From the NCBI RefSeq assembly GCF_037969875.1, contig NZ_CP150218.1:124001-188000 (forward strand): a stretch of 64,000 nucleotides of DNA, in the 5' to 3' direction. Both the position numbers and the translations under genes were made by a program. The DNA comes from Paenibacillus sp. FSL R7-0337 (lineage in GTDB: Bacteria > Bacillota > Bacilli > Paenibacillales > Paenibacillaceae). The notes below the pieces were generated by a model. The model made no database searches. It was not told the DNA's origin and was given only the letters and a program-made list of their open reading frames with translations. This document shows positions 1 through 64,000 of the stretch, in pieces; within the stretch, counting starts at the first letter, position 1, and each line of letters opens with the position of its first letter.

Positions 1-466
1 CAATATTGGCCGCTACGACCCAGGAAATGAAGTAAGGCAGGTAACTGATCGTCTGCACGGTGCGTTTGAAGAACACATTGCGCAGCTCATTCAGCAGCAG
101 GGCCAGTACGATGGCCGTTACAAATCCGAGAACCAGGTTAATGGAGCTCATAACCAGAGTATTACGAAGGACGCGATAGAACTGCTGTTCCTGGAACAGG
201 AATTTGAAATTGTCCCAGCCGACCCACTTCTGGTCGAACAGATCCTTGGCTGGCTTGAATTTCTGAAAAGCAATTGTCCATCCCCATAGCGGGAGGTATT
301 TGAATATAATCACCCATAACAGAAAGGGCAATGACATCAGCATCAGCATTTTCTGTTTAGATAGCTCTTTAAAAAAGGTTTTGAAGCGCGAAGTACCGGT
401 ATTATTCGATTTTGCCAACTGCACAGCGGTTTTTCCCACCTGTACCGTCCCCTTTCCAAGCTCCAT
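1..466 (-). CDS. LplB/YtcP-type sugar ABC transporter permease (3' end cut off)
   Basis: Inner-membrane permease of a carbohydrate ABC importer; only the first ~155 residues lie in the window and the frame is open to base 1. The start ATG at 466 reads MELGKGTVQVGK. A polar N-terminal tail is followed by a first membrane segment (LMLMSLPFLLWVIIF), the YLPLWGWTIAFQ stretch typical of LplB-family permeases, and the beginning of the conserved permease core (RNTLVMSSINLVLGF). It lies 90 bp downstream of a solute-binding lipoprotein gene on the same strand, as in lplA-lplB type operons. The substrate cannot be read from sequence; oligosaccharides or uronides are usual for the family. Function is confident, length unknown. 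Confidence 0.88.
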   Translation of the reverse strand, partial: MELGKGTVQVGKTAVQLAKSNNTGTSRFKTFFKELSKQKMLMLMSLPFLLWVIIFKYLPLWGWTIAFQKFKPAKDLFDQKWVGWDNFKFLFQEQQFYRVLRNTLVMSSINLVLGFVTAIVLALLLNELRNVFFKRTVQTISYLPYFISWVVAANI

Positions 467-556
467 ATTCTCTCTTTGCTAACAAGTGTAGAAGGGAAAA
501 GTGAAGGCAGGCTTCACTTTTCCCGGTTCATCATGCTGCATCTGGGAAGCGGACGC

Positions 557-2236
557 TTACCATTTGCCGTCGATGCGGTCCTTGATCTTGTTAGTCATGA
601 ATTCTTCGTAGCCCTTAGCATCGAGCTTGTTGTATTCGGCCAGGTATTCACTCCAGACCTTTTCAAATTGGCCAGGGGCAGCAAGCACCATACGAGGATA
701 GTACTTCTGCTGCAAATCGCCGGCTCTCTGGCTGAAGAGCTGCTCAGGGGAGCCCGGTTCTTTCTCAATACTCCAGGCAGGGTACCATGGACGCTCTACC
801 GGCTCGGCATAGAAGTCGGAGAAGGTCTTCAGGTTGTATGCCTTCAGCAGTGTTTTGTCGCCATCTGTGTAGTTGATAGCTGCAACTTCCGGCTGGTTGA
901 ACGGAACGTGGGCGTTGCCGTCATCATACACGGAATTGTCGCCATAACGCGGCCATTCATAATCGAAATAAGCGAAGCCGAATTTACGTTTGAAATCATT
1001 GTCGTTGCGGTTTGTCAGCTGTTCTTCGCTCATCACCATACGGCCTTCAGCGTTCTTAGTGTAAGTTTCGCCTTCAATGCCCCACTCGACAAGCTTCTGG
1101 TTCTCATCGGTCAGCAGGTTGTCGAAATACTTGATGATGCGGACCGGATCTTTTGCGCTGACAGAGATACCCAGCCCGCGGTTGTTAACGAAGGACGGAG
1201 GATCAACATAAGCATCTTTAATGCCTTCGTCAAATACGATAGGAAGGGCAACGTAACGCAGATCGTCATTACCGGCGGATCTCAGATTGTTCGTGGCGTC
1301 GTTGATCTGCCAGGAATAGTTGACATATCCGAGTACACGGCCGGAGGTCAGCTTCGCCAGATACTGGTCTTTGTTCGCTGTGAACGTCTCAGGGTCAACC
1401 AGACCCTTGCCGTTCATTTCGTTCAATTTAGCCAGCCAGCGCTTCTCATCTTCGGTTCCCTGATACAGCTTGGCTTCATGAGACTCCATGTCCACCAGGA
1501 CGCCGCCTTCATTCGGATAACCGGCCAGATGCATGGGCTGGTTGGTGATGGTGAAGAATTCACCGGCTGTACCGGCGAAAGTAGCGAAGCCGATGGTGTC
1601 TTTACCATCCACCTTAGGGTACTTAGCTTGGTATTTCTCAATCAGGTCAAAGTACTGGTCAAGCGTTTTCACTTCCGGGTAACCGAATTCCTTAAGGACG
1701 CGTCTCTGCATCCAGAAGGTACTGCTTGGATCTGGCGGCGATAAGTATCCGTTTACATTTGCAGTGAAGGGAAGGATATAGATGTTGCCGTCTTCATTGG
1801 TGATCTTGTTCATATAATCGCTGTAGACACGCTTGATGTTAGGGCCATACTTCTCAATCAGATCATTGAGCGGAATGTATGCACCTGCATCGAGCAGCTT
1901 GGCGAGCTCGCCGACTGGAGAGATGACATCAGGATAATCGCCTCCGGCAATCATAACCCCGGACTTGGTGCTTCCATCGCCAACTACGTATTCCATTTTC
2001 CAGTCTACACCTGTCTGTTCCTGAAGCTTCTTACCGATGGTGGTATCACTGGCCATGGTATCCTTGTTGGCTCCGAAGCCGAAGTAAGTGAACGTTACCG
2101 GCTCAGTGCTTACCTCGCCGTCGTTGCCGCTGGCACTATTCTTGTTCCCGTTGTTGCCGCCCGAGCAGCCGGCAATGAGGAGGGCTGAAGCCATAACAGC
2201 AGCCAGTCCGGTTTGCAACCATTTCTTTGTACGCAT
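557..2236 (-). CDS. LplA-type extracellular solute-binding lipoprotein
   Basis: Substrate-capturing lipoprotein of a carbohydrate ABC importer, anchored outside the membrane. The 559-residue product starts with a lipoprotein signal (MRTKKW..ALLIAGC) with the lipidated Cys at residue 24, followed by a Gly/Asn/Ser-rich linker and a family-1 binding-protein fold of the long (~550 aa) LplA/YtcQ class. The start is supported by AAAGGGGAT just upstream. Its permease follows 90 bp downstream, and a YesM/YesN two-component pair precedes it, the usual arrangement in which the pair senses the sugar and activates the transporter. No nucleotide-binding subunit is nearby; such importers often share an MsmX-like ATPase (family knowledge). 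Confidence 0.93.
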   Translation of the reverse strand: MRTKKWLQTGLAAVMASALLIAGCSGGNNGNKNSASGNDGEVSTEPVTFTYFGFGANKDTMASDTTIGKKLQEQTGVDWKMEYVVGDGSTKSGVMIAGGDYPDVISPVGELAKLLDAGAYIPLNDLIEKYGPNIKRVYSDYMNKITNEDGNIYILPFTANVNGYLSPPDPSSTFWMQRRVLKEFGYPEVKTLDQYFDLIEKYQAKYPKVDGKDTIGFATFAGTAGEFFTITNQPMHLAGYPNEGGVLVDMESHEAKLYQGTEDEKRWLAKLNEMNGKGLVDPETFTANKDQYLAKLTSGRVLGYVNYSWQINDATNNLRSAGNDDLRYVALPIVFDEGIKDAYVDPPSFVNNRGLGISVSAKDPVRIIKYFDNLLTDENQKLVEWGIEGETYTKNAEGRMVMSEEQLTNRNDNDFKRKFGFAYFDYEWPRYGDNSVYDDGNAHVPFNQPEVAAINYTDGDKTLLKAYNLKTFSDFYAEPVERPWYPAWSIEKEPGSPEQLFSQRAGDLQQKYYPRMVLAAPGQFEKVWSEYLAEYNKLDAKGYEEFMTNKIKDRIDGKW

Positions 2237-2277
2237 TTCATATCCCCTTTCTTTACTTTGTGCTATTGAACAACCTC

Positions 2278-2300
2278 ATTATAAAAGAAAGCGTTTAACT
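2278..2300 (-). promoter_or_regulatory. Candidate promoter with cre-like half-site for the solute-binding gene
   Basis: On the minus strand a TATAAT lies at 2283-2278, about 40 bp before the start codon. Immediately upstream is AAACGCTTTC, resembling the core of a CcpA cre site but with mismatches at its outer positions. This would fit catabolite control of a sugar importer. The site is weak by consensus and no good -35 is visible. Confidence 0.35.
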
Positions 2301-2355
2301 TTGTTACAGGGCAAACCTTAGATCGGTCTTTGAATAATTAAGGTATACCCTATAT

Positions 2356-4110
2356 TTATTTATTTATTTGTTTGTTCTCCAGGGGCAGACGCAGCAAAAT
2401 GCGGGTTCCCGCTCCGGGTTCGCTCGTGATGGAGAAGGTGAACGATTCCCCGTAGGTGATTCTCAGCCGGGTGATTACATTCTTCATCCCGATCGAATCC
2501 CCCATGGCGGACGCATCTTCCAGGTAATGCATAAGCTCACTGATTTTTGCCTGGTCCATGCCCACACCGTTATCTGCAATGACGAAGACAATCTGTCCGT
2601 TCTCCTGGGCGATCTGAATGTTGATATATCCGATGCCCGCTATATTCTCAATCCCGTGAATACTGGCGTTCTCAACATACGGAAGGAAGGCCATCTTCGG
2701 AATTTCAATGCTCAGCAGTGACTGGTCCACCTCGATGTGATATTCAAGCTTGTTGTCGAAGCGGTATTTCTGAATCTCCAGGAAGCTCTCGATTAATTCA
2801 AGCTCCTCGCGGATCGTAACGAAGCTGCTCTTCCACATGATTGATTTACGGAAAATCTTCGCCATGTTCTGAATCGTCCGGGCCGTCTGCGTCTCGCCCT
2901 TCATCATACTCCGCATCCGGATCGTCTCCAGCGCATTGAACAGGAAGTGAGGGTTGATCTGGCTGTGCAGCGCATGCAGCTGGGCCTGCCGTTGCCTCAG
3001 CTCAAGCTCCTTCTTCTGTATTTCTGCAACATATACATCATTAATCAAGTTCTCTATGCGTTTACTCATTCGGTTGAACTCAACGGTAAGCTCGCCAATC
3101 TCATCCCGCTCCAGGTGGTAGGGGATCAGTCCGAAGTTTTTGTCTTTTACAGACTTCATATGCTTCAAGATGTTCTTGATACGCGTGTGGATCGAACGGG
3201 ACATGATCATAATTACGATGGTAGGAACCAGGAAGTTAATGCCGGCGAACCAGAGGATAAATTGCCCGGATTGTCTGACGTCAGACAAAATAAGGGTCTC
3301 ATCCAGGACGCCGTAAATCGACCAGCCGCTTAGATAACGGTTATTCTGGTAGGTCTTGTCGATCACAATGGCCTGCTTAGGCTTGGGAATCTCAGTTGGG
3401 GTCAGGGTATGCGCCGCAGTAATCAGCCCGCTGGGCTGACCGCTGGAGAGACGGCCGAAGCGGGCCTGGCCCGACGGGTCGAGAATATAGAAATCACCGC
3501 TGAAGCTGGATAAATCCAGAATCTGCTGGATATGGTTCATGTTCAGGTCGATTTTGAGCACATGCTCGTAGGTCTCCAGCCTGCGGTCGGTAAGGCGCTG
3601 GATCACGCTGATGCTGTCGGGCGTTACATAGAGATGAGGGTGGGTGTTGCTGAACTTACTGATCTGCTTATACCAGTCCTGCTGGCGCATACTGTCCTCC
3701 AGCTTAATGATATGGGCTGAGGCCAGAACGGTTGGATTGTCGGTCATAATCACCGAGGAGCTCAGCACCTTGTTCTCTTTGTCGGTCCGGTTGAACAGAT
3801 TCGATATGGCGTTCAGCGACTCCACATAGCGGTCTGTTGAAGCATAGGTGGTATTCAGATGCTGGATCAGCTGCCGGTCAATAGAGTAGAGGTAGGATAT
3901 GCCTGCTGCATCTTCAATGACGGTCCTCAGCTCAGCCTGCAGCAGATTCATCGCCTGCTCGGCATCCGCGGTCTTCTGATTCTTGATATTGGCGGTGGTC
4001 ACCTGATAGAACATTACATTGGTCAGGATGATCGGAATGAACACGCATACAATGTAGATGACAATCAGCTTGCTTCTAAGCTTCATATGATTCAGACGGA
4101 AGTTGAACAC
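2356..4110 (-). CDS. YesM-family sensor histidine kinase
   Basis: Membrane sensor kinase of 584 residues. A first membrane span (about residues 15-37, LIVIYIVCVFIPIIL) is followed by a ~250-residue extracellular Cache-like sensor, a second span near residue 290 (FILWFAGINFLVPTIVIMIM), a HAMP linker, the YesM-type His-kinase domain with the phosphoacceptor in INPHFLFNALE, and a C-terminal ATPase domain with DNGVGMD. It should phosphorylate the response regulator encoded 18 bp upstream in the same operon. Partner and downstream sugar-transporter genes suggest it senses an extracellular carbohydrate or its loaded binding protein (inference). Confidence 0.95.
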   Translation of the reverse strand: MFNFRLNHMKLRSKLIVIYIVCVFIPIILTNVMFYQVTTANIKNQKTADAEQAMNLLQAELRTVIEDAAGISYLYSIDRQLIQHLNTTYASTDRYVESLNAISNLFNRTDKENKVLSSSVIMTDNPTVLASAHIIKLEDSMRQQDWYKQISKFSNTHPHLYVTPDSISVIQRLTDRRLETYEHVLKIDLNMNHIQQILDLSSFSGDFYILDPSGQARFGRLSSGQPSGLITAAHTLTPTEIPKPKQAIVIDKTYQNNRYLSGWSIYGVLDETLILSDVRQSGQFILWFAGINFLVPTIVIMIMSRSIHTRIKNILKHMKSVKDKNFGLIPYHLERDEIGELTVEFNRMSKRIENLINDVYVAEIQKKELELRQRQAQLHALHSQINPHFLFNALETIRMRSMMKGETQTARTIQNMAKIFRKSIMWKSSFVTIREELELIESFLEIQKYRFDNKLEYHIEVDQSLLSIEIPKMAFLPYVENASIHGIENIAGIGYINIQIAQENGQIVFVIADNGVGMDQAKISELMHYLEDASAMGDSIGMKNVITRLRITYGESFTFSITSEPGAGTRILLRLPLENKQINK

Positions 4111-4128
4111 GGCAGGGAGCCTCCTTAT

Positions 4129-5691
4129 TTACTGCCCAATCATCATATTGCGATAATCGGTTGGCGTCATATTCTCAAGCTTTTCAAACTGGGTGGCAAA
4201 ATAATCCGCATTCTGGAAGCCGACCAGCTCCGCGATTTCGTACATCCGCTTCTTGGTTTGCCGCAGCAGGCGTTTGGCCTCCTCAATCCGCAGGGTCAGC
4301 AGGTATTCATTGAAATACACTCCGTAGGTTTTGCGGAATAACTGTCCAAGATAGACAGGGTTCATATCGAAATCGGCGGCAATACCCTTGAGGTAGATAT
4401 TTTCACGGTAATGCCCGTCGATGTATTTTTTGATTTTTTCAATATTGCCCTCGCTCTTGCCGCCGCGCTTCTCTGCGATATATTCTGCGGCTTCGGCGAT
4501 AAACTGCTGGAATATCTGCTTCAGCTGATTCAGATTTCGGTACTTCAGCGGCCAGTTGAGCAGCTCATTCATCCATTGCAGCGTATTCTCGTCACCTTCG
4601 AGCTGCCGGATAATATTAATGATGGCAATCATGCTGCGCCGGATCGTGTTCGTCACCGCTCCGGGGGCGAAGTGGCGCTCTTGGAACAGGGTGAAGATAG
4701 CGTCCACAGTTGAGCTGTAACCCTTGTTGTCATTGGCTTCGACCTCGTAAATCAGCTTGCTGTGCAATCCTTCATCGATGTCGAAATAGTATAAGGGCAG
4801 CTCCAGCAGCTCGTCCGCCATATAAATGCCTTCGAAGCCTGCGGCAAAACGGTACTGGAGGCATTTCTCGGCACTGGTCCCGGAGTCTGCAATCTGCTTG
4901 AGATGGCTTACCGTCCGGCCAACGAACAAAGCGATGCTTGTTCCAAGCTCCCGCTCCAGTGCATCCAGCATTGTGCGGTAGCCTCCCCACGGGGATGGAT
5001 TAGGATCATCGACCCAATGGCCGGGCACGATCACCCCGTATTGATTGTTAGTGCGTACATGAAGGAGCAGAGTCTGAGCCTCTTGGCGGAAATATCGCAG
5101 CAGCGAGTCCTTCAGTGCAGGCAGGTAATCGACTTCTCCGGCGGGGAGCTGATCCTGCATTTCTACGATGAGATACGTATAGGAAGAGGTGAGAGGAAGC
5201 TCCAGCGCGTAGGCGATCCGCCCCATGACCTGATCATCAGGTTCTGTCTGCAGCAGGCTTTCGATGACCGTCTCAACCAGAGGCTTTTCACGGGTGATAG
5301 AGAGGAGCTGCTTCTTGTTCAACATATGGGCGATTTTGCCTAGCGCAACCGTAAGCTCCTGTTCGTCAACCGGCTTGAGGATATAATCGGACACATTGTA
5401 CCGGAAGGCTTGCTGGGCATAGGAGAAGTCGGCATATCCGCTCAAAATAATAAAAATCGGCTCCTGCACAAGCTCCGTCTTCACTTTCTTGATCAGTCCC
5501 AGCCCGTCCAGCACAGGCATACGGATATCGGCAATCACCAGCTCCGGGTTCAATTGTTCAATCAGGGTAAGCGCTTGCTCCCCGTTCTCGGCTTCACCGC
5601 AAATTTCGAATTGCGGCGAGCATTCACTCAGAATCCGGATCAAGCCCTTCCGCACAAAAACTTCATCATCTACAATCAGCACCTTATACAA
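4129..5691 (-). CDS. YesN-type response regulator with AraC DNA-binding domain
   Basis: Two-component response regulator, 520 residues. The N-terminal receiver shows the acidic pair in VLIVDDE, the phosphoacceptor Asp in ADIRMP and the switch Lys in YILKPVDE. A ~270-residue middle region, typical of YesN proteins, links to a C-terminal AraC double helix-turn-helix (about 410-515, YLGQLFRKTYG..FNEYL and IAELVGFQNADYFATQF). First gene of the minus-strand operon; the kinase follows after 18 bp. It probably activates the solute-binding/permease genes further downstream. Length and domain order match the family. Confidence 0.95.
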   Translation of the reverse strand: MYKVLIVDDEVFVRKGLIRILSECSPQFEICGEAENGEQALTLIEQLNPELVIADIRMPVLDGLGLIKKVKTELVQEPIFIILSGYADFSYAQQAFRYNVSDYILKPVDEQELTVALGKIAHMLNKKQLLSITREKPLVETVIESLLQTEPDDQVMGRIAYALELPLTSSYTYLIVEMQDQLPAGEVDYLPALKDSLLRYFRQEAQTLLLHVRTNNQYGVIVPGHWVDDPNPSPWGGYRTMLDALERELGTSIALFVGRTVSHLKQIADSGTSAEKCLQYRFAAGFEGIYMADELLELPLYYFDIDEGLHSKLIYEVEANDNKGYSSTVDAIFTLFQERHFAPGAVTNTIRRSMIAIINIIRQLEGDENTLQWMNELLNWPLKYRNLNQLKQIFQQFIAEAAEYIAEKRGGKSEGNIEKIKKYIDGHYRENIYLKGIAADFDMNPVYLGQLFRKTYGVYFNEYLLTLRIEEAKRLLRQTKKRMYEIAELVGFQNADYFATQFEKLENMTPTDYRNMMIGQ

Positions 5692-5842
5692 TGGACTTCC
5701 TCCTTGGGGTTATTCTGGATTGCTTGGTCCTGTTCCATCCTCGGTCAAGCCGCAGTGTGATCATTATAAGCTAATTCCCTGACAGAATTCGAGTGGAAAC
5801 GACTTTTTATTCTAGCACCTGCTGGAATATCCTCTCCAAACG

Positions 5843-5872
5843 AAGAGCCTGCATCGTTAGACACAGGCTCTT
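5843..5872 (+). terminator. Terminator-like hairpin
   Basis: AAGAGCCTG (5843-5851) pairs perfectly with CAGGCTCTT (5864-5872) around a 12-nt loop; a T-rich stretch with TTTTTT follows after about 13 bases. No gene on the plus strand ends upstream, so it could be a relic or belong to an unseen short RNA. Confidence 0.4.
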
Positions 5873-6088
5873 TGGTATTGTATTTTTTATGCTAAACGCT
5901 TAGCTTATTTGTCATTGTGCCGGAGATGCGGGGGGCAGCATGTTCCGTGTGGAGCTGCGGAGTTATAACGACTGAGACGTATGCTGAACCCGTATCGTCC
6001 TGGCATTATGTATCCTGCCGCATATGGGAGCATCCATCCGAATGTTTACGAACCTTGTCTGCTGAGTTAGCCTCTTCTGCGCTCAGCA

Positions 6089-6140
6089 CGGCTCACCCAG
6101 TGTGAGCCCGGATGCTCCGCATTGGGTGAGCCGGGTCTTT
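6089..6140 (+). terminator. Terminator-like hairpin before the small charged protein
   Basis: CGGCTCACCCA (6089-6099) pairs with TGGGTGAGCCG (6123-6133), an 11-bp perfect stem, followed by GGTCTTTCCC. The T-run is short. It may end a short transcript or act as a leader structure of the gene that starts about 60-100 bp downstream. Confidence 0.4.
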
Positions 6141-6194
6141 CCCGTATAATAATAGACGTTACGCCGGAAGTTACATTTGAGCGTACCCCGGCGT

Positions 6195-6491
6195 ATGAAC
6201 TCTAAGCATCAGGAAGGGAATGAAGAAACGTTGACTTATACGAAACTGTTAGAACGAAAAGGCGAAATTCTCAAGCGAACCGTGGAAACCTGGATCATGA
6301 AAGAGAATCGTGACGGGCTGGACCGTCAGGAAGCCCATATCTACAGGAATATGGTCAAGGAGCTTCATCAGAATGAGCAGGAACTGAATGTGGCACGTGT
6401 GGAGGAACTTGATAAGAGCCTGGATTCGGACACAGAAGGAGCAGCTTCAACAGCTTCAGCCCAGAGAGAGCTTGTAGCACAGGGTGTGTGA
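6195..6491 (+). CDS. Small charged hypothetical protein
   Basis: About 98 residues, hydrophilic, helical and Glu/Lys-rich (KLLERKGEILKRTVETW, MVKELHQNEQELNVARVEEL), without signal peptide or Cys; it looks like a short coiled coil. I do not recognise a family. The frame is open from a TTG at 6177; ATG 6195 is chosen here. An alternative TTG at 6231 (TYTKLLERK) has AGGAAGG 13 bp before it and could be the true start. A strong terminator follows at 6541-6579, which supports a real transcription unit. Confidence 0.6.
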   Translation: MNSKHQEGNEETLTYTKLLERKGEILKRTVETWIMKENRDGLDRQEAHIYRNMVKELHQNEQELNVARVEELDKSLDSDTEGAASTASAQRELVAQGV

Positions 6492-6540
6492 AACCGATAG
6501 CCTATGAAGCTGTATTAACATTAATAATGGAATCTAATAA

Positions 6541-6579
6541 GCCGCCCGGCTTCGCAGATGCGAAGGAAGGGCGGCTTTT
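6541..6579 (+). terminator. Rho-independent terminator
   Basis: GCCGCCC (6541-6547) pairs with GGGCGGC (6569-6575), with an inner CTTCGC/GCGAAG stem, followed by TTTT. It ends the small gene upstream and may also serve the convergent gene ending at 6597. Confidence 0.8.
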
Positions 6580-6596
6580 GACCATGTTTAGATAAG

Positions 6597-7496
6597 CTAC
6601 AGTCTTACAATCCGCCGGTACACCAGGCAATCCAGCAGATCCTCCCATTCCAGCTCGCTCTCATAAGGATCGCGGAAAGCGGTCGCAGTTGGAAGATACC
6701 CTAGAGCAACGCCTTGCCCGCCGTGCAGATTGCAGCCGCCGTCGCCGCCTTTGCCGGTGATGCCTTCCGGTGTGAGGACCAGCTCCTTCTTGTAAGGATC
6801 ACCGGGAAAACATAGCCCGAACGCATTCGGCAGCTCCAGCGGATACGGGTCTTCAGCATTAGCCTTACTTGAACCGGGCACATGCCTGAGCTGCATGGAT
6901 TCGTCTATCTCGTCGCCCCACGGGAACAGCGTCCGGGTGCCTGCGCCGTACAGATACTCCCATTCATCCTCAGTCGGCAAGGTGAAGCCCTCCGGCAGCT
7001 CCGACTCGCACCATTCTTCGAACGATTCGCTGTCGTCGAACAGGAACACTACGATCTGTTCCCCGTCCCGCTCCAGCCGGAAAGACTGCGAGTACTCATA
7101 GCTGGTGTGCGGCCCCTGACGGAACTCCTCGATGGCTTCGAGCACATCTTCATCCTCTTCCGGGTCGAGCCGGACCAGCGGACATTCATACCAGCCTGCG
7201 GATTGCGGCGAGCGCTGAACAAGCAACGGCCCGATTACAGCTTCACGGAGGGGGGACATCTTCGCATACATATGTACTTCTGAACGGCCCAGGGTCACCG
7301 AGTCGCCCGGCACGAACACATATTCACTGCCCTCGTACATGAATACCCCTGTTTCCAGAGACTGGCCGTAACGTTCGAACCTATCGAGCCGCAGCCACTT
7401 GAAGCCAGCGGGTAACTGCTTAAGTACTTCCTGCATCGCGTGCATTTTCTCATCAACCGTTAATTGCCCCCATGCGGCACGGTTCCATGCTTCCAT
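6597..7496 (-). CDS. FGE/SUMF1-like hypothetical protein
   Basis: Soluble 299-residue protein, no signal peptide. The C-terminal half contains LPTEDEWEYLYGAGT and LFPWGDE, which match the hallmark stretch of the formylglycine-generating-enzyme (SUMF1/FGE-sulfatase) fold, and a Gly-rich GGDGGCNLHGGQG region where those proteins have their core turn. The N-terminal half (KMHAMQEVLKQLPAGFKWLRLDRFERYG) is unfamiliar. The usual FGE catalytic Cys pair is not evident, so a binding or structural role is as likely as enzymatic oxidation of Cys. The start is backed by GGAGGAGAAGATGAC before the ATG. It stands alone on its strand. Confidence 0.75.
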   Translation of the reverse strand: MEAWNRAAWGQLTVDEKMHAMQEVLKQLPAGFKWLRLDRFERYGQSLETGVFMYEGSEYVFVPGDSVTLGRSEVHMYAKMSPLREAVIGPLLVQRSPQSAGWYECPLVRLDPEEDEDVLEAIEEFRQGPHTSYEYSQSFRLERDGEQIVVFLFDDSESFEEWCESELPEGFTLPTEDEWEYLYGAGTRTLFPWGDEIDESMQLRHVPGSSKANAEDPYPLELPNAFGLCFPGDPYKKELVLTPEGITGKGGDGGCNLHGGQGVALGYLPTATAFRDPYESELEWEDLLDCLVYRRIVRL

Positions 7497-7701
7497 GTCA
7501 TCTTCTCCTCCCGGGAATTGGCACTTTCAGCCTGTCTACTGTCATTGTAATGGACAGCCCGGGTTACTGGCAAACCCGCCGGGAATGCTGCCGGACACAC
7601 CTGTTAAATAGCATCCATTTATAACCTGTCCTTATTGTCTGCGTGGTCATATAATAATTCAGGTTGGAACATTAATACATAGTAAAAGAGGGATAGGAGT
7701 T

Positions 7702-8973
7702 ATGAATTCAAAACGATTGAAATTCTTCGCGGCAGGTTTTGCATTATTACTGGCTGCACAGGTACTGCTTCCCGGGCGCTCATCGGCTGCGGGGAAAGTC
7801 ATTGAACAGCTCCCCAAGCCGGAATGGAGCTATACGCTGCCGGATGGCATTAGCTTCTGGGGCACTATAGACACCTTACAGAGTAAGAATCGGATGTTCA
7901 TTCCGCTAGTCAAGACCGTAACCGTAGCCCCTTCCAAGACGAAGTCTTCGGGCATGTTGTACGCATCCATTGACCGCATTAACGGTTCTGCCAACTGGGT
8001 ATATGACTATTCGGACATGGCCAACGACAAGCCGTTTACTGCCAATCGTTTCTTTACGGCCAGTAACGGCTACAGCTATTTCTATAAAATGTGGGGCGGC
8101 AAACCCTATGATCTTACCGTTGTTGATTCGAACGGCAAACGGAAATGGACCAAAACCATAACCGGGTCCTACTCGCCGGTGGTGCTGGATAACGGAAATA
8201 TAGTGATTCAAGCCTTGGTTAGCGGCAATGTAGCTTCTCGTGGTATTACCGAGTACAGTCAGGACGGGAAGCAGGTACGCAAGCTTAAGCTGACCGGCAA
8301 ATGGGCCTCAGGGGTGATTGATGTGCTGCCGAACGGCTATGTGGTACATAAGGAGCTGGATACAAACAGAGTCAGTGTATACCGGAGTCTGGATACTCTG
8401 ACGAAACCACTGGTTACCTACACCGCTCCCAAAGCAGTTAAATATCCTGATTTCCAGGTGTATCCGCTTCGCGGCGGGTCGTTCCTGATTAAGATGAGTA
8501 GTAGCGATACCTGGCTGTTATTCGGCTATGACGCTAACGGCACCAAGAAGTGGGTGCGTCCTGTGAACAAGATGGATCGGATTGATACGACAGGCAACAA
8601 CTTTCTGATCCAGAGCGACAACGTCTATAAATTGTACAGCAAAGACAACCAATTACTCGGCAAGCAGCAGATCGGTGAAGCCGGGGACCGCGAATGGTAC
8701 TGCCGGATAACACCATCGGGCGAGATTACGGTCGAGAAGCAGTACCAATGGCAGGAGCGTCCGGCTGTCGTTGATCCTGAGACCTTCGAGGGGGATATTG
8801 CCAAGGAGGATTTCTATGTGCTGGACCCGGCGAACCTGCAGATCAAATATCATCTCTCCACGTTATGGCACGACTATGAAACCGGGCATAATTACATTTA
8901 TGCTGGAGGCGGGGAGCTGTACATTACGAGGAGTTACGCGCCTAAGACGATTACCAAATATATGTTGAAGTAG
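7702..8973 (+). CDS. Secreted beta-propeller-like hypothetical protein
   Basis: 423 residues with a Sec signal peptide (KRLKFFAAGFALLLAAQVLL, likely cleaved near SSAAG). The mature part is rich in short beta-strand repeats with aromatic and Gly/Asn turns (NGYSYFYKMWGG, DNGNIVIQALV, PNGYVVHKELD), consistent with a PQQ/WD-like propeller. A role in the cell envelope or outside the cell is inferred; no catalytic motif was seen. GAGGGATAGGAG precedes the ATG. A long bidirectional hairpin closes the gene. Monocistronic. Confidence 0.75.
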   Translation: MNSKRLKFFAAGFALLLAAQVLLPGRSSAAGKVIEQLPKPEWSYTLPDGISFWGTIDTLQSKNRMFIPLVKTVTVAPSKTKSSGMLYASIDRINGSANWVYDYSDMANDKPFTANRFFTASNGYSYFYKMWGGKPYDLTVVDSNGKRKWTKTITGSYSPVVLDNGNIVIQALVSGNVASRGITEYSQDGKQVRKLKLTGKWASGVIDVLPNGYVVHKELDTNRVSVYRSLDTLTKPLVTYTAPKAVKYPDFQVYPLRGGSFLIKMSSSDTWLLFGYDANGTKKWVRPVNKMDRIDTTGNNFLIQSDNVYKLYSKDNQLLGKQQIGEAGDREWYCRITPSGEITVEKQYQWQERPAVVDPETFEGDIAKEDFYVLDPANLQIKYHLSTLWHDYETGHNYIYAGGGELYITRSYAPKTITKYMLK

Positions 8974-9001
8974 GCCGGCCGAACTGAAAACTCCCGATTT
9001 A

Positions 9002-9042
9002 AAAAACACCGCCAAGTGATAGATTCACTTGGCGGTGTTTTT
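9002..9042. terminator. Bidirectional terminator
   Basis: An 18-bp perfect stem (9002-9019 with 9025-9042) around the loop TAGAT, with A5 before and T5 after, sits between the convergent propeller-like gene and the chemoreceptor gene, so it can stop transcription from both sides. Confidence 0.9.
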
Positions 9043-9052
9043 GCATACCCCG

Positions 9053-11113
9053 TTATTCCAGCTTGAACTGCCTCAGCTCTTCCTCCAGCTTCTGCGAGAT
9101 TTGGCTCAGCTCTCTGGACAGTTCAGCGACCTGCTCAATACTGCCTAGCTGTTCTTGCGTGTTGGCGCTAACCTCTTCAGTGGAGGCGGAATTCTCCTCT
9201 GTGGTGGACGAGATGACCTCAATCGCCTGCAGAATCTCATCCTTGTGCTTGTGGACAATCGAAGTGTTATTGCTGATCTGCAGCATCCGTACCTTAAGCT
9301 CCTCCAGGTCGCTGTTCAAGCTGAAGAAGACCTGCTTCGCATTCTCGACAGATTTGGCATTCTCCTCCGCAATCGTAAGGTTAAGCGTAGTGTGTTCTAC
9401 GGACAGACTTGTTTTTTCTTCAATGGCGCTGACCTTCTTGTAAATTTCCTCGGTAGCGCGGGCTGTTTGCTCGGCAAGCTTACGCACCTCACCAGCCACC
9501 ACGGCAAAACCTCTGCCATGTTCACCTGCCCGTGCCGCTTCAATGGAAGCATTAAGGGCCAGCAGATTGGTCTGCGTCGCTATTTGATTCACTGTGCCTA
9601 CAATACCCGAAATCTCATGACGGCTCAGATCAATATCCTCAATGAGCGATGACATCGCCTGTGTAGATCGGTGATTGTCTTCTGCGGCCTTGGAGAGCTG
9701 CTCCACCAAGTCAAGACCGGAACTGCTGAGCTCTGCTGAGGTCTGTACCATGGTTCCTACAGTCTGGGCATCACTGGTGATTTCGTCAATTTGATCCGAT
9801 AATGCACCGGTTTTGTGGAGAATGCTCTCGGATTCAGCAGACTGGTAGTTGGTGGCATTCGCTATTTCATTGATGGCCGTAGCCGTTTCGTTCATGGTAA
9901 TAGCGGTTTTGGTAGAGATGGCTTGCAGGTTCTGGGAAGACTGGGCCAGCACCTGAGTCGTATTATGGATCACCTGAATCATGCCCTGAATCTTCTGGAC
10001 CATGCCCGCGATGCCATGAGCAATCTGTCCGATTTCATTGCGGGAGGCGTCACTCAGCTGAACAGTCAGGTCTCCGTCTGCAATCCGTTTGATAGCGGCC
10101 AGCAGTTTTGGAATGGAGCGTAACAGGTAGCGCAGTGTGAGATAACAGATGAACACCAGGACCAAAGCGGCCACAGCAAAACCGGTGATGGTCGTCCGGG
10201 TGAAGGACGTCAGCTCGCTAAGCGCCTCCTGCCGGGTAATGGTTAAGCCTACAGACCATCCGGTATCCTTGCTGGTGGCATAACCGATATAACGGGGGTC
10301 ACCATTATCATCAATGAGTGATACGCCGGATTCGCCGTTAATCATTTTTTTGCCGATGGCCCCGAGATCGCCCGGACTGTCTGTAATCTTCTCCTTCAAC
10401 ACTTTGGCTTTATCCGGATGGTAGAGAATATCGCCTGAGCGGGTAGCCAGAACGGAGAACCCGGTAGTTCCCAAGGAATAGCTCTGCATGATCTCCGGGA
10501 TGTCATCGAAGGCAATATCTGCGGCAATGAAGCCGATCATTTGGCTGCTGTCATTCAGAATCGGATAGAAAATGCCCATCAGCATTTTGCCGCTAATGAC
10601 ATCGGCGTAAGGCTCAGAATAATAGAGACCCTGGGATTCAGATACGGGCTTGAAGTAGGGGCGGGCGCGGATATCGAAGTCTGAGTTAGAGGCCAGACCG
10701 TCATTTTGGAGGAAATATCCCTTCCCGGATAACCCGGCAACCCAGGCATCGGCGAAGGAGGGCTCTGACTTTACAATGTCCGCCAGTGTTGCGAGTGCTT
10801 CTGCGGCGTGGGGGGAGGTGGTGATTTGATCTGGTGTAGTGCTCTCAATATATTTTTGGAAAATCGAGTTGGTGGACATTTGTTTGACCAGTGCGCCCTT
10901 CTCCTTGAACAAAGCATCGAACTGGCTGACAATTCCCTGCGTCTTGGTCATCAGCATCGACTCTTGCTGGCTGACCAGAATGCTTCGGGTGCTGGAATAG
11001 AAGAAGGTACCCAGAATCGAGAAGACGACAAGAATAATGACTAGCAGTACAATGGCCAATGTGTTGGCAATGCTGGTTGAACGGACTGGCCGTTTTTGAA
11101 TTAACTGTGACAT
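9053..11113 (-). CDS. Methyl-accepting chemotaxis protein with Cache sensor
   Basis: Transmembrane chemoreceptor, 686 residues. Membrane span 1 (about 18-42, [20 protein letters not shown]), an extracellular double-Cache sensor (about 45-300), span 2 (about 305-330, [21 protein letters not shown]), HAMP, then a long cytoplasmic coiled coil with the invariant hairpin tip ([37 protein letters not shown]) that binds CheW/CheA. It signals ligand binding to the flagellar motor. GGGAGATGACCT precedes the ATG. No other chemotaxis gene is near, as is common for orphan receptors; ligand unknown. Confidence 0.96.
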
Positions 11114-11272
11114 AGGTCATCTCCCGGATATGTATTAGAGCGAAAGCTCTTAAATAATATGTCGGAATATGGCGGATATTCTTGTAGAGGGAAGTATGTT
11201 AAATTTCTTTAATAAATTTCTATTGGATAAGCCGAGTCAATCCTATCAATGAATATGACAGGAAGAACAAAT

Positions 11273-11306
11273 ACAGAGCAAACCTGTGAATTCAGGTTTG
11301 CTCTGT
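11273..11306 (-). terminator. Terminator of the Cys-rich mini-gene
   Basis: ACAGAGCAAACCTG (11273-11286) and CAGGTTTGCTCTGT (11293-11306) form a perfect 14-bp stem with a 6-nt loop, directly downstream of the minus-strand gene ending at 11325; a moderately U-rich tail follows on that strand. Confidence 0.7.
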
Positions 11307-11324
11307 GATTGCAACGGCCTTTTA

Positions 11325-11555
11325 CTAACATCTGTGCTTAGGCTTTTTCCAGGGCTTGCAGGGTATATAGGGTTTGCAAGGCACGGTGTGACAGGGGATG
11401 GGCTTACAGCCGATTTTTTTTGTTGTTGTACAACAGCTTTCAATACATGGATCGTATCTAACGGTGACAAATGTTTTAACAATCTCTTTTTTCACAAAAC
11501 ATTTTCTAATTGGATCTGTGGGAATACAGCAATGTTTTCTATTTTTCTTATTCAT
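11325..11555 (-). CDS. Small Cys-rich protein, possibly spore-coat type
   Basis: 76 residues, Lys- and Cys-rich (eleven Cys), beginning MNKKNRKHCCIP and ending with repeated C-K-P turns (CHTVPCKPYIPCKPWKKPKHRC). No signal peptide. The composition recalls spore-coat or exosporium proteins that cross-link through disulfides, but I cannot assign a family. The gene is credible because GGGAGGTAACC lies just before the ATG and a perfect-stem terminator follows; the overlapping plus-strand frame has no ribosome site. Monocistronic between the chemoreceptor gene and the iron block. Confidence 0.7.
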   Translation of the reverse strand: MNKKNRKHCCIPTDPIRKCFVKKEIVKTFVTVRYDPCIESCCTTTKKIGCKPIPCHTVPCKPYIPCKPWKKPKHRC

Positions 11556-11651
11556 TTCGGTTACCTCCCCATATATTATTACTTGTTATCATATGTGTTT
11601 GTGCTTCAGCCCGACTAAGGTAATAACCCATTAAATGGTATAAAATAGAAA

Positions 11652-11681
11652 AAAGATCAACGGTAATTACCATTGATCTTT
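11652..11681 (-). terminator. Terminator overlapping the end of the FhuF-like gene
   Basis: AAAGATCAA (11652-11660) pairs with TTGATCTTT (11673-11681), with an inner GGT/ACC pair, and on the minus strand is followed by TTTTTTCTATTT. The TAA stop of the gene (11667-11669) lies inside the hairpin. Confidence 0.8.
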
Positions 11682-12461
11682 CCATGAGACAGGTAGCTGG
11701 GAATTCCCATCTGTAGAGATTATAGGACATCCGCCGCAATAGTCATGATCCGCTCTGAGCTTATAGGCCAGACAGCAGGTAGCTTTCACAGATATCGTAT
11801 CGTGCGGAGGGTGTGGGTCCGTCCTGAACTTGGGGGTGATACGGAACGGATTGCTGCGAAGTCCGAATACCTCCGGCTTCAACTCCCAGATTACAGCTTG
11901 GAATTGCCCGTGGATCAGGTTGCGATGGCACTCACTGGGAGCATCAAGAGCATCCTCTTCGATAAAAGTATACAACTGATTATAGACATGCTTCCACAGC
12001 ATTACCGCTTTGGTCTGTGAAGCCTCAGCAAGTGCCGCAATAATCGGTCTGACCTCGTTCGTGTAGAACCACCCAAGTTCATCTATGATCTCATTTCCAT
12101 TCCCGTTCCGGTCATAGATACCCTCCCGGTAGTTATGGATAGGGAAGGCAAATTCGGGATACCCCTCTGTGCGGATGAGCTGCACAGACAGGTTATTCAG
12201 TCGCAAGGCATGAGCCAGCGGGTCTGCAGCTGTGAGCAGTACGTATTTAGCTCCGCAGATCCCGGCGATCCATGTGCAGAAGATGGCTGCCGCTATCCGT
12301 TTATCCTCAGTCCCGAGCATGGAAGCATAAGTGGTAAGCAGATGCTCAGCATGTGCGGGCATACATAATTCGGTCAGTCGTAAAGTAACCACTGCGTTCT
12401 CGATAGCTTCGGGGCAGATGTAGTAACGTTCAGCCCGCTGGAGCTCGCCAGTGTTGCCCAT
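11667..12461 (-). CDS. FhuF-like [2Fe-2S] ferric-siderophore reductase family protein
   Basis: 264 residues, cytoplasmic. The C-terminus has CCLAYKL followed by YCGGCP, the C-C-x10-C-x2-C pattern that binds the [2Fe-2S] cluster in FhuF proteins, which reduce ferric siderophores to release iron. The upstream body (HAEHLLTTYASMLG, LLTAADPLAHAL) fits the family. The start chosen is ATG 12461 (MGNTGELQ), preceded by GGGGGACTTCAA; a longer frame reaches 12521 but would overlap the gene before it. It lies 13 bp after a siderophore-binding protein gene, so the two form an operon for iron uptake and release. Confidence 0.85.
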   Translation of the reverse strand: MGNTGELQRAERYYICPEAIENAVVTLRLTELCMPAHAEHLLTTYASMLGTEDKRIAAAIFCTWIAGICGAKYVLLTAADPLAHALRLNNLSVQLIRTEGYPEFAFPIHNYREGIYDRNGNGNEIIDELGWFYTNEVRPIIAALAEASQTKAVMLWKHVYNQLYTFIEEDALDAPSECHRNLIHGQFQAVIWELKPEVFGLRSNPFRITPKFRTDPHPPHDTISVKATCCLAYKLRADHDYCGGCPIISTDGNSQLPVSWKDQW

Positions 12462-12474
12462 TTGAAGTCCCCCT

Positions 12475-13437
12475 TTATTTGGAGTTGCCTTCAAAGGCTT
12501 GAAGCACTGCATCCACCGCATAACGGTTAGCCATAGGAGACATCCCCAGATTGAACCAATCCTTGCCGGCCATGGTGTAGACCTGGTTCTTTTTGACCGC
12601 CGTCATGTTCTTCCATAATGGACTCTTCAGCAGATCCTCATAGGTGTTCTTAACCCCGGCATCGTCCTCGTTATTCAACTGGAGGAAAATGTGATCGGGA
12701 TTATACTCAGGCAGCTTCTCAAGCGAGATGGATAAGGAAGGGTCCTTAGTTGGGAAATTCGGGATCATCTCCAGCCCAAGCGTAGTATGAAGGAATTTTC
12801 CGCGGTCAATCTGATCTCCGTAAAGAACGAAGCTGCCCGGCATCACCATCATGTACATCACCGTTTCATTACCCACCAGATCATCCAGCTTCTGCTTGGC
12901 TTCCGCCTCCTGAGTCTCCAGATCCTTGATTACCTTCTCTGCAAGCTCCGTTTTGCCGAGTACCCCGGCGATATCCTTCAGCTCATCCCGCCAGTCATCC
13001 CGCTGCGGCAGCAGAACCGTCGGAGCGATCCCGGACAACTGGTCATAATCCTTAGCCGACCACCACGTAGGGGCGAGGATCAGATCAGGATTGGCAGAGA
13101 GAATCATTTCGAAATTCGGGGTTTGGGCTATGCCCATCTTCAGCGTATCCTTGAACGGCTCCTCTAGATAAGTCGGGAACTCCTCCTGGTAGTTCTGTAC
13201 AGCAACGGGCGTAACCCCCAGGGCCTGCAGGAATTCCGGGTAGACCACAGACAAGCCAATCACTCTGGCCGGGTGGGCGGGGATTTTAATCTCGCCTTTC
13301 TCACTGCCTACTACCCGGAAATCTGCTTCGGCGTCTGCGGCCACCTTGGCCTGTCCACTGTTATTAGAGCAAGCTGTCATTACCAATATCAATGCTATCG
13401 CCATGCAGAACACCATTCTTTGTCTCATCTGTCGCAT
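12475..13437 (-). CDS. Iron-siderophore ABC transporter substrate-binding lipoprotein
   Basis: 320 residues with a lipoprotein signal (MAIALILVMTAC, Cys 23) and the two-lobed FepB/FhuD-type fold: NTD with IPAHPARVIGLSVVYPEFLQALGV, the NPDLILAPTWW motif and a long interlobe helix (VIKDLETQEAEAKQKLDDL). It should bind ferric siderophore outside the membrane and hand it to a FecCD-type permease, which is not in this window. AGGAGG precedes the ATG. A Fur-like box lies 50-62 bp upstream. It is followed by the FhuF-like reductase gene and preceded by a Btr-type regulator, a common iron-uptake arrangement. Confidence 0.93.
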   Translation of the reverse strand: MRQMRQRMVFCMAIALILVMTACSNNSGQAKVAADAEADFRVVGSEKGEIKIPAHPARVIGLSVVYPEFLQALGVTPVAVQNYQEEFPTYLEEPFKDTLKMGIAQTPNFEMILSANPDLILAPTWWSAKDYDQLSGIAPTVLLPQRDDWRDELKDIAGVLGKTELAEKVIKDLETQEAEAKQKLDDLVGNETVMYMMVMPGSFVLYGDQIDRGKFLHTTLGLEMIPNFPTKDPSLSISLEKLPEYNPDHIFLQLNNEDDAGVKNTYEDLLKSPLWKNMTAVKKNQVYTMAGKDWFNLGMSPMANRYAVDAVLQAFEGNSK

Positions 13438-13486
13438 ATCTTCAATAACCTCCTGAGTATCAATACCTGTCTTCTCACCTGAGAGT

Positions 13487-13499
13487 GAGAATCAATATC
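13487..13499 (-). promoter_or_regulatory. Imperfect Fur box
   Basis: On the minus strand GATATTGATTCTC matches 11 of 13 positions of GATAATGATTATC, about 50 bp before the siderophore-binding gene. Fur would repress the gene when iron is sufficient. Confidence 0.5.
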
Positions 13500-13557
13500 A
13501 CTGTTAGGAGTATAAAACAATCCGTCCGATTCGACTATTGACTATCACGCCAATATT

Positions 13558-15213
13558 TCATATCCGATTACGCCAGAGTGTCAGCACGGAGTCAAGAGCC
13601 AGCTCTTGGGTGAACGAGTTATACTCTGTCCAAGGGTAGGGAGGGAGGTGTCCAATACGTGATAACCCTGCGGGATCAGGGGGCAGCAAGGACTCTCTGT
13701 CCCGGAGTGCAGACCAGACGGCCTGAGAAGCAGCATCCTGATCCACAATGAACAGCAGCTTGTCCGCATCTGACGACCATAGCTCCTCAGGGGTTATGGT
13801 CTGATTACTTAGCTCACGGTCCACAACGGACGCCGGGATAAAATGCAGATCATCATAGAACACCTCAGCTAAGCTTCGGGTAGACAGCACGGTGATGGAT
13901 TGAGCGGATATGCGGACAAGGAGCAGCTTGCCCATAGCGGGTCCTTGGCCCAATTTTACCCGGATGCTCTTGGCCTTACGCTCATAGTTATTCAGCCATG
14001 CTGCTGCTTCCGGCGCCCTGCCTACGCATTCTCCAATGAAGTGTAATTGCGAGCGCCAATCCGTCTGGAGGGGAGACACGAGGAACGTGGGAGCAATTGC
14101 CTGGAGCTGCGGGAGCATCCACCGTCTTACCGAAGTCTCCAGCCCGAGAATGTAATCAGGACGGAGAACGCTAAGCTGCGCTAGCCGGAGAGACTCCTGC
14201 TTGGCAAGCGGCAGCGCCGCATCCGTCTCATATTTTCGCCGGTAATATTCAGCCCAGGGATGGTCCGCAGGAGCTGCGCAGGGAATAATATTCAGGGTAA
14301 GCAGCGACCCGATGAGGCTGCCGTGACAAACTGCGATTTTGAGCTTGGCATTGCGCATGAAGGTGGCCGGCGCGACCCCGGTAATCTGCTTGAATTTGCG
14401 CCGGAAGTAAGGGACATCCTTGTAACCCACATAAGCCGCAATATCCTTCAGCTCATAATTCGTCTGCGGCAGCATCAGGCTCCGTGCTTGTCTGATCCGG
14501 TATTCGGTCAGGTACTCGATCGCGCTGAGACCATAGGTCTGCTTGAACAGCCGGATGAAATGCCTGACGCTGGTGCCTGCTTCAGCAGCAAGCAGACCGA
14601 TGGACAGCTCTTCACGGTAATGCTGCTCTATATAGAGCTTAGCCCGCTCCATGGCAGTGTCGGTATCGCTTGGCTGCATCTGTCCGGCACTGCTCAGCAG
14701 ACTGTGCAGCAGCTCATAGAACCGGCTCTGGGCAAGCAGACGCTGCAAGGGGTTCTGGCTTCCCATGTAACCGGTGATGGACTCACAAAGTTTGCTGTAT
14801 GTAATCGTTGACTGAATGGCTATGTTTCCTTCCAGGGGGACGGGGAGATGAAGCTCAGCCGGGCGGGTAGGTTGCTGTTCTTCCGGTATACTATGCTGGC
14901 TATACACATCGAACCGTAGGATGTATACACTTTGTTCGCCTGTGTTCTCCATTGAGGCCTCGATTAATTGCCCCGGCTGACAGACGAACGCACTTCCCGC
15001 CCTCAGCTCGCAGTATTTGCCGTCCACCGTGATGGAGCCTTGCCCCGCAATGGGAATCAGCAGCAGATACGATTTCAGAAATTGCAGCCGCAGCGGCCAC
15101 TCTCCCCCTGGATTACGGCCATGCATAATACTCCGAAGCCTGAACCACATCTGATCTAGCTCTCCAAAGGCTTTCGAAGGCGGGAGGCTATCCTTATCGT
15201 TCATTTGTTGCAC
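13558..15213 (-). CDS. Btr-type AraC regulator with C-terminal siderophore-binding domain
   Basis: 551 residues, cytoplasmic. N-terminal cupin-like sensor (about 40-115), AraC double helix-turn-helix (about 190-290, VRHFIRLFKQTYGLSAIEYL and IAAYVGYKDVPYFRRKFKQ), then a periplasmic-binding-protein-like domain without signal peptide (about 300-551, LRPDYILGLETSVRRWMLPQL). The same architecture occurs in B. subtilis Btr, which senses bacillibactin and activates its uptake genes. Here it probably activates the adjacent siderophore-binding gene, 120 bp downstream. Its promoter lies in the divergent region containing a Fur box at 15305-15319. Confidence 0.9.
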   Translation of the reverse strand: MQQMNDKDSLPPSKAFGELDQMWFRLRSIMHGRNPGGEWPLRLQFLKSYLLLIPIAGQGSITVDGKYCELRAGSAFVCQPGQLIEASMENTGEQSVYILRFDVYSQHSIPEEQQPTRPAELHLPVPLEGNIAIQSTITYSKLCESITGYMGSQNPLQRLLAQSRFYELLHSLLSSAGQMQPSDTDTAMERAKLYIEQHYREELSIGLLAAEAGTSVRHFIRLFKQTYGLSAIEYLTEYRIRQARSLMLPQTNYELKDIAAYVGYKDVPYFRRKFKQITGVAPATFMRNAKLKIAVCHGSLIGSLLTLNIIPCAAPADHPWAEYYRRKYETDAALPLAKQESLRLAQLSVLRPDYILGLETSVRRWMLPQLQAIAPTFLVSPLQTDWRSQLHFIGECVGRAPEAAAWLNNYERKAKSIRVKLGQGPAMGKLLLVRISAQSITVLSTRSLAEVFYDDLHFIPASVVDRELSNQTITPEELWSSDADKLLFIVDQDAASQAVWSALRDRESLLPPDPAGLSRIGHLPPYPWTEYNSFTQELALDSVLTLWRNRI

Positions 15214-15297
15214 CGCCTTTCTGCTATGTGCAGCTTAATTTCATGGAATTTATTATAGCTCACTTGGCAGACAGATCCTATTTACAGAGCTACAGTG

Positions 15298-15327
15298 TTG
15301 TAACTGATAATGGTTATCAATTATAAT
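15298..15327 (+). promoter_or_regulatory. Sigma-A promoter with Fur box in its spacer
   Basis: TTGTAA (15298-15303) and TATAAT (15322-15327) are 18 bp apart. Between them TGATAATGGTTATCA (15305-15319) differs at one position from the Fur consensus. Fur bound here would block polymerase, so the rightward AraC-lipoprotein-methyltransferase unit should be induced by iron limitation. The box may also serve the leftward regulator. Confidence 0.85.
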
Positions 15328-15369
15328 AATAGGAATGTACAGTGAACGGATAGCCAGGGGGAAGTTGAT

Positions 15370-17247
15370 GTGAGACTTGGACAGGAAGACAGCATTCGGG
15401 CATGGAACCATGTACCAATTAGAATTATAGATATCCGTCATATGAGCATGAGGCCGGGAGAGCAGGAGCGGTACGTTTTTCCGTCAAGTGTGTTTGTATT
15501 CACTAATCAGGGGGAGGCTGTCTTCCTGCTCGACGGGACCGGAGGTACTGCAGGACAATCACAGGTTATGCATGGCGGCAAAGGCGCCATTCTTCAAGTC
15601 GCCAGTCTGGGTCAACCGTTAGATTATTACCTCATTCTATACAAACCTTGGTCAGGCAGTGCCTTCACAGAAGCGCGCGGGGACGAGCCGGGTTCTTTTC
15701 AGCAGAGATACGCCTTCCCCGGGAGTGACCCATGGGTGATTCTGTCCCTGCTGGAGCGTATGCATCAGCTATGGAGGAGCGGAGGGGAGCTGGAACGAGT
15801 GCAGGTGCTGGGACTGTTCTACCAGTTTGTAGCCGAGCAATTCCGTCAGCTTGAGCTGGCGGGCGAGCAGGAGCCGGAGACAGATCTGGCAGAGCAGATC
15901 GCCCGTTATATCGGGGAATTCTATCATAAGCCTCTGTCCATGAGCGCTATGGCTAGGTTGTTTCATTACAGCACGCATCACTTAGTGAGGGTATTCAAGC
16001 GCAAATATCAGTGCAGTCCGATGGAGTACGTGAGCCGTACGCGGATGCAGCACGCCAAAAGCCTGCTGGCCAGGACGGATGCACCGATCCGCGATGTGGC
16101 TGAACGTGTGGGGTATACGGATTTTTATTATTTTAGCAGACTGTTCAAAAAGGTATATGGAGAGACCCCCGCACAGTTCAAAATGCACGCTCCGCTTCTG
16201 GAAGGTTCAAATCCTACCAAAGAAATGCCGGAATCGTTCATTGCTCGCCGGAGGGAAGCACGTTATATTGATATCGATGATAATCATTATCAATACAGAA
16301 GACGGAGTGTGAATGATTTGAAAGCTAGCCTTAAGCCCATGTTTGTGATGTCCCTCTTGATCAGCTTGTCTGTGATGGTTGCTGGCTGCGGAGGCGGAAA
16401 TACGAAGACTGCTGATGACAAAACCACCAAGTTGTTCACCGACGGCTTCGGCAGAGAGGTGGAGATTCCGGCAGAGCCAAGTCAGGTTGTTGCCCTCACT
16501 TACGGCGGGTATATGCTTCCGCTTGGCCTGAAGCCGGCAGGTGTTAACCAGGAGACACTGGAACAATATAAGGAAGAGATGGCGGATGTGGAGAATGTCG
16601 GCTCAGAAACAGGCAACGTGGAAGCCATCTCCGCATTGATGCCTGATCTGATTATTATCCCGGATTATTTGGGCCAAGATGTCATTGAGACCTATGAGAA
16701 GATTGCTCCGACCGTAGCAGTAGCCTGGGGCGGTGACCCGGATGTGGTGAACACCTTACGGACCATGGGCGAGATTATGGGCAAGCAGGAGGAGGCAGAG
16801 AAATGGATTGCATCGTTCGATAAGAAGCTGCAAGGTATCCGGGACAGCATCAACGTGAAGCTTGATGAAGGCACGACTGCCATCTCCTTCATTATTCATA
16901 ACGGGGAGGTGCTGCTTGGAGGCGAGGGTGGCACCCTGGGCAAGCTGATCTATCAGGATTTCGGCTTCACCATGCCGGAGCAATTCAAGGCGTATGCTGA
17001 CGGGGGAACGGCGCTGTCGATGGAGAGACTGGTGGACAAGCCGGCGGATTACTTTTTCACACAGATGACGGATGAAGAGCTGGACGCGATGTATGAGCTG
17101 TTCAAGGAGCCGGTCTACCAGAGCATCCCAGCGGTGAAGAACAACCGGATTATCAATGTCTCGCGCGCCAACTGGAACAACGGGCCTTACACGGTGGACC
17201 GGGGAGTGGATGCACTGATTGAGCAGGTGTCGAAGCTGCAGGAGTAG
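15370..17247 (+). CDS. AraC regulator continuous in frame with a siderophore-binding lipoprotein
   Basis: One unbroken 625-codon frame from GTG 15370 (AGGGGGAAG upstream). Residues 1-150 form a cupin-like sensor; about 170-275 are an AraC double helix-turn-helix (LVRVFKRKYQCSPMEYV, VAERVGYTDFYYFSRLFKK). Residues 276-313 are a low-conservation linker whose DNA carries a perfect Fur palindrome (16278-16292). From residue 314 there is a full lipoprotein signal (MFVMSLLISLSVMVAGC, Cys 340) and an iron-siderophore binding protein (FGREVEIPAEPSQVVAL, ALMPDLIIIPDY). A DNA-binding domain ahead of an export signal is odd: either two proteins are made, or a stop codon was lost. Related Btr proteins fuse the domains without a signal peptide. 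Confidence 0.8.
   Translation: MRLGQEDSIRAWNHVPIRIIDIRHMSMRPGEQERYVFPSSVFVFTNQGEAVFLLDGTGGTAGQSQVMHGGKGAILQVASLGQPLDYYLILYKPWSGSAFTEARGDEPGSFQQRYAFPGSDPWVILSLLERMHQLWRSGGELERVQVLGLFYQFVAEQFRQLELAGEQEPETDLAEQIARYIGEFYHKPLSMSAMARLFHYSTHHLVRVFKRKYQCSPMEYVSRTRMQHAKSLLARTDAPIRDVAERVGYTDFYYFSRLFKKVYGETPAQFKMHAPLLEGSNPTKEMPESFIARRREARYIDIDDNHYQYRRRSVNDLKASLKPMFVMSLLISLSVMVAGCGGGNTKTADDKTTKLFTDGFGREVEIPAEPSQVVALTYGGYMLPLGLKPAGVNQETLEQYKEEMADVENVGSETGNVEAISALMPDLIIIPDYLGQDVIETYEKIAPTVAVAWGGDPDVVNTLRTMGEIMGKQEEAEKWIASFDKKLQGIRDSINVKLDEGTTAISFIIHNGEVLLGGEGGTLGKLIYQDFGFTMPEQFKAYADGGTALSMERLVDKPADYFFTQMTDEELDAMYELFKEPVYQSIPAVKNNRIINVSRANWNNGPYTVDRGVDALIEQVSKLQE
16241..16292 (+). promoter_or_regulatory. 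Internal Fur-controlled promoter candidate
   Basis: TTGCTC (16241-16246) and TATATT (16264-16269) are 17 bp apart, followed at about +3 by the exact palindrome TGATAATCATTATCA (16278-16292), a perfect 15-bp Fur box. It lies inside the long open frame and 17 bp before GTG 16309, the natural start of the lipoprotein. Promoter strength is inferred. Confidence 0.65.
16309..17247 (+). CDS. Possible separate siderophore-binding lipoprotein from an internal start
   Basis: If translation starts at GTG 16309 the product is 312 residues and begins MNDLKASLKPMFVMSLL, an ordinary lipoprotein signal with Cys at residue 27, length typical of siderophore-binding proteins. A modest AGACGGA stands directly before the GTG. 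The internal Fur box and promoter just upstream support independent expression. This entry is nested in the 625-codon frame and is an alternative or additional product, not a second locus. It is followed after 5 bp by the methyltransferase-like gene. Confidence 0.55.
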   Translation: MNDLKASLKPMFVMSLLISLSVMVAGCGGGNTKTADDKTTKLFTDGFGREVEIPAEPSQVVALTYGGYMLPLGLKPAGVNQETLEQYKEEMADVENVGSETGNVEAISALMPDLIIIPDYLGQDVIETYEKIAPTVAVAWGGDPDVVNTLRTMGEIMGKQEEAEKWIASFDKKLQGIRDSINVKLDEGTTAISFIIHNGEVLLGGEGGTLGKLIYQDFGFTMPEQFKAYADGGTALSMERLVDKPADYFFTQMTDEELDAMYELFKEPVYQSIPAVKNNRIINVSRANWNNGPYTVDRGVDALIEQVSKLQE

Positions 17248-17252
17248 GAAGG

Positions 17253-18182
17253 GTGAATCTCGATATGAATCCATTTAATAGAAAAGTCAATGTTCCTTAC
17301 GTCAAATTCCGTAAAGCCAACATCCTCCGAAACGACTCTACCCAGCATGACTGGCAGCACTGGGGCGGCTACCGGAATCAGATCCGGCAAGTTTTGGAGC
17401 AAACTCTGGAGCATAACCGCTGCGGGCACGGGCATATTTTATTACTCGGAGCAGGGAACGGAAACGATGTGCCCATCTCGTACATCGAGTCTATATTTGA
17501 ACGGATCACAATCGTCGATATTGATGAAAAAGCGTTGGACCGCTTTCTGGCCAAGTCGGCGCACCCGGAAAAATACGAACGAGCAATCATTGATCTGACC
17601 GGCGTAGGAAGAGAAGTGTCTTCTCCGGATGACTTGAAAGAAAAGGTCGACGATTTGCTGCCAAAGGTGGACTTCTCGCCGCTGCACCCTCCTTTTGACG
17701 TGGTCATGAATTTATGCTTCACAACGCAGCTCATCTCCGCCTTTTTTTACAGGAAGAAAAATAGGGTTGTCCATACGCCAGAATACAGCGCTCAGCTGGA
17801 TCAGTTGCTTGAACGGATTCATATCAACATCTTTGAATCATTGCGGGGCCTCTTGGCATCGGACGGGGTGATTGTTCATTTAACCGATACTCTGCTGCTG
17901 CAGCACATGAAAACAACCGGCTATACCAGCCCGGCTACTTTTAAGACTCTGGAGCTGACGGGAGGGAATATCCGGGATAACTTGGACTTGATTTATGAGC
18001 ATCTGCCGGAGCTGGCTAAACAAGGCTTATGCCTGCCGGGAGCATTTGTCCACGTTCATCCGCAAATTATGCAGTTGTATAAAGTTGAATTAAGGTTTTC
18101 GTTGCTGTGGGAGTTCGTCCATGACGAATATGAAGACAGGGATTACTTTGTGAGCGCGCATGTGCTGACCAAACTGTCGTAG
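17253..18182 (+). CDS. SAM-dependent methyltransferase-like protein in the iron operon
   Basis: 309 residues, cytoplasmic. The Gly-rich ILLLGAGNGNDVP loop and the acidic VDIDEKAL that ends strand 2 match a class I SAM-binding Rossmann fold; later parts (FDVVMNLCFTTQLISAFF, GVIVHLTDTLLL) fit the same fold. Substrate unknown. The gene begins 5 bp after the lipoprotein stop (GTG 17253; ATG 17265 with AGGAAGG upstream is also possible), so it is co-transcribed with Fur-controlled genes. A role in siderophore or metallophore metabolism is inference; nicotianamine-synthase-like enzymes share this fold but I see no firm match. Confidence 0.75.
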   Translation: MNLDMNPFNRKVNVPYVKFRKANILRNDSTQHDWQHWGGYRNQIRQVLEQTLEHNRCGHGHILLLGAGNGNDVPISYIESIFERITIVDIDEKALDRFLAKSAHPEKYERAIIDLTGVGREVSSPDDLKEKVDDLLPKVDFSPLHPPFDVVMNLCFTTQLISAFFYRKKNRVVHTPEYSAQLDQLLERIHINIFESLRGLLASDGVIVHLTDTLLLQHMKTTGYTSPATFKTLELTGGNIRDNLDLIYEHLPELAKQGLCLPGAFVHVHPQIMQLYKVELRFSLLWEFVHDEYEDRDYFVSAHVLTKLS

Positions 18183-18277
18183 AAGGTAGCCGGACCGGTC
18201 TTAGGTAGAACTGACGAAGGGGAGTGGGGGCTGCTAATCCGGATCGTTTGTAAGTTGTTAACAGGAAAGCCCCCAAA

Positions 18278-18293
18278 CCCGCGTCCGACGCGG
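18278..18293 (-). terminator. Terminator of the OsmC gene
   Basis: CCGCGTC/GACGCGG palindrome directly downstream of the minus-strand gene ending at 18316, followed on that strand by GGTTTGGGGGC. Nearly the same hairpin recurs at 20561-20581. Confidence 0.55.
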
Positions 18294-18315
18294 CTCCTCG
18301 GTTCTTATCGGTTGC

Positions 18316-18762
18316 TTAGCTTTCGATGATAATGCTGTCCAGCTTGAGATTAACCGGGTTTGCGAGCGTATCTCCAACTGGGCATTTGCTTTCCAGGAAT
18401 CGTACAAATTCTTCAACCTGTTCTTTGGGTGAATCTGTTTTAATACGGAAGGTATACCGAATTTCTGAATAGCCCGGACGCACCTCCGACTTGTTGAAAA
18501 AGCCATCCAGATCAAGATCGCCTTCTACATCCACGAAGAAATCCTTGAGGTTCACGCCGAATTTAGGCGCATACACTCTGGCTACGATAGACTGACATGC
18601 TCCCAGCGAGGCCAGCAAAGCTTCGACCGGATTCATTCCGGTATCGGTTCCGCCCAAGCTTTTGGGCTCGTCAATAATAAATTCAAAGTTTCGGGATGCT
18701 ACTTTCACCTGGACTCCGTCTTGCAAATGCGCAGATGCTTTAAAGGTTTGGAGAGCGGTCAT
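18316..18762 (-). CDS. OsmC/YhfA family protein
   Basis: 148 residues. OsmC-fold thiol peroxidase-like protein with the family's two Cys in LLASLGACQS (about residue 54) and ESKCPVGDTLANP (about 127), and NPVEALLA preceding the first Cys. The family reduces organic hydroperoxides through this pair, or in the YhfA branch has an unclear role. AAGGAGATTTTAAAA stands before the ATG. Monocistronic. The promoter region is AT-rich with the imperfect repeats AATTTAAATCA and TGATTATTTTAAATTT, perhaps an operator, but no OhrR site was recognised. Confidence 0.9.
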   Translation of the reverse strand: MTALQTFKASAHLQDGVQVKVASRNFEFIIDEPKSLGGTDTGMNPVEALLASLGACQSIVARVYAPKFGVNLKDFFVDVEGDLDLDGFFNKSEVRPGYSEIRYTFRIKTDSPKEQVEEFVRFLESKCPVGDTLANPVNLKLDSIIIES

Positions 18763-18963
18763 TTTTAAAATCTCCTTTTATGGTTTAGTTTATAATAATT
18801 TAAATCATACTTTTCCGCTGTGATTATTTTAAATTTAACGGACTATATTGTCAATCCTCAAATTACCAACTTGCCTATCTCTGGAACAGCGCGTGCGAAA
18901 ATGCCGAAAAAGGGCCGTGAGCAGCCTGCCTTCCGGCAACCTGTGGATGTGATCCAGCCTGTA

Positions 18964-18986
18964 AGAACAGATTGACAATCTGTTCT
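18964..18986 (+). promoter_or_regulatory. Palindrome upstream of the MFS gene
   Basis: AGAACAGATTG and CAATCTGTTCT flank a single A (18964-18986), an 11-bp perfect inverted repeat followed by TTTTA. No plus-strand gene ends close before it, so an operator for a TetR/MarR-type repressor or a leader attenuator is more likely than an ordinary terminator. Confidence 0.5.
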
Positions 18987-19001
18987 TTTAAATATATTGT
19001 A

Positions 19002-19056
19002 GATATATTAAGTCTTTGATTGGATTCTTATATTTTAATTAAAGACTTGAAATATC
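19002..19056 (+). promoter_or_regulatory. Second inverted repeat in the MFS leader
   Basis: The arm at 19002-19017 (GATATATTAAGTCTTT) and the arm at 19041-19056 match as an inverted repeat at 14 of 16 positions across a 23-bp AT-rich spacer, 40 bp before the ATG. It could be an operator pair or an RNA stem in the 5' leader. Confidence 0.45.
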
Positions 19057-19096
19057 TTCAATGTATTTAAATAGACGGGAGACAGGTGGAGTAACC

Positions 19097-20470
19097 ATGA
19101 AGAGTAAGCCCGGTATCATCGTTTCATCATTGGTAATTGCGAATTTTCTTGGCCAGTTGATGCAAACCATGCTGAATACGGCGTTGCCGAGAATGATGCA
19201 GGATTTAGGGATTAATGAAGGGAAGGCACAATGGCTGATTACAATATATTATCTGATTGCAGGCATAACCGTGCCTATTGCCGGATTTTTGATCGGAAGA
19301 TTCACTACGAGAGGGTTATTCTTTACTTCGGCAGGCGCCTTTGCCGCTGGAACCCTTCTTGCTGGAGGCTCTTCTGACTTCGCGTTCATCCTGATAGGAC
19401 GAATGATTCAAGGGATCGGCGCTGGGTTATTAATGCCGCTGTTTCAGACCACGATTTTAAGAGTCTACCCTAAGGAAAAAATAGGTTCAGCAATGGGTTT
19501 AATAGGACTCGTTATGGGGCTCGCTCCGGCACTAGGCCCGACACTGTCGGGCTTAGTTGTTCAGGAGCACTCGTGGCGTATCCTCTTTTATGGAATCCTG
19601 CCTATTGGTATTGCCAATTTACTGTTAGCTGCTTTCTGTTTAAAGAATGTGGGGGAGAGCCATAAGGAAAAGCTGGACCTGAGATCCATTCTGTACTCAA
19701 CAATAGGGTTTGCTAGTCTGTTATATGGTGTGAATCTGGCTGGAGAGCAGGGAGCCTCCCTTATAATGGCAGGGATGGTTACGATAATTGGCATCTTGTT
19801 CATAACTCTATTCATTAGGCGGCAAATACAGTTGACGATCCCGCTGCTTGATTTCAACCTGTTCCGCAACCGGAGGTTCACAAGCGCTTCAATAATAGGA
19901 GTGCTGATGTTCATAGTCATGGTCGGTAGTGAGCTGCTGCTTCCGTTGTATGTACAGAATGTCAGGGGACTTACGCCTAGAGAGTCGGGTCTGATGCTGC
20001 TGCCGGGAGCACTGCTCATGGGACTGACTAGTGTATTTGCCGGCAGGTTATATGACCGCTATGGAATTCAGCTGATTCTCCGCGGTGGTTATATCCTCAT
20101 AGCTGGGATTACCTTGCTCTTGCCGCTTATGATATCTATTCAATCTTCCATCCCGCTTTTCGCTATAGCGTATACCTTTCTTATGGTTGGAATTGGATGT
20201 ATCATGACACCCGTTACTGCGTATACGATGGCTAGTGTACCTGTACAAATGATTACCCATGCTTCTCCAATGACCATTTCGATCCGCTCGTTAGCCAGTT
20301 CCCTCGGAGGCGTTTTTCTGATTGCAATCATGACTCTATCCAGGAATAACACTTCATTAGTCGGTATGGAGAACATACTGCTTGGCTTTCACATGGCATT
20401 TTGGAGCTTGACTGTAATTGCCGCCGCAGGTTTAATCCTTTCTTTCAATTTAAAGGGACAAAATTCATGA
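19097..20470 (+). CDS. MFS drug-efflux transporter, DHA2/EmrB-like
   Basis: 457-residue integral membrane protein with about 12-14 hydrophobic spans. MFS signatures are visible: NTALPRMMQDLG in the first loop, GRFTTRG (motif A) and GRMIQGIGAGLLMP in TM4, and GLAPALGPTLSG in TM5 (antiporter motif C), pointing to proton-driven drug export of the EmrB/LmrB type. The start is ATG 19097 with GGTGGAG upstream; an in-frame ATG at 19061 lacks a ribosome site. Two inverted repeats precede it and suggest regulated expression. No EmrA partner or repressor gene is adjacent. Confidence 0.92.
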   Translation: MKSKPGIIVSSLVIANFLGQLMQTMLNTALPRMMQDLGINEGKAQWLITIYYLIAGITVPIAGFLIGRFTTRGLFFTSAGAFAAGTLLAGGSSDFAFILIGRMIQGIGAGLLMPLFQTTILRVYPKEKIGSAMGLIGLVMGLAPALGPTLSGLVVQEHSWRILFYGILPIGIANLLLAAFCLKNVGESHKEKLDLRSILYSTIGFASLLYGVNLAGEQGASLIMAGMVTIIGILFITLFIRRQIQLTIPLLDFNLFRNRRFTSASIIGVLMFIVMVGSELLLPLYVQNVRGLTPRESGLMLLPGALLMGLTSVFAGRLYDRYGIQLILRGGYILIAGITLLLPLMISIQSSIPLFAIAYTFLMVGIGCIMTPVTAYTMASVPVQMITHASPMTISIRSLASSLGGVFLIAIMTLSRNNTSLVGMENILLGFHMAFWSLTVIAAAGLILSFNLKGQNS

Positions 20471-20560
20471 TGCTAAATTATATTTAGCACTTTATATTAT
20501 GCTATAAAGTAGAGTCAGGTACTCTGTAAGAACCATACATCGCATAACTCCAGCACAAAA

Positions 20561-20581
20561 AGCCCGCGTCCGACGCGGGCT
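20561..20581. terminator. Bidirectional terminator
   Basis: AGCCCGCGTC and GACGCGGGCT form a GC-rich stem with AAAAA before it and CTTAA after, between the convergent MFS and sulfurtransferase genes. Confidence 0.75.
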
Positions 20582-20589
20582 CTTAAACG

Positions 20590-21486
20590 TTACTCTTCCT
20601 CAGTGGCAATAGGATTTGCCGAAAAGGATATCCAATCACTCCAGCTCCCCGCATACAGCCGCACATTATTGAATCCAGCCTTCTCCAGTGCCAGGATGTT
20701 CGGGCAGGCGGTTACGCCGGAGCCGCAGTAGACGATGATCTCCGCATCCTTGCTCAGTCCGGCGAAATGCTCCTGAAGCTCATCCGCGCTCCTCCAGCTG
20801 CCGTCTGCGTTCTGCGTGTCTTTCCAAAAGTAGTTGAGCGCGCCGGGGATATGGCCGGCCTTCTTATCAAGAGTCTCATTCTGGCCGTGATAGCGGTCAT
20901 TGGCCCGGGAATCGATCAGCACGGGAAGAGTAGGTACGGTATCCGCAACGTTGACGTCATTCCCAGACTTAGCGCCAGCATTATTAACTGTCTTCTCCGA
21001 CACCTCCCGCACCTCCTCAACTCCCGCCAGCATCTGCGGCTGAACATTAGCTGTAAAGGTACTAGGCACCCGCACCGGCTGGTGATCCGTCACCGGATAT
21101 TTCCCCTCTTTCCACTGGCTGAAGCCGCCTTCCAGAATGTATACCTGCTCATGCCCCAGGTAACGCAGCAGCCACCACAGACGGGCGGCGTTCATGCCGT
21201 TCTCATCGTCGTAGGCGACAATGCGAGTATCATTGCCGATGCCGAGCTTCGAGAGCCTGGCGGCCAGCACCTGCGGGTCTGGCAGGGGATGGCGTCCGCC
21301 ATGTTCGCCTACAGGAGCAGACAGATCCAATTCCAAATCGAGATAGACCGCGCCTGGAATATGCTCTTGTTCATAGCTGTCTCTGCCGGCCCCGGGCTTG
21401 CCCAGGGTGAACCGGCAGTCCACGATGGTCTGCTCCGGCTCATAGAGTCTGGCGAGCAGCCAGCGTTTGTTAACGGTTGCGTCCAT
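20590..21486 (-). CDS. Thiosulfate/3-mercaptopyruvate sulfurtransferase (tandem rhodanese)
   Basis: 298 residues, cytoplasmic. Two rhodanese domains: the N-terminal inactive one (DCRFTLGKPGAGRDSYEQEH, HIPGAVYLDLE) and the C-terminal catalytic one (LIDSRANDRYHG, GHIPGALNY, then VYCGSGVTA with the persulfide-carrying Cys). It moves sulfane sulfur from thiosulfate or 3-mercaptopyruvate to cyanide or thiol acceptors. ATG 21486 with AAGGATGGGAT is preferred to an in-frame ATG at 21513, which lies next to a TATAAT. Between the domains is an insert rich in Asn/Asp/Val (about residues 165-190). Monocistronic. Confidence 0.92.
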   Translation of the reverse strand: MDATVNKRWLLARLYEPEQTIVDCRFTLGKPGAGRDSYEQEHIPGAVYLDLELDLSAPVGEHGGRHPLPDPQVLAARLSKLGIGNDTRIVAYDDENGMNAARLWWLLRYLGHEQVYILEGGFSQWKEGKYPVTDHQPVRVPSTFTANVQPQMLAGVEEVREVSEKTVNNAGAKSGNDVNVADTVPTLPVLIDSRANDRYHGQNETLDKKAGHIPGALNYFWKDTQNADGSWRSADELQEHFAGLSKDAEIIVYCGSGVTACPNILALEKAGFNNVRLYAGSWSDWISFSANPIATEEE

Positions 21487-21580
21487 ATGTATCCCATCCT
21501 TTGCTTGTATCATTTGGATTATATTATAGCGGATAATCAGCCGCTCCGCATATTATCGAACTGGTGCAAGCATGGGCTTA

Positions 21581-21862
21581 TCAGATCCGGAGTGATCGTG
21601 ATAGTGAGCGGGCTGCTATCCTATACAGTTTTACCAGAAACAAAAAAAGCTCAGGACTCGCCTGAGCAATTGCGAACGTTGTTGTGAAATTCAGAGTTTC
21701 AGCTATCCCCTCCGGGCCGGAATCTGTGATACTGTAGGCATTGACAACAATTGGTTCGAGCCTTGCAGCGGTTGTATTGGTGATGCGAAGCTCGACAAAC
21801 TGTGAGATTACTGTTCCAGTAGGTTCAAGGTTGGGCACTGCACCGATAGTATAAATTGGCAT
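21581..21862 (-). CDS. Small hypothetical protein whose frame runs through a terminator
   Basis: 93 codons from ATG 21862 (AAAGGAGGACTTGCAA upstream). The first ~60 residues (MPIYTIGAVPNLEP, VISQFVELRITNTTAARLEP) look like a compact beta-rich domain of unknown family. The last ~35 codons cross a perfect rho-independent hairpin at 21642-21667 and encode an unlikely tail (FLFLVKLYRIAARSLSRSLRI). The natural stop has probably been lost: one base fewer in GAGGGGATAG near codon 55 would give an in-frame TAG. No signal peptide. Function unknown. Confidence 0.55.
   Translation of the reverse strand: MPIYTIGAVPNLEPTGTVISQFVELRITNTTAARLEPIVVNAYSITDSGPEGIAETLNFTTTFAIAQASPELFLFLVKLYRIAARSLSRSLRI
21642..21667 (-). 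terminator. Terminator inside the open frame
   Basis: On the minus strand GCTCAGG-CGAGT-CCTGAGC is followed by TTTTTTT, a textbook intrinsic terminator. It lies about 60 bp before the formal stop codon of the gene it ends. Confidence 0.85.
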
Positions 21863-22039
21863 TTGCAAGTCCTCCTTTTCTCTTGATAATGCAATGTATG
21901 TAAATTTGATAGATTGTTTTGTATAATTGTCTTTCGTTAACTAAAAAAGGCGACTGGATCAGAGGATAGCGAACCGCCCCAATCCTAGTAGAGTTGACAG
22001 CGCAGTATCCGGATTCTACAATTGCTTCTGAACGTACAG

Positions 22040-22116
22040 GTGGAAACGGCTTTACAGTCCTTTTAGGGACGGCACCGTTTCAGCGAGAAATAGAAGGATA
22101 ATTTATAACGTGAAAC
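22040..22116 (+). repeat. Dispersed intergenic repeat, copy A
   Basis: 77 bp from GTGGAAACGG to GTGAAAC. It is about 88% identical to the reverse complement of 49105-49182; the block from CCGTTTCAGCG to GGATAATTTAT (about 32 bp) is identical. Internal inverted repeats GTCC/GGAC and GAAAC/GTTTC suggest a folded element. Confidence 0.75.
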
Positions 22117-22241
22117 ATATAAATTCTATATTTTAAGAAAGGGGGCATAAGCCTACGGAAGCTACATGGAGTCAGGCCTGGCCTGAATGGAAGGGTACGC
22201 TGTGCAAACGGAGCGGAGGCTGGAATAATACAACGTATTTT

Positions 22242-23105
22242 GTGGAGAGCGGGGAACGCCGAGCTGTGCTGCGCGTCTATGATACACATAGAGACAGGAA
22301 TAAAATAGAGTTCGAGCATACTATCTTGCAGAAGCTAAATGCATTGAATCTTTCTTTTACAATACCTGTTCCGATTCTTACCGTTACGGGGGAGACGTTA
22401 GTACAATTGGAGGATGGCACAGATAAATTTGCCTGCCTGTTCAGGTATATTGAAGGAGAATCTCCCACCGAACAGGATTTTGGCTTCTATGATTCGCTCG
22501 GAGAGGCGGCAGGCACATTATCCGTTGCCCTGACTAAGGTGGAGACAGGGATAGCTCCAGTATACCGTCCATACTATGAGCTGCGGACCTCCTATCCGCT
22601 GTGCACCCGTGAAGCGCTACATGGTCTGGTGACGGACCCGCCTGAATCTCTGAAGGAGCTGCTGCCAGAGCTGACAGTATTAGTGGAGGCCTACGACAAT
22701 GTGGCTGACTCGCTGGAACAGCTTCAGAGCCTGCCGCATCAGCTGGTGCACGGCGATCTGAATGCTTCCAACCTGCTGGTGGATGGAGCGGATACTACCC
22801 GGGTGACGGCACTGCTGGATTTTGAATTTTGCACCAGGGATGTAAGGGTTATGGATGCTGCAGTAATTCTGTCGGCCTTGCTCAGTCATGAGGAATCGGA
22901 GAAGGTCATTCGTGATTTCTGGAGGGGGTATAATCGCATAGTCTCGCTGACTCCCGAAGAACTGGCGGCTATTCCGGTGCTTATGCTCCTCCGTAAAATA
23001 GATGTGTTCCTGCATTTCGTCACCCGTTACTGGGAAGGGACCGATGAGGTGAATGTCCTGCAGCAGCAGGTGAGGGAGCTGGCGGCAGAGGTCTCTGCGA
23101 TGTAG
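22242..23105 (+). CDS. APH-fold phosphotransferase, N-terminus unclear
   Basis: 287 codons from GTG 22242. Aminoglycoside/homoserine-kinase-type fold: VLRVYDTHRDRNKIEFE supplies the nucleotide-binding region, LVHGDLNASNLL the catalytic loop (His-x-Asp-x4-Asn), and LLDFEF the metal-binding Asp. Substrate unknown. The frame is open back to 22137 and the upstream codons read KRSGGWNNTTYFV, typical of the family N-terminus, but no ATG/GTG/TTG exists there; CTG 22200 with GGAAGG 5 bp before is one option. A start-codon mutation or frameshift near 22147-22155 is suspected. Confidence 0.75.
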   Translation: MESGERRAVLRVYDTHRDRNKIEFEHTILQKLNALNLSFTIPVPILTVTGETLVQLEDGTDKFACLFRYIEGESPTEQDFGFYDSLGEAAGTLSVALTKVETGIAPVYRPYYELRTSYPLCTREALHGLVTDPPESLKELLPELTVLVEAYDNVADSLEQLQSLPHQLVHGDLNASNLLVDGADTTRVTALLDFEFCTRDVRVMDAAVILSALLSHEESEKVIRDFWRGYNRIVSLTPEELAAIPVLMLLRKIDVFLHFVTRYWEGTDEVNVLQQQVRELAAEVSAM

Positions 23106-23108
23106 GAG

Positions 23109-23135
23109 GGAAGCTTGCGCTCCCTTCAAGCTTCC
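23109..23135. terminator. Terminator-like hairpin between convergent kinase genes
   Basis: GGAAGCTTG (23109-23117) pairs with CAAGCTTCC (23127-23135). No long T-run, but it lies between the stops of two convergent genes (23105 and 23150). Confidence 0.5.
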
Positions 23136-23149
23136 TCAAGCAAGCTTTC

Positions 23150-24085
23150 TTACAGGAAAAGCTGCTGATTATGTATTCTTTTCATAAGCTCTCTGCCAGA
23201 CCGGACGACTTCGGGTTGATGATGGTGAGTACCCCAGCAGATATCGCCGAGGGCCATTTTGATGCAGCATATTTGTATTTCAGCAGACTGGTCCTTAAGC
23301 ACTTCAGGTCCATACCCTGCGAAATAGGCATCTCTGACTGACGGATGATCTATGAAATATCTGGCGAACAGAATGGAGAAGTTGTCCACAGCCAGCCCCC
23401 ACAACATATTCTCGAAGTCGATCATTCCCGTCAAAATCCCCTGGTCATTCACCAGCCAGTTGCCAGGCGTAGAGTCCCAGCTAATAGGCACAGGTGCGCT
23501 ATGCCGGAGGATATGAACATTCTGAAGTGCCCAGTCTGTTAACCTTCGTTCATAGGCTTGCAGCAGCCCCTCATCAACACACTGAGAAGTTAAGTCCTGA
23601 ATGGCAGCAGCAACATACTTCACCGGGTCAGCGTTGTGACTTAGCTCTATCGGGTTTCCGTATTGATCGGGGCGGCCGAACCAGCGGCCTGTCTGCGATA
23701 GGTGCAGAATCTTCGTTAATTCACCTGCCTTATAAAAAGCGGCTTCAGCAGCACTCGGGCTTAGTGCCGTCTCTCTCATAATGGACCCATCGATTGCAGT
23801 AATTAGTATAGCCTGCCAACCCTCCCCCTCGTAAGCAGCCATTAAATCAGGCACATACGACTTCAAGTGACCAACCCAATGACGGTATGCATAGACTTCC
23901 GGGTGCCATCTCTGTTTGCGGCTGTATGTTTTTATGTAATAACATTTAGAGTCCTGCTCGGCTTGCAGCTTCCAGACCCCGGTCCTTGCACTATTCTGTC
24001 TGTAATTCTCCAAGACTTGAAAGCTGCCAATGTCGGACTGTACCCGCCCGTACAACGCTGATGGATGGATATCCAGTGGATTCAT
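23150..24085 (-). CDS. APH-family phosphotransferase with altered catalytic loop
   Basis: 311 residues, cytoplasmic. The APH/choline-kinase fold is visible from CYYIKTYSRKQRWHPEVYAYR (nucleotide loop and Lys) to a catalytic loop SWDSTPGNWLV and MIDFENMLWG (metal-binding Asp). The catalytic Asp and Asn are kept but the usual His two residues before the Asp is Ser. Substrate unknown; resistance cannot be inferred. ATG 24085 is preferred over ATG 24106, because the latter is part of the AAGGAGGAT ribosome site. Convergent with the other APH-fold gene; the two are not close relatives by eye. Confidence 0.85.
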   Translation of the reverse strand: MNPLDIHPSALYGRVQSDIGSFQVLENYRQNSARTGVWKLQAEQDSKCYYIKTYSRKQRWHPEVYAYRHWVGHLKSYVPDLMAAYEGEGWQAILITAIDGSIMRETALSPSAAEAAFYKAGELTKILHLSQTGRWFGRPDQYGNPIELSHNADPVKYVAAAIQDLTSQCVDEGLLQAYERRLTDWALQNVHILRHSAPVPISWDSTPGNWLVNDQGILTGMIDFENMLWGLAVDNFSILFARYFIDHPSVRDAYFAGYGPEVLKDQSAEIQICCIKMALGDICWGTHHHQPEVVRSGRELMKRIHNQQLFL

Positions 24086-24178
24086 GCTCTGCTGATCCTC
24101 CTTCATAATAAGTGTTAATCACTATTTTACAGTAATATCCTATCACAGGAAGTTCACTAATCCATAGATACAACAAGG

Positions 24179-24218
24179 CAGGGCACTCTCCGGCTGGGCG
24201 ATACCAGAGGGTGCCCTG
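24179..24218 (-). terminator. Terminator-like hairpin after the crystallin-like gene
   Basis: CAGGGCAC (24179-24186) pairs with GTGCCCTG (24211-24218), extended by TCT/AGA, just downstream of the minus-strand gene ending at 24237. The tail CCTTGTTG is only moderately U-rich. Confidence 0.5.
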
Positions 24219-24236
24219 TTCAGTATGCGTATTCTG

Positions 24237-24608
24237 TTAGATTAAGCGGTAGCCTGCAGGAAGCTCCCCGCTGCTGCGGATACGGCGGATCTGATCCAGC
24301 GTCAGTCTCTGGTTGGTGGAGATGATCGACTCTACGTCATTGCCGGAGATGAAGTCATCCAGATCGCGGAGGCTGTGGTTGCCGCGAAGCACGCGGAAGC
24401 TGCCTCTGAAGCGGGTTCTGCTGAACAGAACGAGCGTAGCATTGCTGCTGGTCGAGAAGAAGCGGAGGCTTTCGATGCCATCCAGAATATTGTCCGTATT
24501 GCGGATACCGAGATTGCCTCTGTAGATTCTGCTTCTTCCCCGAAAGTTTTCTTCACTGTACACGGTCAGTCTTGGGAAAGTCTGCGAGATGTGCACCTCT
24601 TTATTCAT
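24237..24608 (-). CDS. Beta/gamma-crystallin-like protein
   Basis: 123 residues, no signal peptide. Two Greek-key repeats are visible: VYSEENFRGRSRIY..DGIESLRFF and LFSRTRFRGSFRVL..NDVESIIS. Each has the aromatic-x4-Phe-x-Gly corner, and the second keeps most of the (N/D)(N/D)xx(S/T)S calcium motif (NDVESI). Family members bind calcium and are often stress- or spore-related in microbes; the role here is unknown. AAGGAGGAGTTCAC precedes ATG 24608; a longer in-frame start at 24647 is unsupported. Monocistronic. Confidence 0.75.
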   Translation of the reverse strand: MNKEVHISQTFPRLTVYSEENFRGRSRIYRGNLGIRNTDNILDGIESLRFFSTSSNATLVLFSRTRFRGSFRVLRGNHSLRDLDDFISGNDVESIISTNQRLTLDQIRRIRSSGELPAGYRLI

Positions 24609-24895
24609 GTGAACTCCTCCTTGAAGCGGTTTTGGCAAAAGCAGCATGATACTGCCATCTGCAATACTATTCTATGTATGCTGATAGAGACTGGTATGGT
24701 TAGAACCCCTGCACGGATAGCCTGTTTAAATACAGCTTCAGGAAATTTTTCACAAACCTGCTTTACAAAACGAAATCCCTAGTGTACTATTTAACTAACA
24801 CACCGACACAACGTTGGAAAATACAGATGTTCCAGCTCAGCACCAACCCGTGGATTGAATATTCCACCTATACCGAACCGCACAAGGAGGCTGTC

Positions 24896-25870
24896 ATGAA
24901 TTCAACCGCTCTTAAGGCTCAGGGGCCGTCTGGCCCGGCGCAAGAACAAACCGTACTGGAAATGCAGGGCGTCAGTAAAGTGATTAAAGGTAAGGCGATT
25001 GTAGATAATCTTAGCTTCAAGATTCAGAAGGGAGAGATTGTCGGGCTGCTGGGACCGAACGGTGCCGGCAAAACGACCACCATCCGGATGATGACCGGAC
25101 TGATCCGCATGAGCGGAGGGGATATTCTGATTCATGGACACAGCATCCGGAAGGAATTCAAGCAGGCGATCTCACAGATCGGGGCGATCATTGAGAATCC
25201 TGAGTTCTATCCGCATATGACCGGGTACGACAACCTGCTGCAATATTTACGCATGAGTGATGGAGCCGGGGTCTCGCGGATCAAGGAGGTTGTGGAGCTG
25301 GTGGGGCTGCAGGAGGCAATGAATAAGAAGGTTCGGGCTTACTCGCTCGGGATGCGCCAGCGTCTGGGGATCGCTCAGGCCTTGCTGCACTCACCGAAGC
25401 TGCTCATACTGGATGAACCGACCAACGGGCTGGACCCCGCCGGTATCCGTGAGATGCGCGACTATATGCGAAGAATAGCAGAGGTAGAGGGCATTGCCAT
25501 TCTAATCTCCAGTCATATGCTGGCTGAGATTGAACAGATCTGCCACCGGGCGGTGGTTATTCAGAACGGTAAGCTTGTAACGGTGACACAGCTTACGGAA
25601 GCGCCGGAGGCGCGGAGCGAGGTAGCGCTTGCAATCCGGGTAGATAAGCTTGAAGCTGCTCGGACTGTGGCTGCAGCCTTGCAGGGCGTCAAGGTCACAG
25701 GAACGGATGAGGCCCGCTCCGAGCTGCATGTGCAGCTGCCGGATGGAGCCGTACCAGAGCTGGTGGCGGCACTTAGCGAAGCCAAGGTAGGGATTTACCG
25801 GATTACTGAGAACAGACAAAGTCTGGAAGAAGATTTCCTGAAATGGACAGGGGGCAACCGCATTGCGTAA
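24896..25870 (+). CDS. ABC transporter ATP-binding protein (YhcH/BcrA-like)
   Basis: 324 residues. Walker A GPNGAGKTTT, Q-loop region, signature YSLGMRQRLGIAQALLHSP and Walker B LLILDEPTNGLDP are all intact; the C-terminal ~90 residues form the accessory domain common in bacitracin/lantibiotic-type exporters. It powers the permease encoded next, whose TTG start overlaps this gene's end by 8 bp. ATG 24896 with AAGGAGGCTGTC is the start; an upstream in-frame ATG is unsupported. First gene of a five-gene operon resembling B. subtilis yhcEFGHI, with the order altered. Confidence 0.94.
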   Translation: MNSTALKAQGPSGPAQEQTVLEMQGVSKVIKGKAIVDNLSFKIQKGEIVGLLGPNGAGKTTTIRMMTGLIRMSGGDILIHGHSIRKEFKQAISQIGAIIENPEFYPHMTGYDNLLQYLRMSDGAGVSRIKEVVELVGLQEAMNKKVRAYSLGMRQRLGIAQALLHSPKLLILDEPTNGLDPAGIREMRDYMRRIAEVEGIAILISSHMLAEIEQICHRAVVIQNGKLVTVTQLTEAPEARSEVALAIRVDKLEAARTVAAALQGVKVTGTDEARSELHVQLPDGAVPELVAALSEAKVGIYRITENRQSLEEDFLKWTGGNRIA

Positions 25871-26609
25871 ATTTAATCTGCTTGTGCTGAATGAATGGCT
25901 CAAAATATCGAAGAAACGCAGCAATATCATTCCTTACGTCATTCTGCTGGTTCTGTCGCTGGCAGTGGGCTATATCACACGTACATTTGCTACGGATATC
26001 TATGCTTCAGCGGCGGATTTTACGGCGGATTCTCTTCAGCCCAGAGGCATTGGCCAGATTCTGGCCATTCTGGTCATCGTCGGAACGGCGGGGATTGTAT
26101 CCAGAGAATACAGCCAGGGAACGATCAAATTTCTGCTGATCCGTGCCCGCAGCCGCACCGCAATCCTGGCTTCCAAATATGTAACTGTACTGCTGTATAC
26201 ATTTAGCATGCAAGTAGTTGCAGCGGTTGCGCTGTTCCTCACAGGCGCGGTCTTCTTCGGACTTAGCGGAGGTGACGCGGGAATAGGTGCGATCCTTGCT
26301 TCGATGCTGTATTCAACTGTGTACTGTACCGTCTACGCCACAATCGGCTTCATGCTGGGGATTCTGACGAAGTCGACAGGCGTAACCATTGGGGCGACCA
26401 TCTTCGCCACCACCATCGACAAGCTGGTCATTTCCCGCGAGTTCTACAAATATGTGCTGTTCCCTAATCTTAATCTCGCAGCCTACCAGGATGGCGGTGC
26501 TCCGATGCAGGGAATGACGCTGGGCTTCTCGGTTATCCTGCTGTGCATCTACATGACGCTGTTCCTGCTTGCAGGCTTCGCCGTCTTCAGACGCAGGGAT
26601 GTTGCTTGA
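25863..26609 (+). CDS. ABC-2 type permease (YhcI-like)
   Basis: 248 residues with about six membrane spans (for instance NIIPYVILLVLSLAVGYI and GIGQILAILVIVGTAGIVSREYSQGTIKFLL, the latter an ABC-2 hallmark). Starts at TTG 25863 (GGGGGCAACCGCA upstream) within the end of the ATPase gene, implying coupled translation. Membrane partner of the preceding ATPase; probably an exporter of peptide or lipid-like compounds. Its stop overlaps by one base the start of the GntR gene. Confidence 0.9.
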   Translation: MRKFNLLVLNEWLKISKKRSNIIPYVILLVLSLAVGYITRTFATDIYASAADFTADSLQPRGIGQILAILVIVGTAGIVSREYSQGTIKFLLIRARSRTAILASKYVTVLLYTFSMQVVAAVALFLTGAVFFGLSGGDAGIGAILASMLYSTVYCTVYATIGFMLGILTKSTGVTIGATIFATTIDKLVISREFYKYVLFPNLNLAAYQDGGAPMQGMTLGFSVILLCIYMTLFLLAGFAVFRRRDVA

Positions 26610-26992
26610 TGGGGATCGAATTCGATAATAACCAGCCGATTTATCTCCAGATCATGAATTACATCAAGGGAGAGATTATCACCGGCAAGCTGAAGCCTGG
26701 AGATAAGATTCCTTCTGTCCGTGAATTGGCCGCTGAACTGCAGATTAATCCGAATACCGTACAAAGAACATTTCAGGAACTGGAGCGTGAGACCATCGTG
26801 GAGACCCGCCGCGGCATGGGCAGATATGTGACCGGAAGCGAAGAGACAATTATGACCGTTAAGAAGGAGATGGCACAAGATGTGCTGGACCGTTTTATCC
26901 GCGGCATGCAGGAGCTAGGCTTCCAGGGCGAAGATATTCTAACTGCAGTAGCAGAGAGCATTCATCAGCGGGACCAAGAACAGGGGGAGTAA
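26609..26992 (+). CDS. GntR-family regulator (YhcF/YtrA-like)
   Basis: 127 residues. Winged helix-turn-helix of the YtrA subfamily: FDNNQPIYLQIMNYIKGEI, GDKIPSVRELAAELQINPNTVQRTFQELE, then a short C-terminal dimer tail. Such regulators repress their own ABC-transporter operon and respond to cell-envelope stress. Located in the middle of the operon between two ABC pairs (TGATG overlap with the permease; 5 bp to the next ATPase). The binding site is probably the region before 24896, where no clear operator was found. Confidence 0.93.
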   Translation: MGIEFDNNQPIYLQIMNYIKGEIITGKLKPGDKIPSVRELAAELQINPNTVQRTFQELERETIVETRRGMGRYVTGSEETIMTVKKEMAQDVLDRFIRGMQELGFQGEDILTAVAESIHQRDQEQGE

Positions 26993-26997
26993 GAAGA

Positions 26998-27699
26998 GTG
27001 GAGGATATACTTGACATTCAGAATGTGAGCAAACAGTTCGGGCCCAGACAGGCGCTGAACCAGGTTTCCTTCAAGCTGGGCAGCGGCACTATCACCGGTC
27101 TTCTGGGAAGCAACGGCAGCGGCAAAAGCACACTCATGAAGCTGATCTCAGGACTCGCCTGGCCCGGCTCGGGCCGGATCAGGGTCCTTGGCGTACCCGT
27201 GGGCGTAGAGAGTAAGAAGCTTGTCTCCTTCATGCCGGATGTGCCGGTCACAGAGTCATGGATGAATATTGGGGATGCGCTGAGATTCCAGCAGGATTTC
27301 TACCCGGATTTCGATCAGGCCAAGGCGCTGCGGATGCTGGATTTCATGAAGCTGCGCACAGCGGATAAGGTGCGGACGTTATCCAAAGGGATGAACGAAC
27401 GCCTGCAGCTGACCTTAGCGCTCTCCCGCCGGGCCAGATTATATCTGCTGGATGAGCCGATTGGCGGCGTTGATCCGGTGGCGCGGACCAAAATTCTGAA
27501 TGCGCTGATGGAGTTCTATGAAGAGGACAGCAGTATTCTGCTCTCTACGCATCTGGTGACGGATATTGAACGGATCTTTGATGAGGTGATTTTCCTGAAG
27601 GATGGGGAGATTGTACTGCATCGTCCGGTGGAGGAGCTTAGACAAGAGCACGGGAAAAGTGTAGATGAGCTGTTCAGAGAGGTGTTTGCCGAATGCTGA
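26998..27699 (+). CDS. ABC transporter ATP-binding protein (YhcG/YtrB-like)
   Basis: 233 residues. Walker A GSNGSGKSTLMK, signature LSKGMNERLQLTLALSRRA and Walker B LYLLDEPIGGVDP are intact; no accessory domain. The GTG start has GGGGGAGTAAGAAGA before it. It pairs with the membrane protein encoded by the overlapping downstream gene (7-bp overlap). Second ATPase of the operon, from a different subfamily than the first, as in yhcG versus yhcH. Confidence 0.93.
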   Translation: MEDILDIQNVSKQFGPRQALNQVSFKLGSGTITGLLGSNGSGKSTLMKLISGLAWPGSGRIRVLGVPVGVESKKLVSFMPDVPVTESWMNIGDALRFQQDFYPDFDQAKALRMLDFMKLRTADKVRTLSKGMNERLQLTLALSRRARLYLLDEPIGGVDPVARTKILNALMEFYEEDSSILLSTHLVTDIERIFDEVIFLKDGEIVLHRPVEELRQEHGKSVDELFREVFAEC

Positions 27700-28427
27700 A
27701 GCTATTAAAATACGATCTTAAACGCCGCAAAGAACGCATTCTCGTCTTCATTGTCATTGCGTTGCTCGCTCAGGCCGGGCTGTGGATCTTCAGTGCAAAA
27801 ATGGACGTGGACTTGGTCACCCTGAATCTGGCTGTTTACTGTATACTGGCCATCGCGATGATAATTATAGCGGTCACCGGATATTTCCGTAATCTTAAAT
27901 CCTATCAGCGGCGGCTTTTGCCGGTTACTGCGCAACAAACGGTCCTGTCTCCCATGCTGCTGGCGCTGCTGCTGATCGGGGTGGTCATCCTTTTGGGTCT
28001 AGGCCATCTTGGGATTTATAAGCTGCTGTACACGATGGATTTTCTGCCCGGCAATCTGGTGACGGTTGGCTTCCGGGTATTGCTTCAATCGGTCTGGTCT
28101 ATCTTTTTTTTAATGTTGATGGTGATGTTCTCCTTTACCGTTGCCTACAGTCTGCGCATGAAAGGGAGAGTCTGGGTTGGCATTGCCCTTGTGACCCTAC
28201 TGCAGAACGGAATAGGTTATCTGGAGAAGGTGCTCTTTGACACTTATTTCATTGGTTTAGATAGTCCTTTTAACTTCAAAATATACCCTGTAAGACCCCA
28301 GTCCGGCAGTGATTTCACAATAAAATATCTTCCGATAAATCAAGGGGCACTGCTGTTTGAAGTGGCGATGGTGTGCCTGATGATCTATGGAATGGTTGCA
28401 CTGGTGAAGAGAAGAATAGAAGTATAG
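27693..28427 (+). CDS. ABC transporter membrane protein (YhcE-like)
   Basis: 244 residues with six hydrophobic spans (ILVFIVIALLAQAGLWIF, AVYCILAIAMIIIAVTGYF, LLALLLIGVVILLGLGHLG and others) and Arg/Lys-rich ends. No motif beyond the ABC-2-like membrane pattern. Last gene of the operon, closed by a hairpin at 28468-28500. Probably the membrane partner of the GTG-started ATPase. Confidence 0.85.
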   Translation: MLKLLKYDLKRRKERILVFIVIALLAQAGLWIFSAKMDVDLVTLNLAVYCILAIAMIIIAVTGYFRNLKSYQRRLLPVTAQQTVLSPMLLALLLIGVVILLGLGHLGIYKLLYTMDFLPGNLVTVGFRVLLQSVWSIFFLMLMVMFSFTVAYSLRMKGRVWVGIALVTLLQNGIGYLEKVLFDTYFIGLDSPFNFKIYPVRPQSGSDFTIKYLPINQGALLFEVAMVCLMIYGMVALVKRRIEV

Positions 28428-28467
28428 GAGAAGGGTAACAGAGGGATAGAACATTGTTCGTATTTCA

Positions 28468-28500
28468 CGCAAGCAAGGCTCCTAATCAGCCTTGCTTGCG
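28468..28500 (+). terminator. Terminator of the ABC/GntR operon
   Basis: CGCAAGCAAGGCT (28468-28480) and AGCCTTGCTTGCG (28488-28500) form a 13-bp perfect stem with a 7-nt loop, then TTTG. Confidence 0.75.
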
Positions 28501-28529
28501 TTTGTGTGCATCGATAAGGGGAGGATTGG

Positions 28530-28910
28530 CTACAAGCCTTGTGCGCTTCTTCCGCTGGTCCAGAGCTCCAGCTCCCGCAGCAGCTGTTCTTCCTCGTCTT
28601 CCTGCAGGTCCAGCCTTACCCCGTATTGGTATTGTCCCAGACCGAACATCCAGCCCCAACGGACACTACCTTCGTACTGTAGCTTCTCCTCCGCCAGCTG
28701 AAAATGAATAATCAGCTTCGTATCCCCTGCGGTGAAGCGGAGGTTCAGCGAGGTGCGGACCTTGCAGCCGGAGCGGCTAAGGTCAAGCAGGATACCTTCA
28801 GTCAATTTTCCCGCTCCCGGTCCCGAATTACTGGCGGGAATTTCAAGCCAGCAATCGATGGGCTGGTTCATTACATATCGGAATGGTTCTTTTCTGCTGG
28901 AGTCATCCAT
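28530..28910 (-). CDS. PilZ-domain protein (c-di-GMP receptor)
   Basis: 126 residues. The c-di-GMP binding motifs are R-x3-R near the N-terminus (RKEPFRY) and LDLSRSGCK (the D/N-x-S-x-x-G motif), followed by the beta-barrel (EEKLQYEGSVRWGW). It should change partner activity on binding c-di-GMP; there is no effector domain. GGAGGTAAATA lies before the ATG. A diguanylate cyclase gene lies about 1 kb away on the other strand, so both may belong to the same signalling theme. Confidence 0.87.
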   Translation of the reverse strand: MDDSSRKEPFRYVMNQPIDCWLEIPASNSGPGAGKLTEGILLDLSRSGCKVRTSLNLRFTAGDTKLIIHFQLAEEKLQYEGSVRWGWMFGLGQYQYGVRLDLQEDEEEQLLRELELWTSGRSAQGL

Positions 28911-29052
28911 TATTTACCTCCGCGATTTTATTTGCTATTATATCGAATTGGTTCCACTTGAACAATCTCCTAAAGTAGTATAGTAAAGATTAATATAATA
29001 TCTGTTATACCATACCTTTGCTCCAATACCCAGATAAAGAGGTGCTTAGACC

Positions 29053-29658
29053 ATGTATCAGTATCATAACGAAACGTTTAATGAGCATAATTTCGATTAC
29101 GCGGCTCTGCAGGATGGAGAAATAAACGGCTGTACCTTTGAGCGCTGCACCTTCCGGGGAGCTTCCATGGAAGAGATGACCTCCAGCGGCTGCCGGTTTG
29201 TAGATTGTGATTTCACCGGTGCCCTGCTGAATGCTTCGCTGCACAGGGAGGGTGCGTTCACCAACTGCAAGTTTACCGGAGCGAATCTGTTCGTGGCGAA
29301 GTTCGAGAACTGCAAGATGGTGGGATCGGATTTCGCCAATGCTTATATGGACGGAATTACACTGACCGGAGGAGACTGGGCCTATACGAATCTGCGCCAT
29401 CTGAATCTCAGCAAGCAGGATCTGCGGGGCATCCGGTTCACCGAGGCTGACATGCAGGGCTGCGATTTGCAAAAGGCGGATCTGCGCGGGGCGGATTTAA
29501 GCCGGGTTCAGCTTGCCCAGTGTAAGCTTGCAGGGGCAGATCTGCGTGACGCCAAGCTGGAAGGGATTGACCTGAAGAGCCTTGACCTCAAAGGTGTGCG
29601 GCTGGATGTGGAGCAGGCTGTGCTGCTGGCCCGCTCTATGGGAGCGAAGGTAGGTTAA
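29053..29658 (+). CDS. Pentapeptide-repeat protein
   Basis: 201 residues with tandem A(D/N)LXX repeats throughout: FERCTFRGASM, CDFTGALLNAS, CKFTGANLFVAKF, CDLQKADLRGADLSRVQLAQ, KLAGADLRDAKL. These fold as a right-handed square helix. Some members (Qnr, MfpA) mimic DNA and protect gyrase; no feature here is specific for that. AGAGGTGCTTAGACC precedes the ATG. No partner gene evident. Confidence 0.9.
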   Translation: MYQYHNETFNEHNFDYAALQDGEINGCTFERCTFRGASMEEMTSSGCRFVDCDFTGALLNASLHREGAFTNCKFTGANLFVAKFENCKMVGSDFANAYMDGITLTGGDWAYTNLRHLNLSKQDLRGIRFTEADMQGCDLQKADLRGADLSRVQLAQCKLAGADLRDAKLEGIDLKSLDLKGVRLDVEQAVLLARSMGAKVG

Positions 29659-29844
29659 CGCGTAAGGGCTAAATGGTTAGAGCTTATAAGCATAATGAAG
29701 AAAAAACGGCCGTGTGCCGGAAGCCGTATTATATTTCTGCCGGACTCTTCCGATAAAGAAATATCGACCCTTTTCGACATGTTGCTGCAAGATATCTTCA
29801 GTGGTCGGAATCATGAACAAGGTCATCGGAAGAGGAGAGTATAC

Positions 29845-31476
29845 ATGTCATTAAGTCTTCGCACTTTATTTTCAACAGCATTTGCGGTTATTATCATACT
29901 GCTCACGGCTATGCTCAGCTATGTGATCGGCAACCGCTCCACCACTTCTGTGGAAGTCGGTATCGGCAGCTCCCTGGCCGCAGAGGCCAATCAAATGTCT
30001 GAGAAGCTTGATCATTTCATGTGGTCACGTTCCGGTGAGATAGAAGTTTTGAGTAAGCTGAATGCTTTTCAAGAGCCCGTGGAACCGGCAGAAGCCGGCG
30101 GATTGCTGAATCAGCTGAAGAAGAGTCTGCCTGTATTCACCTGGGTGGGCTTTCTGGATATGACAGGGAATGTGGTAGCTTCCACAGATCGGATTCTACA
30201 AGGGACGAATATCAGCCAGAGGCCGGTCTTTCAGCAGGCGCTCAAAGGAACCTTCATCGGGGATGTCCACGATGCGGTGCTGCTCTCTAAGCTGCTGCCT
30301 AACCCTACGGGGGAAGCCCTGCAGTTTGTTGATGTGAGCGTTCCGGTGATGGATAAGCAAGGACAAACAAGCGGCGTGCTGGCGGCACATCTTAGCTGGG
30401 AGTGGTCACGCGAGGTCGAGGCCTCCATAGTGAATCCGCTCAAGGAACGGCTTAAGGGCGTGGAGGTGTTCGTGGTCAGCAAGAAGGATGACACTATTCT
30501 ACTGGGACCCGAAGCCTTCACTGGTAAAAGAATGACGGATGCGGTCCTGCAGCAGGCCCGCAGCGGCAAGAGCTCTTACGTAATTGAACAGGAGCGGGGC
30601 CGTGACTCCTATTTAACGGGATACGCCTACGGTGATGGTTACATGAACTACCCGGGACTTGGCTGGACGGTAATCATCCGTCAGCCGGCAGACATCGCTT
30701 TTGCCTCGGTTCATCAGCTTGAACGCTTCATATTGATCAGCGGTCTGCTTACCGCAGCAGTCTTCGCACTAATCGGCTGGCTGCTGGCCGGATGGATCAG
30801 CCGTCCGCTGAGGGATATCACCCGTACAGCCGACCTGCTCAGCTCCGGCGCCGATGTGGAGATCCCGGCCTCTACCCGTTTCAAGGATGTGGCGATTCTG
30901 TCGGCCTCGCTGCGGAGCCTGGTGAACAACCTGACCAAGACAGAGACCAAGCTGAGCTATATGTCGGACATGGCGCTGCATGATAAGCTTACCGGCTTGC
31001 CCAACCGGGCAGCGCTGGATGAGTTTCTCACCCATGCGGTCAGTAAGGCCAAGCAGAAACGGACGACACTAAGCTTTTTGTACATGGATCTGGACGGCTT
31101 CAAAAAAGTAAACGACAGCTTTGGCCATGCGGTTGGAGATGCTCTGCTGCAGGAGGTTGCCTTCCGGCTGATGGATTGTACGCGGGACAATGAGATCGTT
31201 GCCCGGTTGGGCGGGGATGAATTCGTGATTATTCTGAATACCTCGGCGGCCAAACCGATGAAGGAAGCGGAGGTGGTGGCTTCGCGGATTATCAGCAAGA
31301 TCAACCAGCCGATTGTGATCAAAGGCGAGGAGCTTCATGTAGGCTGCAGCGTAGGTGCTGCTGTATGGACTCCGGACGGCGGAGATACCACCCTGACCCT
31401 GCGGCTCGCAGATGAAGCGCTATATATCTCCAAGCGGAGCGGGAAGAACCGGATCACCTTCGAGGCGGCATCTTAG
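29845..31476 (+). CDS. Cache-HAMP-GGDEF diguanylate cyclase
   Basis: 543 residues. Membrane span 1 (TLFSTAFAVIIILLTAMLSYVIG), an extracellular Cache sensor of ~270 residues (TWVGFLDMTGNVVAST, GLGWTVIIRQPADIAF), span 2 (ISGLLTAAVFALIGWLLAGWI), HAMP, and a C-terminal GGDEF domain (DKLTGLPNRAALDEFL, MDLDGFKKVNDSFGH, RLGGDEFVIIL) with an intact active site. It makes c-di-GMP from GTP in response to an outside signal. No clear RxxD inhibitory site. ATG 29845 with AGAGGAGAGTATAC is preferred; the frame also reaches back to 29695 without a good ribosome site. Confidence 0.94.
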   Translation: MSLSLRTLFSTAFAVIIILLTAMLSYVIGNRSTTSVEVGIGSSLAAEANQMSEKLDHFMWSRSGEIEVLSKLNAFQEPVEPAEAGGLLNQLKKSLPVFTWVGFLDMTGNVVASTDRILQGTNISQRPVFQQALKGTFIGDVHDAVLLSKLLPNPTGEALQFVDVSVPVMDKQGQTSGVLAAHLSWEWSREVEASIVNPLKERLKGVEVFVVSKKDDTILLGPEAFTGKRMTDAVLQQARSGKSSYVIEQERGRDSYLTGYAYGDGYMNYPGLGWTVIIRQPADIAFASVHQLERFILISGLLTAAVFALIGWLLAGWISRPLRDITRTADLLSSGADVEIPASTRFKDVAILSASLRSLVNNLTKTETKLSYMSDMALHDKLTGLPNRAALDEFLTHAVSKAKQKRTTLSFLYMDLDGFKKVNDSFGHAVGDALLQEVAFRLMDCTRDNEIVARLGGDEFVIILNTSAAKPMKEAEVVASRIISKINQPIVIKGEELHVGCSVGAAVWTPDGGDTTLTLRLADEALYISKRSGKNRITFEAAS

Positions 31477-31889
31477 GATCAGCAATCACAAGCAGACAGT
31501 AACAACTAACAACCTTTTATCAGCAGGACAGGGGGCTCCTCTTGTGCCGGATAAAAGGTTGTTTGACGTTATCTCGCTACTGTCAGCGTAACCGCTTACG
31601 TGGATTGGACCATCTTTTTATCCACAGGAATCCTTCGTCATCCCGGAAAAACTTAATGCCTATCCAGCTCAGTGGTGTCCAAATTTCCTTGAAATAATAT
31701 GAAGGCATAGTAAATTAGTCCCTCCGATATAGTTAATTATTACTAGTTTAAGCCAGGATAGAAGATTTAACAATACATTTTATTACATATTAATCCCATA
31801 TTCTGCGTTCGCTCAGTTTTTTTGGGACTACAGGCATATGATGAAGAGGAATTGAAGCTGGGCATGTGCGTAAGAAAGGAGGGCTATTG
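31477..31889. other. Gene-free interval with a terminator
   Basis: About 410 bp. Apart from the terminator at 31508-31563 and the AT-rich upstream region of a 28-residue mini-gene, no gene or repeat is seen. Confidence 0.6.
31508..31563 (+). terminator. Terminator of the diguanylate cyclase gene
   Basis: AACAACCTTTTATC (31508-31521) pairs with GATAAAAGGTTGTT (31550-31563); the loop is 28 nt and the T-run short. Confidence 0.6.
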
Positions 31890-31976
31890 ATGAGTGGAGG
31901 TCTGAGAACGGGAACGTCAACGGCTACCATACTGGTATTGTTTATTTTGCTGATTATTATCCTTAGCGTATTTTAG
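31890..31976 (+). CDS. YjcZ-like 28-residue membrane mini-protein
   Basis: A 28-codon gene reading MSGGLRTGTSTATILVLF followed by LLIIILSVF and a stop. One hydrophobic span at the C-terminus after a Gly/Thr-rich start matches the YjcZ/sporulation mini-protein pattern (..LVLFILLVII..). GAAAGGAGGGCTATTG precedes the ATG and a strong terminator follows (32002-32035), so this is a real gene too short for usual ORF cut-offs. A larger relative lies at 33939-34073. Confidence 0.75.
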   Translation: MSGGLRTGTSTATILVLFILLIIILSVF

Positions 31977-32001
31977 CGGAAGAGGATCTAGGGGGTTATT
32001 G

Positions 32002-32035
32002 AAACAGTGCCGGTGCATCCGCTCCGGCACTGTTT
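32002..32035 (+). terminator. Terminator of the 28-codon gene
   Basis: AAACAGTGCCGG (32002-32013) and CCGGCACTGTTT (32024-32035), a 12-bp perfect stem with U-rich end. Confidence 0.85.
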
Positions 32036-32141
32036 GCATACGTATAAGCCGCAGCTCGCTTCCATATACATCATAACAGGGATAAGCACAGGCAGTTTGG
32101 CAGGGCGGCGCATTTAATATAGTAGGAAAGGAAGTGATGCA

Positions 32142-32945
32142 ATGACAAGCTCCGAATTTATCACCCGGATCGCTTCCTTCGCTATAGCCGATATGCAGAG
32201 CAGCCATATCGCAGCTTCGCTGACGATTGCCCAGGCGGCGCTGGAATCCGGCTGGGGAACGAGCGGCTTGACGCAGAAGGCCAATAATCTGTTCGGCATC
32301 AAGGGCAGCGGGCCTGCGGGCAGCCTGCCGTTCCTGACAACGGAATACAGGAACGGCCAAGCTGTACAGGTAACTGCTCCATTCCGTTCGTATAATAACT
32401 GGGGAGAATCTATAGCGGATCATTCCGCGCTGATTACCGGGGGAGTCTCCTGGAACCCCAAGCTGTACAGCAAGGCCATTGGAGTAGACGGCCAAACAGC
32501 CGCCCGCGAGATTGCTGCTGCAGGCTATGCAACGGACCCGGATTATGCAGCCAAGCTGATACAGATTATGAATTCATATAACCTGTATCAATATGACGAG
32601 CTGAAGGAGGATGAAGAGATGTCCGCTGAAGATAAACAAAAAATTGCGGCGCTGGAAACCGAGCTGCGGGAGCTGAAGGAGCTGCTGGCAGGACTGTCTG
32701 TCAGCAGAGATACACTGAAGACCGGCGTTCAAGAGCAAGGCCAGTCCATTAAAGGTGTAGCGGAGCGGCTGGCTGTCATTGAGGGCCGTACAGTGATGAA
32801 TGTGCCAGCCTGGGCTGAGCCCGCAGTACAGGCAGCGTCAGCAGCCGGTCTGCTGGATACGCCATCCGGCGGCAGCTATGACTTTTACCGGATGCTGACC
32901 GTATTGAACCGCGCCGGTCTGCTGGTTACCAGCAAGGGGGCGTAG
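32142..32945 (+). CDS. Phage-type endolysin, N-acetylglucosaminidase
   Basis: 267 residues, no signal peptide. Residues 1-150 form a glucosaminidase (FlgJ/GH73-like) domain with QAALESGWGTSGL (catalytic Glu), NNLFGIKG and YNNWGESIADHS; it cleaves the glycan of peptidoglycan. About 160-205 is an acidic coiled coil, and the end (VPAWAEPAVQAASAAGLL) resembles an S-layer-homology half repeat. The absence of a signal peptide plus the holin-like gene 5 bp downstream form a lysis pair. No other phage gene is present, so the module appears domesticated. AGGAAAGGAAGTGATGCA lies upstream. Confidence 0.88.
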   Translation: MTSSEFITRIASFAIADMQSSHIAASLTIAQAALESGWGTSGLTQKANNLFGIKGSGPAGSLPFLTTEYRNGQAVQVTAPFRSYNNWGESIADHSALITGGVSWNPKLYSKAIGVDGQTAAREIAAAGYATDPDYAAKLIQIMNSYNLYQYDELKEDEEMSAEDKQKIAALETELRELKELLAGLSVSRDTLKTGVQEQGQSIKGVAERLAVIEGRTVMNVPAWAEPAVQAASAAGLLDTPSGGSYDFYRMLTVLNRAGLLVTSKGA

Positions 32946-32950
32946 CCGTT

Positions 32951-33232
32951 ATGTACAATGATGCACTTAATAGTGTACTAGCTTTTGCATCCGTATTGGC
33001 GGTATTCGTCATGGCGCTGGTGCAGCTCGTTAAGAACAGCGTGAACCTTCCGCGCAATGTGGTTCCTGCGGTGGGGCTGGTCATCGGCCTGCTGGTAGGA
33101 GCGGCTGCGTACCCTTTTACAGATATGAATCTCATTCTTCGTCTATGGGCAGGAGGCTTGGCCGGATTATCGGCAACGGGACTATTTGAACTGGCGTTCA
33201 ATAAGCGGAGTGGAACTACCAAAGGAGAGTAG
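32951..33232 (+). CDS. Holin-like membrane protein (r1t/A118 type)
   Basis: 93 residues with two or three membrane spans (ALNSVLAFASVLAVFVMALVQLV, VVPAVGLVIGLLVGAAAYPF, LWAGGLAGLSATGLFELAF) and a charged tail (NKRSGTTKGE). The YPFTDMNLILRLWAGG loop is typical of small Gram-positive phage holins. It would permeabilise the membrane so the endolysin encoded 5 bp upstream can reach the wall. GGGGG lies 11-12 bp before the ATG, inside the endolysin end. Confidence 0.82.
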   Translation: MYNDALNSVLAFASVLAVFVMALVQLVKNSVNLPRNVVPAVGLVIGLLVGAAAYPFTDMNLILRLWAGGLAGLSATGLFELAFNKRSGTTKGE

Positions 33233-33361
33233 GACAGTACCGGCTACGTGAGAGAACATAAACTGAGGGATAATAAAATAGGGTGCAAGGAATGGTAATT
33301 ACATCCAATCAACTTGGTAGGAACGCAAATATACTAATCAAGAAGAAAGGAGGTGCTTGAT

Positions 33362-33784
33362 ATGGGAACTTATGTTGATGGAAGAACCTCACAGAATGCC
33401 AGTACTGCCAACTCTATTGCAATTCCAATTCTAGTAATTAATACTCCGCAGCTGTTCGGACAAATTGGCCTGATTACGGCTGGAGTAGGCACGAATCCAC
33501 GTGTACTTCTGAAAGGAACAGTTTCGGTTTCGCTCCCTCTTGCACTGGTTGGCATCACTGTAACCATCGTTAGAGGAACGCTGGCTACGGACCCTGTCGT
33601 GTATTCCGCTACTTCCACTTTCAGCCTTAGTGTTCTGGCTCCGCAGGTGATCACCTTCTCTGCAGATGATTTCCTCCCGACGATTACTCCACAGTTAACC
33701 TATACTGCGTTTATCAGCTCGAATCTTTTGGGTACAATTCGTGTGGGTCCTGAGAGCTTCGACGGCATTCTGGTGTCTGATTAA
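33362..33784 (+). CDS. Hypothetical beta-rich protein, possibly spore surface
   Basis: 140 residues, Thr/Val/Ser-rich and predicted all-beta (LKGTVSVSLPLALVGITVTIV, VVYSATSTFSLSVLAP, LTYTAFISSNLLG), no signal peptide, no Cys. The composition resembles exosporium/BclA-C-terminal-like surface proteins, but no family is certain. AAGGAGGTGCTTGAT precedes ATG 33362. It is flanked by the lysis pair and a YjcZ-like gene; a hairpin (33801-33837) follows. Confidence 0.72.
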   Translation: MGTYVDGRTSQNASTANSIAIPILVINTPQLFGQIGLITAGVGTNPRVLLKGTVSVSLPLALVGITVTIVRGTLATDPVVYSATSTFSLSVLAPQVITFSADDFLPTITPQLTYTAFISSNLLGTIRVGPESFDGILVSD

Positions 33785-33796
33785 TCAATGGGCTGT

Positions 33797-33840
33797 GGGA
33801 CATCCTGCTCTGCTCTAACGTCCGGGCGTGCAGGATGCCC
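33797..33840 (+). terminator. Terminator-like hairpin
   Basis: CATCCTGC (33801-33808) pairs with GCAGGATG (33830-33837), extended by GGG/CCC with a bulge, just after the stop at 33784. Confidence 0.5.
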
Positions 33841-33938
33841 TTGTACATACGCCCCAAATTATGTCCTTTTCGCCCAATCTGATAAGGCCGCTTGCTCATA
33901 TGCTATTCTGTAGTCAACATTATGAAGGAGGTAATCTC

Positions 33939-34073
33939 ATGGGTGCAGATTGCGGATACGGTGGCAATGTAGGCGGCGTGAATACTTGTGGAGTAAGTCC
34001 TTGGACATCGACAGGCGCGATTCTGGTTCTTTATATCCTGCTCGTTATTATTCTGAGTGCCTGCTTCTACTAG
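33939..34073 (+). CDS. YjcZ-family sporulation-type mini-protein
   Basis: 44 residues: a Gly/Asn/Cys-rich N-terminus (MGADCGYGGNVGG) and one C-terminal membrane span (TGAILVLYILLVIILSACFY). This is the YjcZ pattern of small spore-associated membrane proteins. GAAGGAGGTAATCTC precedes ATG 33939; a longer frame from 33828 is unsupported. The span is similar to the 28-residue gene at 31890, making two relatives flank the lysis pair. Confidence 0.85.
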   Translation: MGADCGYGGNVGGVNTCGVSPWTSTGAILVLYILLVIILSACFY

Positions 34074-34087
34074 GAGATCCAATCAGT

Positions 34088-34122
34088 CAGCGCGGTCCCG
34101 GTAATCCGGGGCTGCTCTTTTT
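34088..34122 (+). terminator. Terminator after the YjcZ-like gene
   Basis: An imperfect stem built on CCCGG-TAAT-CCGGG with flanking AGC/GCT, followed by CTTTTT. Confidence 0.65.
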
Positions 34123-34247
34123 GCGGTGCTGGATGGACAAGCCTTGCTGCCTGACGGTAAAATTAATTCGCCTTGCCCTGACAGGATGTGCGATAATAGA
34201 AGTCATTGTCTTCAGGGCAATCAGTGCTGGCATGAAAGAGGTGTACG

Positions 34248-34499
34248 ATGGAAGAGAAGGAAAAGATATATGCCATCCTTAAGCGGATTGAAGCGGAACA
34301 GCCGGTTAATCAGGAGGTAATGCAACTGGAAGCCGAAGCCTTCGCCGATATTATGGAGGAGCTCATCGACAGCCGGATGGTGGAGAATGTTAAGATCTCC
34401 AGAGCAGGGAGCGGGATTGTGACGGTTAGAACCACTGATATTAAATTGACCCGGCGTGGTCATGATTTTATTTTATTGAAGGAGTCCGGCCGAATATGA
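34248..34499 (+). CDS. Small hypothetical protein, YjcQ-like
   Basis: 83 residues, soluble. IYAILKRIEAEQP, then a helical stretch, then KISRAGSGIVTVRTTDIKLTRRGHDFI has the look of a winged-helix (YjcQ-type) domain, in which LTRRGHDFL is a recurring end motif. Possibly a small DNA-binding or phage-derived protein. AGAGGTGTACG precedes the ATG; a good terminator follows. Monocistronic. Confidence 0.75.
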   Translation: MEEKEKIYAILKRIEAEQPVNQEVMQLEAEAFADIMEELIDSRMVENVKISRAGSGIVTVRTTDIKLTRRGHDFILLKESGRI

Positions 34500-34519
34500 T
34501 CGGAATGTAGATGTCATTT

Positions 34520-34553
34520 ACCCGGCACTGAAAGAGGCCGGGTTATTTTTTTT
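34520..34553 (+). terminator. Rho-independent terminator
   Basis: ACCCGGC (34520-34526) pairs with GCCGGGT (34537-34543), followed by TATTTTTTTT. Confidence 0.9.
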
Positions 34554-34613
34554 GACTAGGGTCCCGCTTGATTATATATAAAGGGAGGTCCCATGCCGGA
34601 GACATAAGGAGTG

Positions 34614-35189
34614 CTACTTGGTTGTAATCTCTGACAACGCCTTGTCCATCTGCGTTTCATTCGACTGTACGGCTTCGCTGTCCACAGCATCAACTCCGCG
34701 GAAGACATTCTTGGTGTTCTGATAAAAGTCAAAGGCAAACTTCTTAATAGCTTCACCATCAGGGTGATTGCGCTCGACAACAGTAGCCTTGAACAGATTG
34801 GTCAGCATGTATCCGGCATCCTCGCTATGTGCGAGATAATTTCCGGCGGTGTACTCCTCCACGATCTGGGATTCGAAATCCTTAAGCTCCACAGCCGACG
34901 GAGTGTACGATTTCGCCAAAACTTCTGCAGCATCTGCTTTTTGTGTGGGCTCCGTATCCGTAGTCGCGATTTGCTGGATCGCAGATTCCCAGTTCACTGA
35001 CCCCTTCCCGGTGGAGGGTTCAGTTACAGGCGCAGGGGTTGACTGGACTGCTGTCGGCTGCGCTGCCCCGGTGGGAGTTGGGGCGGCTTGATTAGCCGGA
35101 GCGTTGCAGCCTGCGGTCAGTCCAATGACACCGCCGAATACGATCACTAGGGCGAGGGACGATATCTTTTTATACAAGGGCTTCTTCAT
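34614..35189 (-). CDS. Hypothetical lipoprotein
   Basis: 191 residues. Lipoprotein signal (LALVIVFGGVIGLTAGC, Cys about 28), then a Pro/Thr/Ala-rich linker (residues 30-65) and an acidic helical domain (FESQIVEEYTAGNYLAHSEDAGYMLTNLF). No family recognised; probably an envelope-anchored helper. GGAGGAACCGCT precedes the ATG. Monocistronic, no clear neighbours. Confidence 0.82.
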   Translation of the reverse strand: MKKPLYKKISSLALVIVFGGVIGLTAGCNAPANQAAPTPTGAAQPTAVQSTPAPVTEPSTGKGSVNWESAIQQIATTDTEPTQKADAAEVLAKSYTPSAVELKDFESQIVEEYTAGNYLAHSEDAGYMLTNLFKATVVERNHPDGEAIKKFAFDFYQNTKNVFRGVDAVDSEAVQSNETQMDKALSEITTK

Positions 35190-35458
35190 AGCGGTTCCTC
35201 CTGAATCTATCTGGTATCCATATACTATATATGTAACCTTGTCCGGGTAGATTGAATTAATATGTATGTAAAATGAAGCGGAAACTGGAAAATCGCTGAC
35301 GTCAAGGCAGCCGAAAACTGCGGGCGGTATTCCGGAAATTCAGCCTCCTGGAAGCTTGTGTTCAAGATCAATAAGGTCAAATGACAAGCTGAAATGAAGT
35401 AGAATAATACATTTGATTCTGGTACAATCTATATATTAAGTTTGAAGGAGCGGAGCAC

Positions 35459-35776
35459 ATGGATAGTGATTTGGTACAATTATTGCGGTCCGTTATTCGG
35501 GAAGAGTTAGTTTCCGTTAAGGATGACATGTCCTCAGTTAAGGATGACATGTCCTCAGTTAAGGAGGAATTAGTCACTGTCAACGAGCGTTTGGATCGAA
35601 TAGAGACAGAGCAGCAGAACATGAAGCAAGATCAGGAGCAGATTAAACGTGCTGTGCTGGAAACAAACGAGCGCCTCATCAACGTTGAGTCTTTATTGGA
35701 GAATCAGCACAGAATTATCGAACTTCTCTCAGCGCGCTCCATTGAGCAGGAAGCCAAGCTGAAGCGGATTATCTAA
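35459..35776 (+). CDS. Short coiled-coil protein with a duplicated heptad block
   Basis: 105 residues, soluble and highly charged, predicted to be one continuous coiled coil (EELVTVNERLDRIETEQQNMKQDQEQIKRAV). Near the N-terminus the unit VKDDMSS occurs twice from an exact 21-bp tandem duplication (35516-35557) and is followed by VKEELVT, a diverged third. AAGGAGCGGAGCAC precedes the ATG. It resembles small phage-tail or signalling coiled coils; function unknown. Two terminators follow. Confidence 0.8.
   Translation: MDSDLVQLLRSVIREELVSVKDDMSSVKDDMSSVKEELVTVNERLDRIETEQQNMKQDQEQIKRAVLETNERLINVESLLENQHRIIELLSARSIEQEAKLKRII
35516..35557 (+). repeat. Exact 21-bp tandem duplication
   Basis: Two identical 21-bp units (35516-35536, 35537-35557), each starting GTTAAGGATGAC, encode VKDDMSS twice inside the coiled-coil gene. 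Confidence 0.95.
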
Positions 35777-35790
35777 GTATATACACAGCA

Positions 35791-35825
35791 AGCCCCCGCA
35801 CCTTGATTTCAAGGCGGGGGCTTTT
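35791..35825 (+). terminator. Terminator of the coiled-coil gene
   Basis: AGCCCCCG (35791-35798) pairs with CGGGGGCT (35815-35822), with an inner CCTTG/CAAGG, then TTTT. Confidence 0.9.
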
Positions 35826-35843
35826 ATGCATAGAACAAAAATC

Positions 35844-35868
35844 GAGGCTCCCTTTCGGGAGCCTCTTT
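35844..35868 (+). terminator. Second, back-to-back terminator
   Basis: GAGGCTCCC (35844-35852) pairs with GGGAGCCTC (35857-35865) followed by TTT, about 20 bp after the first terminator. Confidence 0.7.
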
Positions 35869-36142
35869 CATGGGAGAGGAGAAACCGGACGAAGAGCTTA
35901 TGGGGAAACGTAAGCCTGCTCCGCGGTTGTCTACGACATTTTGTGATGTCGATAGTTACAGGATGACCCGGTTACGGGAGTTTTATACATTTGCTTACGA
36001 ATATTCTTCAGCTCCGCATTGTGACAAACTCGGACAATCTTTTTATTTCATGGAATAATTGTGGTACTATAGGCTTGGACTTATGCCCTGAAATGGCATA
36101 GTAATGTAGAGACATAAAAGCTAAAAAGCAGGTGGATGATCG

Positions 36143-36751
36143 GTGAGAGTCATATCGGGAAGTGCAAAAGGCAGGCCGCTTAAAAGTGTTCCAGGCAATG
36201 GCACACGGCCTACTACCGATAAAGTGAAGGAAGCGTTATTCAGTATGATCGGGCCTTATTTTGAAGGGGGTACAGTGCTTGATCTGTATGCGGGTACTGG
36301 AGGCCTGGGGATCGAAGCCCTTAGCAGAGGGATGGAAGCCGCAGTGTTTGTGGACATGGAGCAGAAGGCGATTGACACGGTGCGCGCAAATCTGAAGGCG
36401 GCCCGGCTGGAGGCACAGGCTGAGGTCTACCGCAATGATGCGGGAAGAGCGCTTGGGGCACTTCAGAAGCGGGGGAAAGTATTTGATCTTGTTTTTCTGG
36501 ACCCGCCTTACCGTATGAAGCATGGAGACGAGCTGATGGTTACGCTGGCGGACAAGCTGCTGTTGAATCCGGATGCAGTGATCGTGCTGGAGCATGAGTC
36601 GGGATATAGCTATCCGGAGGACATACCGGGGTTCGTGAGAACAAAGCAATCCGTCTATGGAGAGGTTACAATCTCTATCTTCCGGTATGAGGCTGCTCTT
36701 CCAGAGGGTGCCGCAAGAGGCAAGGAGGTTAATGATGAGTCTGCAAATTAG
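36143..36751 (+). CDS. rsmD: 16S rRNA (guanine966-N2)-methyltransferase RsmD
   Basis: 202 residues. MRVISGSAKGRPLKSV at the start, TRPTTDKVKEALFSMI, SAM loop VLDLYAGTGGLGIEALSRG and catalytic FLDPPY identify RsmD, which methylates N2 of G966 in 16S rRNA during 30S assembly. The GTG start has AGGTGG 8 bp before it. It overlaps coaD by 17 bp, as in the ylbH-coaD pair of B. subtilis. The C-terminus carries a short extension (EAALPEGAARGKEVND). Confidence 0.95.
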   Translation: MRVISGSAKGRPLKSVPGNGTRPTTDKVKEALFSMIGPYFEGGTVLDLYAGTGGLGIEALSRGMEAAVFVDMEQKAIDTVRANLKAARLEAQAEVYRNDAGRALGALQKRGKVFDLVFLDPPYRMKHGDELMVTLADKLLLNPDAVIVLEHESGYSYPEDIPGFVRTKQSVYGEVTISIFRYEAALPEGAARGKEVNDESAN

Positions 36752-37253
36752 AAAAGAACGTGTCGCCATCTATCCGGGAACCTTCGATCCGGTTACGCTG
36801 GGACATATGGACATTATTCAACGGGCCGCCAAGCAGTTCGACAGGCTGATTGTAGCGGTACTGAACAACCTGAGCAAGAATCCGTTGTTCACGGTCGAGG
36901 AACGGACAGAGCTTCTGCGTCAGGCGACAGCCGATATACCGAATGTTGAAGTGGACAGTTTCCGTGATCTTCTGGTTAACTATGTGAGGCAAAAGGATGC
37001 GCAGGTTATTGTCCGGGGAATCCGGACCGTTACCGATTTTGAATATGAGCTGCAGAATGCTTCTATTAATCATAATCTTGATCCTGAAGCGGAAACTATA
37101 TTTATGATGACCAATCCGAGATACTCCTATCTTAGCTCCAGTGTGGTGAAGGAGATTGCCCACTTCGGCGGGAAGGTCTCGGATTTTGTAACCCCTGAGG
37201 TGGAGCAGGCTATGAAGCTGAAGTTCAGCCGGATGGACGGCGGTTCGAAGTGA
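36735..37253 (+). CDS. coaD: Phosphopantetheine adenylyltransferase
   Basis: 172 residues. VAIYPGTFDPVTLGHMDII (nucleotide site with HxGH-type TLGH), VRGIRTVTDFEYE and YLSSSVVKEIA are CoaD hallmarks; it adenylylates 4'-phosphopantetheine in coenzyme A synthesis. AAGGAGGTTA precedes two adjacent ATGs (36732, 36735); the second has better spacing. Co-transcribed with rsmD (overlap), and its last 29 bp overlap the tail of ylbJ on the opposite strand. Confidence 0.95.
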   Translation: MSLQIRKERVAIYPGTFDPVTLGHMDIIQRAAKQFDRLIVAVLNNLSKNPLFTVEERTELLRQATADIPNVEVDSFRDLLVNYVRQKDAQVIVRGIRTVTDFEYELQNASINHNLDPEAETIFMMTNPRYSYLSSSVVKEIAHFGGKVSDFVTPEVEQAMKLKFSRMDGGSK

Positions 37254-38481
37254 ACAGCTTCACGGCAGCAGACAGCAACAGCAGAAGCGTAACAAGCAGG
37301 GTCTGAAGTCCCAAGATCTGAGGGGACAGAGTCCATATATTCAGCGCAAGGCCCGCTTGCGGCAGGGCAGCTGGGGGAGAACCCGCAAGAACCGGCAGCA
37401 CCGCAGACTGAATATGGAGCAGCGGTGTCCACAGCAGGATTGTTAACACAAAGGCAATTAGTCCATGCACCAGCCTGACTGCGGTGAACGGGAGGAAGCG
37501 GACATTAGCCGCCTTCAGCACAGTCAGTGCCTGGAGCTGGGCGCAGATGCCGCTCCAGGCCAGTCCGGCGGACAGCAGTGCCGGGCCAAGAAGACCGCCT
37601 ATAACGAAGCCTTCGGGACCTGCTGTAGCTGAAGTCATTGACCGGGCTCCGAGATGAATCTCAAGCATGCTTGCTGTAACCAGAGCCGGCAGCTGAGGGA
37701 ATAGCCGGGTAACAATACTTACGACAACTGCGAACATGATCATATAGCCGCCTACAATCATCAGGTTCTGTACGGCGGAGGATACGGACTCACCGAGCAC
37801 CTTGCCGAAGCCCCGTCCGTCCCTTGAACGGGCATCCGCTGCTGCCTGATGGATACGCCGGGGCAAAGATGCTTTTTTGGTGTGGGGGGGGCCGCCGGTA
37901 AGGCTGGGATCACTTTCTTGCTGAATAGATGAGGTTATCCTGCGGGAGCCATTGAAGCCGGCGGATAGAATACCTGCGGCTAACCCTGACAGCCAGTGGA
38001 TGACAAGCAGGGCATACCCGGCGGCAGGACTGTGCAGGAAGGCTGTTCCGACCACAATAAGCAGCGTGACTGGACTGGCATAATGTACGATAGCCGCCAG
38101 GCGTCCGGCCTCCTTGTCCGTAATGTCCCCTTGCTTGTGCAACTGCATCACTCCTCCGGCTCCGGCCGGGAAGCCGGCTGTAAGGCCGAGTACCAGCGTC
38201 CATCCGCCCGCCCCGGGAAGCCGGAAGCACCGCTTCATCAGCGGCTCAAGCAGGACGCCGATACCGTGCACGAAGCCAGATGCGCTCAGCATCTCTGAGA
38301 GGATCAGGAAGGGCAGCAGCGCAGGAAAGACCAGGGTCCACCAGAGCGTAAGTCCCGCAAGTGAAGCCTTGAATGAGGCTTCGGGTGCTAGGACTATTGC
38401 TATAGCGAGCAGAATGGCTGCAGCCCCGGGTATAAATGGAGCTGAACCCGACAGGAAGCGTCTGAATCTAAAGTTTATCAT
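37225..38481 (-). CDS. ylbJ: Sporulation integral membrane protein YlbJ
   Basis: 418 residues with 8 or more membrane spans and the Gate-like repeats of the family (LTLWWTLVFPALLPFLILSEML, GLTAGFPAGAGGVMQLHKQG, MIVGGYMIMFAVVVSIV). In B. subtilis YlbJ is SigE-controlled and needed for heat-resistant spores. The start is ATG 38481 (GAGGGGATAAC upstream); an in-frame ATG at 38550 is less likely. It is inverted between coaD and ylbL and converges on coaD with overlapping ends. The insert around residues 205-250 (SIQQESDPSLTGGPPHTKK) is a polar cytoplasmic loop. Confidence 0.93.
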   Translation of the reverse strand: MINFRFRRFLSGSAPFIPGAAAILLAIAIVLAPEASFKASLAGLTLWWTLVFPALLPFLILSEMLSASGFVHGIGVLLEPLMKRCFRLPGAGGWTLVLGLTAGFPAGAGGVMQLHKQGDITDKEAGRLAAIVHYASPVTLLIVVGTAFLHSPAAGYALLVIHWLSGLAAGILSAGFNGSRRITSSIQQESDPSLTGGPPHTKKASLPRRIHQAAADARSRDGRGFGKVLGESVSSAVQNLMIVGGYMIMFAVVVSIVTRLFPQLPALVTASMLEIHLGARSMTSATAGPEGFVIGGLLGPALLSAGLAWSGICAQLQALTVLKAANVRFLPFTAVRLVHGLIAFVLTILLWTPLLHIQSAVLPVLAGSPPAALPQAGLALNIWTLSPQILGLQTLLVTLLLLLSAAVKLFTSNRRPSG

Positions 38482-38640
38482 TAGAGTTATCCCCTCTTCA
38501 TAGCTTAGGACATGGGCAGATCTTGTTATCAATTTATGCAGGGGAGACAACCATCATGCCACAGCCGGAGTGAAGCTCCAGGGGATGGTACCACATTCTA
38601 AGTGCCGGGGCACATTCCGCAGGAAAGAAGGGGAAGAGAC

Positions 38641-39681
38641 TTGAGGCAGTATAAACGCCGGGTAGGCCTCCGCGCTTCAGCCTATTTATTTTCATTCGTG
38701 GTCATTCTCTATGTTGTGGTCTTTATGAACACGCCTTATATTGTATACCAGCCGGGAAGTGCCTCCGAGGTGGCACCGATGATCAAGGTTGAGAATGCCG
38801 ATCCGCAGGAGCAGGGGACCTTCATGATGACTACGGTCTCTGCAAGCTATGCGAATGTGGCTCTACTAATCGCTTCTGTGTTCAACTCGAATGCCGAGGT
38901 AGTATCGAAAGAGACCCGCTTGCAAGATAAGACGGAGCAGGAATATGCGGCGGAGCAGGTATTCTATATGAATAGTTCACAATCCTACGCCGTGCAGGCA
39001 GCTTATCATGCGGCAGGTGTACCCTATGCGGATGTCGTGGATTATCTGTATGTGTTCTCCGTACCTGAGGCTGCGAATCAGGACCGGTTCAAGCCCGGGG
39101 ACAAGATCATCAGTGTAGGCGGGCAAAAGGCAGCCGATCCGGCCGCTCTGTCCAAATTGCTGTCTGTTCATCAAATTGGGGATACTGTGGAGGTATTACT
39201 CCTGCGCGACGGCAAAGAGATCAAGGAGCAGGTCAAGCTGGTGGGGGTCAAGGATAAAGAAGCTGCGGCTGCACGGCCGGGATTCGGAGTCGTTATTGGT
39301 GCGGTTCAAAAGGTGGAGCCTAAGGAAGAAGGCAAAGCCGTCAGTTTCGTGGATACTAACGTGGGCGGACCCTCTGCCGGACTGATGTTCACCATGGAAA
39401 TCTACAACCGGCTTACGCCGGGAGATCTCACCAAGGGCCGGAAGGTGGCAGGTACGGGTACGATAGATGCGGAGGGGAACGTGGGGCCAATCGGCGGCGT
39501 GAAGCATAAGATTGTAGCAGCCGACCGCAAGGGCGCGGAGATCTTCTTCGTTCCGCTCAAGAACTATGATGAAGCCAAGGCAAAGGCGGAGCAAATCGGC
39601 ACGAATATGAAGCTGATTCCTGTCTCAACGCTATCCGATGCCTTGAAATACATGGAGGAGTTGCCGGTCATCAAATCCTGA
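38641..39681 (+). CDS. ylbL: YlbL-type PDZ-Lon membrane protease
   Basis: 346 residues. One N-terminal membrane anchor (ASAYLFSFVVILYVVVFM), a PDZ domain (about 110-195, FKPGDKIISVGGQKAADP) and a C-terminal Lon-type S16 protease with the Ser-Lys dyad in GGPSAGLMF and GGVKHKIVAAD. Family members (YlbL in B. subtilis) degrade the SOS division inhibitor YneA. TTG 38641 is preferred because AAGAAGGGGAAGAGAC lies before it; the frame also has GTG 38602. ylbK, present between ylbJ and ylbL in B. subtilis, is absent. Confidence 0.93.
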   Translation: MRQYKRRVGLRASAYLFSFVVILYVVVFMNTPYIVYQPGSASEVAPMIKVENADPQEQGTFMMTTVSASYANVALLIASVFNSNAEVVSKETRLQDKTEQEYAAEQVFYMNSSQSYAVQAAYHAAGVPYADVVDYLYVFSVPEAANQDRFKPGDKIISVGGQKAADPAALSKLLSVHQIGDTVEVLLLRDGKEIKEQVKLVGVKDKEAAAARPGFGVVIGAVQKVEPKEEGKAVSFVDTNVGGPSAGLMFTMEIYNRLTPGDLTKGRKVAGTGTIDAEGNVGPIGGVKHKIVAADRKGAEIFFVPLKNYDEAKAKAEQIGTNMKLIPVSTLSDALKYMEELPVIKS

Positions 39682-40951
39682 CCGGCGGCTCGAGATAATC
39701 ACTGTACAGATCGCTGCGCCGCGGGTCGGCATAAGCCCCGGCGAACACAGCGGCCGCCTGGAGGTCCCGCTCCAGCATGGAATGGGTGTAGCGGGCAGGG
39801 CTTGTAATCACCGGAAGCGCCGCTGTCTGCTTCATCTGCTTCAGCAGCTCCCGGCCGCTCTCGCGGAACCCGAGAACCCTTATGTAGCCGGGACCCTGAG
39901 AGAGAACGGAGGGGGACATCTCTGCTTTGCTGTGGTTCAGCAGGGTGTGGAGCAGCAGACGCTGGAGCCTGGTGAGCGTATACCGTCTGCTCTTGAGTTC
40001 CTGCAGCAGACCGCTGACGGTGAACTTGTCCAGCTGTGGCAGGCTGCGGAGCAGCCGGTTCTCCAAGCCTTCGTTCATATCCTGTATCGTGTGCAGCTCC
40101 GCAGCGGAACGCGTGGAGAGCACATGGCGCAGCGGCCTGGAGAAGTCTTCAAGCAGCACTGGCCCCCGGCCTGCGGCGCGCTCCCGCTCCAGGATGGACA
40201 GGGCGTACTCCGGCATGTAAGCCTCCGGTGATCCGCCCTCCTGCAGCAGCCTGCGGATGGCTGTTGCACTGGCAATGGCCGACCCGCCCTCTAGCGGGTC
40301 GTGGAAGCCCGCGCCGGTACGCGGCACGGTTAAGGGCTTGATCGCGCTGCCCAGCCGCCTTAGCGCGATCAGGTAGTGCAGGCCGAGGCTGTTGTTGGGC
40401 TGCCGCAATATATCTTCGGCATCTTCCGGGTTCTCCTCTCCCATGAAAGAGGCCTTCCAGGCCGCCGCCGCAGCTGCGCTGTAGGCGGCGGGGAAGCCCG
40501 CGCCCTCAGAGAGGCGCGCGCGGATCTCCTCCTTAAGCGCGCTGCTCTCTTTGGCCAGGAAGGCGGCCAGAGGCAGTAACACGCCCAAAGTGCCCGCTTC
40601 GGAGCCGAAGCACAGGCTGTCGACGACGCCGGTCGCCTCCAGCAGGGAGACCGCTCCGAAGGCGAACCATTCCGCTGGCTGGACGGCGTACGCCACCGGC
40701 AATTCAATAACCAGATCGGCGCCCATAAGCAGCGCCATCTCGGTGCGGGCGCGCTTGCTGACCGCCGCCGGCTCGCCGCGCTGGGTGAACGGTCCGCTCA
40801 TAATGACGACCGAGCGGTCCGCTCCCGATATTCTTTTGGCCTCGGTGAAATGATGGACATGCCCGTTATGTAAAGGGTTATATTCGGCTATAATACCTAC
40901 AGTTGACACAGTTGCATCACGCCCCATTCTGGAATCTATAATGTATATCAT
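39671..40951 (-). CDS. ylbM: tRNA(Met) cytidine acetate ligase (YlbM/TmcAL)
   Basis: 426 residues. GIIAEYNPLHNGHVHHF (nucleotidyltransferase HxGH), MSGPFTQRGEPA, VIELPVAYAVQPAEWFAFGAV and CFGSEAG identify TmcAL, which activates acetate with ATP and acetylates the wobble cytidine of elongator tRNA-Met. ATG 40951 has AGGGGG at 11 bp; GTG 40906 (VSTVGIIAEYN) matches the family's usual N-terminus and is an alternative. Ala/Arg-rich, very GC-rich codons occur in the middle (about 40440-40760). Opposite strand to its neighbours, overlapping ylbL's end by 11 bp. Confidence 0.93.
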   Translation of the reverse strand: MIYIIDSRMGRDATVSTVGIIAEYNPLHNGHVHHFTEAKRISGADRSVVIMSGPFTQRGEPAAVSKRARTEMALLMGADLVIELPVAYAVQPAEWFAFGAVSLLEATGVVDSLCFGSEAGTLGVLLPLAAFLAKESSALKEEIRARLSEGAGFPAAYSAAAAAAWKASFMGEENPEDAEDILRQPNNSLGLHYLIALRRLGSAIKPLTVPRTGAGFHDPLEGGSAIASATAIRRLLQEGGSPEAYMPEYALSILERERAAGRGPVLLEDFSRPLRHVLSTRSAAELHTIQDMNEGLENRLLRSLPQLDKFTVSGLLQELKSRRYTLTRLQRLLLHTLLNHSKAEMSPSVLSQGPGYIRVLGFRESGRELLKQMKQTAALPVITSPARYTHSMLERDLQAAAVFAGAYADPRRSDLYSDYLEPPVRI

Positions 40952-40991
40952 AAATTGTCACGCCCCCTGAAACAATAAAAAGGGAAAGTGG

Positions 40992-41021
40992 TTGACAAAG
41001 TCAGGGAATAATAGGTATAAT
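40992..41021 (+). promoter_or_regulatory. Sigma-A promoter for ylbN-rpmF
   Basis: TTGACA (40992-40997) and TATAAT (41016-41021), 18 bp apart, 28 bp before the ylbN ATG. Both boxes match consensus exactly. Confidence 0.92.
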
Positions 41022-41048
41022 AAATTTTGTTTGTTTGGAGTGATAACG

Positions 41049-41570
41049 ATGAACATTCACTTTCGCAAATTAGCGAATGCCGACGAGCCTCTGGTCCTCC
41101 ACGAAGTTGTGGATGTCAGTGAGGTTGTCACAGGGCGCAAGGATATACTTGCTGTTGCACCACTCTCAGTAGACCTTAAAGCGCTGCCCGCGGGAACCGA
41201 TAGTGTGAACGTGGTGGGAACACTGAGTGGAGAAGTGGACATGTTATGTTCACGTTGTCTGGGTGAGGTCAAGAGTAAGCTGAACATTCCTTTCGCTGAG
41301 ACCTTCAAGTGGCTTAAGCAGCCAATTCTTCCGGAAGATGATGATGAGAATCTCATTTACATCAAAGATGAGATTGTGGATCTTATCCCGTATGTGGAAG
41401 AAAATTTCGTACTGCACTTACCGGATTCGGTATTGTGCAAGGCAGACTGTCTTGGTCTTTGTCAGAAATGCGGACAGAACTTGAACGAAGGCACCTGCAG
41501 TTGCGACAACACAGTGATCGATCCAAGACTCGCTGCGTTGAAAGGATTCTTTACCAAGCAAGATGACTAA
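41049..41570 (+). CDS. ylbN: YceD/DUF177 family protein YlbN
   Basis: 173 residues. [37 protein letters not shown] and [23 protein letters not shown] are typical of DUF177 (YceD), whose Cys-rich segments may bind zinc. The function is not settled; the gene is nearly always next to rpmF and linked to 23S rRNA/ribosome maturation. TTGGAGTGATAACG precedes ATG 41049. The longer frame from TTG 40992 would start inside the promoter -35 box and is excluded. Confidence 0.93.
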
Positions 41571-41620
41571 GAACAAATCCCAAGGAATTGGGTTACAACA
41601 AAATCAGGAGGTGTCTAACA

Positions 41621-41794
41621 ATGGCAGTACCACAACGCAGAACGTCCAAGACTCGCCGTGACAAGCGTCGTACTCACTTTAAACTGGTTGTTCCAGGTAT
41701 GGTGAAATGCGAACAATGCGGAGAGCTGAAGCTTTCCCACCACGTATGTAAAGTTTGCGGAACATACAAAGCAAGAGAAATCATCAAACAATAG
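41621..41794 (+). CDS. rpmF: 50S ribosomal protein L32
   Basis: 57 residues. [19 protein letters not shown], then a zinc ribbon with CEQCGE and CKVCGTY (four Cys, so the zinc-binding C+ form). Structural protein of the large ribosomal subunit. AGGAGGTGTCTAACA precedes the ATG; co-transcribed with ylbN (50-bp gap) and closed by a terminator. Confidence 0.98.
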
Positions 41795-41808
41795 TTTGCA
41801 CATAAGAG

Positions 41809-41841
41809 TAGCACTTCATCTGCCGGTGAAGTGCTATTTTT
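41809..41841 (+). terminator. Terminator after rpmF
   Basis: TAGCACTTCA (41809-41818) pairs with TGAAGTGCTA (41827-41836), followed by TTTTTAT. Confidence 0.92.
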
Positions 41842-41940
41842 ATGGAAAAAATGAAGCCGGGGTGGAGCTTGCATTCCTTGCACTGCGCGGGTTTTCAGGC
41901 ACTTTTCAAGCCAAAGCTTTATTTTTGCGGCGGCATGCTT

Positions 41941-41970
41941 TATACTACATATTAGTACCTGGTTCTAAAT
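41941..41970 (+). promoter_or_regulatory. fapR promoter with FapR operator
   Basis: TATACT (41941-41946) serves as -10; just after it, ATTAGTACCTGGTTCTAAAT (41951-41970) matches the FapR operator consensus TTAGTACCTRRTACTAA closely. FapR bound here would block fapR-plsX-fab transcription until malonyl-CoA accumulates. Confidence 0.8.
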
Positions 41971-42069
41971 GCTAAGGGATAACAGAGAATCATAACTACA
42001 GCGGCCACTCTTGCTGGCCGGTGAGCTGCACATCAGGCCTGTGCCGGGAGGTGAGCCGCTATCGAGCGG

Positions 42070-42666
42070 ATGTCCAAGAAGGAACGTCAGCAGCAGCTGC
42101 TGGCTATAATTGAAGGGAACCCGTTTGTAACTGACCGGGAATTGACCCGCCAGCTGAAGGTGAGTATCCAGACGATCCGGCTGGATCGGCTGGAGCTGGG
42201 GATTCCGGAGCTGCGTGAGCGGATGAAGCAGATGGCAGAGCATTCCTATGATCAGGTGCGTTCCCTGCCAGTCGATGAAGTGGTCGGTGATATTGTGGAT
42301 CTGCAGCTTGACCGGAGCGGAATTTCGATCTTCGAGATCCGCGATGAGCATGTGTTCTCCCGCAATGGAATTGCCCGGGGCCACTATGTCTTCGGTCAGG
42401 CGAATTCGCTGGCAGTAGCCATTATTAATGATGAGATTGCCTTAACGGCTTCGGCCGACATCCGGTTTGTGCGCATGGTCCGGCTGGGCGAGAAGTGTAT
42501 AGCCAAGGCGCAGGTGCGGTCACTTGCGGGCCGGAACGGCAAAGCTGAAGTGGATGTGTTTACATATGTCGGAGAAGAGCTGGTATTTCAAGGCCATTTT
42601 ATAGTGTATCGTTCAGCAACTGAAGAGTACAGCGAAGGGGGAAACCGGAGTGCGGATCGCCATTGA
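42070..42666 (+). CDS. fapR: Fatty-acid/phospholipid synthesis repressor FapR
   Basis: 198 residues. N-terminal helix-turn-helix (LAIIEGNPFVTDRELTRQLKVSIQTIRLDR) and a C-terminal hot-dog fold that binds malonyl-CoA (IARGHYVFGQANSLAVAIIND). Malonyl-CoA releases FapR from its operator, found here at 41951-41970. Start ATG 42070; the GGGAGGTGA upstream would be better placed for an ATC at 42061 (giving IERMSKK), so the true N-terminus may be three residues longer. Overlaps plsX by 17 bp; first gene of the fatty-acid operon. Confidence 0.95.
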   Translation: MSKKERQQQLLAIIEGNPFVTDRELTRQLKVSIQTIRLDRLELGIPELRERMKQMAEHSYDQVRSLPVDEVVGDIVDLQLDRSGISIFEIRDEHVFSRNGIARGHYVFGQANSLAVAIINDEIALTASADIRFVRMVRLGEKCIAKAQVRSLAGRNGKAEVDVFTYVGEELVFQGHFIVYRSATEEYSEGGNRSADRH

Positions 42667-43639
42667 TGCCATGGGCGGGGATAATGCTCCTGAATGTAAT
42701 GTGGAAGGCGCGCTTGCAGCGGCTGCGGAGTGGAGTGATATAGAGATCGTGCTGGTCGGCGATGAAGCGCGGCTTGGGCCGCTGCTGAAGACTAAGCCCT
42801 CCAACGTTACTGTACGTCATGCGGGGGATGTGATCGGTTCGGATGAAGAGCCGGTGAAGGCGGTCCGCCGCAAAAAGGACTCATCCATGGTCGTAGCCGG
42901 ACGGATGGTCCGCGAGGGTGAGGCTGATGCCATGATCTCCTCCGGGAATACCGGAGCGCTGATGACTACAGGACTTCTGGTAGTCGGAAGAATGGAAGGG
43001 ATCGAACGGCCGGCACTGGCTCCGATGATTCCGACGCTGGATGATGTCGGTGTACTGGCCCTGGATCTTGGCGCCAATATGGATGCCAAGCCGCAGCATC
43101 TGGCACAGTATGCACTGATCGGCAGCATATACCGCAACAAAGTGCACGGCATTGCGAAGCCCCGGGTAGGATTGCTGAACGTCGGAGCTGAGCCGGGCAA
43201 GGGGAATGAATTGACTAAGGAAGCCTATCCGCTCCTTGAGGCGCTGCAGGGCATTCATTTTGTCGGCAATGTGGAAGCGCGGGATGTGCTCACCGGAAGC
43301 TGCGATGTGCTGGTCTGTGACGGCTTCGCCGGTAATATACTTCTGAAGACGCTGGAAGGAACGGCCGGCGCGATGTTCTCCCTGCTGAAGGAGCAGTTCA
43401 GCAAATCGCTTAAGACGAAGCTGGGTGCGGCGATCCTGATGCCGGAGCTTAGAAGCCTGAAGGGCAAGATGGATTATAAGGAACACGGCGGAGCACCGCT
43501 GCTCGGTCTTAGCGGCCTGGTAGTCAAGGGGCATGGTTCGTCCGACGGCAATGCGGTGAAGAATGCGGTAAGACAGGCGCGGATTGCATTGAAGGCGGAT
43601 CTGGTGCCTAGTATATCGAAGGAAATTAGCGGGAAGTGA
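42650..43639 (+). CDS. plsX: Acyl-ACP:phosphate acyltransferase PlsX
   Basis: 329 residues. [40 protein letters not shown] and [12 protein letters not shown] identify PlsX, which makes acyl-phosphate from acyl-ACP to start phospholipid synthesis at the membrane face. GTG start inside the end of fapR with AAGGGGGAAACCGGA before it. Second gene of the FapR-controlled operon. Confidence 0.97.
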
Positions 43640-43647
43640 GTGAAGAC

Positions 43648-44637
43648 ATGAGACAATTACGTCCGGTAGGAATTATTGGGACTGGGAAATATGTACCTGA
43701 GAAAGTATTAACCAACAGCGATCTGGAGAAGATCGTCGAAACGAATGATGAATGGATTGTCAGCCGTACAGGAATCCGGGAACGGCATATTGCGGCACCG
43801 GAGCAGGCTACCTCTGATCTGGCCTATGAAGCGGCCCTGAAGGCACTGGAGTCCGCAGGCATGAAGGCCGAGGAGCTCGATCTGATTATAGTCGCTACAG
43901 TTACACCTGACAGTGCCTTCCCGTCCACAGCTTGCATTCTTCAGGACAAGCTGGGAGCCAAGAACGCAGCCGCCTTTGACCTGTCGGCAGCCTGCTCGGG
44001 GTTTGTCTACAGCCTGGCTACGGCTACCGGCTTTATCCAGAATGGAATGTATAACAATGCGCTGGTGATCGGTGCGGATACACTGTCGCGTATTACAGAC
44101 TATACAGACCGCAACACCTGCGTGCTGTTCGGTGACGGTGCCGGTGCGGTAATCGTCGGCGAGGTTCCGGAAGGACGCGGCTTCCAGTCCTTTGATCTTG
44201 GGGCAGAAGGCTCTGGCGGCAGCCTGCTTAATCTTGAAGCTGGCGGCTCGCGCCTCCCGGCTTCCCAGCAGACCGTAGAAGATAAGAAGCACTTCATCTA
44301 TATGAATGGCCGCGAGGTCTTCAAGTTCGCAGTACGCGTCATGGGATCGGCTACGGAGCGTGTGCTTACCAAGGCGGGATTGTCTAAGGAGAATATCGAC
44401 TTGTTCGTGCCGCATCAGGCCAACATCCGGATTATTCAATCCGCTATGCAGCGTTTGGATCTGCCGCCGGAGAAGGTTGTAGTCAACGTTGATAAATACG
44501 CAAATACCTCCGCAGCCTCCATTCCGCTGGCTCTTGTAGAAGCAGCCGAGGAAGGCCGGATGAAGGCCGGAGATGCTGTGCTTATGGTCGGCTTCGGCGG
44601 CGGACTTACCTGGGGCGCTTCCGTGCTGATCTGGTAA
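43648..44637 (+). CDS. fabH: 3-oxoacyl-ACP synthase III (FabH)
   Basis: 329 residues. Thiolase fold with the Cys-His-Asn triad in [23 protein letters not shown] and [12 protein letters not shown]. It condenses acetyl- or branched acyl-CoA with malonyl-ACP, the first step of fatty-acid elongation and the one that sets branched-chain starters in Bacilli. ATG 43648 is used; GTG 43636 in frame overlaps the plsX stop and is possible. fabH sits here inside the fap operon, unlike B. subtilis, where fabHA is with fabF elsewhere. Confidence 0.96.
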
Positions 44638-44728
44638 GAATCGGGGCATTAATAATAGCAACGCGCAGCAGCTCGATCCGGAGAATATCCGGGTTGACTG
44701 CAGTTAAAGGGAAGGAGCTTTATACCTC

Positions 44729-45652
44729 ATGAGCAAAATCGCATTTGTCTTTCCCGGTCAGGGTGCACAGGCAGTCGGTATGGGTAAGGATGTATATGAA
44801 GCATTGCCTCAGAGCCGTGCAGTCTTTGAAAAGGGTGACGAGGTGCTTGGATTTCCGCTGAGCGGGCTTGTATTTGAAGGGCCGGACAGCGAGCTTAAGC
44901 AGACGGTGAATACGCAGCCGGCACTGGTTACGGCCAGTGTGGCTTATCTGGAAGCGCTAAGCGGCCTTAAGGTTACGCCGGATTATGTGGCAGGCCACAG
45001 TCTCGGTGAATATAGCGCTCTTGTGGCAGCCGGCGTGCTGTCCTATGAAGATGCTGTAAGGCTGGTCCGCCTGCGCGGACAATTCATGGAAGAAGCCGTT
45101 CCCGGAGGACAGGGGGCTATGGCAGCTGTGCTTGGAGCAGACCGTGAAGGGCTTACGGAATTATGCCGTAGTATTACAGCGGCGGGTACTCCCGTTGAAC
45201 TGGCGAATGTCAATTGTCCGGGACAGATTGTGGTCTCCGGTTCCGTGGCCGGTGTCGGTGAGGTGATCCAGCGTGTGAAGGAAGCCGGGGGCAAACGGGC
45301 GATTCCGCTGGAGGTTAGCGGGCCGTTCCACTCCTCATTAATGAAGGGTGCGGCTGAGCGGCTGGCTGCTGAGCTCGACAAGGTAACCTTCAATGCTCCC
45401 GCTATGCCGGTAGTGGTCAATGTGACTGCTGCTCCGGTGACAGACCCGGAAGAAATCCGCAAGCTGCTGGTAGAACAGGTGTATTCTCCGGTACTCTGGC
45501 AGGATAGCGTGGAATGGCTTATTGGCGCAGGGGTAGATACTTTTGTAGAGATCGGTTCCGGCAGTGTGCTGTCTGGCCTGATCCGCAAGATTGACAGGAA
45601 TGTCAAGGTTGTGAATATCAACAGTCTGGAGAGCGTGCAGGCTGGCTGGTAA
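44729..45652 (+). CDS. fabD: Malonyl-CoA:ACP transacylase
   Basis: 307 residues. [16 protein letters not shown], the nucleophile Ser in [16 protein letters not shown], the Arg in [13 protein letters not shown] and the His in [10 protein letters not shown] define FabD, which loads malonyl onto ACP. AAGGAGC precedes the ATG. It is 91 bp after fabH and 52 bp before fabG. Confidence 0.97.
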
Positions 45653-45704
45653 GCAGCTTGGGCCTAGCCGCAGCCGCATGATTATCGAAGGGGGACAACA
45701 TAGC

Positions 45705-46454
45705 ATGTTTGCAGCACTAAAAGGTCAGACCGCCCTTGTAACCGGAGGGTCCCGGGGGATCGGCCGCAGCATAGCCTTGGCACTCGCTGCTCATGGCGTG
45801 AAGGTCGCGGTGAACTATTCCGGCAGTCTTCAGGCGGCTGAAGAGACCGTGGCCCGTATTCACGAGCTGGGCTCGGAAGGAATCGCTCTGCAGGGAAATG
45901 TCGGCAGCAGCAGTGACGCCGAGAACCTGGTCAAACAGGTTATCCAGACCTGGGGGAAAATCGATATTCTGGTGAATAATGCGGGCATTACCCGGGATAA
46001 TCTGATTATGCGTATGAAAGAGGAAGAATTCGATCAGGTCATCGAGACGAATCTGAAGGGCGTCTTCAACTGCCTGAAGGCAGTAACCCGCCCGATGATG
46101 AAGCAGCGTTATGGCCGGATCATCAATATTTCTTCGGTCGTGGGTGTGACGGGGAATCCCGGACAGGTGAACTATACCGCTGCCAAAGCAGGTGTAATCG
46201 GCATGACGAAGTCTGCGGCCCGCGAGCTGTCTTCACGTGGAATCACCGTGAACTGCATCGCGCCCGGCTTCATTGATACCGACATGACCCGCGAGTTGTC
46301 CGATGAGGTTCGCAGCGAGCTGATCAAGGGGATTCCCTTGGGAGAGCTTGGGCGGGCGGAGGACATTGCGAATGCGGCGGTATTCCTGGCTTCGGAAGGG
46401 GCGGCCTACATGACAGGCCAGACGCTTCATGTAGATGGCGGAATGTATATGTAA
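45705..46454 (+). CDS. fabG: 3-oxoacyl-ACP reductase FabG
   Basis: 249 residues, SDR fold: NADPH site [27 protein letters not shown], catalytic Ser-Tyr-Lys in [24 protein letters not shown], and GFIDTDMT. Reduces 3-oxoacyl-ACP in chain elongation. GAAGGGGGACAACATAGC precedes ATG 45705; the frame opens earlier at 45678 without a better site. Confidence 0.97.
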
Positions 46455-46578
46455 GGCTTCGCAGGGCATCAGATCATTACGGGGGAAGATGGACAGAGGC
46501 GGCCAGGGCAGCGTTTTTTATGCTCTATGGTATTTTGACTTCATATCTCGTATAATACCAAAAGAGGAGGTGAACCGG

Positions 46579-46812
46579 ATGTCCGATGTATTAGAGCGTG
46601 TAACACGCATTGTCATCGACCGCTTAGGTGCCGATGAAGCAGAGGTAACATTAGAAGCGTCTTTCAAAGATGATTTAGGTGCTGATTCTCTTGATGTTGT
46701 AGAATTGGTAATGGAATTGGAAGATGAATTCGACATGGAAATCTCTGATGAAGATGCAGAGAGAATTACGACCGTGGGTGAAGTTGTGAAGTACATACAA
46801 TCTCATACCTAG
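46579..46812 (+). CDS. acpP: Acyl carrier protein
   Basis: 77 residues, acidic, with the phosphopantetheine Ser in [15 protein letters not shown]. Carries growing acyl chains. AGGAGGTGAACCGG precedes ATG 46579. A TATAAT at 46551-46556 suggests an extra promoter giving the higher level acpP usually needs. A hairpin follows. Confidence 0.98.
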
Positions 46813-46828
46813 AGTCATATGATTGAGG

Positions 46829-46865
46829 GTCCCGTTCCTGTCAGGGCGGGACTTCTCCTCATTTT
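46829..46865 (+). terminator. Hairpin after acpP
   Basis: GTCCCG (46829-46834) pairs with CGGGAC (46847-46852); a moderately T-rich tail ends in TTTT. It may attenuate rather than stop transcription into fabF. Confidence 0.5.
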
Positions 46866-47035
46866 ACGGTTCTTTAAGCCAAGCATCCGCGAAGTGGTGC
46901 ATGAGCATCTTGATAAAGATAATAACAGAACCGCAGATTAACTAATCTTGCGGCGACTGCAGTTTATATAGACATCTGGCATGTTTGCGTTTACAAATTG
47001 TAGAGGTACACAGCCTATAGACGGGGTGATTATGT

Positions 47036-48274
47036 TTGAATCATAGAGTAGTTGTAACTGGTATGGGTGTAATGACTTCGCTGGGTAAGGATCTTGAGAC
47101 GTTCTGGGATAGCCTCATGAGCGGCAAGTCCGGAGTATCCCTGGTTGAAGCTTTTGATGTCAGTGAATATCCAACACGAATCGCTTCTTCGGTCAAGGAT
47201 TTCGATGCGGAAGCACGCTTCGGCCGCAAGGAAGCCCGTAAGATGGACCGGTTCGTACAATTCGCGGTTGCTGCCGGTGAAGATGCGCTGAAAGACAGCG
47301 GACTTACGATCGGTGAAGATATTGATGCAGAGCGGATCGGGGTATCTGTCGGTTCCGGAATTGGCGGCCTGGGCACATGGGAGGATAACCACAACCTGCT
47401 GCTCGAAAAAGGCCCGAAGCGGGTCAGCCCGTTCTTCATTCCGATGATGATTGCCAACATGGGCTCCGGCCAGCTGTCGATCAACCTCGGGGCCAAGGGA
47501 CCGAATACAACGACAGTGACCGCTTGTGCGACAGGCAGCCACTCCATCGGGGAATCCTTCCGTCTGATCCAGCGCGGTGATGCGGATGCGATGATCTGCG
47601 GCGGTGCGGAAGCGACCATTCGTCCTACAGGAATGGCAGGCTTTTGTGCAATGAGAGCCATGTCTACCCGCAATGACGAGCCGGAGAAGGCCAGCCGACC
47701 GTTTGATGTGGACCGTGACGGTTTCGTCATGGGCGAGGGTGCGGGAATCCTGATTCTCGAATCCCTGGAACACGCAGAGAAGCGCGGAGCCAAGATCTAT
47801 GCCGAAGTAATCGGGTATGGTCTCAGCGCCGATGCCCACCACATGACGGAGCCTGATCCTGACGGTGCAGCACGCTGCATGAAGATGGCGATCCGTGATG
47901 CCGGCATTAATCCTGAGGATATCGACTACATCAATGCGCATGGTACATCTACACCTGTAGGGGATAAATCAGAGACAGCCGCTGTCAAGAAGGCGCTCGG
48001 AGAGCATGCGTATAAGGTAGCGATCAGCTCGACCAAGTCGATGACAGGCCACTTGCTTGGCGCTGCCGGCGGGGTGGAAGCGATTATCTGCGGGCTGTCC
48101 CTGCAGAAGAACATGATTGCGCCTACCATCAATTTGGACAACCCTGACCCGGACTGCGATTTGGACTATGTTCCGAATGTGCCACGTCAGGCGGAGCTGA
48201 ATATAGCGATGTCGAATTCCTTCGGATTCGGGGGACATAACGCGACCGTTATTCTCAAAAAATATAATAAGTAA
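47036..48274 (+). CDS. fabF: 3-oxoacyl-ACP synthase II (FabF)
   Basis: 412 residues. [16 protein letters not shown], nucleophile Cys in [13 protein letters not shown], and His in [12 protein letters not shown] and [12 protein letters not shown] identify FabF, which elongates acyl-ACP chains. TTG start with GGGGTGAT upstream. 223 bp after acpP and 14 bp before rnc, so probably co-transcribed with rnc. Confidence 0.97.
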
Positions 48275-48288
48275 GGGGAGACAGTGCA

Positions 48289-48993
48289 GTGAAAGGAGAC
48301 CTGAAGCAGTTACAGAGCCAACTTCAAATCCAATTTCACGATCCTGTACTTCTGAAGCAGGCTTTCACCCATGCATCATATGTGAACGAACACCGGTTCA
48401 ATCAGCATCAGGACAACGAGCGCCTGGAGTTCCTGGGTGATGCGGTGCTTGAGCTGACGGTGTCCGAATATCTGTATAATCTGCTCCCGGACAGACCCGA
48501 AGGAGAATTGACCAAGCTGCGTGCTGCGATTGTCTGTGAGCCGTCGCTGGTCCGGTTCGCCGAGACCTTGGGCTTCGGGCGGTACGTACTGCTGGGAAAA
48601 GGGGAAGAGCTTACGGGCGGGCGTACCCGCCCGGCTCTGCTGGCCGATGTGTTCGAAGCCTTCGTGGGAGCGCTCTATCTCGATCAGGGCCTGGAAACGG
48701 CCCGAAGATTCCTGGATAATCACGTATTCCCGCTGGTTGAAACCGACGGTAAGCTGCAAATGCAGATGAGCGACTTCAAGACAGAGCTTCAGGAACTGAT
48801 ACAGCATCATGGATTGGGTACGCTGGAATATCGGATTATTGAAGAACGCGGACCGGCGCATGAGCGTGAGTTCGTCTCAGAAGTATATATGGCCAGCCGT
48901 TCACTAGGCAGCGGCAGCGGCCGCTCCAAGAAGGAAGCGGAACAGCAGGCAGCGGCAGCGGCGTTATTGCTTCTGAAGGAAGACGGTGCCTGA
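48289..48993 (+). CDS. rnc: Ribonuclease III
   Basis: 234 residues. Catalytic signature [14 protein letters not shown] (about 44-57), the second acidic pair in [14 protein letters not shown], and a C-terminal double-stranded RNA-binding domain ([31 protein letters not shown]). Processes rRNA precursors and structured mRNAs. GTG start with GGGGAGACAGTGCA upstream. Confidence 0.97.
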
Positions 48994-49023
48994 AGGCAGA
49001 TTTGAACATTTGGAATGCGGAGT

Positions 49024-49084
49024 AGAGCAGCAATGGTCTGAATGCCGGCGGTTCGGCGGAAGTCAGACTTTTGCTGCTCTTTTT
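49024..49084 (+). terminator. Terminator after rnc
   Basis: AGAGCAGCAA (49024-49033) pairs with TTGCTGCTCT (49071-49080), with inner GTCTGA/TCAGAC, then TTTT. It separates rnc from smc. Confidence 0.85.
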
Positions 49085-49104
49085 CGAAATATAAGAATTT
49101 ATCT

Positions 49105-49182
49105 GTTTCACGCGATAAATTATCCTTCTATTTCTCGCTGAAACGGTACCGTCCTTTAAAAGGACGGCAAAACTGTTTCCAC
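49105..49182 (-). repeat. Dispersed intergenic repeat, copy B
   Basis: 78 bp in reverse orientation, about 88% identical to 22040-22116. It contains the palindrome CCGTCCTTTAAAAGGACGG (49150-49168) and the shared GTTTC/GAAAC pairs. It lies between the rnc terminator and smc. Confidence 0.75.
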
Positions 49183-49290
49183 TTAAAAGGTCAGAAATCA
49201 TATGTTTTGAGGAATCAGGTGCACCACTTTATGGGGTTGTTTTGGCAAGGAAACACTATGGTATAATGGGTCAGAGGTGAATAACGAGTT

Positions 49291-52200
49291 ATGTTTCTGA
49301 AACGGATTGAATTAGCAGGCTTCAAATCATTTGCCGACAAAACGGAGATGGAATTTGTACGCGGAATAACGGCTGTAGTCGGCCCGAATGGAAGCGGCAA
49401 AAGTAACATATCCGACGGCATCCGCTGGGTGCTTGGGGAGCAGAGTGCCAAATCCCTGCGCGGCGGCAAGATGGAGGATATTATATTTGCCGGAAGTGAT
49501 GCCCGCAAGGCGGTCAACTACGGTGAGGTCTCGCTGACGCTGGATAACGAGGATCATGTGCTGCCGCTGGATTTCAGCGAGGTGACCGTGACCCGGCGTG
49601 TCCACCGCAGCGGCGACAGTGAATATCTGATCAATAAGCAGGCCTGCAGGCTGAAGGATATTACGGAGCTGTTTATGGATACCGGTATCGGCCGTGAAGC
49701 CTATTCAATTATCGGACAAGGCCGGATTGAAGAGATTCTCAGTACCCGATCGGAAGACCGAAGGGGGATATTTGAAGAGGCCTCAGGTATTGTTAAATAT
49801 AAGTCACGCAAAAAGGATGCCGGCCGCAAGCTCGATGAGACCGAGCAGAATTTGCTGCGGATTCATGACCTGATCAGTGAGCTGGAAGATCAGGTGGGAC
49901 CGCTGAAGGATCAGTCCGAGAAGGCGATAAGATACAAGGAGCTGCGTGAGCAGCTGAAGCATCTGGAGATTTCGGTATATGTGCATCAGATCGAAGGCAT
50001 ACATACATCCTGGCAGGAGGGCAACGCCCGCCTGGAGGTGCTTAAGACAGAGCAGCTGGAGCTGTCCACTGTAGTCTCTGCTCATGATGCCAAGCTGGAG
50101 AGCGGCCGGGCGGAGCTGCGGAGTCTGGAGCAGGAAGTGGAGAAGCTGCAGGAACAGTTGCTGCGCAGCAGCGAAGCCAACGAGAAGAGCGAAGGCTACG
50201 GAGAGCTGCTGAAGGAGCGCCGCAGGAATCTGGAACAGAACCGGGAACAGCTCATGCAGACTCTGGGTTCTGTAGGCGAACGTTCCGAGGGGCGGCAGCG
50301 TGAGCTGGCCGAGCTGGAGCATAAGCTGAAGCAGACCAGGCAAGCGCTGGAGGAGCTGCGGGCACAGCTGGCGGATGAGGAATCGAAGCTGCAGGGTGTG
50401 GCCGGAGGCATCAGCCAGAGCAAGGAAGAGAAGCTGAAGAGTGCTCTGCTTGAGCTGATGAACCTGATGGCCCAGGCGCGCAACGAGATCCGCTATGCGG
50501 ATCAGCAGAAGGAGAGCCTGGAGCGGCGGATGAGCCGCAGCCAGGAAGAGAGCGGCAAGTGGACAGCACGGCTGGAGGAGCTGGTCTCTGCACAGAGCGG
50601 GCTGAAGGATAAGATTGCCGGGCTCGGCAAGGAAATCGGCCTGCTACGCGGCGCGTACATTACGGAGAGTGAGCAGACCGGCAAACGGCAGAAGCTGCTC
50701 GAAGAGACGCAGAGCGGCCTGCGCAAATGGGAGCAGAAACGCGAAGCCCAGGTGTCCCGGCATGAGACGATGAAGGAAATGCAGGATGATTTTGACGGCT
50801 TCATGCTTGGGGTCAAAGAGGTGCTCAAGGGCGCGCGCAAAGGACAGCTAAGCGGTGTACACGGGGCAGTTGCCGAATTGATCTCCGTTCCCGAGAAGCT
50901 GGAAATGGCGATTGAGACCGCCATGGGCGCTTCCTTGCAGCATGTGGTTATGGAGAATGAAGCGTTGTCCCGGCAGGCGATCGCTTTCCTGAAGCAGCGT
51001 CAGCTCGGGCGGGCGACCTTCCTCCCGCTGGATGTTATCCGGCCCCGGCAGATTACCGGCAGTGACCGCAGCACAGTTCAAGGTGCCGAAGGATTCGTGG
51101 GTATTGGTTCGGAGCTGGTCGGCTATGATGAGAAGTATGGAAGTATTATCGGAAGCCTGCTCGGCAATGTCGTAATCGCTGAGAGTCTGGAGCAGGCGAA
51201 CCGCATTGCGGCCAAGTGCCAATACCGCTACAGAGTGGTTACGCTTGAAGGCGATGTGGTCAATGCAGGCGGTTCGATGACCGGCGGCAGCCAGCATAAG
51301 AAGAATAACAGCCTGCTTAGCCGCAAGCGTCAGCTTGACCAGCTCTCCGGCGAGATTGAAGAAAGCGAGCAGCAGATTACCAAGCTGAAGCAGGGGATCA
51401 GCCGCCTGCGCGCCGAACAGGACAAGGGCTCCCAGAAGCTGGAGCAGCTTCGGCATGACGGTGATGAGAAGCGGCTGGAGGAACAGCGCGTATCCGGTGA
51501 TCTGAAGCAGCTGGAGCAGGAGCTGCGGCATGTGCAGGAGCAGGTCGAGGGCGCAGGCGCAGAGCGCAGCGGCTTCGAGCAGGAGGTACGCGGACTGGAC
51601 GAGGCCCGCAAGCAGGCCGAAGCTGAGCTGGCCCGGCTGGAGAAGGAAGAGCAGGAGGCGCATGCGGCGATCCGCAGTGCCGAATCGGACCGCAAGGCGA
51701 ATGAATCGGCTAAGGAAGAGCTGCAGGGCAAGCTGACCGGGATGAAGGTTACGGAGGGCAAGCTGGATCAGGAGATCTTCTCGCTGGAGGAGCAGCTGCG
51801 GCGGATGAGGCAGGACGCCGGCTCCCAGGAGAAGGAGCTGCGCCAGAGCCGCAGTCTGCTTATGACCATCGAGCAGGATCTGGAAGAGAATGCACGGGAG
51901 ACCGTGAAGCAGAAGGAAGAGGTCAACAGTCTGCGGCTGAGCAAGGAAGATACGTCAGCGAGGCTTGACCTGGCCCGTGCCGACCGTGCGGCGATCTCGC
52001 GTAAGCTGGAGCTGGCCGAAGGCGAGACCAAAGACCAGCGTCAGGCGCTCCGGGCGGTCGAAGACAAGCTCCGTTCCACGGAGGTTGCCGTTGGCCGGCT
52101 CGATGTGGAGCTGGACAATATCCTCCGCAAGCTGAGCGATGACTACGAGCTGAGCTACGAGCTGGCGAAGCAGCGTTACCCGGTGCCGGAGGATGTGCCT

Positions 52201-52860
52201 GCGGCACAGCTGGAGGTGCAGCGTCTGAAGCGCAGCATCTCCGGTCTGGGCGAGGTCAACCTGGGCGCGATTGAAGAGTATCAGCGGGTGCATGAACGAT
52301 ATACTTTTCTCAGCGGGCAAAAGGATGATCTGGTGGAAGCCAAAACAACGCTGTATCATGTCATCCATGAGATGGAAGAGGAGATGTCGAAGCGCTTCAA
52401 GCAGACCTTCGATGCCATCCGCCGCGAGTTCGGCACGGTGTTCACGAAGCTGTTCGGCGGCGGCCGGGCAGATCTGCAGCTGCTGGACCCTGAGCATATG
52501 CTCGATACAGGGATTGATATCGTTGCCCAGCCGCCGGGCAAGAAGCTGCAGAACCTCCAGCTTCTCTCCGGCGGAGAACGCGCCTTGACCGCGATGGCTC
52601 TGCTGTTCGCTATTCTGCAGGTCAAGCCGGTGCCGTTCTGCGTGCTGGATGAGGTGGAAGCGGCGCTGGATGAAGCCAACGTGGTACGCTTCGCCCAGTA
52701 TCTGCGTGAGTTCTCGGAGCAGACGCAGTTCATCGTAGTGACCCACCGCAAGGGAACGATGGAGGAAGCCGATGTGCTCTATGGCGTGACGATGGAGGAA
52801 GGCGGCGTATCCAAGCTCGTATCGGTGCGGCTGGAGGATGAAGAGGCTGAGATAGCTTAA
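49291..52860 (+). CDS. smc: Chromosome segregation ATPase SMC
   Basis: 1189 residues, the normal length. Walker A GPNGSGKSNISDGIRWVLGE, two long coiled-coil arms (about 165-500 and 670-1010) rich in Glu/Gln/Lys, a hinge (about 510-665, GVHGAVAELISVPEKLE, GGSMTGGS), then the signature LSGGERALTAMALLFAIL and Walker B FCVLDEVEAALDEAN. With ScpAB it loads at parS and aligns chromosome arms. AGAGGTGAATAACGAGTT precedes the ATG. The arms are strongly GC-rich, which creates many long false frames on the other strand. Confidence 0.98.
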   Translation: MFLKRIELAGFKSFADKTEMEFVRGITAVVGPNGSGKSNISDGIRWVLGEQSAKSLRGGKMEDIIFAGSDARKAVNYGEVSLTLDNEDHVLPLDFSEVTVTRRVHRSGDSEYLINKQACRLKDITELFMDTGIGREAYSIIGQGRIEEILSTRSEDRRGIFEEASGIVKYKSRKKDAGRKLDETEQNLLRIHDLISELEDQVGPLKDQSEKAIRYKELREQLKHLEISVYVHQIEGIHTSWQEGNARLEVLKTEQLELSTVVSAHDAKLESGRAELRSLEQEVEKLQEQLLRSSEANEKSEGYGELLKERRRNLEQNREQLMQTLGSVGERSEGRQRELAELEHKLKQTRQALEELRAQLADEESKLQGVAGGISQSKEEKLKSALLELMNLMAQARNEIRYADQQKESLERRMSRSQEESGKWTARLEELVSAQSGLKDKIAGLGKEIGLLRGAYITESEQTGKRQKLLEETQSGLRKWEQKREAQVSRHETMKEMQDDFDGFMLGVKEVLKGARKGQLSGVHGAVAELISVPEKLEMAIETAMGASLQHVVMENEALSRQAIAFLKQRQLGRATFLPLDVIRPRQITGSDRSTVQGAEGFVGIGSELVGYDEKYGSIIGSLLGNVVIAESLEQANRIAAKCQYRYRVVTLEGDVVNAGGSMTGGSQHKKNNSLLSRKRQLDQLSGEIEESEQQITKLKQGISRLRAEQDKGSQKLEQLRHDGDEKRLEEQRVSGDLKQLEQELRHVQEQVEGAGAERSGFEQEVRGLDEARKQAEAELARLEKEEQEAHAAIRSAESDRKANESAKEELQGKLTGMKVTEGKLDQEIFSLEEQLRRMRQDAGSQEKELRQSRSLLMTIEQDLEENARETVKQKEEVNSLRLSKEDTSARLDLARADRAAISRKLELAEGETKDQRQALRAVEDKLRSTEVAVGRLDVELDNILRKLSDDYELSYELAKQRYPVPEDVPAAQLEVQRLKRSISGLGEVNLGAIEEYQRVHERYTFLSGQKDDLVEAKTTLYHVIHEMEEEMSKRFKQTFDAIRREFGTVFTKLFGGGRADLQLLDPEHMLDTGIDIVAQPPGKKLQNLQLLSGGERALTAMALLFAILQVKPVPFCVLDEVEAALDEANVVRFAQYLREFSEQTQFIVVTHRKGTMEEADVLYGVTMEEGGVSKLVSVRLEDEEAEIA

Positions 52861-52894
52861 CGATATAGATTGAACAAAAAATTTAAGTTAAAGG

Positions 52895-53080
52895 AAAAGT
52901 GGCTGAGGGGAATTTTGGAACTGTAGGAGCGGTAGCGACCGCCTAAAAGCTTTCCGTAGGAAAGCTAGCATCGGAAGCATCAGCAGTCTGCGGATTTCAA
53001 CCGTTAAAAACGGTATAAGATCATGAAATCTGTAGACAACAGCGGCCGGAAGTCCAAAACTTCTCTGGAGTCACGGCTAA
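52895..53080. repeat. Multi-hairpin intergenic element between smc and ftsY
   Basis: About 185 bp with nested hairpins: GCGGT-AGCG-ACCGC (52930-52943), AGCTTTCC-GTA-GGAAAGCT (52948-52966), a 14-bp arm pair at 52986-52999/53024-53037 (12 of 14 matching) enclosing CCGTT-AAA-AACGG, and outer ends that are themselves inverted (GGGGAATTTTGGAACT against AGTCCAAAACTTCTC). It looks like a MITE-like repeat or a structured RNA. No copy elsewhere in this window. Confidence 0.6.
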
Positions 53081-53168
53081 TCCCAAAACATAAAAAAATA
53101 GTTCGATTTATATAGATGCAGGATTCATGAAGTGATCCCTATAACCCTTTAGGAGGAAGCATAAGCAT

Positions 53169-54161
53169 ATGAGTTTTTTCAAAAAACTGAAAGACAGCAT
53201 CTCCGGCAAAACGGAAAGCGTAACGAAACAGTTCCGCGACGGTCTGGAGAAAACACGCAAGGGCTTCGTTGAGAAGGTCTCTGATCTGATTATCCGCCGC
53301 AAAAAGATAGATGAAGAGTTCTACGAAGAGCTGGAAGAAATTCTGATCGGCGCTGATGTGGGCGTGAATACGGTCATGAATCTGGTGGAGGAGCTGCGCG
53401 CCGAAGTGAAGCAGAAGCGGATCGAGGATGCGGCAGAGCTTCAGCCGATTCTCTCCCGCAAGCTGATGGAGCTGCTTCGCGGCGATGACGACAACAGTCT
53501 GAACGAGAATCCAGACGGCATTACCGTGATCCTGTTCGTTGGTGTTAACGGAGTCGGGAAGACGACGACCATCGGCAAGCTGGCGCACCGCTACAAGCAG
53601 GAAGGCAAGAAGGTTCTGCTGGCGGCAGGCGACACCTTCCGTGCCGGAGCTATTGAACAGCTTGAGGTGTGGGGCAAGCGTGCCGGAGTTGATGTTATTA
53701 AGCAGCAGTCGGGCTCGGACCCGGCAGCGGTGATGTTCGATGCGGTTCAGGCTGCCAAGCAGCGCAGTGTGGATGTACTGATCTGCGATACGGCAGGCCG
53801 GCTGCAGAACAAGAGCAATCTGATGGAAGAGCTGAACAAGATCTTCCGTGTCATCCAGCGCGAGATTCCAAGCGCCCCGCATGAGGTGCTGATGGTGCTG
53901 GATGCGACCACCGGGCAGAATGCGCTGACTCAAGCCAAGCTGTTCGGCGAGAAGAGCGGTGTGACTGGTCTCGTACTGACGAAGCTCGACGGTACGGCGA
54001 AGGGCGGTATCGTGGTAGCGATCCGCCAGGAAATGAACCTGCCGGTGAAGCTGGTCGGTCTCGGCGAGAAAATGGAAGATCTCCAGCCGTTCGACTCCGA
54101 CCAGTTCGTGCACGCCCTATTCGCAGGCATGATCTCGGAAGAAGCGAATCCGGAAGAATAA
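53169..54161 (+). CDS. ftsY: Signal-recognition particle receptor FtsY
   Basis: 330 residues. Short N-terminal basic region (SFFKKLKDSISGKTESV), N domain helices, and an SRP-type GTPase G domain with GVNGVGKTTTIGKLA, DTFRAGAIEQL, DTAGRLQNK and TKLDGTAKGG. Binds Ffh at the membrane and delivers ribosomes to SecYEG. AGGAGGAAGCATAAGCAT precedes the ATG. The ylxM-ffh pair that follows ftsY in many Bacilli is not downstream here. Confidence 0.97.
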   Translation: MSFFKKLKDSISGKTESVTKQFRDGLEKTRKGFVEKVSDLIIRRKKIDEEFYEELEEILIGADVGVNTVMNLVEELRAEVKQKRIEDAAELQPILSRKLMELLRGDDDNSLNENPDGITVILFVGVNGVGKTTTIGKLAHRYKQEGKKVLLAAGDTFRAGAIEQLEVWGKRAGVDVIKQQSGSDPAAVMFDAVQAAKQRSVDVLICDTAGRLQNKSNLMEELNKIFRVIQREIPSAPHEVLMVLDATTGQNALTQAKLFGEKSGVTGLVLTKLDGTAKGGIVVAIRQEMNLPVKLVGLGEKMEDLQPFDSDQFVHALFAGMISEEANPEE

Positions 54162-54596
54162 CTGCTCATGCTTGTATTTGAAGCAGTGAAGGCAGAGTTG
54201 ACCAGATAACCAGTGAAGGCCGAATAACGGCTATCACAGCCTCCCTAAGGAATGGTTCATTCCCGGGGAGGTTTTTTGTAGTTCTCCAGTTCATCAATAT
54301 ATTAAAAATACATTATATGAAAAATTCATAATAGTAATGCTTGTCAGCACTCCGGCATACAATTGGATGTGGAATAAATGCAACGCGCCCCCAAAAGCAA
54401 GTTTAAGAGAAAGGAAGCGATTTCAAACCGTAGTATGGTTCAGAAACTCCATTTTGCTGTTATATATATTGACATGGATAATATTATTTACGTATTATGA
54501 AGGTAGTAAATCATATTTTTGTGGTGAATTTTTATATTTTGAACTTATTTGTTAAGAAACATAACACATTATACTGATCCGAGAGGAGTCGGGCTC
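54162..54596. other. AT-rich gene-free interval after ftsY
   Basis: About 435 bp. It holds the ftsY terminator, then an unusually AT-rich stretch (about 54290-54560) that presumably carries the promoter of the ATP-grasp operon. A 72-codon frame here has no ribosome site and is not called. Confidence 0.6.
54240..54277 (+). terminator. Terminator of ftsY
   Basis: CCTCCC (54240-54245) pairs with GGGAGG (54266-54271), with inner GGAAT/ATTCC, followed by TTTTTT. Confidence 0.88.
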
Positions 54597-56060
54597 ATGT
54601 CCAAACTAGATCCTTTGCCCGGTCTGTCACCGTATCCGCTGCAGCATTTCTATGATGAGATGTATGCGGATGAACGGAACGTCCGGCCTCATTACAAGCA
54701 TGTGAACCGCATGTTTTCCGGGATGAGCCCCGAAGAGCTGCAAGACAAGCAGAAGCTGATGCAGCGTCGGATGATGGAAGAAGGTATTACTTTTACGCTG
54801 TATAACCCGGCACAGGATCAGCCTATGGAGCGGACGATTCCGTTTGACATGATTCCGCGCATTATCCCCAAGGGGGAATGGGAACGGCTGGAGGCGGGCA
54901 TCGTGCAGCGTATTACGGCACTGAATCTGTTCATTCATGATATTTACCATGAGCAATACATCGTGAAGGACGGCATAGTGCCGCGGCGGATGATTATTTC
55001 GAACTGTTATTTCCGGCCGGAAATGTCCGGCCTCCGCGTGCCCGGCGGTGCGTACATCACCACTTCCGGAATCGATCTGATCCGGCACCATGACGGCGAG
55101 TATTATGTGCTTGAGGATAATCTGCGTACACCCTCTGGCTTCTCGTATCTGTTCAAAGGCAGATCACTCATGAACCAGTTGTTTCCTGAGTTGTCGTTTG
55201 CCAGCTCCATCCGCGATGTGGATCACAGCCTGAACCGTTTCCTCTCCGTGCTGCGCAGCCTGTCCCCGTCCCGGACCAAAGACCCGGTCATTGCTCTACT
55301 GACACCGGGGGAATACAATTCGGCTTATTATGAACATGCTTTTCTGGCACAGCAGATGGGGATCCATCTCGTTGAGGGCCGCGACCTGGTCGCGCAGGAC
55401 CACAAAATCTACCTGAAGGTAATGAACGGGCTGCGCAAGGTCGATGTGCTGTACCGCCGGCTGGATGATGATTTCATTGATCCGCTTGCTTTTCAGCCCA
55501 GTTCGCTGCTTGGGGTTGCAGGTCTGATGAATGCCTACCGGGCAGGAAATATCGCGATTGCCAATGCGCCGGGAACCGGGGTAGCCGATGACAAGGCCAT
55601 GTATGTGTATGTGCCGGATATGATCCGCTATTATCTCAATGAAGAGCCGATCTTGGGCAATGTGCCGACCTATCTGCTGTCACGGCCGCAAGAGCGCCAG
55701 TATGTGCTGGATCATCTGTCTGAAATGGTCGTGAAGGAGACATCTCTCTCCGGGGGCTACGGCATGCTTATTGGAAGTGAGGCGACGAAGGAGGAGCTCA
55801 TAGACTTCCGGCTCAAAATACTGGCAGAACCCGAGCGTTATATCGCCCAGCCGATTATGTCGCTGTCCCGTGCGCCGGTCTTGTCAGAAGGCAACATGGC
55901 TCCGCGGCATATCGATCTGAGAGCATTTGTACTGATGGGGGCTGACCGCAAGCCGCATGTCATTCCAGGGGGCCTGACCCGGGTGGCGATGCGTGAAGGC
56001 TCGCTGGTCGTGAACTCCTCCCAAGGCGGCGGAGTGAAGGATACCTGGGTAATGGCCTAG
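54597..56060 (+). CDS. Circularly permuted ATP-grasp protein (type 2)
   Basis: 487 residues, cytoplasmic. HFYDEMYADERNVRPHY, YVLEDNLRTPSGFSYLF, VEGRDLVAQDHKIYLK and VVKETSLSGGYGMLIG are hallmarks of the circularly permuted ATP-grasp (DUF404/DUF407) family, predicted to form amide bonds like glutathionylspermidine-type ligases. The substrate is unknown. Together with the alpha-E and transglutaminase genes that follow (30 bp, then a 4-bp overlap) it forms a conserved but poorly characterised peptide-modifying operon. Start ATG 54597 with AGAGGAGTCGGGCTC. Confidence 0.92.
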   Translation: MSKLDPLPGLSPYPLQHFYDEMYADERNVRPHYKHVNRMFSGMSPEELQDKQKLMQRRMMEEGITFTLYNPAQDQPMERTIPFDMIPRIIPKGEWERLEAGIVQRITALNLFIHDIYHEQYIVKDGIVPRRMIISNCYFRPEMSGLRVPGGAYITTSGIDLIRHHDGEYYVLEDNLRTPSGFSYLFKGRSLMNQLFPELSFASSIRDVDHSLNRFLSVLRSLSPSRTKDPVIALLTPGEYNSAYYEHAFLAQQMGIHLVEGRDLVAQDHKIYLKVMNGLRKVDVLYRRLDDDFIDPLAFQPSSLLGVAGLMNAYRAGNIAIANAPGTGVADDKAMYVYVPDMIRYYLNEEPILGNVPTYLLSRPQERQYVLDHLSEMVVKETSLSGGYGMLIGSEATKEELIDFRLKILAEPERYIAQPIMSLSRAPVLSEGNMAPRHIDLRAFVLMGADRKPHVIPGGLTRVAMREGSLVVNSSQGGGVKDTWVMA

Positions 56061-56090
56061 AGACTTTTCTAAGGTAAAGGGGTGGCTAGA

Positions 56091-57044
56091 ATGCTGAATC
56101 GCAATGCGGAGGCTCTATTCTGGATCGGCCGGTATATTGAACGGGCTGAGAATCACGCCCGGCTGATCGATGTACATTATCATATCCAGCAGGAAGAGGA
56201 TTTCCAGGAAGAGGGCCACAAGTGGTCGCGCCTGATTGACGCGCTTGGGGTGCGAGGCGAATATCTGCGGCAGTTTGAGAGCTTCAGCGAGCAGGATGTA
56301 TTGTCCTTCATCACGCTGGATCTGGGGAATACCAACTCCCTGTTCTCCTGTGTGCATCAGGCTAGGAACAATCTGCGCACCCTGCGCCAGCATCTGCCGA
56401 GTGAGCTGTGGGATATTGTCAACGGCTTCAACCTGTGGCTGGGGGAGCAGTCAGTAGCGGATATCATGCGCGGTCCCCATCAATTCTATCAGCAAGTTAA
56501 GGAACGGGCGGCGATGTTCCTCGGTGCGGAGCAATCGGTGATGCTGCGGGGCAATGAATGGCATTTCATTGAGAGCGGCCGGTTCTTGGAGCGGGCAGAG
56601 AATACGACACGTATCCTGCAGACCGTCACGGTATCCTGCAAGTCGAAGGATATCAGCTCCATCTATACCCAGCTTCAGGCCGTGCTGAAATCGGTAAGCG
56701 GCTATCAGTCCTTCCGCCGGTATTATGCCGATGATATGTCGCCGGAGTGCATTCTGGAATTCCTGATTGTGAACCCGTTCTTTCCCCGTTCGATCCGTTT
56801 CTCGTTCCACAAGCTGGAGGAGCATCTGGCCAAGCTGGAGCTGGACACTACAGAGAAAGGCTCGGGGCATGAGAAGGTGATCCGGCAGGCGGGCAAGATC
56901 AAAGCGGAGCTGGATTATATGGAGAAGGATGAGATGTCCGGGGACCTGGCCCTGGATGTGCTGGAGTCACTGATGATATCCTGTCAGAGGCTCGGCAGAA
57001 CGATGGACGGTGCTTTTTTTCGCCGTGAAGGAGTCTCGGTATGA
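56091..57044 (+). CDS. Alpha-E domain protein (DUF403)
   Basis: 317 residues, all-helical. MLNRNAEALFWIGRYIERAENHARLIDV, SGRFLERAENTTRILQT and FHKLEEHLAKLE are typical of the alpha-E domain, whose paired R-x-E-N motifs repeat as here. It is always found with circularly permuted ATP-grasp genes and presumed to be a partner in the ligase reaction. ATG 56091 (AAAGGGGTGGCTAGA) is preferred to GTG 56082. Its stop overlaps the next start (ATGA). Confidence 0.9.
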   Translation: MLNRNAEALFWIGRYIERAENHARLIDVHYHIQQEEDFQEEGHKWSRLIDALGVRGEYLRQFESFSEQDVLSFITLDLGNTNSLFSCVHQARNNLRTLRQHLPSELWDIVNGFNLWLGEQSVADIMRGPHQFYQQVKERAAMFLGAEQSVMLRGNEWHFIESGRFLERAENTTRILQTVTVSCKSKDISSIYTQLQAVLKSVSGYQSFRRYYADDMSPECILEFLIVNPFFPRSIRFSFHKLEEHLAKLELDTTEKGSGHEKVIRQAGKIKAELDYMEKDEMSGDLALDVLESLMISCQRLGRTMDGAFFRREGVSV

Positions 57045-57907
57045 AAATACAAATCAATCACACAACCACCTACAGCTACCCCGAGCCGGTGACGGACAGT
57101 GTCAATGAGATCAGGCTGACGCCGCGCACGAACTACCGGCAATCCTGCTATCACCATGAGGTGGAGGTGCATCCGGCGGCCAATCTGCTGACCTATGAGG
57201 ATTTCTTCGGCAACCGGGTTCATGCCTATTCGGTGAATAAGCCGCATACGGAAATGGTGATCCACACCAAAGCTACCGTGGTCACGCTCGACAAGGCGCA
57301 AGGCACGGATCTGCCGCATATCCCGCTGGAGGAGCAGGTGAAGCTGCTGAATGACGAGAAGTTTCAGAACCGCTATATAGAGTTTATTCTGCCTACCCGG
57401 TACACCGAGGTGACGCCGGAGCTGGTGGAATTCGCGTCGCAGCATCCTTTTGAGGAAGCAGAAGATATGTATGAATGGATTAAGAAGCTGTCGTCCACGA
57501 TCTATGAGCAGTTTACGTACGATCCTGAGGCGACTAGCGTCAATACTACGGTAAAAAGAGCACTGATGCTCAAGCGCGGAGTCTGCCAGGACTATGCGCA
57601 TCTGATGATTGCGGTCTGCCGCAGTGTCGGCTTGCCCTCACGTTATGTGAGCGGGTACCATTTTGTCGGAGACCTGCAGGGGGGCAATGCCAACTTCGAA
57701 CAGGCCTCACATGCCTGGGTGGAGACGCATATTCCGGGTACGGGCTGGCTGGGCTTCGATCCGACCAATAATGTTGAAGTGAACTGGCGGTATATCAAGC
57801 TTGGGCATGGACGGGATTATAAGGATATTGTTCCGGTCAAAGGCGTATACCGTGGAGGAGCGGGCAAACTTACGGTCAAGGTGGATGTACGGCAGCTGGA
57901 GAATTAA
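57041..57907 (+). CDS. Transglutaminase-like protease (BTG N-terminal)
   Basis: 288 residues, no signal peptide. N-terminal beta domain (TTYSYPEPVTDSVNEIRLTPR) then a transglutaminase/papain fold with the catalytic Cys in KRGVCQDYAHLMIAV, His in SHAWVETHIPG and Asp in GFDPTNN. Predicted to cleave or rearrange isopeptide or peptide bonds made by the ATP-grasp partner. GAAGGAGTCTCGGT precedes the ATG. Last gene of the three-gene operon. Confidence 0.92.
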   Translation: MKIQINHTTTYSYPEPVTDSVNEIRLTPRTNYRQSCYHHEVEVHPAANLLTYEDFFGNRVHAYSVNKPHTEMVIHTKATVVTLDKAQGTDLPHIPLEEQVKLLNDEKFQNRYIEFILPTRYTEVTPELVEFASQHPFEEAEDMYEWIKKLSSTIYEQFTYDPEATSVNTTVKRALMLKRGVCQDYAHLMIAVCRSVGLPSRYVSGYHFVGDLQGGNANFEQASHAWVETHIPGTGWLGFDPTNNVEVNWRYIKLGHGRDYKDIVPVKGVYRGGAGKLTVKVDVRQLEN

Positions 57908-57921
57908 ATACGTTAGAGGAG

Positions 57922-57945
57922 AGACCCCGCAGATGTGGGGTCTTT
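57922..57945 (+). terminator. Terminator of the ATP-grasp operon
   Basis: AGACCCC (57922-57928) pairs with GGGGTCT (57937-57943), then TT. Confidence 0.6.
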
Positions 57946-57998
57946 GCTGTTGCTGGTAAGCTGCACTTTGGGCATAGTTAGCAGATTTGCTGTGCATG

Positions 57999-58017
57999 TT
58001 GCACAAGGTTTGTGCAA
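57999..58017 (+). promoter_or_regulatory. Operator-like palindrome upstream of the SDR gene
   Basis: TTGCACAA-GGT-TTGTGCAA is a perfect 8-bp inverted repeat about 100 bp before the SDR start; a TATAAT follows at 58036-58041. A repressor site is plausible; the regulator is unknown. Confidence 0.5.
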
Positions 58018-58114
58018 TTTTTTGCATAACATGATTATAATCAAGCACCAATTGGGTAATCTTGAAACAGAGCCATTACAAGCAGAATGGTATTCACGGA
58101 AGGAGAGTGTACAT

Positions 58115-58924
58115 ATGAGCCCAAATATAGCAAAAAAGCAACGTTTTCAGGGGAAAACAGCCATAATTACAGGTGCGGGCTCGGGAATCGGCAGAGCGGC
58201 AGCGATCCAGCTGGCACGTGAAGGTGCGAATGTCGCCTTGTTCGATCTGGTGAACGAACGTACCTCTATCCTGGAACAGAAGCTGAACAAGCTGCGCAAG
58301 GACTGTGCATTAGCAATTGATGTGGATACTTCGGATGCCGGGCGGATGGAGGAAGCGGTGCGCAGAACCGTGGAGCATTTCGGAGGTCTGGATATTGTGT
58401 TCGCCAATGCAGGCATTAACGGAGTAGTCGGGCCGATTGAGGAGCTGAGCGTAAACGATTGGGAGAAAACCCTGTCGGTCAACCTCACAGGCACGTTCCT
58501 GACGCTGAAATACAGCATTCCCCATCTGAAGGCGAAGGGCAAGGGCAGCATTATTATTACCAGCTCGATCAACGGCAACAGCAGATTTACCAGCTTCGGC
58601 TGGTCACCATATAGTACCACTAAGGCCGGTCAGGTCGCTTTTGCCAAGATGGCTGCACTGGAGCTGGCTAAGTTCAAAATCCGTGTTAATGTCATTTGTC
58701 CGGGAGCGATTGCCACGAATATCGACGAGAGCACAGAGTGGAACGATGATGTGGAGTCGATTGTTATTCCAATTGAATTCCCTGAAGGAGCACAGCCGCT
58801 GGCAGACGGACCTGGCAAACCGGAGAATGTCGCCGATCTGGTTGCCTTCCTGGCCTCGGATGAATCCATTCATATTACCGGCTCGCAGATTGTGATTGAC
58901 GGTGCGGAGTCGTTGCTGTCATAG
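58115..58924 (+). CDS. SDR family oxidoreductase
   Basis: 269 residues. NAD(P) site TGAGSGIGRAAAIQLA, DVDTSDAG, FANAGINGVVGPIEEL, catalytic Ser and Tyr-Lys in IITSSINGNSRF and YSTTKAGQVAF, and C-terminal GKPENVADLVAFLASD. Classical short-chain dehydrogenase/reductase; substrate unknown. AAGGAGAGTGTACAT precedes ATG 58115. Monocistronic, with an operator-like palindrome upstream. Confidence 0.92.
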   Translation: MSPNIAKKQRFQGKTAIITGAGSGIGRAAAIQLAREGANVALFDLVNERTSILEQKLNKLRKDCALAIDVDTSDAGRMEEAVRRTVEHFGGLDIVFANAGINGVVGPIEELSVNDWEKTLSVNLTGTFLTLKYSIPHLKAKGKGSIIITSSINGNSRFTSFGWSPYSTTKAGQVAFAKMAALELAKFKIRVNVICPGAIATNIDESTEWNDDVESIVIPIEFPEGAQPLADGPGKPENVADLVAFLASDESIHITGSQIVIDGAESLLS

Positions 58925-59088
58925 GCTTCGTCTGCATTATAAGAACTGACAAATAGCGATCCTTCAGGATCCAGAGACACTGCCATGAGTGGCGGTGTTT
59001 TTCTTTTGCGGCAAACAATCTAATTAGATGGTTGTAAAATAACAAACGAAATGATAATATGTCTATATAAAAGTAAACAAAGGGTGTG

Positions 59089-59886
59089 ATGATCCAGTTG
59101 ACAGAAGAGAATGGGGCGGTGCGGATATCGGAGAAATTCTGGAATGCGTCCATTGCAGAATTGAAGCAGGGCTATAATGTGGAGACGGAAGAGCGGACGG
59201 AAAAGTACCATTGTCTGGTCTGCGGTGTTGCCTTCGAGAAGGGCTTGATCTATCAGGATGGCGGGCAGTATTACGAAGCGGAGAAGTACGCCGCTCTGCA
59301 TGTGGACAGGGTTCATGGCGGGATGTTCAACTGGCTGCTGACGCTGGACAAGAAGCTGAGCGGGTTAACCGAATTGCAAAAGGGGCTGCTGCAGGCCTTC
59401 CGCCAAAGTCTTAGCGATGCAGAAGCAGCCAAGGAGCTGGGAATCGGCAGCACCTCCACGGTGCGTAACCACCGGTTCACGCTTCGCGAGAAGGTGAAGC
59501 AGGCCAAGCTGTTTCTGGCGGTTATGGAGCTGGCTGAGGAGAAGCCGGGAGCTTCGTCTCCTTTTGTGAGTATTCCGCGTACGGCTGTGATGGTTGATGA
59601 ACGGTTCGCGATTACCGAGCAGGAGAACGCCGATATTCTGGGCACCTATTTCAAACAAGGGCCGGACGGCCCGTTGTCAGAGTTCCCTAAGCGGCAGAAG
59701 CGGAAGGCGGCTATTCTGCGCCATTTGCTGCAGCGTTTTGAGACAGGACGCAGGTACAGTGAGAAGGAAATTAATGCGGTGCTCGAAGCCGCTTACCCCG
59801 ATTACGTGACGCTCCGGCGGTATCTGATCGATTACGGGCTGCTGGATCGTGAAGAAGACGGAAGCAGCTACTGGGTGAACTTATAA
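59089..59886 (+). CDS. DUF2087-containing regulator
   Basis: 265 residues. A short N-terminal region with CLVCGVAF; a LuxR-like helix-turn-helix (LTELQKGLLQAFRQSLSDAEAAKELGIGSTSTVRNHRFTLREK); and a C-terminal DUF2087 domain (FPKRQKRKAAILRHLLQRFE, YSEKEINAVLEAAYPDYVTLRRYLIDYGLLDRE). Likely a transcription factor; target unknown. ATG 59089 is chosen (AAAGGG upstream); GTG 59086 and TTG 59098 are in frame. The next gene starts 25 bp downstream and may be co-transcribed. Confidence 0.88.
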   Translation: MIQLTEENGAVRISEKFWNASIAELKQGYNVETEERTEKYHCLVCGVAFEKGLIYQDGGQYYEAEKYAALHVDRVHGGMFNWLLTLDKKLSGLTELQKGLLQAFRQSLSDAEAAKELGIGSTSTVRNHRFTLREKVKQAKLFLAVMELAEEKPGASSPFVSIPRTAVMVDERFAITEQENADILGTYFKQGPDGPLSEFPKRQKRKAAILRHLLQRFETGRRYSEKEINAVLEAAYPDYVTLRRYLIDYGLLDREEDGSSYWVNL

Positions 59887-59911
59887 CGGAGAGAAGAAGG
59901 GGAGAGAAGAA

Positions 59912-60292
59912 ATGACGGACAAAACCAGACGCAAGGAATTGGGATATAATTATGCGCACTCGCACAGGCCGATGGGGGTATACCGGATTGTGAACACCGG
60001 CAACGACAAAATGTATGTGGGCAGCAGTCTGAATCTGGACGGGGTCTGGAATAAGCATAAGTTCATGCTGGATATCAAAGGCCATGACAACAAGGCGCTG
60101 CAGGAAGACTGGAATGAACGCGGGGAAGCCGGCTTCCGCTTCGAGGTGCTGGAGCAGATTAAGCCTGAGGAGGATTTCGTGGCGGATGTGCTGGAGCTGA
60201 AGAAGTACCGCAAGATGCTGCCGGACATGGAGAGTAAGTGGCTGGAGCAGCTGTCTCCTTACGGGGAGCGCGGCTATCATAAGCAGAAATAA
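59912..60292 (+). CDS. GIY-YIG nuclease family protein
   Basis: 126 residues. GVYRIVNTGNDKMYVGSS carries a GIY-YIG-like motif (GVY..YVG), followed by the Glu-rich helices of the small stand-alone GIY-YIG group (DWNERGEAGFRFEVLEQI). The fold is usually a DNA nuclease; whether this member cuts DNA is unclear, since the first strand is V-Y instead of I-Y. GGGGAGAGAAGAA lies before the ATG. Probably in one operon with the DUF2087 regulator (25 bp apart). Confidence 0.85.
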   Translation: MTDKTRRKELGYNYAHSHRPMGVYRIVNTGNDKMYVGSSLNLDGVWNKHKFMLDIKGHDNKALQEDWNERGEAGFRFEVLEQIKPEEDFVADVLELKKYRKMLPDMESKWLEQLSPYGERGYHKQK

Positions 60293-60425
60293 ATGGTAGC
60301 TGTAGCAGGGCAGCGGAAGGAATTTCATCAGCGGCTGTGGTAAAATGAGGGCAAAGCTGTGGCGGCAGATCAGCCGGATGTAATGAAGAAGAGATCCTCA
60401 GTTGCTGATGAAAGGTGCGGTGTAT

Positions 60426-60836
60426 ATGGCTATATTATCTTGGCTTGCAGAACAGAGAATTCAGGAAGCGATGCGCAGCGGAGAGTTCTCCAATCTGCCG
60501 GGGCACGGTAAGCCGCTTGCGCTGGAGGATCTCTCCGGCGTACCGGAGGAATTGCGGATGTCCTACAAGATTATGAAGAACGCCGGGCTGTTGCCGGAGG
60601 AAATGACGTTGCGGGCAGAGTGTGTAACACTCGAAGAGCTGCTGGTGGCTTGCCACCGCAGCGGCAACAGCACTGCCGGGGAACGCAAGGAGCTGGAGGG
60701 CAAGCTCTCGCTGAAGCGGCTGCGTCTTCAGATGCTTATGCAGGAACGGGGTCTTGAAGGCAATGCTGCATATGCGGATTACGGGGACGCGATCGGGCAG
60801 CGGCTGGCCGGGGTGGAACGGGATGGTGGTGAGTAG
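60426..60836 (+). CDS. DUF1992 (DnaJ-C28-like) protein
   Basis: 136 residues. LSWLAEQRIQEAMRSGEFSNLPGHGKPLALED is the DUF1992 signature, shared with the human DNAJC28 tail; no J domain is present. Function unknown. AAAGGTGCGGTGTAT precedes ATG 60426. It is followed by a terminator about 65 bp after the stop. Confidence 0.88.
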   Translation: MAILSWLAEQRIQEAMRSGEFSNLPGHGKPLALEDLSGVPEELRMSYKIMKNAGLLPEEMTLRAECVTLEELLVACHRSGNSTAGERKELEGKLSLKRLRLQMLMQERGLEGNAAYADYGDAIGQRLAGVERDGGE

Positions 60837-60901
60837 TTAGTGATATGGCAGGGCGACTGGGCGGATGGAAGATAGAAGAATTGTGACAAGTGATATGAGA
60901 T

Positions 60902-60929
60902 CTCCGGTTCATGGAACCGGAGTCTTTTT
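60902..60929 (+). terminator. Terminator after the DUF1992 gene
   Basis: CTCCGGTTC (60902-60910) pairs with GAACCGGAG (60914-60922) around ATG, followed by TCTTTTT. Confidence 0.9.
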
Positions 60930-61031
60930 GTATGAAGATGCACAACGAACCGCTTGATATCTGGAATGAATTCGCCGATGATAGGGAGATGGAGATTTAA
61001 CTTAACTTTTAGCAGATGATGGAGAGATGAA

Positions 61032-63524
61032 ATGAAGCAGCTTCCAATTATGCAGGTGCTCCCTGACCTGAAGAGAATTCTGATAGGCCGTGCAGCGGCG
61101 GTTCTGATTGCTGAGCCTGGAGCGGGGAAGACAACGGCGGTGCCGCCTGCTTTTTTGGAGGAGCCTTGGCTGGCCGGTAAAACTATTCTGATGCTGGAGC
61201 CCAGACGCCTCGCAGCCCGTTCGGCCGCAGCTTATATGGCTGCATGTCTGGGAGAGAGTGTGGGACAGACTGTAGGCTACCGTATGCGGATGGATACCCG
61301 GGTGGGGCGGAATACACGCATTGTTGTAGTGACGGAAGGCGTGCTGACGAGAATGCTCCAGAGCGATCCTTCGCTTGGGGATGTGGGGCTTGTGATCTTC
61401 GATGAGTTCCATGAGCGTAGTCTGCATGCGGATCTTGGACTGGCACTGGCGCTTGAAGCGCAGAGTGTGCTGCGAGAGGATCTGCGCATTCTGGTGATGT
61501 CGGCGACTCTGGACGGAGACCGCGTAGCTTCTCTGCTGGGGGAAGCGCCAGTCCTGCAATGCCCGGGCCGCACCTATCCTGTGGATACGATCTATATGCC
61601 TGAGGCAAGTAATGCTACTCCTGAGAAGTCTGCAGCTGCCGCTGTCCGCCGGGTGCTCGCTGAGCAGCCTGGGGATGTGCTTGTTTTTCTGCCCGGAGAG
61701 CGGGAGATCCGCCGGACGGAGCAGGAGCTGGCGTCAGGAAGCCTGCCGCCGGGAACGGTGCTGCGGCCGCTCTATGGCCAGTTGCCGCAGCACCAGCAGG
61801 ATGCGGCAGTGGCTCCTGCGGTCGAAGGCGAGCGGAAGGTTGTGCTGGCAACCTCCATTGCCGAGACGAGTCTGACAATAGAAGGGGTACGCACCGTGAT
61901 TGACACGGGGCTTCGCCGGACGCAGGTATTCTCTGCGCGTACCGGCATGCCGCGCTTAACGACGGTGCCGGTCTCGAAAGCATCGGCCGACCAGCGGCGC
62001 GGCCGGGCAGGCCGCACAGCGCCGGGCGTCTGCTACAGGCTGTGGAGCCGGGAGGCACATGATCATCTGCCGGACGATAGCGTCCCGGAGATCATGGAGA
62101 CCGACCTGGCGCAGCTCGCCCTGGAGCTGGCGCTCTGGGGCGTGCCGGAGCCGGGAGCGCTCGCCTGGCTGGACGCGCCGCCTGCCGCGCCTTACGCGCA
62201 GGCCACGGCGCTGCTGCGCCAGCTCGGCGCGCTGGACGCCGGCGGCGCCATTACGCCGCACGGCCGCAGCATGGCCGTGCTTGGCGCGCACCCGCGCATC
62301 GCGCATATGCTGCTGCGCGCGGCAGACCTTGCAGCTGCGCCGCTCGCCGCCAGGCTCGCTGCGCTGCTGCAAGAGCGGGACCTCTTCAAGGGTCCCGCGG
62401 CTCTAGATAGCGACCTCACGCTGCGCGTGGAGGCGCTGCTCAGGTTCGAGCGCTCCGCCAGCAGCGGCGGAGCGGACCCGGCGGCCTTGCGCGCGGTGCA
62501 GCGCGAGAGCCGCAGCTTCCTGGCGCAGCTGCAGGCAGCGCCGGGCGAAGGGCCCGGCGACATCAGCCGCAGCGGCCTGCTGCTGTCGTTCGCCTATCCC
62601 GACCGCATCGGGCAGGGACGCGGCAATGGCGCGTTCCTGCTCTCCGGCGGCCGGGGGGCGGCGATGCGCGAGGGGCAGCCGCTGGCGCGCTCGCCTTACA
62701 TCGTGGCACCCGGCGTGGATGACCGTGCCGGGCAGAGCCGGATTATGCTTGCCGCAGCGCTCTCCGAGCAGGACCTGCTGAAGCATCATGTGGACAGCCT
62801 TCTGGAGGAGCGCGAAGTCTACTGGGACAGTGAGAGCGGAAGCGTCAAGGCGCGAAGAGTGACCCGGCTGGGGGCGCTCATTCTGAAGCAAACGACCCAT
62901 GAGCGGGCTACTTCCGAGGAGACAGAGAGCGTACTGCTGAAGGTGATCGCGGCGGAAGGGCTACAGCTGCTGCCTTGGGAGAAGGGAACCCTCCAGCTGC
63001 GGCAGCGGATGGAATTCGTGCACTCGCTGCGGGCCGACTGGCCCGATATGTCGGATGAGGCGTTGACGGATACATTGGAGGAATGGCTGGCACCTTTTAT
63101 ACAAGGGATGCGGAATCTCCGTGATCTGCAGCGGGTGAAGCTGACGCAGGCGCTGGAGGGAATGCTGGACTGGAACAGCCGCCAATTGCTGAACAAAGAG
63201 GCGCCGACGCATATTACGGTACCGAGCGGTTCGCGGGTTCCCTTGGATTACAGCAATCCGGGAGCGCCGGTACTGGCAGTCAGGCTGCAGGAGATGTTCG
63301 GGCAGACGGATACGCCGAGGATCGGCGGAGGGAAGGTCCCGGTACTGCTGCACCTGCTGTCTCCGGCGAGAAGGCCGATGCAGATTACCTCAGATCTGGC
63401 CAGCTTCTGGCAGAACACCTATTTCGACGTGAAAAAAGATCTGAAAGGACGTTACCCCAAGCACTACTGGCCTGATAATCCGCTGGAGGCAGTACCGACT
63501 AGCCGTACCCGTCCTTCCAAATAG
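61032..63524 (+). CDS. hrpB: ATP-dependent helicase HrpB
   Basis: 830 residues. DEAH-type helicase: Walker A AEPGAGKTTAVPPA, Walker B/DEFHER, motif III SATLDGD, motif V/VI ATSIAETSLTIEG and QRRGRAGRTAPG, then the HrpB-specific C-terminus (RLPAHG-type region replaced by GRSMAVLGAHPRIAHML; ISLP-like end PKHYWPDNPLEAVPT). RNA/DNA helicase of unclear role. GGAGAGATGAA precedes the ATG. Codons in about 62100-62720 are much more GC-rich than in the flanks. Confidence 0.95.
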   Translation: MKQLPIMQVLPDLKRILIGRAAAVLIAEPGAGKTTAVPPAFLEEPWLAGKTILMLEPRRLAARSAAAYMAACLGESVGQTVGYRMRMDTRVGRNTRIVVVTEGVLTRMLQSDPSLGDVGLVIFDEFHERSLHADLGLALALEAQSVLREDLRILVMSATLDGDRVASLLGEAPVLQCPGRTYPVDTIYMPEASNATPEKSAAAAVRRVLAEQPGDVLVFLPGEREIRRTEQELASGSLPPGTVLRPLYGQLPQHQQDAAVAPAVEGERKVVLATSIAETSLTIEGVRTVIDTGLRRTQVFSARTGMPRLTTVPVSKASADQRRGRAGRTAPGVCYRLWSREAHDHLPDDSVPEIMETDLAQLALELALWGVPEPGALAWLDAPPAAPYAQATALLRQLGALDAGGAITPHGRSMAVLGAHPRIAHMLLRAADLAAAPLAARLAALLQERDLFKGPAALDSDLTLRVEALLRFERSASSGGADPAALRAVQRESRSFLAQLQAAPGEGPGDISRSGLLLSFAYPDRIGQGRGNGAFLLSGGRGAAMREGQPLARSPYIVAPGVDDRAGQSRIMLAAALSEQDLLKHHVDSLLEEREVYWDSESGSVKARRVTRLGALILKQTTHERATSEETESVLLKVIAAEGLQLLPWEKGTLQLRQRMEFVHSLRADWPDMSDEALTDTLEEWLAPFIQGMRNLRDLQRVKLTQALEGMLDWNSRQLLNKEAPTHITVPSGSRVPLDYSNPGAPVLAVRLQEMFGQTDTPRIGGGKVPVLLHLLSPARRPMQITSDLASFWQNTYFDVKKDLKGRYPKHYWPDNPLEAVPTSRTRPSK

Positions 63525-63632
63525 AATCAGAGGGTAATCAGGTATTAGTGCAGCTGATGAAGCATTTCCTGTTTGGGCACTGCGTGAACGGGTAATACAA
63601 TAGCGAACAACAATTACGAAGGAGGGCTTCAA

Positions 63633-64000
63633 GTGACAGAGAAAATTATTGGCGTATTCGATACGGAACAAGAAGCAACCAGAGCAATTGAAAGTTTGCA
63701 GAGTCAAGGGTTCACAAACGATGAGATTTCAGTAATAACGAAGGATCGAGATGATCTGAAACACATCTCCGAAGATACAGGAACAATGGCGCCGGAAGGC
63801 GTTGCTACAGGTGCAGCCACCGGCGGCGTAGTAGGCGGAATTACCGGACTGCTGGCCGGAATCGGTGCGCTGGCCATTCCGGGAATTGGTCCAATCCTTG
63901 CCGCAGGCCCAATCGCAGCTACGTTAACAGGGGCTGCCATCGGAGTAGGAGCAGGCGGTCTAGTGGGCGGATTAATCGGACTCGGCATTCCAGAGGATGA
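63633..64000 (+). CDS. General stress protein, YflT-like N-terminus with Gly-rich tail (3' end cut off)
   Basis: Open from GTG 63633 to the window edge (at least 122 residues). The N-terminus (IIGVFDTEQEATRAIESLQSQGF, ISVITKDRDDL) matches the general-stress 17M/YflT domain; after residue 60 comes a Gly/Ala-rich membrane-like region (GAATGGVVGGITGLLAGIGALAIPGIGPILAAG). GAAGGAGGGCTTCAA precedes the GTG. Probably a SigB-type stress protein by family; length unknown because it runs off the window. Confidence 0.85.
   Translation, partial: MTEKIIGVFDTEQEATRAIESLQSQGFTNDEISVITKDRDDLKHISEDTGTMAPEGVATGAATGGVVGGITGLLAGIGALAIPGIGPILAAGPIAATLTGAAIGVGAGGLVGGLIGLGIPED

What the first reader, a model, noticed from the sequence alone, without database searches (positions are those of the whole stretch)
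15370..17247. AraC regulator and siderophore-binding lipoprotein in one frame with a perfect Fur box at the joint
A single 625-codon frame encodes an AraC DNA-binding protein, then a full lipoprotein signal and binding protein. The linker DNA contains the exact palindrome TGATAATCATTATCA (16278-16292) behind a promoter-like TTGCTC-17-TATATT, and GTG 16309 gives a normal lipoprotein. A second Fur box controls the start of the whole frame. Either one gene makes two products, or a stop codon has been lost and a regulator is now tethered to the membrane. A cytoplasmic regulator fused ahead of an export signal is very unusual.
Basis: partly seen in the sequence, partly recalled or inferred. Interest (0 to 1): 0.75.

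Follow-up and report, generated by a model that had tools for sequence, protein, structure and literature searches.

The report
Iron-controlled promoter hidden inside fused gene
One unbroken bacterial gene joins a DNA-binding regulator to a siderophore-receptor domain, and the joint between them contains promoter-like, Fur-box-like and start signals that likely let the same gene also make the receptor alone; this layout is conserved in over a hundred related genes.

Summary
Window 15370-17247 (+) is one 625-codon frame: AraC regulator, linker, hydrophobic segment with lipobox VAGC, FhuD-like siderophore-binding domain. The linker DNA contains TTGCTC-17-TATATT and a perfect Fur box. It is not a recent lost stop: 112 of 159 distinct AraC entries examined have the same fused form; all 112 keep a Fur box (11/14 or better) in the linker in one codon phase, and 111 a lipobox. 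In 61 genus genomes an AraC-only profile found 84 strong matches, none in a frame under 400 aa. Fused relatives without the export signal mostly lack the Fur box (27 of 30) and the transporter-docking glutamates, and usually adjoin a separate lipoprotein gene (18 of 22, against 1 of 57). Best reading: a two-product gene. The upstream promoter would make a regulator predicted to sit in the membrane with the receptor outside; the internal Fur promoter would make the free uptake lipoprotein. Transcripts, products, Fur binding and topology are untested. The conserved internal start is TTG 16318, not GTG 16309. My literature searches listed no description of it.

The parts
15298..15327 (+). upstream promoter-like site TTGTAA-18-TATAAT (P1) with a Fur box between its hexamers
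   Evidence: read directly
15305..15319 (+). upstream Fur box TGATAATGGTTATCA (13/14), lying between this gene and the divergent Btr-like gene
   Evidence: an upstream box of at least 11/14 in 86 of 112 relatives
15370..16188 (+). AraC regulator half, residues 1-273 (beta-rich N-domain, helices, double HTH); GTG start
   Evidence: Pfam HTH_18/HTH_AraC; AlphaFold2 model
16189..16338 (+). probably disordered linker, residues 274-323, whose codons overlap the internal promoter
   Evidence: pLDDT about 30 over most of it; pre-promoter part pN/pS 0.63 in relatives
16241..16269 (+). internal promoter-like site TTGCTC-17-TATATT (P2), inside the frame
   Evidence: TTGNNN-17-TATANT ahead of the Fur box in 90 of 112 relatives, 0.1% of shuffles
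16278..16292 (+). internal Fur box TGATAATCATTATCA, 14/14, read as D-N-H-Y-Q
   Evidence: at least 11/14 in 112 of 112 relatives, always the same codon phase
16304..16309 (+). Shine-Dalgarno-like GGAGTG for the internal start
   Evidence: sequence; SD plus in-frame start in 107 of 112 relatives, but also in 15% of shuffles
16318..16320 (+). predicted internal start codon TTG of the free lipoprotein
   Evidence: the codon 25 nt after the Fur box is ATG/GTG/TTG in 88 of 112
16339..16389 (+). hydrophobic helix (residues 324-339) and lipobox VAGC ending in Cys340
   Evidence: helix modelled at low confidence, pLDDT about 50-56; Cys340 invariant in 58 aligned proteins
16426..17247 (+). siderophore-binding domain of FhuD type with docking glutamates Glu418 and Glu552, to the stop codon

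Best explanation
This is likely a two-product gene: its single open frame encodes an AraC regulator joined through a hydrophobic lipoprotein-type segment to a siderophore-binding-type domain, and the in-frame linker carries a promoter-like site, a Fur-box match and a start codon that likely produce the receptor alone as a free lipoprotein. When iron is scarce, Fur would leave both boxes. The upstream promoter would then make the full-length protein, predicted to cross the membrane once with the DNA-binding half inside and the receptor outside, so that ferric siderophore outside would be sensed by the regulator (inferred). The internal promoter would make the free lipoprotein that delivers siderophore to shared FecCD permeases (inferred). 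Shown by sequence: the open frame and its conservation, the Fur box in one codon phase, the lipobox, the docking glutamates, and the joint loss of these in most signal-less relatives. Not shown: transcripts, protein products, Fur binding, membrane topology, ligand and target genes.
For: (1) 112 of 112 fused relatives with a hydrophobic linker segment have a Fur box of at least 11/14 in the linker, against 161 of 5600 shuffled linkers. (2) The distance from the HTH end to the Fur box takes 12 values (41-113 nt), all 2 mod 3 in 112 of 112, although this stretch lies upstream of the internal start; in a first set of 76 linkers the ORF frame has no stop, while the other two frames have stops in 58 and 76 of 76. 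Translation through the joint thus appears to be selected. (3) Linker codons ahead of the promoter show pN/pS 0.63 (bootstrap 0.44-0.89) in 19 independent pairs. (4) TTGNNN-17-TATANT upstream of the box in 90 of 112, 0.1% of shuffles. (5) Both docking glutamates in 111 of 112 fused genes with signal and 52 of 52 stand-alone receptors, but Glu at these places in 7 and 11 of 30 signal-less fusions. (6) A separate receptor gene adjoins 1 of 57 fused genes with signal but 18 of 22 without; in the window's own genome 0 of 5 against 6 of 6 on the same strand. (7) On a tree rooted with AraC genes that have no receptor in frame, signal-less forms arise in four places inside the signal-bearing family. 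(8) An AraC-only profile gives 84 matches of 200 bits or more in 61 genus genomes, none in a frame under 400 aa.
Against: No transcript or protein data. 17 of 112 lack even the relaxed promoter pattern, 24 of 112 have no start codon at exactly +25, 26 of 112 lack an upstream box of at least 11/14. SD-plus-start also occurs in 15% of shuffles. The window's own internal start is a weak TTG. In the class sample one strong match (326 bits) lies in a 370-aa frame with a stop inside the AraC part, and others in frames of 430 and 549 aa (list cut short). Signal-less fusions exist, so a joined regulator-receptor can evidently persist without the membrane segment; tethering of this gene is not proven, and the segment is modelled at low confidence. 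A lipobox could be cut by the lipoprotein peptidase, separating the halves. Three signal-less genes (L092, L162, L074) still carry a 12/14 box, and L079, L084 and L092 still have both glutamates. The tree is a quick one with 43 of 142 inner branches weak, and two of the four joins have support 76 and 23.
Confidence: 0.62

Rival explanations
1. The full-length protein stays in the cytoplasm as a Btr-like sensor; the hydrophobic segment is only a passenger required by the free lipoprotein.
For: Fused relatives without the segment exist and arise in four places on the tree; B. subtilis Btr is described as having a FeuA-like sensory domain (PMC9609785, one passage).
Against: From general knowledge, a hydrophobic helix following positive residues would normally be taken to the membrane during translation; all 112 genes of this class keep it by definition of the class.
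Confidence: 0.2
2. A polyprotein: the fusion is inserted, lipidated and cut at Cys340, so one message yields a membrane-stub regulator and the lipoprotein.
For: Lipobox in 111 of 112 fused genes.
Against: The lipobox is explained by the free product alone; the internal promoter would then be largely redundant.
Confidence: 0.12
3. Two ordinary neighbouring genes whose stop codon was lost without consequence; only the internal promoter product of the second half matters.
For: AraC gene / receptor gene pairs with a stop between them exist, 8 of 14 listed with a Fur box of at least 11/14 between HTH and receptor.
Against: Phase kept in 112 of 112 and no stops in 76 of 76, linker pN/pS below 1, no frame under 400 aa among 84 genus matches.
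Confidence: 0.04
4. A sequencing error or local stop loss in this genome.
For: None found.
Against: 80 of the 92 proteins listed, at up to 98% identity, carry the same hydrophobic segment and lipobox behind the AraC half.
Confidence: 0.01

Closest known systems
Btr (YbbB) of Bacillus subtilis, activator of feuABC
   Same: AraC DNA-binding domain joined to a siderophore-receptor-like domain; iron uptake context
   Different: Btr-like proteins seen here have a short linker without hydrophobic segment, lipobox or Fur box; in the studied gene the receptor half keeps export signal, docking glutamates and a Fur promoter. The window's neighbour 13558-15213 (-) is Btr-like (223.5 bits, below NCBIfam's cut-off of 900).
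ToxR/CadC-type membrane-integrated one-component regulators
   Different: AraC-type DNA-binding domain, sensor is a siderophore receptor, the same frame likely also makes the receptor alone; Gram-positive hosts
FhuD/FhuD2-type siderophore-binding lipoproteins
   Same: sequence (3hxp 6.7e-74 with profile A1), fold (FhuD2 4b8y first), lipobox, docking glutamates
   Different: translated as the second half of a regulator, and probably also from a promoter inside that regulator's frame
Transcription-factor binding in coding regions at internal promoters (PMC9600179; title and start of abstract seen in the listing)
   Same: regulated promoter within a coding sequence
   Different: here promoter and operator are built into a conserved linker between two domains, in several genera

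Membership tests
Btr-type regulator | passes the NCBIfam Btr model (NF049932, cut-off 900 bits) | tested here: not met
   91.7 bits, two stretches, the best at residues 128-270
Btr-type regulator | AraC domain plus receptor-like domain in one protein | tested here: met
Btr-type regulator | receptor domain soluble, no export signal | tested here: not met
   hydrophobic stretch and lipobox
ToxR/CadC-like one-component system | N-terminal DNA-binding domain, single membrane segment, C-terminal outside sensor | tested here: inconclusive
   domain order agrees and a helix is modelled at low confidence; topology only predicted
ToxR/CadC-like one-component system | OmpR-like winged-helix DNA-binding domain (recalled) | tested here: not met
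   AraC-type HTH
class III siderophore-binding lipoprotein | Peripla_BP_2 domain and lipobox cysteine | tested here: met
class III siderophore-binding lipoprotein | two permease-docking glutamates | tested here: met
   Glu418 and Glu552; 111 of 112 each in the family
class III siderophore-binding lipoprotein | signal peptide at the N-terminus of a made protein | not testable with these tools
   needs 5'-end mapping or proteomics; conserved internal start seen
Fur-regulated promoter | 7-1-7 box TGATAATNATTATCA (consensus recalled) at a promoter | tested here: met
   14/14 at 16278, 8 nt after the -10 hexamer
Fur-regulated promoter | Fur binding and iron response | not testable with these tools
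   needs an experiment

The most novel reading that the evidence does not exclude
A Gram-positive surface-signalling gene in which the uptake receptor itself is the outside sensor of a membrane-spanning AraC regulator, with the receptor's Fur-controlled promoter written into the protein linker, so that one frame makes both the signalling and the transport form; this state is ancestral to some soluble AraC-receptor sensors that lost promoter, signal and docking.
Probability: 0.45. Interest if true: 0.88.

Novelty: new variant of a known kind. Interest (0 to 1): 0.78.

Why it matters
To my knowledge (recalled) Gram-positive bacteria are not known to sense siderophores outside the cell with a one-protein regulator. 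If true, this family gives a direct route from receptor to promoter and suggests how Paenibacillus, which one survey reports to have the highest ratio of such receptors to siderophore gene clusters (29.43; PMC13293324, passages seen), could tune many receptors. It also shows a promoter and operator preserved as protein-coding linker over great sequence distance, and offers a testable path from separate genes to a fused sensor. Annotation that calls one gene here would miss the second product.

Tried and rejected
Lost stop or sequencing error: rejected. Start GTG 16309: rejected in favour of TTG 16318. Chance Fur box: rejected. A conserved peptide rather than conserved DNA: in the box D is GAT 56 of 56, N AAT 69 of 73, H CAT 60 of 66, Y TAT 73 of 74, Q CAA 49 of 52, against 69, 65, 76, 69 and 46% elsewhere in the same frames, so the DNA is constrained; E goes the other way (GAG 26 of 32), as some boxes read TGAGAAT. 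A permease beside the gene: none; the genome has 8 FecCD matches, 5 strong (250-327 bits) in three places and 3 weak (27-30 bits), for 21 receptor domains, so permeases are presumably shared. The downstream gene 17253-18182 was not found in the relatives' loci at E 1e-20 (many of those loci hold only 1.5 kb of flank) and is not treated as part of the unit.

Literature: all ten searches (some aimed at Btr or at docking residues) gave listings in which I saw no description of this architecture; the library lacks most subscription papers. The 2007 Btr paper is known here only through citing passages.

Limits and rows dropped: loci were picked by similarity to a fused query (80 best of 553), so the class shares are not prevalences. 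Dropped: identical linkers (2); identical AraC DNA and entries whose AraC match was incomplete, such as L012 with an in-frame stop; 55 fused and 8 signal-less genes with short flanks; 14 AraC entries under 140 bits, not in the tree. Class labels depend on cut-offs that I set (hydropathy, linker length at least 60). Fur, promoter and SD consensus sequences are recalled.

Full report
The frame and its parts. Window 15370-17247 (+) is an uninterrupted 625-codon frame. Pfam finds AraC helix-turn-helix domains (194-271) and Peripla_BP_2 (393-595). The AlphaFold2 model (58 sequences, mean pLDDT 79.7, pTM 0.45) shows a beta-rich N-domain, two long helices and the double HTH to residue 273, a linker mostly at pLDDT about 30 (277-325 under 50), a helix at 324-339 at low confidence (about 50-56), and the binding-protein fold at 353-624. 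The receptor half is closest to FhuD-type ferric-hydroxamate binders (3hxp 6.7e-74 with profile A1; FhuD2 4b8y first by structure).

The joint. The linker DNA reads TTGCTC (16241-16246), 17 nt, TATATT (16264-16269), TGATAATCATTATCA (16278-16292), GGAGTG (16304-16309), TTG (16318-16320), then a hydrophobic stretch and VAGC with Cys340 (16387-16389). A second box, TGATAATGGTTATCA, is at 15305-15319 inside TTGTAA-18-TATAAT.

Not an accident. A protein search listed 92 proteins; 80 of them have a hydrophobic stretch with lipobox behind the AraC half, at 23-98% identity in an alignment of 57 of them, from Paenibacillus, Cohnella and Brevibacillus among named sources. In 61 genomes of the genus, 84 matches of 200 bits or more lie in frames of 459-718 aa, 80 of them at least 600 and none under 400; stand-alone frames (280-358 aa) appear only at 165 bits or less. 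Three of the 84 carry a stop inside the AraC match. In 299 genomes of the class, 42 had a match, in 12 of 118 genera, again mostly in long frames; exceptions at 200 bits or more include frames of 370 (with a stop inside AraC), 430 and 549 aa, and the list was cut short.

The linker is a promoter and a peptide at once. From 168 fetched loci plus the window I took 159 distinct AraC entries: 112 fused with a hydrophobic linker segment, 30 fused without, 17 with no receptor in frame. All 112 have a Fur box of at least 11/14 in the linker (shuffles 161 of 5600); 111 have a lipobox (the exception is L016); TTGNNN-17-TATANT precedes the box in 90 (shuffles 0.1%), a relaxed form in 95 (0.9%); SD plus in-frame start in 107 (shuffles 15%). 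An upstream box of at least 11/14 is found in 86 (no shuffle control was run for that). The linker box is always in the same codon phase although the distance from the HTH end takes 12 values, all 2 mod 3. In a first set of 76 linkers there is no stop in frame, but stops in 58 and 76 of 76 in the other frames. In 19 independent close pairs pN/pS is 0.20 in AraC, 0.63 (0.44-0.89) in the linker ahead of the promoter and 0.31 over promoter and box. The stretch ahead of the internal start is read only in the full-length product, so its frame preservation argues that the full-length protein is used. Of the near-invariant linker residues, the codon of Ile291 overlaps the -35 hexamer and that of Tyr307 lies in the Fur box.

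What happens when the signal is lost. The 30 signal-less fusions retain a Fur box in 3 (L092, L162, L074) against 112 of 112 (Fisher 4.8e-26). The two glutamates that dock such receptors on their permease (PiaA Glu119/Glu262, with mutant evidence for FecB, FhuD2 and FeuA: PMC3741162, abstract and passages) are present in 111 of 112 each in fused genes with signal, in 52 of 52 each in stand-alone receptors, and in 7 and 11 of 30 signal-less fusions. L079, L084 and L092 still have both. A separate receptor gene lies within 1.5 kb on the same strand of 1 of 57 signal-bearing and 18 of 22 signal-less fusions (p 4.7e-13; 63 with short flanks set aside; relatedness not corrected). In the window's own genome five fused genes, this one included, have the linker Fur box (13 or 14 of 14), hydrophobic segment and lipobox, and none has another receptor gene on its strand nearby (for this gene one lies about 2 kb away on the opposite strand); six signal-less fusions, with at most 8/14, each adjoin a stand-alone receptor gene on the same strand. 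So where the fused receptor is no longer exported, another gene appears to supply the transport part, which implies that in genes like this one the receptor half serves both roles.

Origin. A quick tree of 145 AraC domains puts the 14 entries without receptor in frame in one group (support 100) and needs 5 changes for the three states. Rooted there by me, the signal-bearing fusions come first and signal-less ones arise in four places; support at these joins is 100, 98, 76 and 23, and the first of them is next to L016, which already lacks a lipobox. In 14 AraC/receptor gene pairs the AraC frame ends 3-11 residues after the HTH, and a box of 11/14 or more lies before the receptor domain in 8, with mixed phases. 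The likely path is separate genes with a Fur promoter between them, then fusion with the promoter kept in frame, then repeated loss of promoter and signal. The Btr-like family proper (AraC under 140 bits here, including the neighbour 13558-15213) was not placed.

How it would work. Both boxes would be released at low iron. The long product is predicted to be a single-pass membrane regulator with the receptor outside; the short product the transport lipoprotein. Membrane-integrated forms are about 3% of one-component systems (PMC5936718, passages), and Btr is described as having a FeuA-like sensory domain and activating feuABC-ybbA (PMC9609785 and PMC6529636, passages). Membrane topology, cleavage, ligand and targets remain inference.

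Noticed in passing
window 11667-15213 (-): FhuF-like protein, a siderophore-binding lipoprotein with a Fur-like box ahead of it (13486-13500, 2 mismatches) and a Btr-like AraC-receptor regulator, divergent from the studied gene and sharing its 156-bp upstream region and Fur box.
   Followed up: partly
window 17253-18182 (+): 309-aa protein starting 5 bases after the fused gene, no Pfam or NCBIfam match; the sequence looks like a methyltransferase (recalled motif).
   Followed up: partly
L012 1392-3471 (coordinates on its - strand): Fused relative with an in-frame stop inside the AraC domain while the Fur-box peptide, lipobox and receptor half follow intact: possibly a natural loss of the regulator with the receptor kept, or a sequencing error.
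   Followed up: no
L099 5820-13802 (+): Four tandem AraC-gene/receptor-gene pairs in one Firmicutes metagenome contig.
   Followed up: no
L040 5970-9955; L057 3934-7917; L053, L054 and L056 about 3770-7977 (+): Two fused AraC-receptor genes in tandem, each with its own internal Fur box.
   Followed up: no
L016, L017, L018: Fused genes with a shortened linker, no lipobox and a decaying Fur box (11, 9, 8 of 14): apparent intermediates in losing the internal promoter.
   Followed up: partly
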